Below, piece after piece: positions 1 through 64,000 of a stretch of DNA of 64,000 nt; positions within the stretch are counted from its first letter, which is position 1, and each line of letters begins with the position of its first letter. Under the pieces are notes generated by a model that saw only the letters and a list, made by a program, of their open reading frames with translations, made no database searches and was not told where the DNA came from. A program made the translations under genes and the position numbers. The DNA is from Pelomonas sp. Root1237 (GTDB lineage Bacteria > Pseudomonadota > Gammaproteobacteria > Burkholderiales > Burkholderiaceae_C): NCBI RefSeq assembly GCF_001425055.1, contig NZ_LMDK01000016.1, forward strand, positions 533,803-597,802. The letters are read 5' to 3'.

Positions 1-2
1 GT

Positions 3-899
3 TCACTTGCGCGCCGGTGCGGCGGCGGCCGCGGCGCCGGAGCCCCGCATGGCCTTGAAGAAGTCGCTGGATGGATCGACCACCATCACGTCGCTCTTCC
101 TGCTGAAGCTGGCGCGGTAAGCCTCCAGCGAGCGGTAGAACTGGGCGAACTGGGGATCACGGCCAAAGGCTTCGGCGTACAGGGCAGAGGCCTTGGCGTC
201 GCCCTCGCCTTTGATGAGCTGGGCATCACGGAAGGCCTCGGCAACGATGATTTCGCGCTGGCGATCAGCATCGGCCTTGATCTGCTCGCCCTCGGCGGAG
301 CCGGTGGACCTGGCCTCGGCGGCCACGCGCTTGCGTTCCGAATCCATGCGGCGGTAGACCGACTCGGTGATGCTGGCCGCGAAGTCCACACGCTTGATGC
401 GCACGTCAACGACCTCGATGCCGAACTGCTTGGCCTCGTCGGCCAGGCGTTTGCGCACGTCCTGCATGATCTTCTCGCGCTCGGTGGCCAGCACGGCGAT
501 GACGGTGCGCTTGGTCACTTCATCGTTGAAGGCCGCCTGCACGACAGGCACCAGGCGGTTCTCGACGTTGCGCATGTCGGCTCCGCTGTTGCGGATGAAC
601 TGGCGTGGCTCGGCGACGCGCCACTTGATGAGCCAGTCGATGACCAGGCTCTTCTTTTCAGCTGTGAAGACGGGCCGCGACTCGGTGCTGTCAAGCGTCT
701 GCACGCGGCGGTCCAGCAGCACGACGTTTTGCAGCGGCGGCGGCAGCTTGAACTTCAGGCCCGGCTCGGTAACGACTTCCTTGATCTCGCCGAGCGCATA
801 GATGACGGCGAACTGGCGCTGGTCGACGATGAAGAGCATCGACGACAGCAGCATCAGGACGACGATGGCGCCGGCGACGATGGCGGCAATACGGTTCAT
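3..899 (-). CDS. hflC: HflC, membrane protease-modulating SPFH protein
   Basis: HflC forms with HflK the membrane complex that surrounds and modulates the FtsH protease. The 298-residue protein has one N-terminal membrane anchor (about residues 5-27), then an SPFH/band-7 domain and a long charged helical region rich in Ala, Glu and Arg (about 190-240), as in the family. Length is normal for HflC. It lies 15 bases downstream of hflK on the same strand and is the last gene seen of the hfq-hflX-hflK-hflC run; the stop codon is at the very edge of the window, so what follows is unknown. Identification is by family architecture and gene order. Confidence 0.95.
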   Translation of the reverse strand: MNRIAAIVAGAIVVLMLLSSMLFIVDQRQFAVIYALGEIKEVVTEPGLKFKLPPPLQNVVLLDRRVQTLDSTESRPVFTAEKKSLVIDWLIKWRVAEPRQFIRNSGADMRNVENRLVPVVQAAFNDEVTKRTVIAVLATEREKIMQDVRKRLADEAKQFGIEVVDVRIKRVDFAASITESVYRRMDSERKRVAAEARSTGSAEGEQIKADADRQREIIVAEAFRDAQLIKGEGDAKASALYAEAFGRDPQFAQFYRSLEAYRASFSRKSDVMVVDPSSDFFKAMRGSGAAAAAAPARK

Positions 900-914
900 T
901 CGGATGGTCCTCGA

Positions 915-2158
915 TCAGCGGCCGTCGCGGCTGCGCTGGTTGTCACGGCTGCGCAGGTCGTTGGCACTGGGCAGCGTCTGCGGCTCGGGCACGGTGGTCG
1001 GCTGCGGTGCCGACACGGTCACGGTGCCGCTGCTGCCTTGCTGCAGCAGCTTGTCCAGCGGCAGGTAGAGCAGGTTGGAGCCGCTCTTGCTGTCCACCAT
1101 CACCTTGCTGACGTTGGTGTAGACCTGCTGCATCGCGTCGATGTAGAGGCGGTCGCGCGTGACCTGGGGCGCCTTCTGGTACTCGGTCAGCACGCTCTTG
1201 AAGCGCGCCGCATCGCCCTCGGCCGTTGCGATGACACGGGCCTTGTAGCCCTCGGCCTGCTCGCGCAACCGGGCGGCATCGCCTCGCGCACTCGGGATCT
1301 TGTCGTTCGCGTACGCCTGGGCCTCGTTCTTCAACTGCTCGCGGTTGGCGTTGGCCTTCTGCACGTCGTCAAACGCCGCCTGAACCTGCTCGGGCGGCTG
1401 CACGCTCTGGACATTGACATTGACGACCTGAATGCCGGCCTTCAGGCGATCCAGCTGGACCTGGATGGACTTGACCAGGTCAGCGGCGATAGCGTCGCGC
1501 TGCTCATAGAGCACCGAATCCATCGTGCTCTTGCCGACGATCTCGCGCACCGCCGACTCTGCGGCCAGCAGCACGGCCTGCTCGGGGTCACGGTTCTCGA
1601 ACAGGAAGTCGCGCAGGTCACGGATGGTGAACTGCACCGTGAAGCGGATATCGACGATGTTCTCGTCCTGCGTCAGCATCGACGAGTCGCGCAGGCCGGT
1701 GGCGGCGACGACCGAACTGCGCCCAACCTCGACCTGGCGCAGCTGCGAGACCGGCTGGATCTCATGCGCCTGGAAGGGATAGGGCAGGCGCCACTGGAAA
1801 CCAGCTTCGACCGTCTTGCTGTACTTGCCGAAGGAAGTGATGACGCCCTGTTGGCCTTCCTGCACGATGAAGAAGCCGCTGGCCAGCCAGCCCAAAACGA
1901 CAACGCCGGCGATGAGGCTCAGGCCAATACCGGCGCCCTTCATGTCGGGCGAGCCACCGGAGCCGCTGGGGCCGGATGGCCCGCTGGACTTGCCACCGAA
2001 CATGCCCGAGAGCTTGCGATTGAATTCGCGCCAGAGCTCATCGAGATCGGGCGGGCCGTCGTTGCGGCCGTTGTTCAGCAACCGGCTCGCGGCACGGGCG
2101 ACCGGCGTCATCAGACGCTGGGCCCAGGTGCTGCGGGGCGTGGTGTGAGGAGTGCTGC

Positions 2159-2162
<4 letters not shown>
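915..2162 (-). CDS. hflK: HflK, partner of HflC at the FtsH protease
   Basis: HflK pairs with HflC in the periplasm-facing SPFH complex that controls FtsH. The 415-residue protein begins with a cytoplasmic Gly/Ser/Pro-rich segment (about 55-75), has one membrane segment at about 77-100, then the SPFH domain. Its tail is rich in Ser, Gln and Arg. The Gly-rich N-terminus before the membrane anchor distinguishes HflK from HflC. The start overlaps the hflX stop in an ATGA, which suggests translational coupling. Confidence 0.95.
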
Positions 2163-3400
<1,238 letters not shown>

Positions 3401-3410
3401 GGGGTGGGGA

Positions 3411-3653
3411 TCAGGCGTCCGCGGGAGCGTCGCCGGCGTGGAAGTTGACCGCACGGCCCGGCACGACAGTCGAGATCGCGTGCTTGTAGACCATCTGCGT
3501 CACAGTGTTGCGCAGCAGGACGACGTACTGGTCAAACGATTCGATGTGGCCTTGGAGCTTGATGCCGTTCACGAGGTAGATCGAAACGGGCACATGCTCT
3601 TTGCGGAGCAGGTTCAAAAAGGGGTCCTGCAAAAGTTGGCCTTTGTTGCTCAT
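3411..3653 (-). CDS. hfq: Hfq, RNA chaperone for small RNAs
   Basis: Hfq is the hexameric Sm-like chaperone that pairs small regulatory RNAs with mRNAs. At 80 residues it has the normal short beta-proteobacterial form: N-terminal [10 protein letters not shown], Sm1 around residues 20-50 and the Sm2 motif YKHAIST near 57-63, followed by only a short Ala/Asp tail. It lies between der and hflX, its usual place. The 82 bases between its start and the der stop could hold its own promoter, but I found no convincing -35/-10 pair there. Confidence 0.98.
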
Positions 3654-3735
3654 CGGTATGCTCCGAGTTATTCGGGGGGATGGGGGACTACGGGTAAGAC
3701 CTTAACACAGCGTCTCAGGCCCTCCAGAGGTCAGC

Positions 3736-5073
3736 CTAGGTCTTTTCGTCGAAGGGATTCTTCGAAGAACGCAGCTCGATCTTCAGCGGCGTTCCGACCA
3801 GCTTGTAGTGCGCGCGGATGCGGCCTTCCAGATAGCGCTTGTAGACCTCGGTGACACCGTCCAGCGCATTGCCGTGGATGACGACGATGGGCGGGTTCTG
3901 GCCGCCTTGGTGGGCATAGCGCATCTTGGGGCGCGAAACCCCCGAGCGCTTGGGCTGCTGATGCTCCGTGGCTTCCTGGATGAGGCGGGTCAGCACCGGC
4001 GTCGTCATCTTGCGGTAGGCCGAGGCGTAGGCGTCGGCCAGCGAATTCCAGACCGCCGACAGGCCCTGGCGCTTCAGCGCCGAGATGTTGTGCATCGGCG
4101 CGAACTTCAGGAAGGTCAGACGCTGCTCGATCTGGCGCTGCAGCGTCTCACGCTGGTAGCTGTCGACGGCGTCCCACTTGTTGAGCGCAAGCACCACCGC
4201 ACGGCCGCTGTCGAGGATGTAGCCGGCGATGTGGGCATCCTGGTCGGTCACGCCCTGGGTCGCGTCCAGCAGCAGCAGCACGACGTGCGCGTCGGCAATC
4301 GCCTGAAGCGTCTTGACGACCGAGAACTTCTCGATGGCCTCGAAGACCTTGCCCTTGCGGCGCAGGCCGGCCGTGTCGATGAGCTTGAATTTCTGGCCGT
4401 TGCGCTCGAAATCGACCGAGATCGCGTCGCGGGTCGTGCCCGGCATGTCGAAGGCGACCAGGCGCTCTTCGCCCAGCCAGGTGTTGATCAGCGTGCTCTT
4501 GCCGACGTTGGGCCGGCCGGCCACGGCCAGGCGGATGACGCCGTCCTGCTGCGGCCCGGCACCGAATTCCTCGGTGGCGTCCTCGAAGGGCTCCAGCACC
4601 GCGTCCAGCAGGCTGCGGATGCCCTGGCCATGGGCCGACGAGATCGGATGCGGTTCGCCCATGCCGAGCTCATGGAACTCGGCCAGCAAAGGCGATTCGC
4701 TCATGCCCTCGGCCTTGTTGACGGCCAGATGCACGCGCTTGTTGACGCTGCGCAGATAGCGCGCAATGTCGCTGTCGTGCGCCGACAAACCCAGGCGGAT
4801 ATCGACGACGAAGATGACCGCATCGGCCTCGGCCACGGCCTGCTTGGTCTGCTTGGCCATCTCCTTGACGATGCCGGTGCTGCTGTCGGGCTCGAAGCCG
4901 CCGGTGTCGATGCAGATGAACTCGCGGTCGCCCATGCGGCCGTCGCCGTAGTGGCGGTCGCGCGTCAGGCCGGCGAAGTCGGCCACGATGGCGTCGCGCG
5001 ACTTGGTCAGGCGGTTGAACAGCGTCGACTTGCCCACATTGGGGCGGCCGACCAGGGCAATGACAGGTTTCAT
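3736..5073 (-). CDS. der: Der (EngA), tandem-domain ribosome-assembly GTPase
   Basis: Der is the essential GTPase with two tandem G domains that acts in 50S subunit maturation. Both P-loops are identical GRPNVGKS motifs, at residues 9-16 and 186-193, with DTGG and DTAG switch motifs and two NK-D type specificity motifs. A C-terminal KH-like domain follows and the protein ends KNPFDEKT. The 445-residue length is typical. The start overlaps the bamB stop by four bases (ATGA), so it is probably translated in the bamB operon. Confidence 0.97.
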
Positions 5074-6206
5074 TCGGCGGTGATCGCGAACAGGCCGCCG
5101 CTCTTGGTCGCAACGAGGGCCGTGTCGCCCTGCAGCGCGATCGTGACGACCGGCGAGCCGTCGGTGGCCAGGCGCGAACGCGTCTTGCCGGTGTCGCGGT
5201 CGATCAGATGGATCTGGCCCTCGAAGTCGCCGATCAGCACCTGCTTGGCCGTCACCACGGGTTCGGACAGCTTGCGGCGCTGGAACTGGTCCGCCGACCA
5301 GGCGAGATCGCCGTTGGCCAGCTTCCAGGCCGACAGGCGGTCGGAGGCGTCGCCGGCGACGACGACCTGGGCGTCAGCGCCGATGCCGTTGGTGCCACCG
5401 ACGACGCGGTTCCACAGCGCGCTGCCGCGCTCGGCGTTCACGCAACCCACCGAGGACTGGAAAGCGCGCGCGCAGATCACCTCGCCCTGGCGCACAGCCG
5501 GGCCAACCAGGTCGGCCAGGCGCTCGACTTCATTCGTGCCACGCGGCGTGGCCACGCTGGCTTCCCAGCGCAACTGGCCCTTGACCGGGTCGACACCGGC
5601 CAGGCGCGGGCCTTGGCCAACCACCAGTGTGTCCTTGTAGGCCAGCAGCACACCGGCCTTGGCCAGCGTCAGCGGCTCGCCGGGGCGCTTCAGCTCCCAG
5701 ATCTTGCGGCCATCCAGCACGTCGAAGGCCAGCACTTGGCGGTCCAGCGTCAATGTGAAGACACGCTCGCCAGCCACCAAGGGCGCAGCGACGACGGGCG
5801 TCGGCAGGGCCTTCTTCCAGGCCACCTTGCCGTTGTCCAGCACGACCAGTTCGTTGTCGCGGTTGACGACAGCGGCAAAGCGGCCATCGCTGCCGATCCC
5901 GGCCGACAGCTTGGCGCCCACATCGCCGCGCCAAAGCTCGCGGCCATCGGCGGCGGCCAGCGCGCGCACGCTGCCATCGCTGCTGGCGACGACGAAGCGG
6001 TCACCAGGCGTCGCGATGCTGAGCGGGAAGCCGATGTTGTCGCCCTTGGCGCTCCAGACGATGCGGCCGCTCGCCGGGCCGGACAGGGTCTCCAGCGCAG
6101 CCGGCTTGTCCTTCTCGCTGCCGAACCAGGAGGTCCACGTCGAGCTGATCGTGGAACAGCCGGTCAGCGAAGCCGCCAGCAGCGAGATCAGGGCAACCCG
6201 CCTCAT
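5070..6206 (-). CDS. bamB: BamB, outer-membrane assembly lipoprotein
   Basis: BamB is the beta-propeller lipoprotein of the BAM complex that inserts outer-membrane beta-barrels. The N-terminus is a lipoprotein signal with lipobox LTGC (Cys at about residue 17). The rest carries repeated PQQ-type blades, seen as recurring 'D..DG...W' motifs. The 378-residue length fits. It is coupled to the TPR protein upstream and der downstream by four-base overlaps. The related lipoprotein gene bamD lies at 17 kb in this window. Confidence 0.95.
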
Positions 6207-6874
6207 TGCGCGGCTCCGGCGGCTTCGATGGCGGTCGGCACACCCAGCGTCGCCAGCTTGGCCTCGACGATGCGGCGGTAGTCCTGGGTCTTCTCCATGC
6301 CGGCCAGGGCCTTCTGGTACTCGGCCTTGGCGGCGTCGCGCTTGTCCTGCAACAGCAGCAGGTCGCCACGGCGGTCGGCCACCAGGGCGGCGAATTCGGT
6401 CGTCTTGATCGCGTCCAGCGTCTTGGCGGCCTCGTCATAGGCCTTGGCGTCGAGCTGCAGGCCGGCCAGGCGCAGGCGGGCCACGTCGCGGTAGGGGCCG
6501 CCCTCGGCGCCCTGCTCGGCCACCCAGGTCAGGCTCTGTTTGGCGTCGTCGGCCTTGCCCTTGTCCAGCTGCAGCTTGGCAACCTGCAACCCGGCCTGGG
6601 CCGCATAACCTGTGCCGCCGTAACGGGCTTTCAGGTCGCCCGCGGCGATGGCGGCCTTGTCGACGTCCTGGGCGGCCAGGGCGCGGTCGAATTCGTCGTA
6701 CATCGCGGCGGCCTTGGCAGCTTGGTCGCGCTGATACCAGTTCCAGCCTTGCCAGGCGGCAAAGGCGGCCAGGACGGCGGTCAGCACCCAGGTGATGAGG
6801 TTGCCCCAGCGCTTCCAGAACGCTTTGAGTTGTTCGAGTTGTTCTTGTTCTTCGAGGTCGAGATGGGCAGCCAT
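6203..6874 (-). CDS. yfgM: YfgM-family tetratricopeptide membrane protein
   Basis: YfgM-type proteins are single-pass inner-membrane proteins whose periplasmic TPR-like domain associates with the SecYEG/PpiD translocon. This 223-residue protein starts with an acidic Gln/Glu-rich cytoplasmic segment, has one membrane helix at about 28-46 and then Ala-rich helical repeats. It sits between hisS and bamB, the conserved position of yfgM. Its start lacks a strong ribosome-binding site; 37 bases separate it from hisS. Confidence 0.88.
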   Translation of the reverse strand: MAAHLDLEEQEQLEQLKAFWKRWGNLITWVLTAVLAAFAAWQGWNWYQRDQAAKAAAMYDEFDRALAAQDVDKAAIAAGDLKARYGGTGYAAQAGLQVAKLQLDKGKADDAKQSLTWVAEQGAEGGPYRDVARLRLAGLQLDAKAYDEAAKTLDAIKTTEFAALVADRRGDLLLLQDKRDAAKAEYQKALAGMEKTQDYRRIVEAKLATLGVPTAIEAAGAAQ

Positions 6875-6911
6875 GGGAAAACTTCAGGAAAGGGTCTCGG
6901 GAGGCCCGGGA

Positions 6912-8219
6912 TTATGCGGGGAGGAGATCGGCGGCCCAGGAGGCCACGTCGGCGATCGGCCGGCTGAGCTGTTCACCACCGTCGCGCAGCGGCTTGACGC
7001 TCACCTCGCCACGGGCCAGTTCGTCGGCGCCGAACACCAGCACGAAGCGCGCGCCCGAGCGGTCGGCCTTCTTGAACTGCGACGTGAACGAGCCGCCACC
7101 GGCGTGCATCTGCACGGCCACACCGGCCGCGCGCAGCGCTTCCAGCGTGGGCAGGATGCGGAGCAACTCGGCCGGGTCGGGCACGACGGCGTAGACGTCA
7201 GGAACGAGCGTGGGCGACTGCAGGCCCAGCGTCTCCAGCAGCAGCAGCAGGCGCTCCATGCCCATGCCGAAGCCCACGGCTGGCGTGGGCTTGCCGCCCA
7301 ACTGCTCCACCAGGCCGTCATAGCGGCCGCCGGCGCAGATCGTGCCCTGGGCGCCGAGCTTGTCGGTGACCCACTCGAACACGGTGAGGTTGTAGTAGTC
7401 CAGCCCGCGCACCAGACGGGGGTTGATGCGGTAGGCCAGGCCCACCGAGTCCAGCAGTGCACGCACACCGTCGAAGTGGGCTTGGGATTCGGGGCCCAGG
7501 AAGTCCAGCAACTGGGGCGCCCCCTCGGCCATGGCCTGCATGGCGGGGTTCTTGGTGTCCAGCACGCGCAGCGGGTTGGCGTACATGCGGCGCTTGGCTT
7601 CCTCGTCCAGCACGTCCTGGTGCTGCTCGAGGTAGCTGATCAAGGCCTCGCGGTGGGCGCGGCGCTCGTCGGGCTGGCCCAGGCAGTTGATCTCCAGCGT
7701 CACGTCCTGGCCTTCGATGAGGCCCAGTTCGCGCCACAGCGTGCGGGCCAGCAGGATGACCTCGGCGTCCACGTCCGGACCGGCAAAACCGAGCGCCTCG
7801 ATGCCCATCTGGTGGAACTGGCGGTAACGGCCCTTCTGCGGCTTCTCGCGGCGGAACATCGGGCCGATGTAGTACAGGCGACGCGGGCTGTCGCGCAGAT
7901 AGCTGTGCTCGACCATGGCGCGCACAACGCCCGCCGTGCCCTCGGGGCGCAAGGCCAGGTGCTCGGCCTGGCCATGCTTGTCGGCGCGGTCCTCGAAGGC
8001 GTACATCTCCTTCTCGACGATGTCGGTCACCTCGCCGATGCCGCGCACGAACAGCGCCGTGGGCTCGACGATGGGCACGCGCACGTTCTGGTAGCCATAG
8101 CGCTGCAGCACGCTGCGCATCTTGGCCTCCAGCCACTCCCAGCGCGCCGATTCCGGCGGCAGGATGTCGTTCATGCCCTTCACCGCTTGCAGCGGCTGCA
8201 ACTTCTTGGTCTCGCTCAT
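6912..8219 (-). CDS. hisS: Histidyl-tRNA synthetase
   Basis: This class II synthetase charges tRNA-His with histidine. The 435-residue protein shows class II motif 2 (RPEGTAG followed by VRAMVEH), the histidine-specific motif [15 protein letters not shown] and motif 3 ([14 protein letters not shown]), then a C-terminal anticodon-binding domain. The start follows the ispG stop by 11 bases, so the two are probably cotranscribed, an arrangement common in beta- and gamma-proteobacteria. Confidence 0.98.
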
Positions 8220-8230
8220 GGAATCCGGGT

Positions 8231-9496
8231 TCAGGCCGTGGCTGTGGCGCCGAAGCGCTTCTCGATGTAGTTTTCGACCAGCGCGTGGAACTCGGCCGCA
8301 ATGTTGTCGCCGCGCAGGGTCAGCGCCTTCTCGCCGTCGATGAAGACGGGCGCCGCCGGGGCCTCGCCGGTGCCGGGCAGGCTGATGCCGATGTCGGCAT
8401 GCTTGCTCTCGCCGGGACCGTTGACGATGCAGCCCATGACGGCCACCTTCATCTCCTCGACGCCGGGGTATTTGTCGCGCCAGACCGGCATCTGCAGGCG
8501 CAGGAAATCGTCGATCTGCTTGGCCAGTTCCTGGAAGGTCGTGCTGGTCGTGCGGCCGCAGCCCGGGCAGGCGGTGACGCTCGGGTTGAAGTGGCGCAGG
8601 CCCAGGGCCTGCAGGATCTCGAGCGCCACGACCACTTCCTGGGTGCGCGACTCGCCCGGCTGGGGCGTGAGGCTGACGCGGATGGTGTCGCCGATGCCTT
8701 CCTGGGCCAGGATGCCCAGCGCGACCGAGGAAGCGACCGTGCCCTTGGTGCCCATGCCGGCTTCGGTCAGGCCCAGGTGCAGCGCGTAGTCGCAGCGGCG
8801 GGCCAGCTCGCGGTAGACCGAGATCAGGTCCTGCACGCCGCTGACCTTGCAGCTGATGATGATGTTGTCGGGGTTCAGACCCAGCTGGGCGGCATAGGCG
8901 GCCGACGTCAGCGCCGATTCGACGAGAGCCTGGTACATGACCGGCTTGGCATCCCAGGGCTGGGCACGCTTGGCGTTCTCGTCCATGAACTGCGCGAGCA
9001 GCTCCTGGTCCAGGCTGCCCCAGTTGACGCCGATGCGCACGACCTTGTCGTACTTGGCAGCGGCCTCGACCATCATGGCGAACTGGCGGTCCTTCTTGTC
9101 GCCCTTGCCCACATTGCCGGGGTTGATGCGGTACTTGGACAGGGCCTGGGCCATGGCCGGATGCTCGGTCAGCAGGCGGTGGCCGTTGTAGTGGAAGTCG
9201 CCCACCAGCGGCACGTCGATGCCCATGCGATCGAGCTGCTCGCGGATGTAGGGCACCTGCTCCGCCGCCTCGGGCGTGTTGACGGTGATGCGCACCATCT
9301 CCGAGCCGGCGATGGCCAGCTCCTTGACCTGAATGGCCGTGCCGATCGCGTCCACCGTGTCGGTGTTGGTCATGGACTGCACGCGCACCGGTGCGTCACC
9401 GCCGACCGTGACGACACGGCTGCCCCAGACCACGCGGGCCTGGCGGCTCCTGCGCGGCGCAGGTGCGGCCTCGGGGATGATCCATTCGCTCATCAT
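8231..9496 (-). CDS. ispG: IspG, 4-hydroxy-3-methylbut-2-enyl diphosphate synthase
   Basis: IspG is the 4Fe-4S reductase that makes HMBPP in the MEP pathway of isoprenoid synthesis, which also feeds the hpn genes at the right end of this window. The cluster ligands are visible as ACPGCGR (two Cys) and GCIVNGPGE (third Cys and Glu). The start is placed at the ATG of 9496 because GGAG lies about eight bases upstream and it overlaps the rodZ stop; a second ATG at 9493 is equally possible. The frame stays open further upstream, but that part only shadows rodZ. Confidence 0.96.
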
Positions 9497-10413
9497 TTCA
9501 ACTCCAGTCGAGCGATGTTGTCCTTGGCTAGCGGCGCCAGGTCGACGGCGGCACCGCGCCATTCGACCTGGGTGCCGCGCACATTGCCAATGCGCAGCTT
9601 GTAGGGCGCGGCGCCCGTGAACTCCTGCTGTTCGCCCGCACGCAGCACCCGCGACAGCAGCGGCTGGCCCTTGGCGTCGGCAACCTCGATCCACGTATCG
9701 GCCGTCGCCGTCACGCGCAGCGCGCTGCCGGGCGAAGCGGTGACCGTCGCCTTCACCGGCGGCGCAGAGGCGGGCATGGCGGCGGGCGGCGGTGCAACAT
9801 CACGCACCTGCAGCGGCGCAGATGCCACAGGTTCTGGCAACGTCGTTGCTGGTTCGGAGGCGGAGGGTGCGGGCACGAATTCGACGATCGGCGCGCTCGC
9901 CGTGACAACGGTGCCGGACGCCGCTGGAGCCACCACACTGGCGCCGCGTTCGGGCAACCAGCCCGCTGGGATCCAGTAGATGGCTGCCGCGGCGACCAGC
10001 AGCAGCACCGGTCCCCAGATGACGGGCCTCGTCGCCAGGCCCAGCACGCCGCCATCAATGGGGCCGGCACCGCGCTCACGGAAGGGCTGGTTGAGCCCGG
10101 GGCGCACGTCGAACTCGCGATCGCGCGTGCGCGGCAGCATCGCCAGCACCGGTGCCGGGTCCACCTTGAGCGCCCGGCACATGGCCGTGGCCAGCGCGCG
10201 GGCAAAGGTGGCGTCGGGCAGCTCGTCGAAACGGTCGGCCTCCAGGGCCTCGAGCTTGGCCTGCGGCACCTTGAGCATGACCGCCAGGGCGGCGATGTGC
10301 AGGCCGCGCTGCTGGCGCGCGTTCCTGAGCCAGGCGCCCGCGGTGGCGGCCTGGCTGGCGAGTCCCTCGGTGGTGGGTTCCATCGTCTCGTTCTTGCTGT
10401 GCGCCGCAGTCAC
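9493..10413 (-). CDS. rodZ: RodZ-like cytoskeletal membrane protein
   Basis: RodZ links the MreB cytoskeleton to the cell-wall elongation machinery. The 306-residue protein has a cytoplasmic helix-turn-helix of the HTH_25 type (about 25-90), one membrane helix (129-149), a Pro/Ala/Ser-rich periplasmic linker and a C-terminal DUF4115-like domain with the 'W.E..D..G..L' pattern (about 235-305). The longest frame starts with GTG at 10413; an ATG at 10383 is possible and has a slightly better upstream GAGA. It is packed between pilW and ispG. Confidence 0.9.
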
Positions 10414-10416
10414 GGC

Positions 10417-11199
10417 TTATTCGTCGTAACGGCCGGCGTCCAGGGACTGGGTCTCCGGGGCCTGGGGGTATTTGCGGCGCATTTGCATGGCCAGATCGTC
10501 CACCGTGCCGCTGTTGCCGAGCTTGCGCTCGATGCGCAACTGCAGCCACAGGCTCTGGGCATTGACTTGCTCGGGCTGACTGTTGACACGCTTCACATAG
10601 AAACGGGCACGCTCCAGCTCGCGGTTGCGAAACAGCACATCGGACAGATTCATGGCGACAGCCGGGCTGCCAGGGTCCAGCTCGAAGGCGCGCGCCAGCG
10701 TCTTCTCGGCGACCAGCATGCGGCCCGAACGGGCCTCGCAGACGCCCTTGGCGAGCAGGGTGCGGGCCGGCGCGCGATAAGTGGACTGGGCCAGGGCCTG
10801 GTCGAACAGTGAGTCCGCCGTCGGCCAGCGCTGCTGCTGGCACATGAACCAGCCGTAGTTGTGCAGCGTGTCGGGATCATTGGGATAGACGACCAGGGCG
10901 CGGCGGAAGGCCTCCTCAGCAAGCTGGTGCTCGCCCATGGCGGCGTAGATGAGGCCGCGCAGGTTGACGGCTTCACGCATGTCGGGCTTGAGCTGCAGCG
11001 CCATCTTGAGCTCGTCCAGGGCCGTGTTGAACTGGCCGCGCGAGAAATAGCCCTGGGCCAGTTCGAGCCGGATCGCGGCGCGGCGGTCGCCGTCGGTCTG
11101 GTCCGAGTCGGTTTTGATCTCGCGGTCGGCGCTGGGCGCGGTGGTACCGGCGCAGGCAGCAAGGAGGGCGGCGGCCAGAACGATCAACAGTCGCTTCAT
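10417..11199 (-). CDS. pilW: PilW/PilF-type pilotin, TPR lipoprotein for type IV pili
   Basis: PilW/PilF lipoproteins help secretin assembly for type IV pili. The chosen start (ATG at 11199) has GAGGA about eight bases upstream and gives a clean lipoprotein signal with lipobox LLAAC; the frame is open ten codons further but without support. Five or more TPR units follow, with the 'A...G..Y...G....A...' pattern. It lies between rlmN and rodZ, the standard pilF position. The exact role in piliation here is inferred from position and family. Confidence 0.88.
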   Translation of the reverse strand: MKRLLIVLAAALLAACAGTTAPSADREIKTDSDQTDGDRRAAIRLELAQGYFSRGQFNTALDELKMALQLKPDMREAVNLRGLIYAAMGEHQLAEEAFRRALVVYPNDPDTLHNYGWFMCQQQRWPTADSLFDQALAQSTYRAPARTLLAKGVCEARSGRMLVAEKTLARAFELDPGSPAVAMNLSDVLFRNRELERARFYVKRVNSQPEQVNAQSLWLQLRIERKLGNSGTVDDLAMQMRRKYPQAPETQSLDAGRYDE

Positions 11200-11228
11200 C
11201 AATTCCTCGAAGGTGGCACCAGGGGGCA

Positions 11229-12338
<1,110 letters not shown>

Positions 12339-12344
12339 TGCAAA

Positions 12345-12466
12345 CCTCCAAGCGCCCCGCCGTCGCCGGCTAGTGTCCTACTTAGCGACTGCAGCGGAAC
12401 TGGCTTTGCCAGGCCGCTAGCAGTGCCCCTTGAGGGGCCGGCGTCAGCCGGTAGGGGTGGGCTTGA
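12345..12466. repeat. Intergenic structured repeat, copy R1
   Basis: This 122-bp stretch between ndk and rlmN is one of four related intergenic elements in the window. It contains hairpin A at 12400-12412 (CTGGC-TTT-GCCAG) and hairpin B at 12425-12438 (GCCCC-TTGA-GGGGC). Copy R3 has the same two hairpins with compensating base changes in A (CCGGC-TTT-GCCGG). It has no coding potential that I trust. It may act as a transcription attenuator or RNA-processing element between ndk and rlmN; that is inference. Confidence 0.7.
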
Positions 12467-12895
12467 TCAGCGACCGGCGTAGACGTTCATGCCGGGGAAG
12501 AAGAAGGCCACTTCGACAGCGGCCGTTTCGGCGGCGTCGGAGCCGTGCACGGCGTTGGCGTCGATGCTGTCGGCGAAGTCGGCGCGGATGGTGCCCTTCT
12601 CGGCCTTCTTGGGATCGGTGGCGCCCATCAGGTCACGGTTCTTCAGGATGGCGCCTTCGCCTTGCAGGGCCTGGATCATGACCGGGCCGGAGATCATGAA
12701 GCTGACCAGGTCGTTGAAGAAGGGGCGGGCCTTGTGGACGGCGTAGAACTGCTCGGCTTCGACGCGCGACAGGTGCACCATCTTGGCAGCCACGATCTTC
12801 AGGCCGGCGCCTTCAAAACGGGCGTAGATCTGGCCGATGACGTTCTTCGCCACGGCATCGGGCTTGATGATGGACAGGGTGGTTTCGATCGCCAT
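12467..12895 (-). CDS. ndk: Nucleoside diphosphate kinase
   Basis: Ndk transfers the gamma phosphate between nucleoside triphosphates and diphosphates. The 142-residue protein begins [15 protein letters not shown] and carries the active-site histidine in NAVHGSDA (about residue 117), followed by a FFFPG end region. The start at 12895 is chosen because AGGAGA lies eight to nine bases upstream and the family begins at this residue; an in-frame TTG ten codons earlier has no support. It heads the minus-strand run ndk-rlmN-pilW and onwards. Confidence 0.98.
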
Positions 12896-12933
12896 GGAGT
12901 TCTCCTGAAGGGCTGTATTGGACAAAGCCTGTG

Positions 12934-12962
12934 ATTGTAGCGGGCAGGGATGACCCTAGTTG
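12934..12962 (-). promoter_or_regulatory. Possible ndk promoter
   Basis: A near-consensus -10 (TACAAT on the minus strand, 12934-12939) lies about 39 bases before the ndk start. The -35 at normal spacing (about 12957-12962) is poor. A long-looped inverted repeat (arms CGGGCAGG at 12941-12948 and CCTGCCCG at 12968-12975) surrounds it, so end of rluB transcription and start of ndk transcription may overlap. Confidence 0.35.
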
Positions 12963-12978
12963 TATCGCCTGCCCGGTT

Positions 12979-14919
12979 TCAGCGACGTCCGCCGTAGCCG
13001 CCGCCGGAGCGACCACCACCGCCGCCACCACCGCCACCGCCACCCTTGCCACCGCGGCCACCACCACCGCCGCGGCGCAGGAAGGCGTCGCCGCCGATAT
13101 AGCCCACCGAGGTCTGCATCGGATCGGGTTCACGCGGGCCATTACCCTTGTTGCCACCGCCCTTGCCTTGCCTGTTGTCCTGCTGGCTGCCACCGGCGCC
13201 AAAGCCCTGAGGCAGGCCGCGCTTGCCGCTCGTCGCATGGCGGCGGTCGAAGGTCTGCTCCAGCGGGTTGACGTGATGCGGAATGAAGCCGTCATCCTCC
13301 TCATCGTCACGGCGCGCGGCGCGCTCCTCGCGCGGCGGACGCGCTTGCTGCGGCTGCGGCGCCTCGGGCGGGCGGCTCGGGCGCGGGCCGCCACTGCCGC
13401 TGTGGCGCTCGTCGTTGCGGCGCTTGTTGCGGTCGTTCTTGTTGCCTTGGCCCTGCTGCTGTTGCGGCTGGCCCTTGCCCTGCCCTTGCCCGAAGTTCTG
13501 GCCCTGGCCACTGTTGGAGGTATGACCGGCCAGGCGGCGGATGACGCGCACGTCGTCGTCGCCCAGTTCCACCCAGACGCCACGCTTCAAGCCGCGCGGC
13601 AGCACGACGGTGCCGTAGCGGATGCGGATCAGGCGGCTGACGACCATGCCGACAGCCTCGAAGAGCTTGCGCACTTCGCGGTTGCGGCCCTCGGTGATGA
13701 CGACGCGGTACCAGCGGTTGGCGCCTTCGCCGCCACCGTCCTCGATGCTCTTGAAGGAGGCCACTTGACCTTCGACGTTGACGCCTTCGAGCAGCTTGGC
13801 GCGCTGCTCGTCGCTCAGCGCCCCCAGCACCCGGGCCGCGTACTCACGCTCCACGCCGAAGCGCGGATGCATCAGTTGGTTGGCCAGTTCGCCGGAATTG
13901 GTGAACAGCAGCAGGCCTTCGGTGTTGATGTCCAGGCGGCCGACGGACTGCCATTTCTGGCCCTGCACGCGCGGCAGCGAGCGGAACACCGTCGGGCGGC
14001 CTTCCGGGTCGTTGAAGGTCGAGACCTCGCCTGTGGGCTTGTGATAGGCCAGGATGCGCGGGTTCGGCGGCGAGATGCGCACGCGCACCTCCTTGCCATT
14101 GACGCGCACCCGGTCACCGAAGGAGATGCGCTGGCCGACGTGGGCGACCTCGCCGTTCACCTCGATCTTGCCCTCGGCGATCCATTCCTCGATGTCGCGA
14201 CGCGAGCCGATACCGGCCTGGGCCAGCACCTTCTGCAGCTTGGGGGCATCGGCATCCGGCGCCAGCACGCGCTTGGCTTCACCCTCAGCACCCTCCTCCA
14301 CCGCTTCGTCAGCCTCGGGCCGCAGTTGTGGTGGCTCGCCCACCGGCCCTTCGGATTCGGCGTCCAGATTGCCCGACAGCACATCGGCGAAGCGCGCCCC
14401 CGCGGCCTCGACGAGTTCTGGCGCCACGACCGCGCCAGGCAGTTCATCCCCGCCCGCGACCGGGGCGTCCTGACGCTCCGCACGGTCCTTGCGGTTGCGG
14501 CGACGGTTGCGGCCTCGGCCGCCACGCTCGCCGTCCTCACCCGCCTCGCCGTCATTCCCTTCGTCATCCGCCTGACCACTCGCCGCAGCCGGAGCGGCCG
14601 ACGCCTCTTCCGCCAACGTGAAGATGGGCACTTCGGCAGGCGCGGTCGCCCCCTCAGCGGCGGCAGCCTTGCGCGGCGCGCGCTTGCGGGCCGGCGCAGG
14701 CGCCTCGTCGGCGGGCGCTGCCTCGGGCGCAGGCGCTGCCTCTTCCACCACCGCCTCAGCGGCCTTGCGGCGGGTGCGCTTCACCGCCACGGGCGCTTCG
14801 GCCTCGGGTGCGGTCTCGGCGGGTGCCTTGACCGTCGTGCGGCGCCGCTTGGGCGCGGCAGGCGCTTCGGCGTCGGCGTCGGGAGGCAGGGACTTGTCTT
14901 GGTCGGCAGCGTCGTTCAT
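12979..14919 (-). CDS. rluB: RluB-family 23S rRNA pseudouridine synthase with long low-complexity tails
   Basis: RluB makes pseudouridine 2605 in 23S rRNA. The catalytic core is ordinary: an S4 domain at about 225-280 and a RsuA/RluB domain at 287-465 with catalytic Asp330 in the motif GRLDINTEG. The tails are not. About 220 N-terminal residues are Ala/Pro/Glu/Lys/Arg-rich and about 175 C-terminal residues are Gln/Gly/Arg-rich, ending in a run of eleven glycines. The protein is 646 residues against about 290 in E. coli; extended forms are known in beta-proteobacteria. The start overlaps the scpB stop by four bases. Confidence 0.93.
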
Positions 14920-15668
14920 GCGGATTCGGGCTGGGGTTGCGGGGGCGGGTCGGTGGGGTCGGGATTGGGAAGTGCGGGCGTGCCGTCGTCGCCAAACAGG
15001 CTCAGACTCGGGACGATCTCTTCGGCAGGCGGCTCGGCAGGGATTTCGGCGGGCGTTTCAGCGAGCGTTTCAGCGGAAGCCTCGGCCGGCAACTCAGCGT
15101 CTTCTGAGTTGTCCAGCAGCTGGCCCTGCAGCGCCTCGAAGGCTGGCGGGGCTTCGCCGCCAATGTCCAGGGCGGGCAACTGTTCCAGGCTGGCCAGGCC
15201 CAGGTCGTCCAGGAAGGACTTGGTCGTCGCGTACAACGCCGGGCGGCCCGGGGTCTCGCGGTGGCCGATGGCCTCGATCCAGCCGCGGTCCTCAAGCTGC
15301 TTGACGATCTGGCTGGCGACGACGACGCCACGGATGTCCTCGATGTCGCCGCGCGTAACAGGCTGGCGGTAGGCAATGATGGCCAGCGTCTCCAGCACGG
15401 CACGCGAATAGCGCGGCGGCTTCTCGGGATGCAGCCGGTCGAGGTACTCGCGCAGCTCGGGGCGGCTCTGGAAGCGCCAGCCCGAGGCCAGCGCCACCAG
15501 CTCGACGCCCTTGCCTTCCCAATCGCGGCTCAGCTCGTCAAGCAGGCTGCGCACGGTATCGGCGCCGAGTTCGTCGGCGAACAGGCTGCGCAGCTCGCGC
15601 AGCGTCAGCGGCTGCGAAGCACAGATCAGTGCGGTCTCGAGGACGCGCTTGGCATCCTGGGTGTTCAT
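14916..15668 (-). CDS. scpB: ScpB, segregation and condensation protein
   Basis: ScpB is the winged-helix kite subunit of the SMC-ScpAB chromosome condensation complex. The first 190 residues show the two winged-helix domains ([12 protein letters not shown] near the start; [19 protein letters not shown] in the middle), and a Pro/Glu/Ala-rich acidic tail follows. The ATG at 15668 is preferred to an in-frame TTG at 15692. No scpA is present beside it; in related genomes the two genes are often apart. It is coupled to rluB. Confidence 0.93.
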
Positions 15669-15908
15669 GAACGCAATCGCGCCCTCAATCAAGCCTGGCT
15701 TGGCAATCCGTCCGGGCCTGGGCGCTCACAGCGTTCGGCAGGCAATGCGGACGGGGTCTGTCCGGGCGTCACGGTGGGGCTCAACAGCCTTCCAGCGAAA
15801 CGCGATCGGGGTGGTTGACCGGGCGGGCGGATGAACTGCTAACCGCACGGGTCGCGCACATTTGGCGCGCTGGCTGCCACGACAACCGAGGTGCATTGTA
15901 TAGCCCTG
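15669..15908 (-). other. Intergenic region between scpB and rluD
   Basis: These 240 bases hold no gene I can support. Near the rluD end there is a good -10 element for the minus strand (TACAAT, 15895-15900, within TATACAAT), but no convincing -35. If it is the scpB promoter, the mRNA would carry a leader of more than 200 nucleotides. I found no known riboswitch pattern. Confidence 0.3.
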
Positions 15909-16907
15909 TCAGCCGGGCAGGTCGGCGGCACCGATCTGGGCCCAGGCGGAGGCCAGGTCGGCGGGCAGCGGCGCGGTCAGCACCAGAGGTTCGCCGGTGG
16001 TCGGGTGGGTGAGGGACAGCCGTGCCGCATGCAGGGCCTGGCGCGTGAGGCCCAGGGCCGGCGCGCCGCCATAGAGCACGTCCGCCAGCATGGGGTGGCC
16101 GCTGTGCGTCAGGTGCACGCGGATCTGGTGGGTGCGACCCGTGTGCAGCACGCAATGCACCGCGCTGATGGCCCGGCCATTCACTTCGCCGACACCCAAC
16201 GGAAAGAAATCGGTGCGCGCCGGCTTGCCGAGGTTGGCGGGGGCAATGGACATCTTGACGCGCGACACCGGGTCGCGGCGCATGGCCTGGTCGACGACGA
16301 AAGGCTCCTCGACACGCCCCCAGGCCAGAGCCAGGTATTCGCGGTGCACCTCGCGCGCTGAAATCTGGCGCATCAGCGCCGTGACGGCCGCCAGCGTCTT
16401 GCCGACGACCATGACGCCGCTGGTGTCCTTGTCCAGCCGGTGCACGATGCCGCCGCGCGGCAGCGTCGCTGCGGCGGCGTGATGGGCCAGCAGGCCGTTC
16501 ATCAGCGTACCCGACCAGTTGCCCGCGGCCGGGTGCACGACCAGGCCGGCAGGCTTGTTGACCACCGCCATGTGCTCGTCCTCATAGACGAAGTCCAGCG
16601 CCATGGCCTCGGCACGGAAGGCACGGCTCTCGTCGGTCGGCAGCAATTCGATCTCGACGCGCTGGCCGGCGCGCAGCTTGTGGGCGGCCTTCTCCAGCAC
16701 CTTGCCGTCCACCGTCACGCAGCCGCGCTCGATCAGGGATTGCAGATGGTTGCGCGAGAACTCCGGCGCCCGTGTCGTCAGCCAGCGGTCCAGGCGCTCG
16801 CCATGGCCGGCGGCATCGACATCTGCCGTGCGCCGTTCAGCGTCGCCGGCTTCTTCGACCCCCGGCTCGAATTCGTCCTGACCCCCCACCCTATACTCCG
16901 CGTCCAT
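15909..16907 (-). CDS. rluD: RluD, 23S rRNA pseudouridine synthase
   Basis: RluD makes pseudouridines 1911, 1915 and 1917 in helix 69 of 23S rRNA. An S4 domain lies at the N-terminus (GERLDRWLTT, SRNHLQSLI, VTVDGKV). The catalytic domain has the HRLDKDTSG motif with the active Asp, and RTHQIRVHL near the end. The ATG at 16907 is chosen because AGGGA stands eight bases upstream; an in-frame ATG at 16952 would overlap the bamD start codon and has no ribosome-binding site. It is divergent from bamD, the usual arrangement in this group. Confidence 0.95.
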   Translation of the reverse strand: MDAEYRVGGQDEFEPGVEEAGDAERRTADVDAAGHGERLDRWLTTRAPEFSRNHLQSLIERGCVTVDGKVLEKAAHKLRAGQRVEIELLPTDESRAFRAEAMALDFVYEDEHMAVVNKPAGLVVHPAAGNWSGTLMNGLLAHHAAAATLPRGGIVHRLDKDTSGVMVVGKTLAAVTALMRQISAREVHREYLALAWGRVEEPFVVDQAMRRDPVSRVKMSIAPANLGKPARTDFFPLGVGEVNGRAISAVHCVLHTGRTHQIRVHLTHSGHPMLADVLYGGAPALGLTRQALHAARLSLTHPTTGEPLVLTAPLPADLASAWAQIGAADLPG

Positions 16908-16950
16908 TGTTCCCTGTGACCAGCCGGCAGCATCGCCGTCGACTTCAGAC

Positions 16951-17766
16951 ATGTTTGTTGAGAAATTCAAGACCGCCCGCGTCGTCGCTGGCACTGTCCT
17001 GATGGCGTTCGCGCTGGGCTTGAGCGGTTGCGGCTCCACGGCCAAGGAGGATCCGAACTCCCAGGCGGCGCTGGACAAATTGTATGCAGACGCCAAGGAC
17101 GACCTGAACGCCGGCAGTTACGACCGCGCCATCAAGGCGCTCGAAAAGATCGAAGGTCGCGCCGCCGGCACGACGATGGGCCAGCAGGCGACGCTGGATG
17201 TGGCCTGGGCGTACTACCGCACGGGCGAGCGCGCCCAGGCGATTGCCACGCTGGACCGCTTCATCAAGCTCAACCCGTCCAGCCCGGCGATGGACTACGC
17301 CCTGTACATGAAGGGCATCGTCAACTTCAACGAGGACTTGGGACTGTTCGGCCGCCTGGCCAACCAGGACGTGTCCGAGCGCGACCAGCAGGCCTCGCGA
17401 GAAGCCCTGCTGGCCTTCCGCCAGCTCGTCGAGCAATTCCCCGAGTCCAAGTACGCGGCCGAGGCGACGACGCGCATCAACTTCATCACCAACACGCTGG
17501 CGGCCTACGAGATCCACGTGGCGCGCTACTACTTCAACCGCAAGGCCTACGTCGCCGCGGCGAACCGCGCCCAGTCAGCCGTGGCCGAGTTCCAGTACGC
17601 GCCCGGCATCGAGGAAGGCCTTTTCATCATGGGCGAGAGCTATGACAAGCTCGGCCTGACCCAGCTGCGTGACGACGCCCGCCGCGTGCTCGACAAGAAC
17701 TTCCCCGACAGCCAGTACGCCAACAACGGCGCCAACCGCAAGAAGCCCTGGTGGCAGCTCTGGTAA
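16951..17766 (+). CDS. bamD: BamD, outer-membrane assembly lipoprotein
   Basis: BamD is the essential TPR lipoprotein of the BAM complex. A signal sequence with lipobox LSGC (Cys at about residue 27) is followed by TPR units (ALDKLYADAKDDLNAGSYDRA; QQATLDVAWAYYRTGERAQA). The 271-residue length is normal. Only 43 bases separate its ATG from the preferred rluD start, and no good ribosome-binding site is visible. A strong terminator follows directly, so it is monocistronic. Confidence 0.96.
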   Translation: MFVEKFKTARVVAGTVLMAFALGLSGCGSTAKEDPNSQAALDKLYADAKDDLNAGSYDRAIKALEKIEGRAAGTTMGQQATLDVAWAYYRTGERAQAIATLDRFIKLNPSSPAMDYALYMKGIVNFNEDLGLFGRLANQDVSERDQQASREALLAFRQLVEQFPESKYAAEATTRINFITNTLAAYEIHVARYYFNRKAYVAAANRAQSAVAEFQYAPGIEEGLFIMGESYDKLGLTQLRDDARRVLDKNFPDSQYANNGANRKKPWWQLW

Positions 17767-17776
17767 GTTGAATTGG

Positions 17777-17799
17777 ACGGGCCGCTCAGGCCCGTTTTC
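17777..17799 (+). terminator. Intrinsic terminator after bamD
   Basis: Perfect 7-bp stem ACGGGCC/GGCCCGT with a five-base loop, followed by TTTTC, starting 11 bases after the bamD stop codon. Confidence 0.85.
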
Positions 17800-17804
17800 T
17801 ATTC

Positions 17805-18027
17805 CGGGCCGAGCGCCGGGCCGCTCCCAAGCCGGCCCGACCGGCGATGTGCGCGCGGCTCGATGCCGCGAGCATCGCCGTCCCCGCGGGGGCTGAGGCC
17901 GGACACGGCAAGTCCTGTGGACTTGGCGTGCCTGCCGAAGAGCAGCCGCCCCGTCGGCTGCGCGGTCTGCAAGACCGACCAGACTTGCTCGCGTTCAGCG
18001 ATGCAAGGTTGGGCGAGGGGTCGTCAC
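17805..18027. repeat. Intergenic structured repeat, copy R2 (longest copy)
   Basis: The stretch between bamD and the DinG-like gene is built of successive hairpins. Hairpin E (outer stem GGCGATG/CATCGCC at 17843-17849 and 17873-17879; inner CGCGGC/GCCGCG) is shared, inverted, with R4. Hairpin B (CCCCGCGGGG at 17882), hairpin C (CAAGTCC/GGACTTG, 17909-17925) and hairpin D (GCAGCCG/CGGCTGC, 17942-17961) match R3 in order and flanks but not in arm sequence. The flanks CTGAGGCCGGACAC and GCCTGCCGAAG are identical or nearly so between R2 and R3. No gene is seen in it. Confidence 0.75.
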
Positions 18028-18028
18028 G

Positions 18029-20080
18029 TCACGCCCGTTCTGCATTCAGCAACTGCAACCAGGCCAGGGCCTCGGCTTCGTTGGCCACCGCCGTCATCGG
18101 CGGCAGCGCCGCGCGCAGGCGGCGTCCATAGTTCATGCCCGCCATGCGTGGGTCGCACACCACCAGCAGGCCACGATCGGTCTCGGTACGGATCAGCCTC
18201 CCGGCGCCCTGCTTGAGCGCAATCGCCGCCTCGGCGACGAAATATTCCGAGAAGGCATTGCGCCCCTGGGCCTCCAGGCGCTGCACACGCGCCTCCACGA
18301 GCGGGTCGTTGGGCGGCGGGAAGGGCAATTTGTCGATGATCACGCATTGCAGTGCGTCGCCGGGCACATCGATGCCTTCCCAGAAGCTGGCCGAGCCGAC
18401 CAGGACCGACGCCGGGTTGTCGATGAAGCGCTGCAGCAGCACACGCTTGGGGGCAGCGCCCTGCTGCAGCACGGCGATCGCGTCGCCGGCCTCCTCGAAG
18501 CGCTCACGCAGCGCGTCGGCCACGGTCTGCAGATTGCGCAACGTCGTGGTCAGCACGAAAGTGCGACCGCCTAGCGCCCGTGCCAGGCGTGACGCCAGCA
18601 GAGCAACGCTCGGCGGATGGCTGGGCTCACTGGGCTTTGGGAAACCGCGCGGCACGTAAAGGCGCGCATGAGTCGGATAGTCGAAGGGGCTGCCGACACG
18701 CAGCACCTCGGCCTCGGTCAGGCCAGCGGGCTCGGTGAACCACGTCAATCCTTCGTCGTCGCCCAGCGTGGCCGAGGTGAACACCCAGGCCTTGGGCGGC
18801 CCCTCCAGCTGCTGCTGCATCGCGTCGCGGATGTCCAGGGGCGACTCGACCAGGCGGGCCGCATGCGGGCTGATGTCGATCCAGCGCACGTCTCCCGGAT
18901 CAGGGTCGGTGGCGAACTGTTTGGCCAACTCACGCAACTCTTGGGCCCGCTCACACAGGCGCGCGAAATCGGGCGCGGCCTCGCGCACGGCGGTCAGGGC
19001 CTCCAAGGCCTTGGCCGTCGCCACTTCGACGCCAGCCAGCGCCGTGGCGAAACCGGGCTGGTTCGCCCTCTCCTTCCAGCCCAGCTTGAGTGTGCCGCGC
19101 AGCTCGCGGCCGGCGGTGGCCAGCGGGCCGGCCGCGGCCAGGCGCAGCTCCCGCGCCGCCTTCTCGACACCCGCATGCAGGCCCTGCCAGTCGTGCACGC
19201 CGCGTGCATGGGCCAGGCCCTGGGCCAGCACATCACGCGCGAAATCGATCAGCGAGGCCGTACCCAGCAGCGTGCCGAGGAACTGCACGCCGGCCTCGGC
19301 GAGCTGGTGGGCCTCGTCGAAGATGGCGATCTCGACGCTGGGCAGCAGCTCGGCCACGCCGGTGTCGCGCAGCGTCATGTCGGCGAAGAAGAGGTGGTGG
19401 TTGACGACGACGACATCGGCCTCCATCGCCTCGCGTCGCGCCTTGACGACGTAGCAGCTCTTCCAGTCCGGGCACTCCTGGCCAAGGCAGTTCTCGCGGC
19501 TGGAGCTGACGATGGGGATGATGGGCGAGCGCTCGTCCAAGCCGTCGATCTCGGCAAAATCGCCCGTCGTCGTGCCCAGGGCCCAGCGCTCGATGCGCGC
19601 CAGCGACAGCGCGGTGCGGCGGTCCGGGAACTCGCCGGACACGCGCGCCTCCTTCATGCGGTGCAGGCAGAGGTAGCTGCTGCGCCCCTTCAGCAGCGCC
19701 AGGCGCACCGGCGTGTTCAAGGCCTTGGTCAGTCGCGGCAGGTCGCGCAGGAAGAGCTGGTCCTGCAGGCTCTTGGTGGCGGTGCTGATGAGGGCACGGC
19801 TACCCGCCAGCAGGGCCGGGACGAGGTAGGCGAAGGTCTTGCCGACACCGGTACCCGCTTCGACGACCAGGGCCTGGCGGCGGCTGAGCGCCCGGGCGAC
19901 GGCACGGGTCATCTCCAACTGGGGCGCGCGGGGCCTGTAGCCCCGGTCCAGGCGCGCCAAGGGGCCGTCCAGGTCGAAAGCGGCCAAAACGGCCTGTTCG
20001 AGTTCGTCAGCAGCGGGCGGGGCGGGAGGGGTGGCCTGATCGAGGGCGTCGAGCCAGTCGTCGAGATCAGGCGGGTTCAT
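18029..20080 (-). CDS. DinG/YoaA-type ATP-dependent DNA helicase
   Basis: This is a superfamily 2, XPD-like 5'-3' helicase with an iron-sulfur domain, related to YoaA and DinG and expected to act in DNA repair or replication-fork rescue. With the ATG at 20080 it has 683 residues. Visible are the Walker A motif GTGVGKT (76-82), four Cys spaced as the Fe-S ligands (about 138, 198, 203, 209), DEAH (255-258) and the C-terminal motif QGAGRLIRTETDRG. A TTG ten codons upstream is less likely. It overlaps the small gene upstream by 14 bases. Choosing between YoaA and DinG from sequence alone is not safe. Confidence 0.9.
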   Translation of the reverse strand: MNPPDLDDWLDALDQATPPAPPAADELEQAVLAAFDLDGPLARLDRGYRPRAPQLEMTRAVARALSRRQALVVEAGTGVGKTFAYLVPALLAGSRALISTATKSLQDQLFLRDLPRLTKALNTPVRLALLKGRSSYLCLHRMKEARVSGEFPDRRTALSLARIERWALGTTTGDFAEIDGLDERSPIIPIVSSSRENCLGQECPDWKSCYVVKARREAMEADVVVVNHHLFFADMTLRDTGVAELLPSVEIAIFDEAHQLAEAGVQFLGTLLGTASLIDFARDVLAQGLAHARGVHDWQGLHAGVEKAARELRLAAAGPLATAGRELRGTLKLGWKERANQPGFATALAGVEVATAKALEALTAVREAAPDFARLCERAQELRELAKQFATDPDPGDVRWIDISPHAARLVESPLDIRDAMQQQLEGPPKAWVFTSATLGDDEGLTWFTEPAGLTEAEVLRVGSPFDYPTHARLYVPRGFPKPSEPSHPPSVALLASRLARALGGRTFVLTTTLRNLQTVADALRERFEEAGDAIAVLQQGAAPKRVLLQRFIDNPASVLVGSASFWEGIDVPGDALQCVIIDKLPFPPPNDPLVEARVQRLEAQGRNAFSEYFVAEAAIALKQGAGRLIRTETDRGLLVVCDPRMAGMNYGRRLRAALPPMTAVANEAEALAWLQLLNAERA

Positions 20081-20270
20081 CGGGTTCTGTGGCGGCCTCC
20101 AACCGGGCAATCATGTCGCGCAGAACCAGGCGGCGCTTCTTCAGCCGCTGCAGTGCCAACTCGTCCACCGGCGACTGTTCGACCAGTCGGTCGATCATCG
20201 CGTCGAGGTCGCCATGCTCCATGCGCAGCTCGATGAGCCGCCGGGGCAACGAGTGAAGTTGTTCATCCAT
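20067..20270 (-). CDS. YdcH-like DUF465 small protein
   Basis: A 67-residue charged helical protein with the DUF465 pattern: RLIELRMEHGDLDAMIDRL, then LKKRRLVLRDMIARLE. The family's function is not established. The ATG at 20270 gives the usual family length; a GTG at 20312 is in frame but gives an atypical N-terminus. It overlaps the helicase start, suggesting coupled translation, and is divergent from the PP2C gene. Confidence 0.75.
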   Translation of the reverse strand: MDEQLHSLPRRLIELRMEHGDLDAMIDRLVEQSPVDELALQRLKKRRLVLRDMIARLEAATEPDEPA

Positions 20271-20332
20271 CCAAGGGTTTACGAAGGCGGTTCGATGCGG
20301 GCACAAGCTCACCGACCAGTATAGTTTTCGGC

Positions 20333-21103
20333 ATGCCCTCCCCCACCGCCGTCGGTTTCCGACTCAACGCCGCCACCGGCACCCATCGCGGGGACCGGGC
20401 CTATCAGCAGGATCAGGTGGCCGTCATCGCCCACCCGCGCATAGCGGGCTGCATGATGGGCATCGTGGCAGACGGCATGGGCGGCAAGAGCGGCGGGCGC
20501 AAGGCGGCCGACCAGGTCATCCTGACGGCGCACCAGCTGTTCGAGCGCTATTCGCCCGAGGATGAGCTGCCTGCCGAGCTGCTGAGCCAGATCACGGCGG
20601 AGGCGCACCTGATGATCAAGCTGACGGCCATCTCCGCCGAGGAGGAACCGCACAGCACGATCGCCGGCTTCGTCATCACCAGCGACCGCTGCGTGCACTG
20701 GATCCATTCCGGCGACTCGCGCATCTACTGGTTCCGCGGCGCGCGCCTGGTCAAGCGCTCCATGGACCACTCCTATGTGCAGCGCCTCGTCGACGAGGGC
20801 CAGCTCACCGAGGCCGAGGCCAGCTCGCATCCGCAGAGCAATCTGCTGACGGCCTGCCTGGGCACGGTGCAGGATCCGACGTCGACGTCAGAGCGCTTCG
20901 AGAACCTGGAGGTCGGCGACACGTTGATGTGCTGCAGCGACGGGCTCTGGCACTACTTCACCGCCCAGGAGCTGGGCAGCGTGCTCTACAGCCTGCCGCC
21001 GCGGGAAGCGGCCGAGTTGCTGGTGAGCAAGGCGCGCCAGCGCGCCCGGGGCGGCGGCGACAACCTGTCCGTCGCCATCGTCAAGCTCGAGAACCTCGAT
21101 TAG
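20333..21103 (+). CDS. PP2C-type serine/threonine protein phosphatase
   Basis: A 256-residue PPM-family phosphatase with the metal-binding Asp motifs in order: GDRAYQQDQ (about 20-28), VADGMGG (46-52), HSGDSR (near 126), SDGLW and GGGDNLS near the end. It should dephosphorylate Ser/Thr proteins using Mn2+ or Mg2+. No kinase or FHA gene is adjacent, so the substrate is unknown. A TATAGT at 20320-20325 ends only seven bases before the ATG; if that is the -10, the mRNA would be almost leaderless. The closest gene downstream is convergent. Confidence 0.9.
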   Translation: MPSPTAVGFRLNAATGTHRGDRAYQQDQVAVIAHPRIAGCMMGIVADGMGGKSGGRKAADQVILTAHQLFERYSPEDELPAELLSQITAEAHLMIKLTAISAEEEPHSTIAGFVITSDRCVHWIHSGDSRIYWFRGARLVKRSMDHSYVQRLVDEGQLTEAEASSHPQSNLLTACLGTVQDPTSTSERFENLEVGDTLMCCSDGLWHYFTAQELGSVLYSLPPREAAELLVSKARQRARGGGDNLSVAIVKLENLD

Positions 21104-21109
21104 CGGCCG

Positions 21110-21718
21110 CTACCGCGACGCGGCTGATGCGCCCGGCAACGGCAGGGGCGCAGCCAGCGGCTTGGCCCTGGCCTTCTGTCTGGCCTCGTGCTCGGCAATG
21201 CGCTGCTGCTGACGCTTCTCGCGCACCTCAGCCTGTTCGCGGCGCTTGGCCGCCTCGGCCTCGGACTTGTTTTCGGCCTGCTGACGGCGCCGTGCCGCAT
21301 CTTCCGGGCCGAGCGCGCGGGGCGTGCGGGAGGCGGCCACCGCAGGTGGGGCTGGCGGCGGCGCCGTGAGGATGCGCTCGCGCTTCTGGCCCTCGTCCTG
21401 AGACGCGGCGAGCTCGCGTTCGCGCACGCGCTGGGTCTGGGCTGCCGCGCGGGCACGACGCTCCTCGGCCGCGAGTTCATTTTCCCGTCGCACCAGCGGT
21501 GCCAACGCCTCGTGGCGGCGCCGACGCAGCTCATCCAGGCAGGCAGCGACGGAAAAGCGCTGCTCGCAGTCCAGCTTTTCCTGCGCGAAGCGCTGCTCGA
21601 TGGCGGCGCGCTGGACAGCGACCTCGGCACGCGTGGCCGGCTGAGGTGCTTCCGCACAAGCCACCACGGCCGCGAGCCAGAGCCCCACCAGCAGGCCGCC
21701 GCGACAGCCGGCGGCCAC
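21110..21718 (-). CDS. Secreted coiled-coil protein of unknown function
   Basis: I do not recognise a named family. From a GTG at 21718 the protein has 202 residues: an N-terminal signal-like hydrophobic stretch (GGLLVGLWLAAVVA) ending near a Cys, then a segment with two Cys (LDCEQRFSVAACLDELRRRR) and a long Arg/Glu/Ala/Gln-rich region that should form a coiled coil. The frame stays open further upstream, but that part is intergenic repeat R3, so I exclude it. It is convergent with the PP2C gene and downstream of zapE. Likely periplasmic; role unknown. Confidence 0.6.
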   Translation of the reverse strand: MAAGCRGGLLVGLWLAAVVACAEAPQPATRAEVAVQRAAIEQRFAQEKLDCEQRFSVAACLDELRRRRHEALAPLVRRENELAAEERRARAAAQTQRVRERELAASQDEGQKRERILTAPPPAPPAVAASRTPRALGPEDAARRRQQAENKSEAEAAKRREQAEVREKRQQQRIAEHEARQKARAKPLAAPLPLPGASAASR

Positions 21719-21882
21719 ATCAAGCGGCCGCCGTGGAACCGGCTTTGCCGGGCCACTGGCGGCGCCCCCTCGAAGGGGGCTGAGGCCGGACACAAACGGC
21801 ACGCCGTTTGCGCCTGCCGAAGGGTCGGCCCCTCCGGGGTCGGCGCGGCCTGCAAGGTGCGCGAAGCGAGTAGGGGGTGGCC
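21719..21882. repeat. Intergenic structured repeat, copy R3
   Basis: This copy lies between zapE and the secreted coiled-coil gene. In order it holds hairpin A (CCGGC-TTT-GCCGG, 21740-21752), hairpin B (CCCCC-TCGAA-GGGGG, 21766-21780), the conserved CTGAGGCCGGACAC, hairpin C (CAAACGGC/GCCGTTTG, 21794-21811), GCCTGCCGAAG and hairpin D (21827-21843). Order and flanks match R2; the stems pair with different sequence. Confidence 0.75.
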
Positions 21883-22983
21883 TCATGTGAGCGAAGTATC
21901 AACCTCGCGACGGGCCAAGGCGAGGTATTCGGCCGAGCGCATTTCCTGCAAGCGCGACACCGTGCGCGGGAATTCGTGAGCCAGCGGCCCTTCGGTGTAA
22001 AGCTGCTCCGCTGGCACCGCGGCCGAAATGATGAGTTTGACGCGGCGGTCGTAGAGCACGTCCACCAGCCAGGTGAAGCGGCGCGCCTCGCTGGCCAGGC
22101 GCACCGGCATCTCCGGCACGTCGGACAGGATGACGGTATGGAACTGACTGGCCAGCTCGAGGTAGTCGTTCTGCGAGCGCGGACCACCACAAAGCGTTGC
22201 GAAATCGAACCAGACGACACCGCCGGCACGCCGACGCGCGTAGAGGGCGCGGTGCTCGATCATCAGCTTGCGGTCCTCGTCCTGCGCTTCTGCGAGGGAC
22301 TCGAAGGCCTGGGTAAGCGCCGCTTCCGTCGACTCGTTCAGCGGCGTCAGGTAGAGGTTCATGTCCTCCAGGGTGCGGCGCCGGTAGTCGGTGCCGGCAT
22401 CGACATTGATGACCTCGAGGTTGGCCTTCAGCAGCTCGATGGCTGGCAGGATGCGATCGCGGTGCAGGCCGTTGGGATAGAGCCCGTCGGGGTGGAAGTT
22501 GGACGTCGTGATGATGGACACGCGGTTGCGGAACAGGGCGTCCAGCAGGCGGTGCAGGATCATCGCGTCGGTCACGTCGGCGACGTGGAACTCGTCGAAG
22601 CAGATCAGGCGGAAACGCCGCGCGATGCGCTTGCCGAGTTCCTCCAGCGGGTCGGCAATGCCCTTGAGTTCCTGCAGCTCGCGGTGCACCTCGCGCATGA
22701 ACTCGTGGAAGTGCAGCCGAGTCTTGCGCTGCAGCGGCACGGCCTGGAAGAAGCAGTCCATCAGGAAGCTCTTGCCTCGGCCTACGCCGCCGTACATGTA
22801 AACGCCGCGCGGGATGGGCGGGCGCACCAGCAGCTTGGTCACGGCATTGGCGCGCCGCGCCTTGTAGCTGGCCCATTCGTCCTGGCAGCGCTGCAGGGCC
22901 TCGATGGCACGCAGCTGCGCAGCGTCGGCCGTGAAGCCGCGCTCGGCGAGGGTCTGCTGGTAAAGCTCAGTGACTGAGGTCAT
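21883..22983 (-). CDS. zapE: ZapE/AFG1-family cell-division ATPase
   Basis: ZapE is an AFG1-like ATPase linked to Z-ring constriction during stress. The 366-residue protein shows Walker A GGVGRGKS (about 65-72), a Walker B LICFDEFHV and the sensor-like ITTSNFHP segment. It lies downstream of the odhA-odhB-odhL genes in the same orientation but behind a strong terminator, so it probably has its own promoter. Confidence 0.92.
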   Translation of the reverse strand: MTSVTELYQQTLAERGFTADAAQLRAIEALQRCQDEWASYKARRANAVTKLLVRPPIPRGVYMYGGVGRGKSFLMDCFFQAVPLQRKTRLHFHEFMREVHRELQELKGIADPLEELGKRIARRFRLICFDEFHVADVTDAMILHRLLDALFRNRVSIITTSNFHPDGLYPNGLHRDRILPAIELLKANLEVINVDAGTDYRRRTLEDMNLYLTPLNESTEAALTQAFESLAEAQDEDRKLMIEHRALYARRRAGGVVWFDFATLCGGPRSQNDYLELASQFHTVILSDVPEMPVRLASEARRFTWLVDVLYDRRVKLIISAAVPAEQLYTEGPLAHEFPRTVSRLQEMRSAEYLALARREVDTSLT

Positions 22984-22986
22984 CGC

Positions 22987-23018
22987 AAAAAAAGGGGCGA
23001 CTGTCTGGCCGCCCCTTT
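22987..23018 (-). terminator. Intrinsic terminator of the odhA-odhB-odhL operon
   Basis: On the minus strand, stem AAAGGGGCG/CGCCCCTTT with a ten-base loop, followed by an uninterrupted T run, lies 18 bases after the odhL stop. Confidence 0.9.
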
Positions 23019-23035
23019 CGATTCGCTACGTGCGA

Positions 23036-24457
<1,422 letters not shown>

Positions 24458-24478
24458 GCTGATCGTTCCTTGTTCTTC

Positions 24479-25726
24479 TTAGATGTCGAACAGCAGGCGG
24501 GCCGGGTCTTCCAGCGCTTCCTTCATGGTCACCAGGCCCAGCACGGCTTCACGGCCGTCGATGATGCGGTGGTCGTAAGACATGGCGAGGTAGTTGATCG
24601 GGCGCACGACGACCTGGCCGTTCTCGACGACAGCACGGTCCTTGGTGGCGTGCACGCCCAGGATGGCCGACTGAGGCGGGTTGATGATGGGCGTGGACAG
24701 CATGGAGCCGAAGGTGCCGCCGTTGGAGATGGAGAAGGTGCCGCCGGTCAGGTCGTCGATGGACAGCTTGCCGTCCTTGGCCTTCTGGCCGAACTCGGCG
24801 ATCTTCTTTTCAATGTCGGCGAAGCTCATCTGGTCGACATTGCGCAGCACCGGCACGACGAGGCCGCGCGGCGAGCCGACGGCAATGCCGATGTCGAAGT
24901 AGCCGTGGTAGACGATGTCGTTGCCATCGACCGAGGCATTGATGATCGGGTACTTCTTCAGCGCCGCGACGGCTGCCTTGACGAAGAAGCTCATGAAGCC
25001 GAGCTTGACGCCATGTTCCTTCTCGAACTTCTCCTGGAACTTCTTGCGCATCTCCATGACCGGGGCCATGTTGACTTCGTTGAAGGTGGTCAGGATGGCG
25101 TTGGTCGACTGCGACTGCACCAGGCGCTCGGCGATGCGGGCGCGCAGGCGGGTCATGGGCACGCGCTGCTCGGGGCGGTCGCCCAGGTTCTGCTGGGCCG
25201 GCGCGGCCACGGCGGGCAGCGGCTTGGCGACCGCGGGCGACGCAGGCACGACCAGCGGCGCGGCGACGGCAGCAGGCTTGGGCTGAGCGCCAAGGGCGTC
25301 GCCCTTGGTCACGCGGCCGTCCTTGCCGGAGCCGGCCACGTCGGTGGCAGCCAGGCCCTTCTCGGCCAGGATCTTGGCGGCGGCGGGCATGGCCACATCG
25401 CCCTTGTTGGCGGCAGCAGGAGCAGCGGCGGCCACAGGTGCGGCAGCAGCAGCGGCAGGTGCGGCTGCAGCAGCGCCGGCCTTGCCTTCGGTGTCGATCT
25501 TGGCGAGCAGTTGCTGGCTGACGACGGTGCTGCCGTCAGCCACCAGGACTTCGGCCAGCACGCCGGAGGCAGGTGCGGGCACTTCGAGCACGACCTTGTC
25601 GGTCTCGATCTCGACGAGGGTTTCGTCGATGGTGACAGCTTCGCCGGGCTTCTTCTTCCAGGTCAGCAGCGTGCCCTCGGAAACGGATTCGGAAAACTGG
25701 GGAACTTGGACGTCAACGATGGCCAT
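24479..25726 (-). CDS. odhB: Dihydrolipoamide succinyltransferase (E2)
   Basis: E2 of the 2-oxoglutarate dehydrogenase complex (also sucB) transfers succinyl from its lipoyl arm to CoA. The 415-residue protein has one lipoyl domain (1-75, lipoyl Lys44 in ETDKVVLE), an Ala/Pro-rich linker, a peripheral E1/E3-binding domain ([12 protein letters not shown] near 135) and the catalytic domain with [11 protein letters not shown]. The start at 25726 begins MAIVDVQVP; the open frame reaches further upstream without homology. It is separated from odhA by an 87-base spacer containing a long hairpin. Confidence 0.96.
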
Positions 25727-25777
25727 GGTGGGAGGCTCCGTGTTCTTTATTCGGTGTGATGGTGCAGGCGCGAGCAA

Positions 25778-25803
25778 GCGCAGCGCCGATCGGGGCGCTG
25801 CGC
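25778..25803. other. Perfect 10-bp hairpin between odhA and odhB
   Basis: Arms GCGCAGCGCC (25778-25787) and GGCGCTGCGC (25794-25803) with a six-base loop lie in the odhA-odhB spacer. No T run follows on either strand, so it is not an ordinary intrinsic terminator. It could protect or separate mRNA ends so that E1 and E2 are made in unequal amounts; that is inference. Confidence 0.7.
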
Positions 25804-25813
25804 ATTGCGGTCC

Positions 25814-28669
<2,856 letters not shown>

Positions 28670-28976
28670 CTTTCGCTCACCTCATGCCCCGGTTTCCAGG
28701 GAGTTGGCTGGTTGAAGAACCTTCCGCGACACGGCTCGACCGGTTGGCGGATTGCGACCCACCTCTGCTGTTGCCAGGGGCAACTGCAAAAGGGACGGGA
28801 AGGAATAAAAGTATCAGGGGCGGACTCTAGCACTCCGGGTTTGCCCGACAAGGTGGACGGGGTGCGACAAAGTTCACGCACCGGGATGCAGCAAAGTTGA
28901 CTGGCCCGTAAACTTGGTGGTCGCGCCAGCCCCGAGATTGAATGGTTGAACGCGAGGGACATTCAGGAGATCCCAG
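28670..28976. other. Divergent control region between odhA and the 2OG oxygenase gene
   Basis: This 307-base region carries the starts of two oppositely oriented genes and no open frame that I trust. A candidate odhA promoter lies at 28824-28851. On the plus strand the oxygenase start has a clear AGGAG, but I see no convincing -10/-35 pair for it. Confidence 0.6.
28824..28851 (-). promoter_or_regulatory. Candidate odhA promoter
   Basis: On the minus strand TTGTCG (28846-28851) and TAGAGT (28824-28829) are separated by 16 bases, about 155 bases before the odhA start. This is a moderate sigma-70-like match. Confidence 0.35.
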
Positions 28977-29819
28977 ATGCAAGTCCAGGTCGTTGACTAC
29001 CGCGCGCCCGACGCCGCGGAGAAGTTCACCCGCTCCCTGCACGAGACCGGTTTCGGCGTGCTGACCAACCACCCGATCCGCCAAACCCTGGTCGAGAAGA
29101 TCTATGCCGACTGGCTGGCCTTCTTCAACAGCGAGGCCAAGCATGGCTACGCGTTTTCCAAGGAAACCCAGGATGGGTATTTCTCGACCGCCATCTCGGA
29201 AACCGCGAAGGGTTCCAAGCAGAAGGACATCAAGGAGTATTTCCACGTCTACCCCTGGGGCCGCATCCCCGAGCAGTTGAAGGAAGACGCCCTCACCTAC
29301 TACCGCGAAGCCAATGCGCTGGCGGAGGAACTGCTGGGCTGGGTGGAGCGTTACACGCCGCCAGAGATCGCGGCCAAGTACCGCGAGCCGCTGTCGAACA
29401 TGATCCAGGGCAGCAGCAAGACCCTGCTGCGCGTGCTGCGCTACCCGCCGTTGACGGGCGAAGAGCCGGTGGGCTCCATCCGCGCCGCAGCGCATGGCGA
29501 CATCAATCTGCTGACCATCCTGCCCGCCGCCAACGAGCCGGGCCTGCAGGTACTGGGCACCGACGGCGCCTGGCACGACGTGCCCTGCGATTTCGGCACG
29601 TTGACCATCAACATCGGCGACATGCTGCAGGAGGCCTCCGAGGGCTATTACCCATCGACCCAGCACCGCGTGGTGAACCCGACCGGCGAAGGCGCGAAGA
29701 AGAGCCGCGTGTCGCTGCCGTTGTTCCTGCATCCGCGCGACAACGTCGTGCTGAGCGATCGCTATACGGCCGACAGCTATCTGAACGAGCGGCTGCGCGA
29801 GTTGGGCGTGAAGACCTGA
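28977..29819 (+). CDS. 2-oxoglutarate/Fe(II)-dependent oxygenase, isopenicillin-N-synthase-like
   Basis: A 280-residue member of the 2OG-Fe(II) dioxygenase superfamily, in the isopenicillin N synthase-like group. The iron facial triad is visible as HGD (AAHGDINLLT, about residue 164) and a distal His in STQHRVV (near 225), followed by the 2-oxoglutarate-binding Arg and Ser in KSRVSLPLF. AGGAG lies about ten bases before the ATG. It is divergent from the operon encoding the dehydrogenase of the same co-substrate. The oxidised substrate cannot be told from the sequence. Confidence 0.85.
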   Translation: MQVQVVDYRAPDAAEKFTRSLHETGFGVLTNHPIRQTLVEKIYADWLAFFNSEAKHGYAFSKETQDGYFSTAISETAKGSKQKDIKEYFHVYPWGRIPEQLKEDALTYYREANALAEELLGWVERYTPPEIAAKYREPLSNMIQGSSKTLLRVLRYPPLTGEEPVGSIRAAAHGDINLLTILPAANEPGLQVLGTDGAWHDVPCDFGTLTINIGDMLQEASEGYYPSTQHRVVNPTGEGAKKSRVSLPLFLHPRDNVVLSDRYTADSYLNERLRELGVKT

Positions 29820-29864
29820 AGGCCTGCCTTCAGTGCAAAGGGCGCCACGGGCGCTTGCCCGCCG

Positions 29865-30677
29865 CTACTTTCCGCTGGGTCGCGCTGCAAGCGCTCGGGC
29901 TGTCGGCCGGTCAACATAGCGCGCAAAGATCGTCTCAAGCGTGCCGTCGGTGCGCATCAGCTCGATCGCGTTGCGCATCTTGTCGACGTCGACGGCCGCA
30001 ACCCGCTGGCGCGACAGCACGAGCCCCAGGACTGCGTTGTCCTGCGGCGCGAAGTCGAGGATTTGGACCTTTCCGTCCAGCTGGTTGCGCGTGAGTAGTG
30101 GGGCCCAGACCACCGGTTGGCTGAGGAAGGCATCGACGCGCCCGACAGCAAAGACTCTGGCGAGAACTTCCAGATCTGCCACTTCATCGATGCGGCCTTC
30201 GCGACGGAGCGCTTCGATCCAGGGGTCCAGCGTTGCGCCATGGACAAAACCCTTGACTACACCCAGGCGCAGAAACTTTCGCGCCCGGAACTCGTCCATG
30301 GTCTTCGTCGTGGCAGCCAGTTCGTTGCGCACGATCAGGTAGTTGCGATTGTTCAGGACATAAGGAACGAAGTGCGCAAACCTCTGCCGCTCAGGCGTTT
30401 CTATGCCCGAGACCGTCATGTCAAGCGTACCCCCGGCCAGCGCCGTCCAGGTTCGCACGCGGGACTCCATGACTCGCACCAAGGAGCAGCCCGTGCGCCT
30501 GCTGACTTCCTCGACGACGTCGCGGTCGATGCCGACGTAGTCGCCTGCGGCATTCTTGAAATACAGCAAGCCCGTTTCGTAAAAGGCCACTTGATACGGC
30601 CCGCAGGGAGTCTCATGGGCCTGCAGTCCAGCACTGGCGAACAGGGTCGCCACCAGACAAGTCAGGACCGGCTTCAT
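29865..30677 (-). CDS. Periplasmic family-3 solute-binding-like protein
   Basis: A 270-residue secreted protein with a signal peptide ending near GLQAHE and the bilobed SBP_bac_3 pattern (VGIDRDVVEEVSRRTG; TVSGIETPERQRF; LRLGVVKGF). Proteins of this type bind amino acids or act as stand-alone sensors. No permease or ATPase gene is adjacent, so it may be a transporter orphan or a signalling partner. It is convergent with the oxygenase gene. Confidence 0.8.
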   Translation of the reverse strand: MKPVLTCLVATLFASAGLQAHETPCGPYQVAFYETGLLYFKNAAGDYVGIDRDVVEEVSRRTGCSLVRVMESRVRTWTALAGGTLDMTVSGIETPERQRFAHFVPYVLNNRNYLIVRNELAATTKTMDEFRARKFLRLGVVKGFVHGATLDPWIEALRREGRIDEVADLEVLARVFAVGRVDAFLSQPVVWAPLLTRNQLDGKVQILDFAPQDNAVLGLVLSRQRVAAVDVDKMRNAIELMRTDGTLETIFARYVDRPTARALAARPSGK

Positions 30678-30728
30678 CTCTTGAGTTTAGAACTCGGACG
30701 GCTGGAGGGTGGCCGTTGGCAGGGCCAC

Positions 30729-31343
30729 TCATGGAGATGAAGCTCTCGCAAGCTCCATTGGCATCGCCTGGAGCGCCTGATACACCAGCAGCGACGCATG
30801 CGCGTCGTTGGCCGCGTATTGCAGCTGCTGGGGGCTGAGCTTGCGGGTGGCCCAGTTGGAGGTGGTGACTTTCTTGGACTTGGGCATGCGCTGGCCCAGC
30901 ACGATGGCGACGGCGGCCCTGAGGCCGACGGCCTGCTGGAAACCCAGTCGCCGCACCATGTGCGAAACATCGACCCCACCGCTGAGCTGCACGCCCAGCT
31001 TCCTGTGCAAGGGCACGCGGTCGGACACGATGCCGAACCCCACCTTGACGATGACCTCAGACTCAAGGATGGCGCGCAGGAAGCCTGCAGTCTCCGGCGC
31101 TTCCGTATGTACGATGAAGGCATGCCCCGCAGTCGCGAACTGCACGATGTGCGGTCCTGTCTGCTCACCGCCAGCGACAAACATGGGCTTGCTCTCGGTG
31201 TCGAAGCCGACCTGGCCGGCCAAGCGCAGTTCTGCTTCAGCGAAGTCGCATTGGTCCGCGTCGCGAAGCACGTGGATCCGGTCGAGCGGCAACGCGGGGT
31301 AAGGCGGCAACGCTGCTATCTGTTCGCTCGTGGGTCTCTCCAT
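30729..31343 (-). CDS. RNase D-like 3'-5' exonuclease domain protein
   Basis: A 204-residue DEDD-superfamily nuclease consisting of just the exonuclease domain. The motifs are FDTES (ExoI, about 50), a central segment KVGFGIVSDRVPL (ExoII-like) and YAANDAHASLLVY (ExoIII, DEDDy type). It could trim RNA 3' ends or DNA. The ATG at 31343 follows the stop of the upstream gene by four bases, so the pair is coupled; the open frame upstream overlaps that gene and is rejected. Confidence 0.82.
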   Translation of the reverse strand: MERPTSEQIAALPPYPALPLDRIHVLRDADQCDFAEAELRLAGQVGFDTESKPMFVAGGEQTGPHIVQFATAGHAFIVHTEAPETAGFLRAILESEVIVKVGFGIVSDRVPLHRKLGVQLSGGVDVSHMVRRLGFQQAVGLRAAVAIVLGQRMPKSKKVTTSNWATRKLSPQQLQYAANDAHASLLVYQALQAMPMELARASSP

Positions 31344-31347
31344 CGCT

Positions 31348-31932
31348 TCAGTATGACCTCCTCGTATCCACCGCAATCCAATTGATCTCCCACGTGACGC
31401 CGCCATCAGCCGAAAACGCCTGCTCGAAGCGGCAGCGGTCGACGCTCAGGGACTCGATGATGAAGCGCACCAGGATAGGCCGGCCATTGAAGCCCTCGGC
31501 GCTGTAGAACAGGCCACGCGGGCTGCCGCCGAAGCCGCCCACCATCGGCGCGGCGAGCGTGCCCGATGCTGCGTTGGAGAAGTTGAGCGTCCAGCGCTGC
31601 TGCTGCACCTCGAAGAGCCGCAGCGACAGACCCTGGATGCGCCCCTCGGGGCCCGAGACATCCAGCTCGACGAGATTCGCGCGGCCGCTCAGCAACGGGT
31701 GCACGAGGGTGGTGCCGACGTACTCCGCCCACACGTCCGAGCCGCTCAGTGGCCGCAGCCGGCGGCGCAGCGACGTGTCCCAGTTGCCGTGCTCGAATTC
31801 GAAGTCCTGCGGCGCGCCCACCGGCGTTGGAGGCAACAGGGGCGCGGAGGCGGCGGAAGCGGGCGCGGCGATGGCGCTGACACCGGTGGCCATGAGCGCG
31901 GCGGCGGTGCGGCGAGTGTGTTGGGAAGGCAT
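31348..31932 (-). CDS. Exported protein of unknown function, possibly lipocalin-like
   Basis: A 194-residue protein with a signal-like N-terminus (ALMATGVSAIAAPASA, with two Arg before it, so Tat export is possible). The body has alternating beta-type sequence: FEFEHGNWDTSLRRRL at the start, NGRPILVRFIIE in the middle and WEINWIAVDTRR at the end. This resembles small DUF1579-like proteins, but I cannot assign a family. It is divergent from the HxlR regulator with 48 bases between the starts, so it may be that regulator's target. Confidence 0.6.
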   Translation of the reverse strand: MPSQHTRRTAAALMATGVSAIAAPASAASAPLLPPTPVGAPQDFEFEHGNWDTSLRRRLRPLSGSDVWAEYVGTTLVHPLLSGRANLVELDVSGPEGRIQGLSLRLFEVQQQRWTLNFSNAASGTLAAPMVGGFGGSPRGLFYSAEGFNGRPILVRFIIESLSVDRCRFEQAFSADGGVTWEINWIAVDTRRSY

Positions 31933-31980
31933 GAACTCGGATGGGTGACTAGACTGACCCGGTTCACTCTATGCAGCACC

Positions 31981-32409
31981 ATGTCCACTGCCAAGAAGGC
32001 ACCTGCAGGTAACCGTCCTCGCCCGGCGCGTGGCAACGCCATCCGCGGCTGCGCGCTGACGGCGGCGCTGGCGGCCATCGGTGGGCGCTGGAAGTTGTTT
32101 GTCGTGTACCGGCTGGCCGACGGCCCCCTGCACTTCGCCGCACTGCGGCGCAGCCTTCCGGATGTATCAGCCAAGGTGCTAGCGGAGCAGTTGCGCGAGC
32201 TGCAGGCCGACGGGCTGGTGAGCCGCGAGCGCACGGGGCCTGTGCCGGCCGTCGTGCAATACGCACTCACGCCGCACGGGCTGTCGGTGCTGCCGGTGGC
32301 CGAGGAAATCCGTCGCTGGGGCGCGGCACATCAAGCCGCTTGCGCGACCGCTCCACTGGACGTCGCCATCGACGCTCGCGCGACCTGCGGCGTCGCCGCC
32401 GCGCCTTGA
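31981..32409 (+). CDS. HxlR-family transcriptional regulator
   Basis: A 142-residue winged-helix regulator with the HxlR signature: a conserved Cys before the helix region (IRGCALTAALAAIGGRWKL), DVSAKVLAEQLRELQADGLVSRE for the recognition part and a C-terminal wing (YALTPHGLSVLPV). Such regulators often sense electrophiles or redox state through the Cys. The longer open frame upstream overlaps the divergent gene and is rejected. It is convergent with the RibD-like reductase. Confidence 0.88.
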   Translation: MSTAKKAPAGNRPRPARGNAIRGCALTAALAAIGGRWKLFVVYRLADGPLHFAALRRSLPDVSAKVLAEQLRELQADGLVSRERTGPVPAVVQYALTPHGLSVLPVAEEIRRWGAAHQAACATAPLDVAIDARATCGVAAAP

Positions 32410-32416
32410 AGCCACG

Positions 32417-33058
32417 TCACCTCGCCATCACCACATGCATCGCCTGCCCCGAGCTTTCGTGCTCGGTGACGCGCCAGCCAATGGCCGGCATGTCCAGGCC
32501 ACCCAGCAGCGACTCGCCGCTGCCCAGCAGCACCGGCGAGATGGCCAGGTGCATCTCGTCGATCAGACCGGCCTGCAGGTACTGGCGGATCGTCTGAGCA
32601 CCGCCGCCGATGCGCACGTCCTTGCCCGCGGCGGCGTGCTTCGCCTGCCGCAGCGCGGCTTCGATTCCGTCCGTCACGAAATGGAAGGTCGTGCCGCCTT
32701 CCATCTGCAGTGGCGGCCGGGCGTGGTGGGTCAGCACGAACACAGGTACGTGGTAAGGCGGATTGGCACCCCACCAGCCCTTCCAGGTCTCGTCGGGCCA
32801 GGGGCCGCGCACGGGGCCGAACATGTTGCGGCCCAGGATCCAGGCGCCGACACCCTCGAAGCTGCGCACCGCGAAGCGGTCGTCGACGCCGGTGCTGCCC
32901 CCTTCGCTGCCGACCATCTGCTTGAAGGTGCGGGTCGGGAACATCCACTCGTGCAGTTGCTCGCCGCCTGCGCCCAGCGGCGCCTCCAGGCTCTGGCACG
33001 GCCCTGCCGCGAAACCGTCGATGGAAATGCTGAATGCCGCGACTCTGACCTTGGACAT
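32417..33058 (-). CDS. Dihydrofolate reductase/RibD C-terminal-like protein
   Basis: A 213-residue protein of the RibD C-terminal/dihydrofolate reductase superfamily, probably an NADPH-dependent reductase of unknown substrate. It shows VRVAAFSISIDGFAAG at the start, ILGRNMFG in the middle, the nucleotide-binding DVRIGGGAQTIRQYL and DEMHLAISPVLLGSGE. The frame is open for hundreds of codons upstream, but homology starts at the ATG of 33058. It is convergent with the HxlR gene; HxlR and this family are often neighbours. Confidence 0.85.
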   Translation of the reverse strand: MSKVRVAAFSISIDGFAAGPCQSLEAPLGAGGEQLHEWMFPTRTFKQMVGSEGGSTGVDDRFAVRSFEGVGAWILGRNMFGPVRGPWPDETWKGWWGANPPYHVPVFVLTHHARPPLQMEGGTTFHFVTDGIEAALRQAKHAAAGKDVRIGGGAQTIRQYLQAGLIDEMHLAISPVLLGSGESLLGGLDMPAIGWRVTEHESSGQAMHVVMAR

Positions 33059-33132
33059 CTTGAACTCTCTTGTCGTGCGGTGTGGTGGGAGGGACGGTGC
33101 CTGCGTGGAGCCTAGCGTCTCGCAGCGTGGAC

Positions 33133-34176
33133 TCAAGCGCCGGGCAACCGCAGGCCGCACAAGCCGGCCACGATGAGTGTCGATACCGCGACCGCGGCGA
33201 TCAAACCCGCCAGCCAGCCGCGGTTGACGCTCGCCGCCCGCCAGCCATGCGCCAGCAGCACGCTGCGCAGGCCGCAGCACAGGTGGGCGAGCACGCAGAA
33301 CACGCCCAGCGCATAGTGCGGCAGCAGGCGGATATTCCAGGCGTCCAGCAGCAAGCCTTGCGGCGCGCCCGAGGCCCAGGCCCAGTCGGTCTCGATGCCT
33401 CGCAAGGTGCGCGCCGACACCAGGGCCGAGTTCATGTGCGTGAGCAGGAAGAAGCCGAGATAGACACCTGTCATCACTTGCACGGCGCGGTAGACATCCA
33501 TGCGCAACCGGCTCCAGCGCCAGGCCAGCCACGCGCCAAGGCAGAGCTGCAGCAACAGCAGCGCCACCAGCATGGCTTCGGCCGCGGGCATGCGGTAGAC
33601 GCCGCGCCCAGCCTTCATGACGGCCGCATGCGCCTGCGGGCCCAGCAGCCCGAACAGGTGGTTGACAAGGTGAAAGCCGATGAAGGCCAGCACCATCGCC
33701 GCCACCACGCCATGGGCAGCGCGCGCGGTCATGTCCGCCGGCGGGGCGGTCACGGGCTCGGCCCCACCGGGGGCCGCCCACGCCCACAGGCCGGCGGCCA
33801 ACCATGCGGCCATCCAAGCCAGCGGCTCGGAGATCGGGCGGCCCAGCACGCCCAACAGGAAGGCGCAGAACACGAACAGCGGCGGCGCCGCGACGCCCAG
33901 CAGGGCCAGCCGGCGCACCCGAAGTTCGAAAACCGAGCCGGGCGCCGCGCAGGCTGCGCGCAACCACAGCAGCGCGGCGACCAGTGGCATCGCGAAGGCG
34001 GCCAGCAGCGGCAGCGCCGCGAGAGGCCATTGCGTGCCGACGGCATGGAAGGCCCGCAGCCAGAACGGGTAGCTCATCGCCGCGAGGGCCGGCGCGAGTG
34101 CGAGGGCCTGCCGGGCCGCGGAGAGCGGTGCCCTGGCGCCCATGTCGGCGGTGGAGGATCGAAGCTGCGTGTCCAT
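33133..34176 (-). CDS. Multipass membrane protein, cytochrome-b-like (Sdh/Frd type fold)
   Basis: A 347-residue protein with about eight hydrophobic segments. Several helices carry His residues in positions suited to haem b: GFHLVNHLFG (about 165-175), FFLLTHMNSA (near 245) and LPHYALGVFCVLAH (near 290). With QVMTGVYLGF, this recalls succinate dehydrogenase/fumarate reductase membrane subunits, although no flavoprotein or Fe-S subunit gene is nearby. The ATG at 34176 is chosen because it clears the divergent MocR gene. Function is unproven. Confidence 0.55.
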   Translation of the reverse strand: MDTQLRSSTADMGARAPLSAARQALALAPALAAMSYPFWLRAFHAVGTQWPLAALPLLAAFAMPLVAALLWLRAACAAPGSVFELRVRRLALLGVAAPPLFVFCAFLLGVLGRPISEPLAWMAAWLAAGLWAWAAPGGAEPVTAPPADMTARAAHGVVAAMVLAFIGFHLVNHLFGLLGPQAHAAVMKAGRGVYRMPAAEAMLVALLLLQLCLGAWLAWRWSRLRMDVYRAVQVMTGVYLGFFLLTHMNSALVSARTLRGIETDWAWASGAPQGLLLDAWNIRLLPHYALGVFCVLAHLCCGLRSVLLAHGWRAASVNRGWLAGLIAAVAVSTLIVAGLCGLRLPGA

Positions 34177-34196
34177 GACCCAGACTCTCCCGGAGA

Positions 34197-34243
34197 ATGG
34201 CCCGATCCAACAGAGCCAAATCCGCGCGAATTGACTGGGCCAT
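34197..34243. promoter_or_regulatory. Candidate operator in the MocR divergent promoter
   Basis: Inverted arms ATGGCCC (34197-34203) and GGGCCAT (34237-34243) lie 40 bp apart centre to centre, between the divergent starts and touching the MocR start codon. MocR regulators commonly bind paired sites in their own divergent promoters. The match to any known motif is untested. Confidence 0.35.
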
Positions 34244-35690
34244 GAGCGCACCGCCATCACTCTCCCCGCTGGATGCGCTGCGCCTCGAAACCGCGTCGGC
34301 CCAACCGTTGCAGGAGCAGGTCTACCAGCGCATCCGTGAGGCCATCGCCGACGGCCGGCTGGCGCCGGGCGCGCGCCTGCCGTCCACGCGCAGCCTGGCC
34401 GCCCAGCTCAATGTCGCACGCGGCACCGTAGACGCGGCTTATGGGCGGCTGGCCGGTGAGGGTTGCATCCTGGGGCGCGGCGCTGCCGGCACCGTGGTGG
34501 CGCCCGACCTGAAGCCGGGCAGCCTGATGCAGGGCGCGACGCCTGCCATCGCGCGGGCAGCGGCCTTCACCTTGCCCGACGACTACCTCTGGCCCTTTCG
34601 CGGCGGCCTGCCGGCGCTGGACCTGTTCCCACGCACGCTCTGGGCCAGCCTGACGGCCGGCGCGGCACGGCGTCTGGACGCGCAGCGCTTCTGCTACCCC
34701 GACCCGCGCGGCCTGCCGGAACTGCGCGCCGCCATCGCGGCCTACCTGCTGGTGTCGCGCGGCATTGCGTGCGACCCCACTCAGGTCTTCGTCACGGCCG
34801 GCTACCAGGCCGCGCAGCAACTGGTCGTCGGCCTGGTGGCGCCGCCTGGCACGGAAGTCTGGTTCGAAGATCCCGGCTACCGCTTCGCCCGGCGCGCGCT
34901 GGAAGCGGCGCAACTGCAGTTGACCTTCATCCCGGTCGATGCGGCCGGCCTGGACGTGGCCTATGCCCGGCAATACCACCCGGCCGCCCGGCTCGCCGTC
35001 GTCACGCCTGGCCACCAGAGCCCGCTGGGCGTGGCGCTGTCACTCCAACGCCGCCAGGCGCTGCTCGACTGGGCCCAGGCCGCCGACGCCTGGGTGCTGG
35101 AAGATGACTACGACAGCGAATTCCACTACGTCGGCCGCAAACCGGCAGCACTGAAAAGCGTCGACCGGCGCGACCGGGTGTTCTATGCCGGCAGCTTCAG
35201 CAAGACGCTGTTCCCCGGGCTGAGGCTGGGATATCTCGTCGCACCCGCGGCCTGGGTCGAGGCCACGGCCGCCGCCTGCGAACTGTCCCACCGCGGCCAT
35301 GCCCAACAGGAACAGGCCGCCCTGGCCGCCTTCATGGCCGGTGGCCACTACGCCCGGCACCTGCGCCGCATGCGGCTTCGCTATGCCGAACGCAGCGTGG
35401 CGCTGACCCGCGCCCTGCAAGCTGAATTCGGTAACGGCATCGCGCTGGCGGCTCCCGAGGGCGGCCTCACGCTGCTGGCCCGCTTCCCCGGACACGAGCC
35501 GGACACCGGCCTGGTCCGGCGCGCCCGCGCTCAGGGCCTGGCGCCGTCCGCGCTGTCTGCCCATGCCGTCCAGCACGAGGCCGGCCAGGGCCTGTTGATC
35601 GGCTTCACCAATGTCAGGACCGAACAGGCGGGCGAGGTGGCAGGCCGATTGCGGCAGGCGCTGCGGTCCGGGCCATCTTCTGGCCCATGA
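34242..35690 (+). CDS. MocR/PdxR-family regulator (GntR domain fused to aminotransferase fold)
   Basis: A 482-residue regulator. Residues about 20-85 form a GntR winged helix (LQEQVYQRIREAIADGRL; LPSTRSLAAQLNVARGTV). The rest is a fold-type I aminotransferase domain with the PLP Lys in GSFSKTLFPG (about residue 315) and EDDYDSEF. Such proteins sense PLP-linked metabolites and usually control a neighbouring gene. The ATG at 34242 is preferred over one at 34197. It is divergent from the membrane protein and overlaps the next gene by ATGA. Confidence 0.88.
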   Translation: MSAPPSLSPLDALRLETASAQPLQEQVYQRIREAIADGRLAPGARLPSTRSLAAQLNVARGTVDAAYGRLAGEGCILGRGAAGTVVAPDLKPGSLMQGATPAIARAAAFTLPDDYLWPFRGGLPALDLFPRTLWASLTAGAARRLDAQRFCYPDPRGLPELRAAIAAYLLVSRGIACDPTQVFVTAGYQAAQQLVVGLVAPPGTEVWFEDPGYRFARRALEAAQLQLTFIPVDAAGLDVAYARQYHPAARLAVVTPGHQSPLGVALSLQRRQALLDWAQAADAWVLEDDYDSEFHYVGRKPAALKSVDRRDRVFYAGSFSKTLFPGLRLGYLVAPAAWVEATAAACELSHRGHAQQEQAALAAFMAGGHYARHLRRMRLRYAERSVALTRALQAEFGNGIALAAPEGGLTLLARFPGHEPDTGLVRRARAQGLAPSALSAHAVQHEAGQGLLIGFTNVRTEQAGEVAGRLRQALRSGPSSGP

Positions 35691-36001
35691 TTCAACCCAT
35701 GGGCCAGACACGGATCATCCAAATCCACCCCGACGCGCCGCCCAAGCCCGCGTTCGGCCAGGCTTGCAACGGCTGCGGCGTCTGCTGCCTGGCCGAGCCC
35801 TGCCCGCTGGGCGTCGTGCTGAGCCGGCGCCTCAAAGGTGCATGCGTCGCACTGCGCTGGGACGGCGCACGCTATGTGTGCGGCGCACTAGCGGCGCAAC
35901 CGAGCGGCTTCATCGGGAAGTTGGGCGGCTGGCTGGTGAAGCGCTGGATCGCCGCGGGTGCCGGTTGCGATTGCTCACTAGAACCCGAGGGAAAACCGTA
36001 G
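35687..36001 (+). CDS. Cys-rich YkgJ-like protein of unknown function
   Basis: A 104-residue protein with a Cys cluster CNGCGVCC followed by CPLG, then single Cys residues at GACVAL, YVCGAL and CDCSLE. This arrangement is typical of small metal- or Fe-S-binding YkgJ/UPF0153-type proteins. It overlaps the MocR stop codon by four bases, so the two are translated together. No function is known. Confidence 0.65.
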   Translation: MIQPMGQTRIIQIHPDAPPKPAFGQACNGCGVCCLAEPCPLGVVLSRRLKGACVALRWDGARYVCGALAAQPSGFIGKLGGWLVKRWIAAGAGCDCSLEPEGKP

Positions 36002-36069
36002 CCGGCACCCCCGGGGTCGCGGCTAGTATTTTTGGCTTCTGCCGTCCTGCCATTCTCAAGGAAAGCCGC

Positions 36070-37638
36070 ATGAAATCTCTGCTCCGACTCCTGCCCCTGC
36101 TGGCCGCACTGACGCTGGGAGTGGCCACTGCCGCCCCACTGCGCTGGGCCGCACAAAACGACATCCTGACGCTGGACCCGCACTCGCAGGACCACAACAC
36201 CTCCAACGCCATCGGCACGCACATCTACGAGGGGCTGACGCGGTTGGGCAAGGAGTACCGCCCCGAGCCGTCGCTGGCGACCAAGTGGACCTACCTCTCC
36301 CAGACCCAGGTGCGCTTCGACCTGCGCAAGGGCGTCAAGTTCCATGACGGCTCGCCCTTCACGGCCGACGACGTCGTCTTCAGCTTCGGCCGCATCACCC
36401 AGCCCCAGGGCACCAAGCAGACCTATGTCTCGGGCATCAAGGAGGTCAAGAAGATCGACGACCACACCGTCGACTTCATCCTCGAGGCGCCGACGCCGAT
36501 GCTGCTGCAGAACATCATCAGCTTCCCCATCATGAGCAAGGTCTGGTCGACCAAGAACAACACGACCAACACCCAGGACTACAAGGCCAAGGAAGAGAAC
36601 TTCGCGAGCCGCAATGCCAATGGCACCGGGCCCTACAAGCTGGTGAGCTGGCAGCCCGACCAGGCCGTCAAGATGGTGGCCAACAAGGACTGGTGGGACA
36701 AGAACCCGGGCAATGTCACCGAGCTGAGCTATCTGCCGATCAAGTCTCCGCCGACGCGCGTGGCGGCCCTGCTGTCGGGCGACGTCGACATCGTCACCGA
36801 CCTGCCGCCGCAGGACTTCTTCAAGCTCAAGGAAGAAGGCAAGGTCAGGCTGCTGGAAGGCTCGGAGATCCGCACCGTCTTCTTTGTCATGGACGAGGGC
36901 AGCGAGGAGTTGCGCGAGTCCAATGTGAAGGGCAAGAACCCCTTCAAGGACAGAAAAGTGCGCGAGGCCATGAACCTGGCCCTGGACCGCGAGGCCATCA
37001 AGCGCAGCATCATGCGTGGCCTGTCGGTACCGGCGGCGCTGATGATTGCGCCGGGTGTCAACGGCTATGACGCAGCACTCGATGCACCGCTCAAGCCCGA
37101 CCTCGACAAGGCCCGCAAGCTGCTCGCCGAGGCCGGCTACCCGCAGGGCTTCGAGGTGCCGCTGCACTGCCCCAACAACCGTTACGTCAACGACGAGCAG
37201 GTCTGCCAGGCGGCGGTGTCGATGTGGGCCAAGATCGGCGTCAAGGTGCGCCTCATCGCCCAGCCCTTCTCCACCCACAGCCAGACCTTCCAGCGCGGCG
37301 AGTCGCCGTTCTACATGCTGGGCTGGGGCGTCTCCACGTATGACGCCCTCTACGGCATGCAGGCCTGGGGCCACACGCGCACCAACGGCGCGGACGGCAA
37401 CTTCAACTTCGGCAAGGTCAGCGACGCGACGCTCGATGGCCTGATCCAGAAGATCAAGTTCGAGCCCGACGTGCCCAAGCGCAACGCCCTCATCAAGGAA
37501 GCCCTGCTGCGCATCCGCGACGAATACCTCTTCGTGCCCATCCACCACCAGATCCGGCCCTGGGCGATGAAGCCGAGCGTCGAGACCATCCACCGCTCGA
37601 ACGACTATTTCGAGGCTCGCTACACCACCATCAAGTGA
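36070..37638 (+). CDS. Family-5 ABC solute-binding protein, tandem copy 1
   Basis: A 522-residue secreted solute-binding protein of the DppA/OppA/NikA family. Signal peptide (MKSLLRLLPLLAALTLGVATA), then PLRWAAQNDILTLDPHSQ, FHDGSPFTADDVVFSFGRI and a C-terminus with HHQIRPWAMK. Proteins of this family deliver peptides, opines or metal chelates to a permease. AAGGAAAG precedes the ATG at 36070; the frame is open far upstream but overlaps other genes. It is the first of three paralogues linked by overlapping stops and starts. Confidence 0.9.
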   Translation: MKSLLRLLPLLAALTLGVATAAPLRWAAQNDILTLDPHSQDHNTSNAIGTHIYEGLTRLGKEYRPEPSLATKWTYLSQTQVRFDLRKGVKFHDGSPFTADDVVFSFGRITQPQGTKQTYVSGIKEVKKIDDHTVDFILEAPTPMLLQNIISFPIMSKVWSTKNNTTNTQDYKAKEENFASRNANGTGPYKLVSWQPDQAVKMVANKDWWDKNPGNVTELSYLPIKSPPTRVAALLSGDVDIVTDLPPQDFFKLKEEGKVRLLEGSEIRTVFFVMDEGSEELRESNVKGKNPFKDRKVREAMNLALDREAIKRSIMRGLSVPAALMIAPGVNGYDAALDAPLKPDLDKARKLLAEAGYPQGFEVPLHCPNNRYVNDEQVCQAAVSMWAKIGVKVRLIAQPFSTHSQTFQRGESPFYMLGWGVSTYDALYGMQAWGHTRTNGADGNFNFGKVSDATLDGLIQKIKFEPDVPKRNALIKEALLRIRDEYLFVPIHHQIRPWAMKPSVETIHRSNDYFEARYTTIK

Positions 37639-39209
37639 GGGCGCGACATGGCGTTCTCACGGCCCTGGCCTGCGGGCTGTTTGCCGCCCTGTCCGCCAGC
37701 GCGGCCCCGCTGCGCTGGGCCGCGCAGAACGACATCCTGACGCTGGATCCGCATTCGCAGAACCACACCACCTCGCTGACCATTGCCGCCCAGGTCTACG
37801 AGGGCCTGACGCGGCGGGGCGAGAACTACCAGCCCGAGCCCGCGCTGGCGACGCGCTGGAGCTATGTGTCGCCCACCCAGGTGCGCTTCGAGCTGCGCCG
37901 CGGCGTGAAGTTCCACGATGGCAGCCCCTTCACAGCGGATGACGTCGTCTTCAGCTTCGCCCGCATCCGCGAGCCGCAGGGCGCGATGCAGGCCTATGTG
38001 TCGGGCATCCGCGAGATCCGCAAGCTGGGCGACTACACGGTCGACCTGATGCTGGAGGCACCGGCACCGCTGCTGCTGCAGAACCTCGTCAACTTCGCCA
38101 TCCTGAGCCGCGCCTGGGCGGTGCGCAACCACGCCAGCCATGTCGAGGACTTCAAGGCCAAGGAGGAGAACTACGCCTCGCGCAACGCCAACGGCACCGG
38201 CCCCTACCGACTCGTCAGCTGGCAGCCCGACCAGGCCGTGCAGATGGTCATCAACAAGGACTGGTGGGACAGCAACAAGGGCAACATCACCGAACTGACC
38301 TATCTGCCGATCAAGTCGGCGCCCACGCGCGTGGCGGCACTGCTGTCGGGCGATGTCGACCTCGTCACCGACGTGCCGCCGCAGGACTACCAGCGGCTCA
38401 AGACAGACAAGCGCCTCAAGCTGATGGAGGGCGCCGAGGTGCGCACCGTCTTCTTCGCCATGGACCAAAGCAGCGAGGAACTGCGCGATTCCAGCGTCAA
38501 GGGCCGCAACCCCTTCAAGGACAAGCGCGTGCGCGAGGCGCTGAACCTTGCTCTGGACCGCGAGGCCATCAAGCGCAGCATCATGCGCGGCCTGTCGGTG
38601 CCCGCAGCGCTGATGGTGCCGCCTGGCGTCACCGGCTACGACGCAGCGCTGGATACGCCGCTGAAGCTCGACGCCGACAAGGCCCGCAAGCTGCTGGCCG
38701 AGGCTGGCTACCCGCAGGGTTTCGAGTTGCCGCTGCGCTGCCCCAACAACCGCTACGTCAACGACGAGCAGATCTGCCAGGCCGCGGTGGCGATGTGGGC
38801 CCGCATCGGCGTGCGGGTGCGGCTCAACGCCCAGCCGATGAGCCTGCACATCCAGGCGCTGGAACGCTATGAGTCGCCGTTCTACCTGATCGGCATTTCC
38901 ATGCCGACCTACGACGCCCATCAGGGCCTGCAGGCCTGGGGCCACAGCCGCGATGCGCGCGGCAACGGCGGCCAGAACTTCAACCGCCTCGCCGACGCGG
39001 CGCTGGACACGTTCGTCGAGCGCATCCAGTTCGAGCCCGACGCGAGCGCCCGCAACGCGCTGATCCGCGAGGCCTTGCTGCGTGTGCGCGACGAGTTCCT
39101 CTTCATTCCGGTGCATCATCAGATCCGGCCCTGGGCCATGAAACCCGGCGTCAACACCCTGCACCGCTCGAACGACACCTTCGAGGCCCGCTTCACCACC
39201 CTTCCATGA
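37635..39209 (+). CDS. Family-5 ABC solute-binding protein, tandem copy 2
   Basis: A 524-residue close paralogue of copy 1, sharing its blocks in order (PLRWAAQNDILTLDPHSQ, KFHDGSPFTADDVVFSF, NANGTGPYRLVSWQPDQ, HHQIRPWAMK). The start is a GTG whose TGA overlaps the previous stop, so it is translationally coupled. The signal peptide is ALACGLFAALSASA. The near-identical core with local differences (for example LRRGVKF against LRKGVKF) suggests duplication with later divergence of ligand preference. Confidence 0.9.
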   Translation: MRARHGVLTALACGLFAALSASAAPLRWAAQNDILTLDPHSQNHTTSLTIAAQVYEGLTRRGENYQPEPALATRWSYVSPTQVRFELRRGVKFHDGSPFTADDVVFSFARIREPQGAMQAYVSGIREIRKLGDYTVDLMLEAPAPLLLQNLVNFAILSRAWAVRNHASHVEDFKAKEENYASRNANGTGPYRLVSWQPDQAVQMVINKDWWDSNKGNITELTYLPIKSAPTRVAALLSGDVDLVTDVPPQDYQRLKTDKRLKLMEGAEVRTVFFAMDQSSEELRDSSVKGRNPFKDKRVREALNLALDREAIKRSIMRGLSVPAALMVPPGVTGYDAALDTPLKLDADKARKLLAEAGYPQGFELPLRCPNNRYVNDEQICQAAVAMWARIGVRVRLNAQPMSLHIQALERYESPFYLIGISMPTYDAHQGLQAWGHSRDARGNGGQNFNRLADAALDTFVERIQFEPDASARNALIREALLRVRDEFLFIPVHHQIRPWAMKPGVNTLHRSNDTFEARFTTLP

Positions 39210-40780
39210 AGCTCATGAAAATCTCCACCCTTTGGGCCGCCGCCTGGCTGGCCACCGCGCTGACCGCCACGGCCGACCCACTGCGCTGGGCGGCCCAGAA
39301 CGACATCCAGACGCTGGATCCGCATTCGCAGAACCACTCGGCCACGTCCACCATCACCGGCTACGCCTATGAAGGCCTGACCCGCTACACGGAGAAGTTC
39401 GACGTCGAGCCGGCACTGGCCGCTAAGTGGACCTTTGTGACGCCCACGCAGGTGCGCTTCGACCTGCGCCGCGGCGTCAAGTTCCATGACGGCACGCCCT
39501 TCACGGCGGATGATGTCGTCTTCAGCCTGCAGCGCATCAAGCACCCGGCCAGCAACATGATCATCTATGCCTCCGGCATCAAGGAGGTGAAGAAGATCGA
39601 CGACCACACGGTGGACTTCATGCTCGAAGGCCCCAACCCCGTGCTGACGCGCAACCTGACCTATGTGCGCATCGTCAGCAAGGCCTGGGCGACCAAGAAC
39701 CGCTCCGAGAACCCGCAGGACTTCAAGGCCAAGGAGGACACCTATGCCTCCCGCAACGCGATGGGCACGGGGCCGTTCAAGATCACGGCCTGGCAGCCGG
39801 ACCAGCGCATCAGCATGGTGGCCAACAAGGACTGGTGGGACAAGCCCAAGGGCAATATCTCAGAGCTGACCTATCTGCCCATCAAGTCCGACGCAACCCG
39901 CGTGGCCGCCCTGCTGTCTGGCGACCTCGATCTGCTGACCGACCTGCCACCCCAGGACGTCGCCAAGCTCAAGGCCGACCCGCGGCTCAAGGTCATCGAC
40001 GGGCCCGAGAACCGCACCATCTTCTTCGCGCTGGACCTGGGCAGCGAAGAGATCAAGGGCAGCAACGTGAAGGGCAAGAACCCCTTCAAGGACAAGCGCG
40101 TGCGCGAGGCGATGTCACTGGCCATCGACCGCGAGGCCATCAAGCGCAGCCTGATGCGCGGCCTGTCGGTGCCGGCGGCCATCATGGTGGCGCCCGTCGC
40201 CTACGGCCACTCGGCCGAGCTGGACACGGTGCAAAAGCCCGACGTGGCGCGCGCCAAGCAGTTGATGACGGAGGCCGGCTATGCCGAAGGCTTCGAGGTG
40301 CCGCTTGCCTGCCCCAACGACCGCTACGTCAATGACGAGGAGATCTGCCAGGCGGTGGTGTCGATGTGGACGCGCATCGGCGTGAAGGCCAAGCTGTCGA
40401 CGCAGCCGATGACCCAGCATTCGGCCGCCATGCAACGCTACGAGTTGCCGCTGTACATGTACGGCTGGGGCGTGACGACGTTCGATGCGCAGTACACGCT
40501 GCAGGACATCGTCCACACCAAGACCGGCGGCGCCGACGGCAAGGGCAATTTCTCCAAGGTCAGTGACGCCAAGATCGACGCACTGGTGCAGCAGATGAAG
40601 GTCGAGACCGACGTGCCCAAGCGCCTGGCGCTGATGCAAGAAGCCTTGAAGCGCACGCGCGACGAGTTCCTCTTCATCCCCATCCACCACCAGGTGCGCC
40701 CCTGGGCCATGAAGGCCGGTCTGACCATCCCGCACTCGGCCAACGATGCCCCGCAAGCCAAATGGGCCACAGTGAAGTGA
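39206..40780 (+). CDS. Family-5 ABC solute-binding protein, tandem copy 3
   Basis: A 524-residue paralogue and the most divergent of the three by eye (PLRWAAQNDIQTLDPHSQ at the start, NAMGTGPFKITAWQPDQ, and HHQVRPWAMK at the end). It begins with MKLMKIS overlapping the previous stop in ATGA. No permease or ATPase follows: the next item is repeat R4 and then a TRIC-like channel gene, so the transporter partner must be elsewhere if it exists. Confidence 0.9.
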   Translation: MKLMKISTLWAAAWLATALTATADPLRWAAQNDIQTLDPHSQNHSATSTITGYAYEGLTRYTEKFDVEPALAAKWTFVTPTQVRFDLRRGVKFHDGTPFTADDVVFSLQRIKHPASNMIIYASGIKEVKKIDDHTVDFMLEGPNPVLTRNLTYVRIVSKAWATKNRSENPQDFKAKEDTYASRNAMGTGPFKITAWQPDQRISMVANKDWWDKPKGNISELTYLPIKSDATRVAALLSGDLDLLTDLPPQDVAKLKADPRLKVIDGPENRTIFFALDLGSEEIKGSNVKGKNPFKDKRVREAMSLAIDREAIKRSLMRGLSVPAAIMVAPVAYGHSAELDTVQKPDVARAKQLMTEAGYAEGFEVPLACPNDRYVNDEEICQAVVSMWTRIGVKAKLSTQPMTQHSAAMQRYELPLYMYGWGVTTFDAQYTLQDIVHTKTGGADGKGNFSKVSDAKIDALVQQMKVETDVPKRLALMQEALKRTRDEFLFIPIHHQVRPWAMKAGLTIPHSANDAPQAKWATVK

Positions 40781-40810
40781 AGCCCCTCGTCCAAGGAATA
40801 CCTTGGCCGG

Positions 40811-40900
40811 TCCCCCGAGGGGACGGCGATGCTTGCCGGTTCGACCGGCAAGCACATCGCCTGGGCGGGCCGGCTAGGGAGCGGCCCGGCGCTCGGCCCG
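40811..40900. repeat. Intergenic structured repeat, copy R4 (inverted)
   Basis: About 90 bp between the solute-binding gene and the TRIC gene match the first part of R2 in reverse orientation. The outer stem is identical (GGCGATG at 40825-40831, CATCGCC at 40855-40861), but the inner stem (CTTGCCGGT/ACCGGCAAG) differs from R2's CGCGGC/GCCGCG and still pairs. The CGGGCCGAGCGCCGGGCCGC-type flank is shared (on the opposite strand). Confidence 0.7.
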
Positions 40901-40930
40901 CAAGCAACCCCGGTGGAAGATGACGCTGGG

Positions 40931-41584
40931 GTGATCAAGCCGCCCATCATCAACTTCTCGACGATCCAGTCCGTCGTCGAGATCACGGCCACCCTGGCCT
41001 TCGCGTTGTCCGGCCTGCTGGCCGGCGCGCGCAAGCATCTCGACGTCGTTGGCCTGTGCATAGTCGCGGGCCTGTCGGCCTTTGGCGGCGGCACGCTGCG
41101 CGATGTGCTGCTGGACCGCCGGCCCTTCTTCTGGGTCGAGCATGCGGACTGGCTGTGGGCGCTGATGGCACTGTCCTTCGCCGCCATGCTCTTCCTGCGC
41201 CGGCGCCACCTGGCGCTGACGGAGAAGGCCATCCAGTGGCCCGATGCACTGGGGCTGGGCCTGTTCACGGCCAACGGCACGCTGGTGGCGCTGGACGCAG
41301 GCATGCCGGCCATCGTGGCCGTGCTGATGGGCGTCATCACCGCCGTCTTCGGCGGCGTGCTGCGCGACATCGTCTGCAACGAGATCCCCGCCGCGTTCCA
41401 CGACCACCGGCCCTATGCGCTGTGCAGCTTTGTCGGCGGCTGGGTGCTCGTCGCGGCCGTGCGGCTGGACGCGCCGCAGTGGGTCGTCATCAGCGCAGCG
41501 GCCGCGACAGCGGTGCTGCTGCGCGGCCTGGCCCTGTGGACGGGCTGGACGCTGCCGGCCTGGCGCATCAACGCGAAGCGCTGA
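40931..41584 (+). CDS. TRIC-type cation channel family (YadS/UPF0126) membrane protein
   Basis: A 217-residue multipass protein with two repeats, each of about three helices. Each repeat has the family signature: GGGTLRDVLLDRRPFFW (about 54-70) and GGVLRDIVCNEIPAAF (about 136-151). Bacterial homologues are trimeric channels for monovalent cations. The GTG at 40931 (VIKPPIINFS) is chosen from family length; the upstream open frame is repeat R4. Nothing nearby indicates its physiological role. Confidence 0.9.
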   Translation: MIKPPIINFSTIQSVVEITATLAFALSGLLAGARKHLDVVGLCIVAGLSAFGGGTLRDVLLDRRPFFWVEHADWLWALMALSFAAMLFLRRRHLALTEKAIQWPDALGLGLFTANGTLVALDAGMPAIVAVLMGVITAVFGGVLRDIVCNEIPAAFHDHRPYALCSFVGGWVLVAAVRLDAPQWVVISAAAATAVLLRGLALWTGWTLPAWRINAKR

Positions 41585-41603
41585 TAACGACGAGCACTTC
41601 ACG

Positions 41604-41972
41604 ATGAATGCGCACGCCCTTCAACTCGAAGCCTGCCCTCGCTGCAACTTGGCCACTCGCGTCAGTCACAAACTCTTGCTGATCAACCCAGCCGACGACC
41701 ACCCCCACGCGTCGCCATCGATCTGGCGGCACGGTTGCGCCTGCGAGGGCTTTTCCGTCGACGACCTGAAGCCCGAATTTGCCCACCAGGGGCCCTTCAT
41801 CCAAGGCCTGTATTGCGAGACCTGTTCGGTCGGCTACGTTCCCGAGTTCATGGCCGAGCCGGCACCGCCCATGTACAAGGCGGATCCTGAAGGCTGGCGG
41901 CGCGTCTTCCCGGACGGCACGCTGGGTCCACTGCTGAATCGCATCGCCGACGACCCTGAGTCGCAGCGCTGA
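41604..41972 (+). CDS. Small Cys-rich (zinc-ribbon-like) protein of unknown function
   Basis: A 122-residue protein not in a family I recognise. Cys pairs at CPRC (about residue 11), CAC (near 46) and CETC (near 70) could form a zinc-binding site; the last part (EPAPPMYKADPEGWRRVFPDGTLG) looks conserved in style. It starts with ATG 19 bases after the TRIC gene and is probably cotranscribed with it. Confidence 0.6.
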   Translation: MNAHALQLEACPRCNLATRVSHKLLLINPADDHPHASPSIWRHGCACEGFSVDDLKPEFAHQGPFIQGLYCETCSVGYVPEFMAEPAPPMYKADPEGWRRVFPDGTLGPLLNRIADDPESQR

Positions 41973-42013
41973 TGCTTGCGACTTGAAGCCGCTGCTCCAG
42001 CTCCCCAATGCAA

Positions 42014-42069
42014 GGCGGACACCCTGCGCAGTTGCGCGAGGCGTCCGCCGGATCGGGCTTGAAGCCCGA
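42014..42069. terminator. Hairpins in the convergent spacer before the glucanase gene
   Basis: Two inverted repeats fill this spacer: GGCGGAC (42014-42020) with GTCCGCC (42043-42049), and TCGGGCTT (42053-42060) with AAGCCCGA (42062-42069). Neither has a strong T run, so they are candidate bidirectional terminators only. Confidence 0.35.
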
Positions 42070-42079
42070 CTCGACCGGT

Positions 42080-43855
42080 TTACCAGCCGATCGTGTACGT
42101 CACCGTCGTCGGTGCCGTCGTGTGCAGCGACGGGCTGAAGTCGCCCACATCGTCGTACGCAAAGCCATAGGCCTTCTTGTTGATGCTGTGGTCATGCCAG
42201 AACTTGGCGTACCAGTTGCCCAGCTGGCCGGCCGGGTAGTGCGCGGTCTGCACATACCAGTTGGCCGGCTGCTCCATCACGTGGCGGTTCAGCGCAGCGC
42301 AGATCTGGGCCTGGATCTGCAGCTGCGTCCCCGTGTTGGTCGGGTTGCCGCTCGCGTCCGCCAGCAGGCCGGCGCCCAGCAGCACCATGGCCGTGTCGGG
42401 CTTGCCGTTGATGTAGAAGGTGCCCGCCGGCGAGCCACCGGTGAAGGTGAAGCGGTCACCGCTGACACGGCCGCGGAAGGTGCCCAGGTTCTGCAGCGTG
42501 AAGACCAGGTCTTCGTTGCGGTAGCGGGCCCAGACGGCGTCGATATAGGGCTGCAGGTAGCTGGCGTTGGCCTGGCCGGGTTTGAAGGTGCCGTGGGCCG
42601 GGGCCATGATGCGGTAGGGCGAGTACGGCGCCTGCGCGAGTGGCTTGAACTGCGCCGGCACTTCGGCGATGAACTTGCTGAAGAGCTGGTCACGCGTTTC
42701 GGCCAGGGCCTCGCCCACGGTCTGGTCGTAGCCGCCAAGGCCTTGCACGCGCAGCTTCAGCGGGAAGCCGAAGTGATCGACACGCGTGGTGTTGATGAAG
42801 ATGCCCTGGTCCGGCTTGCCCAGCGGGATGATGGCCATCTCGCCGAAGTCGAAGTAGACGTCGATGTTGGGGTCGGTCGGGTTCTCGATGTTGGCGCCGG
42901 CATAGCCGATGTTGCCGTTGCCGTCGACGACGACCTTGATGTACATCGGCGAGCCCACCGACATCAGCACGCGGGCCGAGTTCAGCGCCGGGATGGTGAT
43001 GGAGCGGGTGTTGCTGAGCTTGTGGAAGTAGTTGGTGTACGTCTGACCACCCTTGGTCAGCGCGCCGTTGTCGCTTGTTGCCATGGGGATGAAGTTGCCC
43101 GCGGCATCCACGCGCACGAACTTGCCCGTGTCCCAGTCCTTGCCGATGATGGCCCAATAGACCTGGTCATCGGGCCAGCGGCCGGCGGTCTGGTTGACGA
43201 TGTTGAAGGTGGTGCGGCCGTTCCAACTGCCGGTGTTGGTGCTGGTACCGACGCGGTAGGACGAGGTCAGGTCGTTGAAGCCGCGGTTGACGAGATTGGG
43301 CTCGTTGGCCGTCAGCACCAGCGAGCCGCCGCCGTAGCTGACGTCGTTGAACAGCGTGGCCTGGTAGCCGGCCTGCACCTTCACGGACGACACGCGGTCG
43401 TTCCAGGCAGCGCCTATCCAGCTCGAATCCGCGCTGGCGCAGAAGCTGTCGCCGGTGTAGTTCACATCGGCGTAGAAGCAGACGGGGCCGGCGGCCGTGC
43501 TGGTGCCCACCGTGTAGCTGAACTTGGGCGTGTCGTAGGCCGGCGTGCCGTTGTTGTAGGTGAACCAGTAGCCGATCACGTTGCCGGTGGCGACGGTGAC
43601 CTTCTGCTCATGGCGGCCATTGGCGGCCGTCATGCGGATGTTCTGCTGCGGGCCGTTGTTGACCGTGTAGTGGGCGTCGACCCAGGTGGTCGACACGTTG
43701 GACTTGAACCAGATCGTGGCTGTCGTGCCGCTGACTTCGACACCCTGTGTGTAGTCCTGGGCCAGGGCCGAGGTGGTGCCGAGCAGGCAAAGACCTGAGA
43801 TAGCCAGCAACCAGCAAACGCCGAGCAGGCGCAAGCAACGCAAAACAAGATTCAC
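42080..43855 (-). CDS. Secreted GH64 beta-1,3-glucanase with glucan-binding and beta-gamma-crystallin-like domains
   Basis: A secreted endo-beta-1,3-glucanase of 591 residues. A signal peptide ends near TTSALA (residues 1-32). Residues about 35-115 resemble the CBM56 beta-glucan-binding module (TTWVDAHYTVNNGPQQ). Residues 125-205 form a beta-gamma-crystallin-like unit (CFYADVNYTGDSFC). The rest is a GH64 fold, with Glu339 in DFGEMAI and Asp360 in RVDHFG as likely catalytic residues. The GTG at 43855 has AAGGAGAC upstream. It probably attacks fungal or oomycete wall glucan; that target is inferred. Confidence 0.82.
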   Translation of the reverse strand: MNLVLRCLRLLGVCWLLAISGLCLLGTTSALAQDYTQGVEVSGTTATIWFKSNVSTTWVDAHYTVNNGPQQNIRMTAANGRHEQKVTVATGNVIGYWFTYNNGTPAYDTPKFSYTVGTSTAAGPVCFYADVNYTGDSFCASADSSWIGAAWNDRVSSVKVQAGYQATLFNDVSYGGGSLVLTANEPNLVNRGFNDLTSSYRVGTSTNTGSWNGRTTFNIVNQTAGRWPDDQVYWAIIGKDWDTGKFVRVDAAGNFIPMATSDNGALTKGGQTYTNYFHKLSNTRSITIPALNSARVLMSVGSPMYIKVVVDGNGNIGYAGANIENPTDPNIDVYFDFGEMAIIPLGKPDQGIFINTTRVDHFGFPLKLRVQGLGGYDQTVGEALAETRDQLFSKFIAEVPAQFKPLAQAPYSPYRIMAPAHGTFKPGQANASYLQPYIDAVWARYRNEDLVFTLQNLGTFRGRVSGDRFTFTGGSPAGTFYINGKPDTAMVLLGAGLLADASGNPTNTGTQLQIQAQICAALNRHVMEQPANWYVQTAHYPAGQLGNWYAKFWHDHSINKKAYGFAYDDVGDFSPSLHTTAPTTVTYTIGW

Positions 43856-44006
43856 CTTTGTCTCCTTGCCCGCTCGTCGTGGGGATCGGCGGATCGTTCG
43901 GGGTCCCAACGCTGGGAGGGGCGGCATGGCCCTTCCCTGGCCGGTGTCTCGACTGCGAAGACCTACTGCGCGCCCCGGCATGCAGCCGCTCCCGGGGTCA
44001 GGTCGC

Positions 44007-44036
44007 TATTCAAAAGCGCATTGAAAGCGCTTTCAA
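44007..44036 (-). promoter_or_regulatory. Candidate promoter of the GH64 glucanase gene
   Basis: On the minus strand TTGAAA (44031-44036) and TGAATA (44007-44012) are 18 bases apart, about 150 bases before the glucanase start. The -35 lies inside a 16-bp palindrome (44021-44036), as in a repressor-controlled promoter. The remaining bases of 43856-44203 hold no gene I can support. Confidence 0.5.
44021..44036. promoter_or_regulatory. LacI-type palindromic operator at the glucanase promoter
   Basis: TTGAAAGCGCTTTCAA is a perfect 16-bp palindrome with the central GCGC common to LacI/GalR-family sugar regulators. It overlaps the predicted -35. No LacI-family regulator gene is in the window. Confidence 0.6.
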
Positions 44037-44066
44037 ATTTGCGTCGCATCCTCCTGGGAGAGGCGA

Positions 44067-44107
44067 GAAAGCGGTTTCATGGAAAACCCGTGCGCGACGT
44101 TTTCATG
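44067..44107. promoter_or_regulatory. Secondary inverted repeats upstream of the glucanase promoter
   Basis: A near-palindrome GAAAGCGGTTTC (44067-44078) resembles the main operator with one change. Next to it CATGGAAAAC (44078-44087) faces GTTTTCATG (44099-44107). They may be auxiliary sites that bind the same regulator cooperatively. Confidence 0.4.
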
Positions 44108-44145
44108 AGTCGCCCGCTTCTGGGACAGGAAACCCACCAAAGGAA

Positions 44146-44167
44146 ACGGCCGCCCGAGGGCGGCCGT
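44146..44167 (-). terminator. Terminator after the unknown exported protein gene
   Basis: Inverted repeat ACGGCCGCCC/GGGCGGCCGT, followed on the minus strand by TTTCCTTT, 36 bases after the gene's stop. The same arms recur in the terminator at 44811. Confidence 0.65.
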
Positions 44168-44203
44168 CACATCAGGTGGCAGACCACGGTCAGTGGAACT
44201 CGC

Positions 44204-44716
44204 TCATTCCTTGATCGCCGACAGCACCTGAGCCAGCGCCTGTTTCGCCACGGATTCGCACAGGCTGTTCATGCCCTGGAAGGCATTGGCCGAATAGTCG
44301 CTGGCGACGTATTCCTTGCCGCGAAAGCTCAGCCTGGTGGCCAGCTTGTCCTTGCCCGCAAAGATGCCCAGCATGACGCGTGCAGCCGGGGGACGCTGGC
44401 GGTATTCCTTGATGACGACCTCGGCACTCTCGGCGGGGGCGACGCTGTACCCCTTGGACGTCGCTTGCGCTTCGTAGGTCTGCTCGATCAGCGGGCCGAC
44501 CTTGGGGTTCTGCTCGCAGTCGCCGCAGTCCCAACGCACGGCCAAGCGGGGCAGCACCTTGGCGTCACTCGCCGAAGCGGGCCTTGCCGCTGGCTCGGCC
44601 GCAGCCGCCACCGGGGCCTCCGTAGGCTGGGGCGGCTGGGGCTCCTGGGCGGCGGCCTGGAGGCTGAACAGGAGGGCGGCGCTGTAGACGAGGATGGCTT
44701 TGGGCTTCAAGGGCAT
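44204..44716 (-). CDS. Exported protein of unknown function
   Basis: A 170-residue protein with a signal peptide (ILVYSAALLFSLQAAA), an Ala/Pro-rich linker and a folded part containing a Cys pair (DCGDC) and AESAEVVIKEYRQRP, RLSFRGKEYVASDY. No family is recognised. The ATG at 44716 is the first start that leaves a sensible signal; further upstream the open frame crosses the NMO terminator. It has its own terminators on both sides and so is probably a single-gene unit. Confidence 0.6.
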   Translation of the reverse strand: MPLKPKAILVYSAALLFSLQAAAQEPQPPQPTEAPVAAAAEPAARPASASDAKVLPRLAVRWDCGDCEQNPKVGPLIEQTYEAQATSKGYSVAPAESAEVVIKEYRQRPPAARVMLGIFAGKDKLATRLSFRGKEYVASDYSANAFQGMNSLCESVAKQALAQVLSAIKE

Positions 44717-44810
44717 CTGCGGATCGATGAAAACGGTTGGGGGCCGCGATGGTAGCGACGAACCTCCGCGCCTGAGCCTAGGGTTGGTGGGCTCCATCCC
44801 ACCAAGAAGA

Positions 44811-44832
44811 ACGGCCGCCCGCAGGCGGCCGT
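44811..44832 (-). terminator. Terminator after the nitronate monooxygenase gene
   Basis: Stem ACGGCCGCC/GGCGGCCGT with a four-base loop (CGCA), followed on the minus strand by TTCTTCTT. The arms are the same as in the terminator at 44146. Confidence 0.6.
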
Positions 44833-44853
44833 CGTGGCAAGCCAGGCGCCGCG

Positions 44854-45807
44854 TCAGTTCAGCGCCAGGCGCGCCCGCGCTGCCGCGTACTCGCGCTTGA
44901 GCCGCGCCACCAGCTCCGCAGCCGGCAGCACCTCGCGCACCGCGCCGATGCCCTGGCCGCTGCCCCAGATTTCCTTCCAGGCCTTGGCCGCGCTGCCGCC
45001 AAAGTTCATGGCGCTCGGGTCGCTCTCGGGCAGCTTGTCCGGATCCATGCCGGCAGCAATGATGGAGCCGCGCAGGTAGTTGCCATGCACGCCGGTGAAG
45101 AGATTGCTGTAGACGATGTCGTCGCTGTTGCTGGCCACGATCATCTGTTTGTAGGCGTCGGTCGCGCGGGCCTCGTCGGTGGCGATGAAGGCCGAGCCGA
45201 TATAGGCCAGGTCGGCGCCCATGGCCTGGGCGGCCAGGATGGCGTCGCCGGTGGCCATCGAGCCCGACAGCGCCAGCGGGCCGTCGAACCATTCGCGGAT
45301 CTCGTGGATCAGCGCAAACGGGCTCTTCACGCCAGCATGGCCACCCGCCCCCGCCGCCACCGCGATAAGGCCGTCGGCACCCTTCTCGATGGCCTTCTTC
45401 GCGAACTTGTTGTTGATGATGTCGTGCAGCACGATGCCGCCCCAGGCATGCACGGCGTTGTTCACGTCTTCACGCGCACCCAGGCTCGTGATGACGATGG
45501 GCACCTTGTATTTGGCGCAGACCTGCATGTCGTGCTCGAGCCGCTCATTGCTCTTGTGCACGATCTGGTTGATGGCAAACGGCGCGGCGGGCTTGTCCGG
45601 ATTGGCGCGGTTGTAGGCCGCCAGCGTCTCGGTGATCTCGGCCAGCCACTCGTCGAGCAACTCGGCCGGCCGCGCGTTGAGCGCCGGCATGGAGCCGACG
45701 ATGCCGGCCTTGCACTGCTCGATGACGAGCTTGGGGTTGCTGATGATGAACAGCGGCGAGCCGATGGCGGGCAGCGGCAGGTTCTTCAGGATGGGAGGCA
45801 GGGCCAA
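44854..45807 (-). CDS. Nitronate monooxygenase-like FMN enzyme
   Basis: A 317-residue FMN-dependent TIM barrel of the 2-nitropropane dioxygenase/nitronate monooxygenase family. The phosphate-binding GADGLIAVAAGAGGHAG block, the Gly-rich SGSMATGDAI block and the catalytic-type His of GGHAG are visible. It would oxidise nitronates such as propionate-3-nitronate; relatives with other substrates exist. It follows the acyl-CoA dehydrogenase gene by 11 bases, hence probably the same transcript. Confidence 0.85.
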   Translation of the reverse strand: MALPPILKNLPLPAIGSPLFIISNPKLVIEQCKAGIVGSMPALNARPAELLDEWLAEITETLAAYNRANPDKPAAPFAINQIVHKSNERLEHDMQVCAKYKVPIVITSLGAREDVNNAVHAWGGIVLHDIINNKFAKKAIEKGADGLIAVAAGAGGHAGVKSPFALIHEIREWFDGPLALSGSMATGDAILAAQAMGADLAYIGSAFIATDEARATDAYKQMIVASNSDDIVYSNLFTGVHGNYLRGSIIAAGMDPDKLPESDPSAMNFGGSAAKAWKEIWGSGQGIGAVREVLPAAELVARLKREYAAARARLALN

Positions 45808-45818
45808 GTTGGACTCCG

Positions 45819-47606
45819 TCAGAAAGCTTCGAGGCTGAGTTCCGTCACGCTGTCGGCGCCATCAATGATGGCGGCACGCAGTGAGCTGGTACGCGGCAGG
45901 ATGTGTTCGGCATAGAAGCGCGCGGTCACGATCTTGGCGGCCATGAATTCCTTGTCAGTCGCCAAGGCGTCTTCCGCCACCATCAAAGCGCGGGCCAGTT
46001 GCCAGCCAGCGACGAGGTTGCCCGCCAGCATCAGATAGGGCACCGAGCCGGCATAGGCCGCATTCGGATTGCTCTTGGCCGAGCCGGCGATGAAGTCGAC
46101 CACGGCGAGGAAATCCTCACGCGAGGCGCGCAGGGCCTTCAGCACAGCGCGAGCGGCGACGCTGTCGCGCTTGGCCAGTTCGCCTTCCGTCACTTCAATC
46201 TGGCCGGCCACGGCGCGGGCCAGTTGGCCACCATCGCGCGCCGTCTTGCGGCCCACGAGGTCATTGGCCTGGATGGCCGTCGTGCCTTCGTAGATGGTCA
46301 GGATCTTGGCGTCGCGGTAGTACTGCGCCGCACCGGTCTCTTCGATGAAGCCCATGCCGCCATGCACCTGCACGCCCAGCGAAGTGACCTCCAGGCTCAT
46401 CTCGGTGCTGTAGCCCTTCACCAGCGGCACCATGAAGTCGTAGAAGGCCTGGTTCTGCTTGCGCGCATCCGCGTCGGGATGGTGGTGGGCCGCGTCGAAT
46501 GCAGCCGCTGCCGTGCTCGCCATCGCGCGACAGCCCTCGGTCAGCGAGCGCATGGTCATCAGCATGCGGCGCACGTCGGGGTGGTGAATGATGGCGGCGC
46601 TGCCGGCCACCGAGCCATCCACGGGGCGCGACTGGACGCGGTCCTTCGCATAGGCCGCAGCCTTTTGATAGGCGCGATCGGCCACGGCGATGCCCTGCAG
46701 GCCGACGCCGTAGCGGGCCGCATTCATCATGATGAACATGTACTCCAGGCCGCGGTTCTCCTGGCCGATCAGGGTGCCGATGGCGCCGCCGTGATCACCG
46801 AACTGCAGCACGGCCGTCGGGCTCGCCTTGATGCCCATCTTGTGCTCGATGGACACGCAGTGCGCGTCGTTGCGGGCACCCAGCGAGCCGTCCGCATTGA
46901 CGAGGAGCTTGGGCACGAGGAAGAGGCTGATGCCCTTCACGCCCTCGGGCGCGCCCACCACACGCGCCAGCACGAGGTGGACGATGTTCTCGGCCATGTC
47001 GTGCTCACCGTAGGTGATGAAAATCTTGGTGCCGAAGACCTTGTAGGTGCCGTCACCCTGGGGCTCGGCGCGCGTGCGCACCAGAGCCAGGTCGGAACCG
47101 GCCTGCGGCTCGGTCAGGTTCATCGTGCCGGTCCACGAGCCGTCCAGCAGCTTGGGGATGTAGACCGAGCGTTGCTCGTCGCTGCCCGCGGTCAGCAGCG
47201 CCTCGACGGCGCCGTCGGTCAGCAGCGGGCACAGCGCGAAGCTCATGTTGGCCGACTGCAGCATCTCGTTGCAGGCCGCCGCGATCGTCTTCGGCGCGCC
47301 CTGGCCGCCGAACTCGGTCGGGTGGACCAGGCCTTGCCAGCCACCCTCGGCGTAGGCGCGGAAGGCCTGCTTGAAGCCGGGTGTCGTCGTGACCACGCCG
47401 TCCTTCCAGCTCGACGGGTTCTTGTCGCCCTCGAAGTTCAGCGGCGCGATGACGTCCTGCGTCAGCTTGGCGCACTCTTCCAGCACGGCGGCGGCGGTGT
47501 CCAGGCCGAAGTCCTCGAAGGCAGGGACTTGTTTCGTTAGGGTTTCCAGACCGGCGAGGTGCTGGATGTTGAAGAGCATGTCCTTGACGGGGGCGCGGTA
47601 ACTCAT
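45819..47606 (-). CDS. Acyl-CoA dehydrogenase (DmdC-like large form)
   Basis: A 595-residue FAD enzyme of the large acyl-CoA dehydrogenase group that includes DmdC (3-methylmercaptopropionyl-CoA dehydrogenase). Visible are the N-terminal RAPVKDMLFNIQHLAG typical of this group, TMNLTEPQAGSDL, GGMGFIEETGAAQYYRD and the catalytic Glu in IYEGTTAIQ. It feeds electrons to the ETF encoded next door. Its substrate (medium-chain, branched or sulphur acyl-CoA) is not fixed by sequence. A ribosome-binding site AGGAG precedes the ATG. Confidence 0.9.
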   Translation of the reverse strand: MSYRAPVKDMLFNIQHLAGLETLTKQVPAFEDFGLDTAAAVLEECAKLTQDVIAPLNFEGDKNPSSWKDGVVTTTPGFKQAFRAYAEGGWQGLVHPTEFGGQGAPKTIAAACNEMLQSANMSFALCPLLTDGAVEALLTAGSDEQRSVYIPKLLDGSWTGTMNLTEPQAGSDLALVRTRAEPQGDGTYKVFGTKIFITYGEHDMAENIVHLVLARVVGAPEGVKGISLFLVPKLLVNADGSLGARNDAHCVSIEHKMGIKASPTAVLQFGDHGGAIGTLIGQENRGLEYMFIMMNAARYGVGLQGIAVADRAYQKAAAYAKDRVQSRPVDGSVAGSAAIIHHPDVRRMLMTMRSLTEGCRAMASTAAAAFDAAHHHPDADARKQNQAFYDFMVPLVKGYSTEMSLEVTSLGVQVHGGMGFIEETGAAQYYRDAKILTIYEGTTAIQANDLVGRKTARDGGQLARAVAGQIEVTEGELAKRDSVAARAVLKALRASREDFLAVVDFIAGSAKSNPNAAYAGSVPYLMLAGNLVAGWQLARALMVAEDALATDKEFMAAKIVTARFYAEHILPRTSSLRAAIIDGADSVTELSLEAF

Positions 47607-47626
47607 TGGTTACTCCTGAAAGAGGC

Positions 47627-47662
47627 AAAAAGGGCGCCGCGACAGACGAAGTCGGGGCGCCC
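47627..47662 (-). terminator. Intrinsic terminator between etfA and the acyl-CoA dehydrogenase gene
   Basis: Stem GGGCGCC/GGCGCCC with an internal CGAC/GTCG stem in the loop, followed on the minus strand by TTTTTG. It should reduce readthrough from etfBA, so the dehydrogenase and monooxygenase genes rely on partial readthrough or another promoter. Confidence 0.75.
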
Positions 47663-47683
47663 GGAGTGCGGTGGCGCGTGGGT

Positions 47684-48616
47684 TTACAGCGCGGCGACGA
47701 GTTCCGGCACGGCCGTGAACAGGTCGGCCTCCAGGCCGTAGTCGGCCACCGAGAAGATCGGTGCTTCCGGATCCTTGTTGATCGCGACGATGACCTTGGA
47801 ATCCTTCATGCCGGCCAGATGCTGGATGGCACCCGAGATGCCGCAGGCAACATAGAGCTGCGGCGCGACGATCTTGCCGGTCTGGCCGACCTGCCAGTCG
47901 TTGGGCGCATAGCCGGCGTCGACGGCGGCGCGCGAAGCGCCGAGGGCCGCGCCGAGCTTGTCAGCCAGCGGGGTCAGCACTTCCATGAACTTGTCGTTCG
48001 AGCCCAGCGCGCGGCCACCTGACACGATGATCTTGGCGGCGGTCAGCTCGGGGCGGTCGCTCTTGGTCACCTCACGGCCGACAAAGCTGCTCTTGCCGCT
48101 GTCGGCGGCGGCGGCCACGGTTTCGACGGCAGCCGAACCACCGGATGCAGCGGCCGGGTCGAAGCCCGTCGTGCGAACGGTCAGCACCTTGGTCGCATCG
48201 CTGCTCTGCACGGTGGCGATGGCGTTGCCGGCGTAGATCGGGCGCTCGAAGGTGTCGGCACTGATGACCTTGGTCACGTCGCTCAGCTGGGCCACGTCCA
48301 ACAGCGCGGCGACGCGCGGCGCGACGTTCTTGCCGGCAGCGGTGGCGGGGAACAGCAGGTGGCTGTAACCCGAGGCCAGCGCGATGACTTGCGCGGCGAC
48401 GTTCTCGGCCAGGCCTTCGGCCAGGGCGGCGGAATCGGCATGCAGCACCTTGGTGACGCCGGCGATCTGCGCGGCAGCGGCGGCGGCGGCGGCGGCGTTG
48501 TGGCCTGCCACCAGCACATGCACTTCACCGCCGGTGGCGACCGCAGCAGTGACGGTATTCAGCGTGGCGCCCTTGATGTGGGCGTTGTCGTGTTCGGCAA
48601 TAACCAGGGCAGTCAT
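47684..48616 (-). CDS. etfA: Electron-transfer flavoprotein alpha subunit
   Basis: EtfA holds FAD and passes electrons from acyl-CoA dehydrogenases to ETF-ubiquinone oxidoreductase. The 310-residue protein has the C-terminal FAD domain with [36 protein letters not shown] and [11 protein letters not shown]. The ATG overlaps the etfB stop by one base, so the two are translated together. Confidence 0.96.
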
Positions 48617-49371
48617 CAGATCACCTTCGCTTCGTTCTTCAGTTTGTTCACCAGGGCAGCCACGTCAGCCACCTTCACGCCAGCGCCACGCTTTGGCGGC
48701 TCGCTGACCTTGAGCGTCTTGATGCGCGGCGTCACGTCCACACCCAGGTCGGCCGGCTTGACGATGTCAAGCTGCTTCTTCTTGGCCTTCATGATGTTGG
48801 GCAGCGTCACGTAACGCGGCTCGTTCAGGCGCAGGTCGGTCGTGATGACGGCCGGCAGGGTCAGTGACACGGTCTCGAGGCCGCCGTCGACTTCGCGCGT
48901 GACGGAGACCTTGTCGCCCGCCACCTCCACCTTGGACGCGAAAGTGCCTTGCGGCATGCCGGTCAGCGCGGCCAGCATCTGGCCGGTCTGGTTGCAATCA
49001 TCATCGATGGCCTGCTTGCCCAGGATGACCAGGCTCGGGCCCTCCTTGTCGACCAGCGCTTTCAGCAGCTTGGCGACGGCCAGCGGCTGCAGTTCGAGGT
49101 CGGCGGGCACTTCCACCAGGATGGCGCGGTCGGCGCCGATGGCCATGGCCGTGCGCAGCGTCTCCTGGCACTGCGTGACGCCGCAGGACACGGCGATCAC
49201 CTCGGTGATGACGCCCTTCTCCTTCAGGCGCACGGCCTCTTCGACGGCGATCTCGTCGAAGGGATTCATCGACATCTTCACATTGGCAATGTCGACGCCC
49301 GTGCCGTCGCTCTTGACGCGCACCTTGACGTTGTAGTCGACGACGCGTTTGACAGGAACCAAGACCTTCAT
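48616..49371 (-). CDS. etfB: Electron-transfer flavoprotein beta subunit
   Basis: The small ETF subunit (251 residues), which binds AMP and docks to the dehydrogenase. It shows [19 protein letters not shown] at the start, a [10 protein letters not shown] nucleotide-binding motif and a basic MKAKKKQ segment. It starts the operon etfB-etfA. A LiuR-like palindrome lies 19 bases before its start codon. Confidence 0.96.
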
Positions 49372-49389
49372 CGAAAACTCCAGCTCGAA

Positions 49390-49405
49390 TTGACGTAAAC
49401 GTTAA
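49390..49405. promoter_or_regulatory. LiuR-like palindrome upstream of etfBA
   Basis: TTGACGTAAACGTTAA has arms TTnACGT and ACGTnAA. The motif resembles the sites described for LiuR, a MerR-family regulator of branched-chain amino acid and fatty acid catabolism in proteobacteria. Position (19 bases before etfB) fits direct control. The match is by eye, and the region 49372-49543 also has to serve murI, for which I see no good promoter. Confidence 0.5.
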
Positions 49406-49543
49406 CCAGATTCTACGGGCGCTCTTCGGGAGAGCTGCGCTTAAAAAAGCACGATCGTTCGATTCTAGCCAGACGCCGGACAGCGCTGGGGGAACTCTTT
49501 TTGGGGAGGCCTCTCGAATCGCGAAGCTAGACTGCTCGCGCCC

Positions 49544-50371
49544 ATGCAGATCGATCCCTCCCCGAGCCGAGAAATCGGCATCTTCGACTCCGGTGTCGGC
49601 GGCTTCACGGTGTTGCACGAACTGCGCCAGCTGCTGCCCGGTGTGCGCCTGCGCTACCTCGCCGATACGGCCTATGCCCCCTACGGTGCTCGCACGCCCG
49701 AAGACATCCAACAGCGCAGCTTGGTCATCGCCGAACATCTGATCGCCAGCGGCGCCGAGCTCATCGTCGTTGCCTGCAACACGGCCACGGCGCACGCCAT
49801 CGAGGCGCTGCGCGCGCGTTGGCCCACCCTTCCCTTCGTGGGCACCGAGCCAGGCATCAAACCCGCGGTTGCGGCGACGCGCAATGGTCGGATCGGCCTG
49901 CTGGCCACGCCGGCCACGGCAACAAGCGCTCGGCTGCTTGCGCTGGTCGAGCGGCACGCCGGTGCGCACGAAGTCGTCGTGCAGGGCTGCCCCGGCGTCG
50001 TCGACCGCATCGAAGCTGGTGACCTCGCCAGCGCTGAGCTACGCGCCCTCGTCGAGCACTACTGCGCGCCGCTGCGCGCTGCCGGCGTGGACACGGCGCT
50101 GCTGGGGTGCACGCACTATCCGCTGATCGAGCCGCTGTGGCAGGCGGCGCTCGGTCCATCCGTCAAATTGCTACGCATCGAGACCGCCGTCGCGCGACGT
50201 GCGGCCGATCTCTGGGGAGCCAGCACGGGAGAGCCGTCCCTCGCCGTCGAAACGAGTGGGAACCCCGCGGCGCTGCGCGCGTGGCTCGCGCAGGTGCTGG
50301 GCTGGAAAGACATAGCCGTTCAGGCGTGGCAGCCGGAAAGCAAAAACGGCCAGCACGCGCTGACCGTTTGA
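49544..50371 (+). CDS. murI: Glutamate racemase
   Basis: MurI makes D-glutamate for peptidoglycan. The 275-residue protein has the two catalytic Cys: Cys78 in VACNTAT and a second in LGCTHYP (about residue 188), with the family start IGIFDSGVGGFTV. It is divergent from etfBA and followed by the tRNA genes on the opposite strand. Confidence 0.96.
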   Translation: MQIDPSPSREIGIFDSGVGGFTVLHELRQLLPGVRLRYLADTAYAPYGARTPEDIQQRSLVIAEHLIASGAELIVVACNTATAHAIEALRARWPTLPFVGTEPGIKPAVAATRNGRIGLLATPATATSARLLALVERHAGAHEVVVQGCPGVVDRIEAGDLASAELRALVEHYCAPLRAAGVDTALLGCTHYPLIEPLWQAALGPSVKLLRIETAVARRAADLWGASTGEPSLAVETSGNPAALRAWLAQVLGWKDIAVQAWQPESKNGQHALTV

Positions 50372-50376
50372 AGGCT

Positions 50377-50465
50377 TGGTGCCCGGGACGGGACTCGAAC
50401 CCGTACTTCCGTTTCCAGAAGGCGGATTTTAAGTCCGCTGCGTCTACCGATTTCGCCACCCGGGC
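50377..50465 (-). tRNA. tRNA-Leu(UAA)
   Basis: Type II cloverleaf with acceptor GCCCGGG/CCCGGGC, D-arm GGCGAAATCGGTAGACGC, anticodon loop CTTAAAA (anticodon UAA), a long variable arm, T-loop GGTTCGAGTCC and an encoded CCA. It lies just after the convergent murI and behind a terminator, so it may be a separate transcript; only a weak GATAAT is seen upstream. Confidence 0.95.
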
Positions 50466-50586
50466 GGCGAGCGGAATTATCCGGGCCGCAGAAAAGATCA
50501 GGCGCTTTGCGCGTTGCCTCACGGAGTACCGTTAGATGCAGCCAACAAACCCCTGCGTGTCAGAGGCTGCGCGCAAAGTGCCAAAG

Positions 50587-50619
50587 AAAACGGGAGATCC
50601 GACTGATCGAATCTCCCGT
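50587..50619 (-). terminator. Intrinsic terminator between tRNA-Gly and tRNA-Leu
   Basis: On the minus strand the 9-bp stem ACGGGAGAT/ATCTCCCGT has a 12-base loop and is followed by TTTTC. It follows the 3' end of the first tRNA-Gly. Confidence 0.8.
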
Positions 50620-50623
50620 GAAT

Positions 50624-50699
50624 TGGAGCGGGTAACGAGGCTCGAACTCGTGACCTCAACCTTGGCAAGGTTGCGCTCTACCAACTGAGCTACACCCGC
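50624..50699 (-). tRNA. tRNA-Gly(GCC), copy 1
   Basis: Acceptor GCGGGTG, D-arm GTAGCTCAGTTGGTAGAGC, anticodon stem-loop CAACC-TTGCCAA-GGTTG (anticodon GCC), T-arm with GGTTCGAG-type loop, CCA encoded. It is identical in sequence to the copy at 50746. Confidence 0.97.
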
Positions 50700-50726
50700 G
50701 CATTTCATTCGGCCTTGCAGCTGAAC

Positions 50727-50746
50727 ATCGGTGCGACCGATTTTTT
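50727..50746 (+). terminator. Plus-strand terminator-like hairpin in the tRNA spacer
   Basis: ATCGGT-GCG-ACCGAT followed by TTTTT reads as an intrinsic terminator on the plus strand, opposite to the tRNA genes. It could stop transcription running through from murI, but its short stem makes this uncertain. Confidence 0.4.
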
Positions 50747-50821
50747 GGAGCGGGTAACGAGGCTCGAACTCGTGACCTCAACCTTGGCAAGGTTGCGCTC
50801 TACCAACTGAGCTACACCCGC
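50746..50821 (-). tRNA. tRNA-Gly(GCC), copy 2
   Basis: Same 76-base sequence as the copy at 50624 (anticodon GCC, CCA encoded), a tandem duplicate in the cluster. Confidence 0.97.
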
Positions 50822-50833
50822 ATGGTGCTTTTT

Positions 50834-50907
50834 TGGAGGCGCGATCCGGAGTCGAACCGGACTAACCGGATTTGCAATCCGGGGCATAACCGCTTTGCTA
50901 TCGCGCC
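50834..50907 (-). tRNA. tRNA-Cys(GCA)
   Basis: Acceptor GGCGCGA, anticodon loop ATTGCAAA (anticodon GCA), T-arm GTCCGGTTCGACTCC, CCA encoded. It lies between tRNA-Gly copies, a common beta-proteobacterial Gly-Cys-Leu cluster. Confidence 0.97.
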
Positions 50908-50950
50908 GCCGTAAACCCAAGCCAGAGTCGTTTGGTGCGACCCTGACGGA

Positions 50951-50974
50951 AAAGGGAAGCCTGGGCTTCCCTTT
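50951..50974 (-). terminator. Hairpin between tRNA-Gly copy 3 and tRNA-Cys
   Basis: Perfect 11-bp arms AAAGGGAAGCC/GGCTTCCCTTT with a two-base loop, followed on the minus strand by TTTTCC. It may attenuate readthrough so that tRNA-Gly copy 3 is made in excess, or serve as a processing site. Confidence 0.6.
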
Positions 50975-50984
50975 CGGAAAATCT

Positions 50985-51060
50985 TGGAGCGGGATAAGAG
51001 GCTCGAACTCTCGACCTATACCTTGGCAAGGTATCGCTCTACCAACTGAGCTAATCCCGC
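50985..51060 (-). tRNA. tRNA-Gly(GCC), copy 3 (distinct isodecoder)
   Basis: Anticodon loop TTGCCAA (GCC) as in copies 1 and 2, but the acceptor (GCGGGAT) and anticodon stem (ATACC/GGTAT) differ, so it is a different isodecoder. CCA is encoded. It is the promoter-proximal gene of the cluster. Confidence 0.97.
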
Positions 51061-51120
51061 TTTGTTTCCTTCATTTCTCTAGTCAGTCAGCTATGCAGCT
51101 GCCTATCTAGCGAAGCTGGC

Positions 51121-51150
51121 ATTGTAATCCAATTTTTGGTCGGATGACAA
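51121..51150 (-). promoter_or_regulatory. Promoter of the tRNA-Gly-Cys-Gly-Gly cluster
   Basis: On the minus strand TTGTCA (51145-51150) and TACAAT (51121-51126) are separated by 18 bases, about 60 bases before tRNA-Gly copy 3. The element lies in the 101 bases between lon and the first tRNA. Confidence 0.65.
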
Positions 51151-51161
51151 GCCAGTCGCAC

Positions 51162-53576
51162 TCAGTGCGGCACCACCGTGCTCTTGGCCGCGGCCTCTTC
51201 CGGCTTGGCGGCGGCAACGGCCACCTCTTCGTCGGGCAACGGCGTTGGCATGGCTTCCAGGGCGACTTCGAGTACGCGTTCGATCCATCGGACCGGCACG
51301 ATCTCGAGCTGGTTCTTCACGTTTTCGGGGATGTCCTGCAGGTCCTTGACGTTGTCTTCCGGAATCATCACGGTCTTGATACCACCACGGTGAGCGGCGA
51401 GCAGCTTTTCTTTCAGGCCACCGATGGCGGTGACTTCGCCGCGCAATGTGATTTCGCCAGTCATCGCGACATCGGCACGCACCGGGATGCCGGTCAGTGC
51501 AGACACGAAGGCAGTGGTCATCGCGGCACCCGCGCTCGGGCCGTCCTTGGGCGTTGCGCCGTCGGGCACGTGGACGTGCACGTCGCGCTTCTCGAAGACC
51601 TCGTCCTTGATGCCCAGGCGACGGGCGCGCGAACGCACCACCGTGCGAGCAGCCTCGACGGACTCCTTCATCACGTCACCCAGCGAACCGGTGCGGATGA
51701 TGTTGCCCTTGCCGGGCATCGCGGTGGCTTCGATGGTCAGCAGATCGCCGCCCACTTCGGTCCACGCGAGACCGACCACCTGGCCGACCTGGTTCTTCTT
51801 CTCGGCACGACCGAAGTCGTACTTGCGCACACCGAGGAAGTCGTTGAGGTTGTCCTCAGTGACGGTGACCTTGCCTTCGTAGGTCTTGAGCTGGATGCCC
51901 TTGACCACCTTGCGGCAGATCTTGGACATCTCGCGTTCAAGCGAACGCACACCGGCTTCACGCGTGTAGTAGCGGATGATCCCGCGCACGGCGGACTCGG
52001 TGACATCCAACTCCTCGTCCAGCACGCCGTTGTTCTTGCGTTGCTTGGGCAGCAGGTAGGTCTGCGCGATGTTGACCTTCTCGTCCTCGGTGTAACCCGA
52101 CAGGCGGATGACTTCCATGCGGTCCAGCAGGGCCGGCGGGATGTTCATCGAGTTGGACGTGGCCACGAACATCACATCGGACAGGTCGAAATCGACCTCG
52201 ATGTAGTGGTCGCCGAAGGTGTGGTTCTGCTCCGGGTCCAGGACTTCCAGCAGCGCCGAGGACGGATCGCCGCGGAAGTCCATGCCCAGCTTGTCGATCT
52301 CGTCGAGCAGGAACAGCGGATTGCGCGTGCCAACCTTGGTCAGCGACTGCAGCACCTTGCCCGGCATGGAGCCGATGTAGGTGCGACGGTGGCCGCGGAT
52401 CTCGGCTTCATCGCGCACGCCGCCCAGCGCCATGCGGATGAATTTGCGGCCGGTGGCGCGTGCCACGCTCTGGCCGAGCGAGGTCTTGCCGACGCCCGGA
52501 GGGCCGACCAGGCACAAGATGGGCGCCTTGACCTTCTCGACGCGCTGCTGCACCGCGAGATATTCAAGGATGCGGTCCTTGACCTTCTCAAGGCCGTAGT
52601 GGTCTTCGTTGAGCACGTCCTCGGCGTTCTTGAGGTCGTGCTTGATCTTGGTCTTCTTGCTCCAGGGCAGGTTGACCAGCGTGTCGATGTAGTTGCGCAC
52701 CACCGTCGCTTCGGCGGACATGGGCGACATCAGCTTGAGCTTCTTCAGCTCGGCGTCGGCCTTCTTGCGCGCTTCCTTGGGCATGCGGGCCGCGAGGATC
52801 TTCTTCTCGAGCTCCTCCATGTCGGCGCCTTCTTCGCCGTCGCCGAGCTCCTTCTGGATGGCCTTGACCTGCTCGTTCAGGTAGTACTCGCGCTGGCTCT
52901 TCTCCATCTGGCGCTTGACGCGGCCACGGATGCGCTTTTCGACCTGCAGGATGTCAACCTCGTGCTCGAGCAGGTCGAGCAGCTTTTCCAGGCGCTTGGC
53001 CACTTCGGCCAGGTCCAGCACGGCCTGCTTGGCATCAAGCTTGAGCGGCAGGTGGGCGGCGATGGTGTCGGCCAGGCGACCCGGATCGTCGATGCCGCCG
53101 ATGGACGTGAGGATCTCGGGCGGGATCTTCTTGTTGAGCTTGACGTACTGGTCGAACTGCTGAGTGACGGCGCGGCGCAGGGCCTCGACTTCAGGCGCAT
53201 GCTCGGTCTCGGGCGGAATGGGCGTGACTTCAGCAACGAAGTGCTCACCCGGCTCGGTGATGGACAGGGTCGTAGCGCGCTGCAGGCCTTCGACCAGCAC
53301 CTTCACGGTGCCATCGGGCAGCTTGAGCATCTGCAGGATGCTGGAGACGCAGCCGACCTCGAACATGTCTTCGGGCTTGGGCTCGTCCTTGCCGGCGGCC
53401 TTCTGGGCCACGAGCATGATCTGGCGGCCCGCTTCCATCGCGGCTTCCAGCGCCTTGATGGACTTGGGCCGGCCCACGAACAGCGGGATGACCATGTGCG
53501 GGAAGACGACGACATCGCGCAGCGGCAGCAGCGGCAGCGTGATGGGGTCGGCGGGGAGGATGGGATGTCCGGACAT
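51162..53576 (-). CDS. lon: Lon ATP-dependent serine protease
   Basis: Lon degrades misfolded and regulatory proteins. The 804-residue protein has the N-terminal substrate-binding domain (LPLLPLRDVVVFPHMV), the AAA+ module with Walker A GPPGVGKTSLG (about 355) and the catalytic Ser-Lys dyad domain with the Ser in GPSAGAAM. Length and domains are those of the classical LonA form. It is 70 bases downstream of clpX, with AGAGG before the ATG. Confidence 0.98.
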   Translation of the reverse strand: MSGHPILPADPITLPLLPLRDVVVFPHMVIPLFVGRPKSIKALEAAMEAGRQIMLVAQKAAGKDEPKPEDMFEVGCVSSILQMLKLPDGTVKVLVEGLQRATTLSITEPGEHFVAEVTPIPPETEHAPEVEALRRAVTQQFDQYVKLNKKIPPEILTSIGGIDDPGRLADTIAAHLPLKLDAKQAVLDLAEVAKRLEKLLDLLEHEVDILQVEKRIRGRVKRQMEKSQREYYLNEQVKAIQKELGDGEEGADMEELEKKILAARMPKEARKKADAELKKLKLMSPMSAEATVVRNYIDTLVNLPWSKKTKIKHDLKNAEDVLNEDHYGLEKVKDRILEYLAVQQRVEKVKAPILCLVGPPGVGKTSLGQSVARATGRKFIRMALGGVRDEAEIRGHRRTYIGSMPGKVLQSLTKVGTRNPLFLLDEIDKLGMDFRGDPSSALLEVLDPEQNHTFGDHYIEVDFDLSDVMFVATSNSMNIPPALLDRMEVIRLSGYTEDEKVNIAQTYLLPKQRKNNGVLDEELDVTESAVRGIIRYYTREAGVRSLEREMSKICRKVVKGIQLKTYEGKVTVTEDNLNDFLGVRKYDFGRAEKKNQVGQVVGLAWTEVGGDLLTIEATAMPGKGNIIRTGSLGDVMKESVEAARTVVRSRARRLGIKDEVFEKRDVHVHVPDGATPKDGPSAGAAMTTAFVSALTGIPVRADVAMTGEITLRGEVTAIGGLKEKLLAAHRGGIKTVMIPEDNVKDLQDIPENVKNQLEIVPVRWIERVLEVALEAMPTPLPDEEVAVAAAKPEEAAAKSTVVPH

Positions 53577-53646
53577 GAAGACCTCTCTTTCTCAGGTCGA
53601 TGTGCGGCCTGAGGGGGCGATTGCAAGTTGAGGGCTTAGTAGGGGC

Positions 53647-54915
53647 TCAGGCGCTGGCCTTTTGCTCGCGGTAGACCAGCAAGGGACGTGCCGACGTGTC
53701 CTCGATGTTGTGCTCGTCGAGCACAACCTTTTCGACGCCATCGAGCGCGGGCAGGTCAAACATGGTGTCGATCAGCGACTGCTCCATGATGGAACGCAGG
53801 CCGCGGGCGCCGGTCTTGCGGGCAAGGGCCTTGCGAGCAATGGCAACAAGCGCCGGCTTGCGGATTTCGAGTTCGACACCGTCCATCTGGAACAGCTGCT
53901 GGTATTGCTTGAGCAGCGCGTTCTTGGGCTCGGTCAGGATCTGCACCAGGGCGTCTTCGGTCAGCTCGCCAAGTGTGGCGACCACGGGTAGGCGGCCGAC
54001 CAGTTCGGGGATGAGGCCGAACTTGATGATGTCCTCGGGCTCGCACTCGCGGAACACCTCAGAAACACGGCGTTCGCTCTTGCTCTTCACCGTCGCGCCG
54101 AAGCCGATGCCGGACTTCTCGCTGCGGTTCTGGATGACCTTCTCCAGGCCGTCGAAAGCACCGCCGCAGATGAACAGGATGTTGGTCGTGTCGATCTGCA
54201 GGAAGTCCTGGTTCGGGTGCTTGCGGCCACCTTGCGGCGGCACCGAAGCCATCGTGCCTTCGACGAGCTTGAGCAGCGCCTGCTGCACGCCTTCGCCGGA
54301 GACGTCCCGCGTGATGGAAGGGTTATCGGCCTTGCGCGAGATCTTGTCGATCTCGTCGATGTAGACGATGCCGCGCTGCGCCCGCTCGACGTCGTAATTG
54401 CAGTTCTGCAACAGCTTCTGGATGATGTTCTCGACGTCCTCGCCGACGTAACCGGCCTCGGTCAGCGTCGTCGCATCGGCGATCACGAAGGGCACGTTCA
54501 GGAGGCGCGCCAACGTCTGCGCCAACAGCGTCTTGCCGGAGCCCGTGGGGCCGATCAGCAGGATGTTGCTCTTGGACAGCTCGACCGAATCCTTGGTCGA
54601 CGCCATGTGGCGCAGGCGCTTGTAATGGTTGTAGACGGCCACGGCGAGGGTGCGCTTGGCGACGTCCTGGCCGATGACGTACTGGTCGAGGCTGGACTTG
54701 ATCTCGCTCGGCACGGGCAGGTCGGACTTGCCAGCACGGGCAGCGGGGGCCGGCGCCGGGATCTCGTCACGGACGATGTCGTTGCACAGCTCGATGCATT
54801 CGTCGCAGATGAAGACCGACGGACCGGCGATCAGCTTCTTGACTTCATGCTGGCTCTTGCCACAGAACGAGCAGTACAAAACTTTTTCGCTGGAGGTGCC
54901 TTTTTTGTCGGCCAT
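53647..54915 (-). CDS. clpX: ClpX, ATPase subunit of the ClpXP protease
   Basis: ClpX unfolds and feeds substrates to ClpP. The 422-residue protein has an N-terminal C4 zinc finger (CSFCGKSQ...ICDECIELC), Walker A GPTGSGKT (about 120), Walker [12 protein letters not shown] and the IGF-type loop region (KSGIGFGA). It lies downstream of clpP with a 133-base spacer containing a long hairpin. Confidence 0.98.
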
Positions 54916-54978
54916 GGGTCTGCTCGGGGATGCCAGTGGACAGGCGGGTGCCTGAAATGATGATAGTCCAAACGATCT

Positions 54979-55006
54979 CGGGGCCCTCGTAGGGATAAGG
55001 GCCCCG
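54979..55006. other. Long hairpin between clpP and clpX
   Basis: Arms CGGGGCCCT (54979-54987) and AGGGCCCCG (54998-55006) form a 9-bp stem. On the minus strand only a weak T tract follows, so it may be a partial terminator or processing site adjusting the ClpP/ClpX ratio. Confidence 0.6.
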
Positions 55007-55048
55007 ATTTCACCGCGAATCCGGGGGGCAGTTACGGCCCCTCACAAC

Positions 55049-55657
55049 TCAGGGCCGGTGTTCCAGCACCTGGTCGATCAGGCCGTAGTTCTGAGCCTCG
55101 GCAGCGGACATGAAATAGTCGCGCTCGGTGTCCGACTGGATTTTCTCCAGGGTCTGGCCGGTGCGCTCGGCCAGGATGCGATTCAAGGTGTCGCGAGTCT
55201 TCAAGATTTCACGCGCATGGATTTCAATATCCGTAGCCTGCCCCTGAGCGCCGCCCAGCGGCTGGTGAATCATCACTTTGGCATTGGGCAGGGAGAAGCG
55301 CTTGCCCTTGGCGCCGGCCGCAAGCAGGAAGGCGCCCATGCTGGCCGCCATGCCCATGCACAGCGTCGACACCTCCGGCTTGATGAAGTTCATCGTGTCG
55401 TAGATGGACATGCCGGCCGACACGCTACCGCCCGGGCTGTTGATGTAGAGCGAGATCTCCTTGTCGGGGTTTTCGCTTTCCAGGAACAGCAATTGGGCCA
55501 CGACGATGTTGGCGACCGCGTCGTTGACGGGCCCTACCAGGAAGACGATGCGCTCGCGCAGCAGGCGCGAGTAGATGTCGTAGGCGCGCTCGCCGCGACC
55601 CGACGTTTCGATGACCATGGGCACGAGGCCCAGATTGCTGGTTTCGAGAGCGCTCAT
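55049..55657 (-). CDS. clpP: ClpP, protease core of ClpXP/ClpAP
   Basis: ClpP is the tetradecameric serine protease of the Clp system. The 202-residue protein contains the catalytic Ser in GMAASMGA, the His in MIHQPLGG and YINSPGG. It has a heat-shock-type promoter upstream and lies after tig, the standard order tig-clpP-clpX-lon. Confidence 0.98.
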
Positions 55658-55690
55658 TCAGATCCTTGAAAACTAAACCGGTAACAGCCG

Positions 55691-55718
55691 TTATGGGGGC
55701 AGATTATGGCGATGCAAG
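55691..55718 (-). promoter_or_regulatory. Sigma-32-like heat-shock promoter of clpP
   Basis: On the minus strand CTTGCA (55713-55718) is followed after 14 bases by CCCCATAA (55691-55698), a close match to the sigma-32 consensus (CTTGAA, 13-15 bases, CCCCAT-T). It lies 34 bases before the clpP start. Confidence 0.65.
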
Positions 55719-55719
55719 T

Positions 55720-55751
55720 AAAAAGGCGCCGGCCTTGCGGCACGGCGCCTT
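55720..55751 (-). terminator. Intrinsic terminator after tig
   Basis: On the minus strand stem AAGGCGCCG/CGGCGCCTT with an 11-base loop is followed by TTTTTAC. It separates tig from clpP, so the clpP heat-shock promoter can act independently. Confidence 0.9.
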
Positions 55752-55768
55752 CGTGAGGCCAGGACTCT

Positions 55769-57082
55769 TCAGTTGCCGGTGGCCATCAGCTCGTCAAAAG
55801 GCAGAGCCTTGTCGGTCACCTTGGCGGTGGAAAGGACGAAGTCGGTGACATTGTTCTCGACGACGACGGCCTCGACCTCGGCCATGCGCTCGCGGTCGCC
55901 CAGGTACCAGCGCATGACTTCGGCGGGCTTCTCGTAGCTTTGCGACAGCTCTTCGATGTGGGCTTGCAGTTGGGCAGGCTTGGCATGCAGGTTGTTGGCG
56001 CGCACCAACTCGGAAACCACCAGGCCCAGGCGCACGCGGCGCTCGGCCTGCGGCTTGAAGATGTCGGTGGGGATCTCGGCCTTGTCGGCATCCTTGACGC
56101 CGCGCTTTTTCAGGTCTTCACGGGCCTGCTCGACCATGCGCGCCGCTTCGCCCTGCACCAGGGCATTCGGCACTTCCAGCTCGGAGGCCGCGACCAAGGC
56201 GTCCATGACGGCACCCTTGTTGCGCGCCAGCACGCGGAACTTCACTTCGCGCTCGAGGTTCTTCTTGATGTCGGCACGCAGGCCTTCAACCGTCGCGTCC
56301 TTGATGCCCAGGGACTTGGCGAATGCCTCGTTCACTTCAGGCAGGTGCTGGGCTTCGATCTTCTTGACCGTGACGAGGAAGTCAGCTTCCTTGCCCGCCA
56401 CGTCCTTGCCGTGATAGTCCTCGGGGAACTGCAGCGGGAAGGTCTTGCTCTCGCCCGACTTCATGCCGCGCACGGCGGCGTCGAACTGCTCCAGCATCTG
56501 GCCTTCGCCGATCAGGAACTGAAAACCCTCGGCCTTGCCGCCGGCGAAGGGCTCGCCGTCGATCTTGCCTTCGAAGTCGATAGTGACGCGGTCCCCAACC
56601 TGGGCCACGTCGGCCGCCGGGCGCTGGGCGAAGCTGCGGCGCTGCTTGCGCAGGATCTCGATGGTCTTGTCGATGGCTTCATCGGTCACGTCGCTGGTGA
56701 CGCGTTCGACTTCCGCAGCCGCCAGATCACCGATCTTGACTTCAGGGTAGATCTCGAAGGTCGCGTCAAAGGCCATCTGGCCTTCAGGCGCTTCGTTCTT
56801 CTGCTCGATGCGCGGCGCGCCAGCGACGCGCAGCTGGGCCTCGTTGGCGGCGTTGTTGAAGGCGGCGCCGAGCTTGTCGTTGACGACTTCGTACTGCACC
56901 GAGTAGCCATAGCGCTGGGCGACGACGTTCATCGGCACCTTGCCGGGACGGAAGCCGTCGGCCTTGACGGTGCGGGCCAGCTTTTTCAGGCGGGCTTCGA
57001 CTTCGCTGTTGATCTCAGCGGCCGCGACGTGCAAGGTGATGCGACGTTCCAGCTTTTCCAGGGTTTCGACGGTGACGGCCAT
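55769..57082 (-). CDS. tig: Trigger factor, ribosome-bound chaperone
   Basis: Tig binds nascent chains at the ribosome exit tunnel and has peptidyl-prolyl isomerase activity. The 437-residue protein has the N-terminal ribosome-binding motif GFRPGKVPMNVV (about 41-52), the FKBP-like PPIase domain from about residue 150 and the helical C-terminal domain. It is preceded by tRNA-Leu and its own start region and followed by a terminator and clpP. Confidence 0.97.
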   Translation of the reverse strand: MAVTVETLEKLERRITLHVAAAEINSEVEARLKKLARTVKADGFRPGKVPMNVVAQRYGYSVQYEVVNDKLGAAFNNAANEAQLRVAGAPRIEQKNEAPEGQMAFDATFEIYPEVKIGDLAAAEVERVTSDVTDEAIDKTIEILRKQRRSFAQRPAADVAQVGDRVTIDFEGKIDGEPFAGGKAEGFQFLIGEGQMLEQFDAAVRGMKSGESKTFPLQFPEDYHGKDVAGKEADFLVTVKKIEAQHLPEVNEAFAKSLGIKDATVEGLRADIKKNLEREVKFRVLARNKGAVMDALVAASELEVPNALVQGEAARMVEQAREDLKKRGVKDADKAEIPTDIFKPQAERRVRLGLVVSELVRANNLHAKPAQLQAHIEELSQSYEKPAEVMRWYLGDRERMAEVEAVVVENNVTDFVLSTAKVTDKALPFDELMATGN

Positions 57083-57111
57083 GATGGACTCGGGAGAACG
57101 GTTGTTGACAG

Positions 57112-57198
57112 TGGTGCGCGGGGCCGGACTCGAACCGGCACGCCCGTGAAGGCGTCAGGACCTAAACCTGGTGCGTCTACCAATTTCGCCACCCGCGC
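57112..57198 (-). tRNA. tRNA-Leu(UAG)
   Basis: Type II tRNA with acceptor GCGCGGG, anticodon stem-loop CAGG-TTTAGGT-CCTG (anticodon UAG), a long variable arm, T-loop GGTTCGAGTCC and an encoded CCA. It lies 29 bases before tig, the usual tRNA-Leu-tig order, and may be cotranscribed with it. Confidence 0.97.
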
Positions 57199-57216
57199 AA
57201 CGGGTTGGTTCTGATT

Positions 57217-57266
57217 GGGTTGCTCAAGAGCAACCCCGTAGGCGATTCGGCAAACCGGCGATTGTA
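57217..57266 (-). promoter_or_regulatory. Promoter and leader hairpin of tRNA-Leu(UAG)
   Basis: On the minus strand a near-consensus -10 (TACAAT, 57261-57266) precedes the gene, with a poor -35. Between it and the tRNA lies a perfect hairpin, GGGTTGCTC/GAGCAACCC with a two-base loop (57217-57236), probably in the precursor leader. Confidence 0.45.
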
Positions 57267-57287
57267 GCGATCCTGCGTGGCTTGCCC

Positions 57288-57310
57288 GCCGCCCCGGTCC
57301 ACGGGGCGGC
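57288..57310. terminator. GC-rich hairpin after the RND pump gene
   Basis: GCCGCCCCG/CGGGGCGGC with a five-base loop lies about 30 bases after the RND stop codon. No T run follows on the minus strand, so termination there is possible but not canonical. Confidence 0.4.
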
Positions 57311-57339
57311 AAAACCCTGACGAAAAGGCTTGCGCCTCG

Positions 57340-60300
57340 TCAGGCCTGGCCAGGAATTTCGCTGTCAACGAAGCGGCTGTGCAGCCGGCTGTGCTCCTCA
57401 GGGCGCATGACGCGAAAGACCACGGAATACATCGCCGGCAGCGCGAGCAGTGTCAACGCAGTTGCGACGATGAGCCCGCCCATGATGGCCACGGCCATCG
57501 GCCCCCAGAAGACGCTGCGCGACAACGGAATCATGGCCAGCACCGCCGCGGCGGCCGTCAGCACGATAGGACGGAAACGCCGCACAGCCGACTCCACGAC
57601 GGCCGACCAATCCGGCACACCTCGGGCACGGTCCTGCTCGATCTGGTCGATGAGGATCACGGAATTTCTGATGATCATCCCGAACAGTGCGATCACGCCC
57701 AGCAAGGCGACAAAGCCAAACGGTCGGTTCAGCACCAACAGCGCGAACGCAACGCCGGCGATACCGAAGAAGCCCGTCAGGAATGCCAGTGCCGCGCGGA
57801 CGAAGCTGTGCAGCTGGAGCATCAGCAGCGTCAGCATGATGAAGAGCGCGATCGGCACGCCCGCGCCGATCGAGCCTGTGCCCTTGCTGCTTTCCTCCAC
57901 GGCACCCGCGATCTGGATGCCGTAGCCGACCGGCATCTTCTTCTGCAGTTCGTCGAGCTGGGGCCAGACCTCCTTGGTCACCGTTGCGCCCTGCAGGCCC
58001 TCGGCGACGTCGCCCTGCACCGTGACGGCGTAGAGACGGCCCTCGCGCCACATGACGCCAGGCTCCCAGTCGAACTCGACCTTGGCGATCTGCGTCAGCG
58101 GAATGGAGCGGCCGGTGCTGGTCGGCACATAGGCGTTGGCGATGTCGGTGATGACGGCGCGCTCGTCCAGCGGTTGGCGCAGCACGATGTCGACCAGCTT
58201 GTCCGCTTCACGGTACTGGCCGATGACGCTGCCCGACAGCAGGGTGCGCGCCGACTGCGCCAGGCTCTGGCTCGTGACGCCCAGCGCCCTCGCTTTGTCC
58301 TGGTCGACCTTGAGGCGCAGCATCTTGACGTTTTCGTTCCAGTTGTCATTGACGCCGCGCATATTGGGGCTGGTGCGCAGGATGTCCTTGGCCTTGTCGG
58401 CCCAGTCGCGCACGATCTTCGGGTCGGCACCGGTGACGCGGAACTGCACCGGGTAGGGCACCGGCGGGCCATTGGGCAGCAGCTTGACGCGGCCGCGCGC
58501 CTCCGGGAACTCCTCGGCCAGCACGGCCGGCAGGCGCTTGCGCAACTCCTCGCGCGCCGTCAGGTCCTTGGGCAGCAGGATGGACTGCGTGACGTTGGCC
58601 TGCGGGAAGATCTGGTCCAGCGGCAGGTAGAAACGCGGCACACCGGAGCCGATCCAGCTCGTCACGCTGGCGATGCCCGGCTCCTTGAGCATGCGCGCCT
58701 CGAAGCGCTTCGCGAGAAGCTCCGTCTCCTGGATGGTCGAACCCTCGGGCAGCCAGAGGTCGACGAGCACCTCGGGGCGGCTCGAATCGGGGAAGAACTG
58801 CTGCTGCACCTTGCCCATGCCGAAGATGCCGAGTGCGAACACGAGCAGCGTGATGGCGATGGTCTTCCAGCGGTTCTCCACGCACCAGCGCACCACGCCG
58901 CGGAAGCGGTTGTAGAAGGGCGTGTCGAAGAGCTCGTGCACCTCGCCGTCCGCCGCCGGCTTGCTCTTCAACAGCAAGGCGCCGAGGTAAGGCACAAAAT
59001 AGACCGAGACGACCCAGGAGATGATCAGCGACGCGGCCGTCACCGCAAAGATCGCGAAGGTGTACTCACCCACCGTCGACTTGGCCAAACCGATGGGCAG
59101 GAAGCCCACCGCCGTGATCAGCGTGCCCGTCAGCATGGGCATGGCGGTGACGTCGTAGGCGAAAGTGGCGGCATGCATCTTGTCGTAGCCCTCTTCGAGC
59201 TTGCGCACCATCATCTCGACGGCAATGATGGCGTCGTCCACCAGCAGGCCTAACGCGATGATCAGCGACCCGAGCGAGATCTTGTGCAGGCCGACGCCCC
59301 AATAGAACATCGTCGTGAAGGTGATGGCCAGCACCAGCGGGATGGTGATGCCAACGACCAGGCCGGGCCAGATGTCGATGCGCAGCGGTTTGGTGTGCAG
59401 GCCCAGCGAAATGAAGCTGACCGCCAGCACGATGACGACAGCCTCGATGAGCACATGCACGAATTCGCCCACCGAGGTGGTGACGGCCTTGGGCTGGTCC
59501 TGCACCTGCTCGAGCTGGATGCCGGCCGGCAGTTCGCGCTCGATGCCCTTGAGCGCGATGTTCAGCGCCTTGCCCATCGCGATGATGTCGCCTCCCTTGG
59601 CCATGGACACGCCCAGGGCCAGCACTTCCTTGCCCTGGTGGCGCACCTTGGTGGCTGGCGGGTCGACGTACTCGCGCTTGATGGTGGCGATGTCGCCCAG
59701 GCGCATCTGGCTGGCCACGCCCGTCTGCGGGTTGATGGCACGGATGGGCACCTCGGCCAGGGCCTGGGCCGTCGTGAACTGACCCTGCACCCGCACCTGG
59801 AAGTTGGCGCTGCCGGCGTTCAGCACCCCTGCACCCTCGACGGCGTTCTGCGTGCCGATCTGGTTGATGACCTGGCTGAAATCCAGGCCCAGCTGGGCCA
59901 GGCGCTTTTGCGAAATCTCGATGAAGACCTTCTCGGGCTGCACGCCAAAGATCTCGACTTTGGCCACGTCCTTGACCTGCAGCAGGGCCTGGCGCACGCG
60001 GTCGGCATGCTCACGCAGCTCCTCGCGGCTGAAGCCGTCGGCCGACAGCGCATAGATGGAGCCGTAAACGTCGCCGAACTCGTCATTGAACACGGGGCCC
60101 AGCACACCCGCGGGCAGCGAGCTGCGCATGTCGCCGATCTTCTTGCGCGTCTGGTACCAGAGGTCGGCGACCTCCTTGGGCGGCGTGTTGTCCTTGACCT
60201 GGAAGACCGTCAGCGACTCGCCGGGCTTGGTGTACGAGCGGATCTTGTCCGCGTGGTTCACCTCCTGCAGCGTCTTCTCGATCTTGTCGGTGACCTGGTC

Positions 60301-60519
60301 GGCCATCTGCTGGGCCGTGGCGCCCGGCCAGAAGGCCTGGATGACCATGGCGCGGAAGGTGAACGGCGGGTCCTCGTCCTGGCCGAGCTGGAAGTAGGCC
60401 ACGAAGCCCATCAGCATCAGCACCACCATCAAGTAGCGCGTCAGGGCCGGATGCTCCAGCGCCCAGCGCGAGACATTGAAGCCGCCGACGCGGAGTTCCT
60501 TGGTGATCGGGGAATTCAT
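57340..60519 (-). CDS. RND-family efflux permease (AcrB-like)
   Basis: A 1059-residue inner-membrane RND transporter (HAE-1-like group). It has the N-terminal membrane helix, two large periplasmic loops and the proton-relay Asp pair in GLLVDDAIIAVE (about residue 405), plus WPGATAQQMADQVTDKIE, typical of the family. The substrate cannot be assigned. It follows the adaptor lipoprotein gene by 12 bases. No outer-membrane channel gene of the TolC type is adjacent, so a shared TolC-like channel may complete the pump. Confidence 0.92.
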   Translation of the reverse strand: MNSPITKELRVGGFNVSRWALEHPALTRYLMVVLMLMGFVAYFQLGQDEDPPFTFRAMVIQAFWPGATAQQMADQVTDKIEKTLQEVNHADKIRSYTKPGESLTVFQVKDNTPPKEVADLWYQTRKKIGDMRSSLPAGVLGPVFNDEFGDVYGSIYALSADGFSREELREHADRVRQALLQVKDVAKVEIFGVQPEKVFIEISQKRLAQLGLDFSQVINQIGTQNAVEGAGVLNAGSANFQVRVQGQFTTAQALAEVPIRAINPQTGVASQMRLGDIATIKREYVDPPATKVRHQGKEVLALGVSMAKGGDIIAMGKALNIALKGIERELPAGIQLEQVQDQPKAVTTSVGEFVHVLIEAVVIVLAVSFISLGLHTKPLRIDIWPGLVVGITIPLVLAITFTTMFYWGVGLHKISLGSLIIALGLLVDDAIIAVEMMVRKLEEGYDKMHAATFAYDVTAMPMLTGTLITAVGFLPIGLAKSTVGEYTFAIFAVTAASLIISWVVSVYFVPYLGALLLKSKPAADGEVHELFDTPFYNRFRGVVRWCVENRWKTIAITLLVFALGIFGMGKVQQQFFPDSSRPEVLVDLWLPEGSTIQETELLAKRFEARMLKEPGIASVTSWIGSGVPRFYLPLDQIFPQANVTQSILLPKDLTAREELRKRLPAVLAEEFPEARGRVKLLPNGPPVPYPVQFRVTGADPKIVRDWADKAKDILRTSPNMRGVNDNWNENVKMLRLKVDQDKARALGVTSQSLAQSARTLLSGSVIGQYREADKLVDIVLRQPLDERAVITDIANAYVPTSTGRSIPLTQIAKVEFDWEPGVMWREGRLYAVTVQGDVAEGLQGATVTKEVWPQLDELQKKMPVGYGIQIAGAVEESSKGTGSIGAGVPIALFIMLTLLMLQLHSFVRAALAFLTGFFGIAGVAFALLVLNRPFGFVALLGVIALFGMIIRNSVILIDQIEQDRARGVPDWSAVVESAVRRFRPIVLTAAAAVLAMIPLSRSVFWGPMAVAIMGGLIVATALTLLALPAMYSVVFRVMRPEEHSRLHSRFVDSEIPGQA

Positions 60520-60531
60520 GTGCGCCCCGGC

Positions 60532-61662
60532 TCAGCGTGAGGCCGCAGGGGCTGCCGGCGCATTCACGGTGCGCGGCGGCACATAGCGCTTGACCTTCTG
60601 GCCCGGGTTGAGCACATGCACACCCGCGACGACGACCTCCTGGCCAGCCGTCAACCCGCCGGCGATGACAACATCGTTGCCTTCGGCGCCCCCGATCTGC
60701 ACCGCCACCGGTTTGACCGTCATCGACGCGCCATCCAGCACCCACACCGAGCTTTTGCCGCTTTGCTGCAGCACGGCCGCGAGGGGCAGCTTGATGACGC
60801 CGGCCATCTGCGGCAGCTCCAGCACGACGGTGGCGGACTGGCCCAGCCTGACGTCCAGCTTGCCGGCATCGGCCTTGATGAGGAAGGTGCGCGTGACCGG
60901 ATCGGCCGCGGCAGACACCTCGCGCAGCGTCAGCGGGTAGGTCTTGTCGGCGCCCCAGAGGCGTACCTTCAGCGCACCGGCCACACCGGCGGCGGCTTTC
61001 ACGCGGGCGACCTGATCCTCGGGCACTGAAAAGACGAGGTCACGCGGGCCATCCAGCGCCACGCTCACGACCGGCGTGCCGGCCGCAAGCACCTGGCCGG
61101 GCTCGGCGTTGACGCCGGTCACGACGCCGGCGCCATCGGCCGTCAGCTGGGCGTAGCCGGACTGGTTGCCCTGCACATCTGACTGGGCTTTGGCCTGTTC
61201 CAGCTGGGCCTGGGCCGCCTTGAAGGCGGAGTCGCGTCGCTCCAGTTCGGCGGCGCTGATGAAGCCCTGGCGCTGCAGGTCGACGAAGCGCTTGTAGTCG
61301 GCGCCGGCCTGATCGCGGTTGGTGCGAGCGGCCATGACGGCAGCACTCGCGGCAGCCTCAGCCAGCCTGAGGTCCTGGGCATCGATGCGGGCCAGCACCT
61401 GGCCCGGCTTGACCGTGTCGCCCAGATTCACCGCCCGGCTCAGCAGCTTGCCGCTGACACGGAAAGACAGGCGTGATTCGACTCGCGCCTTCACCTCGGC
61501 CGCATACTCATGACTGGCACTGGCCGCGCCCGCGCTGACGAGTTGTGTGCGCACCGCGCGTTCCGGCTCGGGAGCGGCGGGCTGCTTGCCACAACCTGAC
61601 AACAGTGCAAAAAGCAGCGCTGCCGACAGCAGGGGCGGAGCGAGACGCAGAAGATGGGGCAT
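60532..61662 (-). CDS. RND efflux periplasmic adaptor lipoprotein
   Basis: A 376-residue membrane-fusion protein (HlyD/AcrA-like). It has a lipobox LLSGC (Cys at about residue 24), a helical hairpin with Gln/Ala heptads (DLRLAEAAASAAVMAARTNRDQ), the lipoyl-like LSFRVSGKLLSRAVNLGDTV and beta-barrel domains. The ATG at 61662 has GAGGT upstream; the longer open frame lacks support. The promoter, under a TetR-like palindrome, is just upstream. Confidence 0.92.
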   Translation of the reverse strand: MPHLLRLAPPLLSAALLFALLSGCGKQPAAPEPERAVRTQLVSAGAASASHEYAAEVKARVESRLSFRVSGKLLSRAVNLGDTVKPGQVLARIDAQDLRLAEAAASAAVMAARTNRDQAGADYKRFVDLQRQGFISAAELERRDSAFKAAQAQLEQAKAQSDVQGNQSGYAQLTADGAGVVTGVNAEPGQVLAAGTPVVSVALDGPRDLVFSVPEDQVARVKAAAGVAGALKVRLWGADKTYPLTLREVSAAADPVTRTFLIKADAGKLDVRLGQSATVVLELPQMAGVIKLPLAAVLQQSGKSSVWVLDGASMTVKPVAVQIGGAEGNDVVIAGGLTAGQEVVVAGVHVLNPGQKVKRYVPPRTVNAPAAPAASR

Positions 61663-61697
61663 GCAGACCTCGGCAGATGGAACGGCCGGCCTAAAAT

Positions 61698-61719
61698 TTA
61701 ATGACCGGCGGGTCAGTAA
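61698..61719. promoter_or_regulatory. TetR-type operator at the RND promoter
   Basis: A 22-bp interrupted palindrome with arms TGACC and GGTCA around GGCG, flanked by TTA and TAA, overlaps the -10 and start of the RND promoter. Paired TGACC/GGTCA half-sites are frequent TetR-family operators. No TetR gene is in the window. Confidence 0.6.
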
Positions 61720-61747
61720 TGTATTCAGACCCTGTGACAACTGTCAA
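61718..61747 (-). promoter_or_regulatory. Promoter of the RND efflux operon
   Basis: On the minus strand a consensus -35 TTGACA (61742-61747) and TACATT -10 (61718-61723) are 18 bases apart, ending about 55 bases before the adaptor start. The TetR-like palindrome overlaps the -10 end. A second TTGACA on the plus strand (61754-61759) precedes hpnC, without a clear -10. Confidence 0.75.
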
Positions 61748-61782
61748 ACCTCGTTGACATATCCGGGCTTTGCAAGCGGAAC

Positions 61783-62622
61783 TTGAGAAAAAGCTTGAGC
61801 AGCGTCGACCACTACGAGAACTTTCCTGTTGCCTCCGTGCTGTGCCCGCCCGCGCTGCGGCCGGCAGTCGTCGCGATCTATCACTTTGCACGCACGGCGG
61901 ACGATCTGGCCGACGAGGGCGACGCTTCCGCGGCTGAGCGCGCTCAGGCGTTGCGCGACTATCGGGCCGACCTGGACGCCGTGGTGGCCGGCCAGGCACC
62001 GTCGTCGCGCTGGCCCCACGTCTACGCACCGCTGGCGCGAGAAATGCACCGGCTGCAGCCGCCCCTGCTGCATGACCTACTCGACGCCTTCGAGCAGGAC
62101 CTGACACCGCCGCGTTACGCCGACCGCGAGCAGTTGCTCGACTACTGCCGCCGCTCAGCCAACCCGGTGGGGCGGCTGCTGCTGGGCCTGTATGGCGTGA
62201 ACAACGCCGTGTCGCTGCGCCGCTCTGACGCGATCTGTTCCGCCCTGCAATTGATCAACTTCTGGCAGGACTTCAGTCGTGATGGACCCAATGGCCGGCT
62301 CTATGTGCCGCAGGCCGACCTCAGCCGCCATGGCATCAGCGCCGAGGATGTGCTCGCCTGCCGTGACAGCCCTGCCGCTCGCGCCTTGATCGCCGACCTC
62401 TGCGCCTGGGCCCGCGCGCTGATGCTCGAGGGTGCACCGCTGGCCCTTGCGCTGCCCGGCCGCGCGGGCTGGGAGCTGCGCCTGGTCGTCCAGGGTGGCC
62501 TGCGCATCCTCGACAAGATCGCGGCCCGTCATCACGACAGTCTTGTGCACCGCCCTGCCCTGGGGGTTCTGAACTTGCCGCGGCTGCTGTGGCGCGCCCT
62601 GACAATGCGGGCCGCACCATGA
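61783..62622 (+). CDS. hpnC: HpnC, squalene/phytoene synthase-like (hydroxysqualene synthase)
   Basis: HpnC belongs to the squalene/phytoene synthase family; in characterised systems it converts presqualene diphosphate to hydroxysqualene. The 279-residue protein has Asp-rich motifs ADDLADEGD (about 39-47) and FWQDFSRD (about 162), and begins near SVDHYENFPVAS. No ATG is available; TTG at 61783 gives this length, and a TTG at 61795 would also serve. It is coupled to hpnD by ATGA. Confidence 0.88.
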   Translation: MRKSLSSVDHYENFPVASVLCPPALRPAVVAIYHFARTADDLADEGDASAAERAQALRDYRADLDAVVAGQAPSSRWPHVYAPLAREMHRLQPPLLHDLLDAFEQDLTPPRYADREQLLDYCRRSANPVGRLLLGLYGVNNAVSLRRSDAICSALQLINFWQDFSRDGPNGRLYVPQADLSRHGISAEDVLACRDSPAARALIADLCAWARALMLEGAPLALALPGRAGWELRLVVQGGLRILDKIAARHHDSLVHRPALGVLNLPRLLWRALTMRAAP

Positions 62623-63467
62623 GCCCCGAACAATACGTCCAAGAGAAAGCCGCCGCGAGCGGCTCGAGCTTCTACTACGCCTTCCTGTTCCTGCCGCCAC
62701 CGCGGCGGGCGGCGATCACGGCCTTCTATGCGTTCTGCCGCGAGGTGGACGATGTCGTCGATGAGACGCAGGACGCCGGTGTCGCGGCGACCAAGCTGGC
62801 CTGGTGGCGCAAGGAGGTGGCCAGCGCCTTTGCCGGGCAGCCCAGCCACCCGGTCATGAAGGCGCTGATGCCGCACACGGCCAGCCATGACATCCGGCTG
62901 GAGCATCTCAACGCCGTCATCGAAGGCTGCGAAATGGACCTGCAGCAAACGCGCTATCTCGACTTTCCGGGACTGCAGCGCTACTGCCATCTGGTGGCCG
63001 GCGTCGTCGGCGAAGTCGCCAGCGGCATCTTCGGCCGGACGCGGCCGCAGACCGTCGACTACGCCCACAAGCTGGGCCTGGCGATGCAGCTGACCAACAT
63101 CATCCGCGACGTCGGCGACGATGCCCGGCGCGGCCGCATCTACCTGCCGGTGAACGAGCTGCAGCAGTTCGGCGTCAAGGCCAGCGAGATCCTGCTGCGC
63201 AGCAAGCCCTGGGGCTATTCGGACCGCTTCACGGCGCTGATGAAGTTCCAAGCCGAGCGCGCCCATCAGCTCTACGACGAGGCGCTGGCGCTGCTGCCCG
63301 AGGTCGACCGGGCCGCGCAGAAGCCTGGGCTGATGATGGCCAACATCTACCGTGCCCTGCTCGTGGAGATCGAGCGAGAGAACTTCCAGGTGCTGCACCA
63401 GCGCATCGCGCTGACGCCGCTGCGCAAGCTCTGGATCGCGATGAAAACGAATTGGCGCGGGCGGTGA
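62619..63467 (+). CDS. hpnD: HpnD, presqualene diphosphate synthase
   Basis: HpnD condenses two farnesyl diphosphates to presqualene diphosphate, the first step towards hopanoid precursors. The 282-residue protein shows the Asp-rich motifs REVDDVVDE (about 39-47) and NIIRDVGDDARRGR (about 166), and SPEQYVQEKAAASGSSFYYAF at the start. The ATG at 62619 overlaps the hpnC stop; an open frame ten codons upstream is discarded. Confidence 0.92.
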   Translation: MSPEQYVQEKAAASGSSFYYAFLFLPPPRRAAITAFYAFCREVDDVVDETQDAGVAATKLAWWRKEVASAFAGQPSHPVMKALMPHTASHDIRLEHLNAVIEGCEMDLQQTRYLDFPGLQRYCHLVAGVVGEVASGIFGRTRPQTVDYAHKLGLAMQLTNIIRDVGDDARRGRIYLPVNELQQFGVKASEILLRSKPWGYSDRFTALMKFQAERAHQLYDEALALLPEVDRAAQKPGLMMANIYRALLVEIERENFQVLHQRIALTPLRKLWIAMKTNWRGR

Positions 63468-64000
63468 GCCACGTCGCCATCGTCGGTGGCGGCTGGGCCG
63501 GCATTGCGGCGGCTGTGGCGCTGGCCGATGCCGGCCACGACATCACCGTCTTCGAGATGGCGCCGCAGCTCGGCGGCCGCGCGCGCAGCGTGGCGGGCGA
63601 GCCACCGTACGACAACGGCCAGCACATCCTTATCGGCGCCTACCGCGACAGCCTGGCGCTGATGCGCCGCCTGGGCATCGACCCGAACGCCGTGCTGAAG
63701 CGCCTGCCGCTGGCCCTGCCTTACCCGGGCGAGCCTGGCCTGCAACTGCCGCCGGGCCCGCCACTGATCGCCTTCGCGCGCGGCGTGCTGGCGCAGCATG
63801 GCTGGCCGCTGTCGGCGCGTCTGGGCCTGCTCACCGCGGCGGGCGGCTGGCTGGCGCGGGGCTTCCGTTGCGATACGCGACTGAGCGTCGCCGAGCTGTG
63901 CGCCCGCCTCCCGGCCGCAGTCAAACGCGATCTCATCGAGCCGCTGTGCGTGGCCGCGCTGAACACGCCGGCGCCCCAGGCCAGCGCCCAGGTCTTCTTG
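63464..64000 (+). CDS. hpnE: HpnE, hydroxysqualene dehydroxylase (5' part only)
   Basis: The gene starts with a GTG whose TGA overlaps the hpnD stop and runs off the window after 179 codons without a stop. The N-terminus has the FAD/NAD motif IVGGGWAGIAAA and ADAGHDITVFEMAPQLGGRARS, which match the FAD amino-oxidase-like family of HpnE. It would reduce hydroxysqualene to squalene, completing hpnC-hpnD-hpnE. The C-terminal part is not in the window. Confidence 0.9.
   Translation, partial: MSHVAIVGGGWAGIAAAVALADAGHDITVFEMAPQLGGRARSVAGEPPYDNGQHILIGAYRDSLALMRRLGIDPNAVLKRLPLALPYPGEPGLQLPPGPPLIAFARGVLAQHGWPLSARLGLLTAAGGWLARGFRCDTRLSVAELCARLPAAVKRDLIEPLCVAALNTPAPQASAQVFL

Follow-up and report, generated by a model that had tools for sequence, protein, structure and literature searches.

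The intergenic repeats R2 and R4 of the window, i.e., the whole 64,000-nucleotide stretch of DNA analysed here, are members of a high-copy repeat family that we name T1, a mobile-looking short DNA repeat with swappable hairpins of which the host genome holds well over a hundred copies. One end of the element, the F end, lies a few bases behind a stop codon in most copies, which is a new finding here. We regard T1 copies as probable short non-autonomous mobile elements of the REP/BIME kind, spread via a folded single strand by an enzyme acting in trans, and a host function for T1 is not needed to account for the data.

R2 (17805..18020, plus strand), as delimited by query matches and aligned copies, is a complete T1 element with the modules A-B-C-D-E1-E2-F and a GAGGGG end. 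The sequence-only reading had placed it at 17805-18027; its start holds, and 18027 runs into the flank. On the plus strand follow module A, the end hairpin CGGGCCG..CGGCCCG (17805..17839; pairing in 66 copies), module B, a long hairpin with a covarying centre that is missing in some copies (17843..17879), the CCCC 5′ arm of C/P1 as predicted by alifold (17882..17887), the module D hairpin (17893..17940), in which CTGAGGCCGGACAC and GTGCCTGCCGAAG, the fixed flanks of the earlier reading, enclose an arm, the E1 and E2 hairpins (17942..17977), and the module F hairpin (17979..18020) with its conserved end GCGAGGGG at 18013-18020. R4 (40783..40900, minus strand) is a short T1 element, A-B-C-F without D-E, with a short F hairpin (CCAAGG..CCTTGG). 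It is the reverse complement of a short form of R2 (blocks 82% and 93% complementary), and the earlier claim that it matches R2 in reverse is borne out, although its limits had been given as 40811-40900. Counting one base beyond GGGG as element, the F end of R2 lies 7 nt from the stop of a YoaA/DinG-family helicase gene, and R4 follows at 1 nt the stop of a gene coding for a protein that matches ABC transporter substrate-binding models. Positions 36124-40714 of the window are taken up by three homologous stretches in tandem, with a period of 1571 bp, and their last gene matches models of ABC transporter substrate-binding proteins.

All four window copies had been taken for one repeat, but R1 and R3 belong to a second, rarer family, named T2. 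R1 (12345..12462, plus strand, the start as read earlier) ends in GTAGGGGTGGGC at 12451-12462, 4 nt from the ndk stop, and R3 (21719..21882, plus strand, both limits as read earlier) ends in GTAGGGGGTGG at 21870-21880, the zapE stop (21883) following 2 nt further on, so that a stop codon is close by for each of R1 to R4. The individual observations behind the earlier grouping are sound: the quoted strings occur in the window where they were reported or a few bases away, the hairpin with compensating changes common to R1 and R3 lies at 12396-12415 and 21735-21754, and the D hairpins of R2 (17893-17940) and R3 (21780-21822) combine fixed flanks with different arms.

A search for further genome copies, set beforehand as a test that could refute the repeat, found many. 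Allowing at most one mismatch, the T1 end-module (module-A) motif has 142 occurrences in the 6.4 Mb genome, 65 on the forward and 77 on the reverse strand, vs. one for the reversed control. R2 as a DNA query gave at least 47 matches in the same genome, with the best 40 of 250 candidate places scored, and the D-flank pattern gave 20 exact matches vs. none for its reversed control. The tool drew 150 genomes of the same family, and in 97 of them the module-A motif matched at least once, in many cases at control level, with the reversed control reaching 10 matches in one genome. Copy-rich genomes by this motif are G009 (82), G148 (66), G156 (51), G145 (48), G085 (47), and G063 (43), and three loci of G156 (L375, L376, and L378) hold tandem arrays with whole short elements every ~125 bp. 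Six module-A motifs spaced 88 bp apart lie in G107 at C9:222541-222998. Over named genomes, the central pattern matched in 95 stretches, and the 80 of these that were listed carry the titles Pelomonas, Roseateles, Aquabacterium, Rubrivivax, and Rhodoferax, as well as Burkholderiales, Burkholderiaceae, and Comamonadaceae MAGs and one MAG titled Acidobacteria. This spread of T1 across genera is in keeping with a mobile element. R2 had no match in plasmid and phage collections (blastn, 1e-5), Rfam gave nothing at gathering score at the repeats in a scan of the whole window and only four weak matches (E 6.4-9.9) for R2 up to E 10, and a literature search returned no title that we recognised as describing a T1 repeat. 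Elsewhere in the window, a sucA RNA motif (Rfam RF01070, 81.8 bits) lies at 28674-28757 on the minus strand.

The aligned copies indicate that T1 is a hairpin chain, A-B-C-[D-E]-F, in which B and the ~80-nt cassette formed by D and E are optional. Among 37 copies on 1.24 Mb, seven reach the length (≥179 nt) needed for D-E; most of the remaining ones measure 119-138 nt, and three measure 79-84 nt, two of which are without B (C16:1034535 and C1:77332). The overall length range is about 80-219 nt, and by eye the ends read (T)TT/GTATT-CGGGCC at one side and CGAGGGGC at the other. T2 has its own end hairpin, GGAACYGGCTTTGCCRGGCC, and its copies carry GTAGGGG near the end; the end-hairpin stretch of R3 has at least 17 matching places including R3 itself, with the best 40 of 115 candidates scored, and R1 is not among them. 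The central D-E cassette is common to R3 and R2, and is absent from R1. At gap #378 (C16:435838-436034), orthologous copies of one insertion, with shared flanks, are without D-E in the window's genome and with D-E in G002. That the cassette is common to both families suggests that the hairpins themselves can be units that move. Two further arrangements were seen: at L078 (about 1490-1660), a T2 copy carries a D-like cassette in reversed orientation beside a CCCCCTTGAGGGGG hairpin, and at L247, the bamD gap of G007, a hairpin unit with a D-like core (GTCGGACAC..GTGCCTACGAAAGG) interrupts module A.

The second test set beforehand concerned whether the arms change while pairing stays, and here too the earlier reading survives. 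In 66 distinct full-length copies (mean pairwise identity 82.5%), RNAalifold on the A-to-F strand predicted 76 pairs, and on the other strand the same 76 plus one. Standard pairs fill 96.9% of 4,869 pair cells, compared with 35.7-50.6% when partners are slid by 1 to 5 columns, and 22 of the 76 pairs show at least two Watson-Crick types, each in at least two copies, vs. 3-9 when slid. Modules A and P1 contribute none of these 22 pairs; in module A, 96.8% of 792 pair cells are Watson-Crick. In 21 copies of the window's genome, analysed on the other strand, 96.1% of cells are paired (shuffled 89.1%), 21 pairs are changed on both sides (shuffled 13.4), and the covariation score is 0.180 (shuffled 0.067, slid 0.016-0.040), while further pair types, at 31, are not above the 32.6 of the shuffles. 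Full copies are predicted to pair the CCCC arm of C with the GAGGGG end, enclosing D, E1, E2, and F, whereas in short copies the same arm is predicted by alifold to close a local hairpin. Selection for structure is likely. It falls short of proof because these statistics are pair counts on alignments of related copies whose events are not independent, so that within subfamilies one co-change is counted many times, and because template switching from arm to arm could also keep perfect palindromes.

Wobble pairs offer a lead as to which strand folds. On the A-to-F strand, G.T outnumbers A.C by 128:27 cells and 33:13 columns, but scoring each pair type a single time per pair leaves only 40:21. 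After thinning to <90% identity (31 copies), the D-E-F domain still shows 41:5 cells and 16:3 columns, with loops at 23:27, whereas A and B go from 32:14 to 11:11, and a wider A-B set goes from 70:39 in 156 sequences to 20:27 in 40 thinned ones. Because D-E-F keeps the bias after thinning, this domain appears to take its fold on the strand antisense to the mRNA of the gene that it abuts. The same bias might be read as the trace of a structured RNA made from the A-to-F strand, antisense to the flush gene, that acts in trans or serves as an RNA intermediate, a reading that we consider very improbable. Single-stranded DNA would yield an identical bias, A and B lose theirs, the module E loops lean in the same direction as the pairs (7:0 thinned), and the strand opposite to A-to-F permits an invariant G.U pair. 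A scan of 17700-18100 showed no promoter-like site, and Rfam provided no match. The module E loops and the G.U pair also weigh against the strand assignment itself, as do the C-to-T changes, which outnumber G to A by 43:16 when all loops are pooled. As a check for replication-strand bias, the GC skew of contig C16 was too flat to assign a replication direction.

The position of T1 relative to genes follows a strong pattern. In 31 of the 37 copies, a gene that reads towards the element has its stop 0-11 nt away from the F end; of the others, one overlaps a predicted gene end by 27 and five are reversed. None of the 37 sits in a predicted divergent gap, though 72 of the 280 gaps of ≥130 nt on C16 are divergent. 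A second set comprised 38 copies with a predicted gene on both sides from the other contigs of the central-pattern scan, some of them contigs of near relatives, so that orthology among a few of them, or with copies of the first set, is possible; here the F end is at the gene end in 34 copies and within -1 to 12 nt in 33, and predicted divergent gaps hold two. Genes were called throughout by a simple purpose-made codon scorer that was trained on C16 and applied to other genomes too. On C16, 3.3% of 234,378 noncoding strand-positions fall within 12 nt after a same-strand stop, and 19% of the 1,997 positions in a TGA(R)G/TAA(R)G/ATGRAG context do so. Against these expectations, the 28 of 31 copies on C16 alone correspond to binomial tails of ~1e-38 and ~1e-17, respectively. 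Since the motif context places only 19% near a stop, a short target motif alone does not explain the post-stop position. In the flank set (107 of 119 candidate copies, the 12 without a recognisable F end being dropped), G precedes CCCCTCG in 88%, and the six bases there weakly resemble ATGRAG; read in flush-gene sense, the A-side flank begins (C/A)AA and is A-rich. Where the A side faces a gene start, ≤51 nt are left before the start in 16 of 19 copies.

Such a position could also be expected of a host 3′-UTR regulator, i.e., a terminator, attenuator, mRNA-end shield, or ribosome-stalling hairpin kept by selection on the expression of the preceding gene. A stop within 12 nt in 31/37 and 33/38 copies and the lack of copies of the first set in predicted divergent gaps speak for such a role, as does the report of ribosome stalling by E. 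coli REPs that lie ≤15 nt from a stop (PMC12306157). We nevertheless judge it unlikely, as both presence and orientation of T1 vary among close relatives at the same gap, and D-E-F retains its G.T wobble on the strand antisense to the flush-gene mRNA. Termination in particular is unlikely because no T-run was seen after the hairpins and 16 of 19 copies leave ≤51 nt before the downstream start; for the same two reasons attenuation, one of three options offered by the sequence-only reading, is not favoured. What an intrinsic terminator would present as a hairpin followed by a T-run is here a hairpin followed by an A-side flank that is A-rich in the flush-gene sense. A scan of 17700-18100 gave no terminator-like site, and the same scan missed a terminator-like hairpin with a T-run after bamD.

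Mobility is the option that the orthologous sites favour: the non-autonomous repeat is the best supported of the three, with both empty and filled sites among relatives. In the bamD-helicase gap, 4 of 16 readable relatives of the same genus have an element, 2 have remnants, and in 10 none was recognised by eye; the element has the same orientation in the window's genome and G003, and the opposite one in G002, G009, and G007. The module-A motif test, applied to 229 gaps against G002, scored 6 occurrences as own-only, 3 as G002-only, and 4 as shared, and for 176 gaps against G009 it scored 5, 0, and 4, respectively, i.e., 11 own-only, 3 relative-only, and 8 shared in 405 gap comparisons, where the own-only count includes #562 (with G009), whose shortened element escapes the motif test. 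Opposite orientations in different genomes were found at three gaps (#396, #477, and #608), and a G002 copy lies in gap #347, which is predicted to be divergent. Presence and absence, opposite orientations, and presence and absence of D-E at orthologous gaps together argue that the element moves. At gap #344 (C16:394334-394496), the G002 ortholog has an unrelated, imperfect inverted repeat of ~100 nt (CAACCACAGAGACACTGAGG...) in place of T1.

In principle, T1 might move as a MITE, by means of a DDE transposase that duplicates the target, or in SINE-like fashion, through target-primed reverse transcription with long variable duplications. Target-site duplications of 15-28 nt were first read from several flank pairs and have been withdrawn as a general rule, since permutations gave only a slight excess. 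No general duplication was found among 101 non-redundant copies (those of the 107 left after removal of shared flanks) with permuted flank pairs and 42 lengths tried. True pairs scored 14.27 vs. 13.44 for permuted ones, with 32 of 10,000 permutations as high, and the best ungapped match over all lengths was 5.61 vs. 5.35 (sd 0.11). Both excesses lean slightly towards duplication, as do the A-rich start of the A-side flanks and a stretch like GAACGGGCCTGA that flanks the element of the bamD-helicase gap on both sides in the window's genome and G003. However, the true partner had a median rank of 47 of 101 and was never first, only L=33 of the 42 lengths stands out (z=3.0), and stop and start codons are often present in both flanks. 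No terminal inverted repeats were seen by eye at the T1 ends, and together with the missing fixed-length duplication this does not resemble a DDE-type MITE, although old duplications may have decayed. We consider these routes the least probable of the readings weighed here.

Single-strand HUH movement is known from REP/RAYT and IS200/IS605. The palindromes of T1, the lack of terminal inverted repeats and of a general target duplication, and the weakly conserved flanks fit such movement. A pairing with RAYT of the REP type was considered for T1 and rejected on finding Y1 loci without a T1 copy: the 3.3-kb loci of the three Y1 transposase genes of the window's genome (within ~1.5 kb) hold none. 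Apart from one stretch of L052 (1734-2314) with up to 31 hits, blastn of these loci revealed no multi-copy palindrome that we recognised. G085 has no Y1 match at E 0.001 despite 47 module-A motifs, and G107, G075, and G089 have none despite 16, 9, and 13 motifs. These Y1 results weigh against the mobile-element reading, as do the exceptions in placement (the five reversed copies of 37, the two of 38 in predicted divergent gaps, and the G002 copy in #347).

In the mobile-element reading that we prefer, chains of palindromes would spread as a folded single strand, with the enzyme for movement supplied in trans, and the F end would be joined to a stop codon or to the bases directly behind it, perhaps with the aid of a TGA(R)G/ATGRAG-like site; insertion would be tolerated there as both neighbouring reading frames stay intact. 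Copies present in the host have their hairpins in 3′ untranslated regions, where termination might be slowed or mRNA ends protected, as is reported for E. coli REPs close to stop codons (≤15 nt), and an effect of T1 on translation or mRNA decay is possible. More tentatively, and in our view doubtfully, T1 may represent a class of modular elements that join closely behind stops and spread through a single folded strand without Y1/RAYT, with a D-E cassette that moves alone and nests in at least two families in both orientations. Since the relatives of T1 offer empty, filled, flipped, and cassette-bearing sites, along with genomes without a Y1 match, target choice and enzyme are separately testable.

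Among known systems, T1 can be compared with the REPs of E. coli, with REPIN and RAYT/TnpA-REP systems, and with the REP/BIME super-families GTAG and CGTC. E. coli REPs share with T1 a hairpin within 15 nt of a stop codon, although this is reported for 446 of 4,072 predicted REPs, and for 260 of 496 in an earlier study cited in the same paper (PMC12306157), compared with 31/37 and 33/38 T1 copies within 12 nt. REPIN and RAYT/TnpA-REP systems are likewise described as non-autonomous miniature mobile palindromes, with TnpA-REP reported to act on single-stranded REP hairpins (PMC3116915, PMC8266576) and REP/RAYT to move as single strands by HUH chemistry (PMC8266576). By contrast, T1 does not consist of two REPs inverted about a spacer to form one hairpin, as in a REPIN, its modules being different palindromes in a row, and it differs from RAYT/TnpA-REP systems in that Y1 loci are without T1 and motif-bearing genomes are without a Y1 match. 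As for the GTAG and CGTC super-families, T1 at ~80-219 nt with several hairpins differs from the 20-40 bp REPs described in PMC3733652, and it has an optional nested cassette and no terminal GTAG or CGTC tag that we could see. By eye, there is no unpaired GTAG at one end, as expected of a GTAG-REP, and no terminal CGTC tag, 8-9 bp stem starting from A/T pairs, or CCA tail, as PMC3733652 describes for CGTC-REPs; among the three Y1 genes of the window's genome, there is no cognate RAYT gene flanked by the repeats. The main text of that paper, supplements aside, does not contain Burkholder-, Leptothrix, Methylibium, Polaromonas, or Variovorax. T1 nevertheless is a high-copy extragenic palindrome, as GTAG-REPs are, and a mosaic of distinct palindromic modules, as BIMEs are. 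Like the elements of both super-families, which are described as high-copy intergenic palindromes mostly between unidirectional and convergent genes, placed <20 bp from the 3′ end of the upstream gene and at a varying distance from the downstream one (PMC3733652), T1 keeps close to the gene that precedes it. Although longer, modular, and without a GTAG/CGTC tag or a RAYT partner, T1 acts like REP/BIME.
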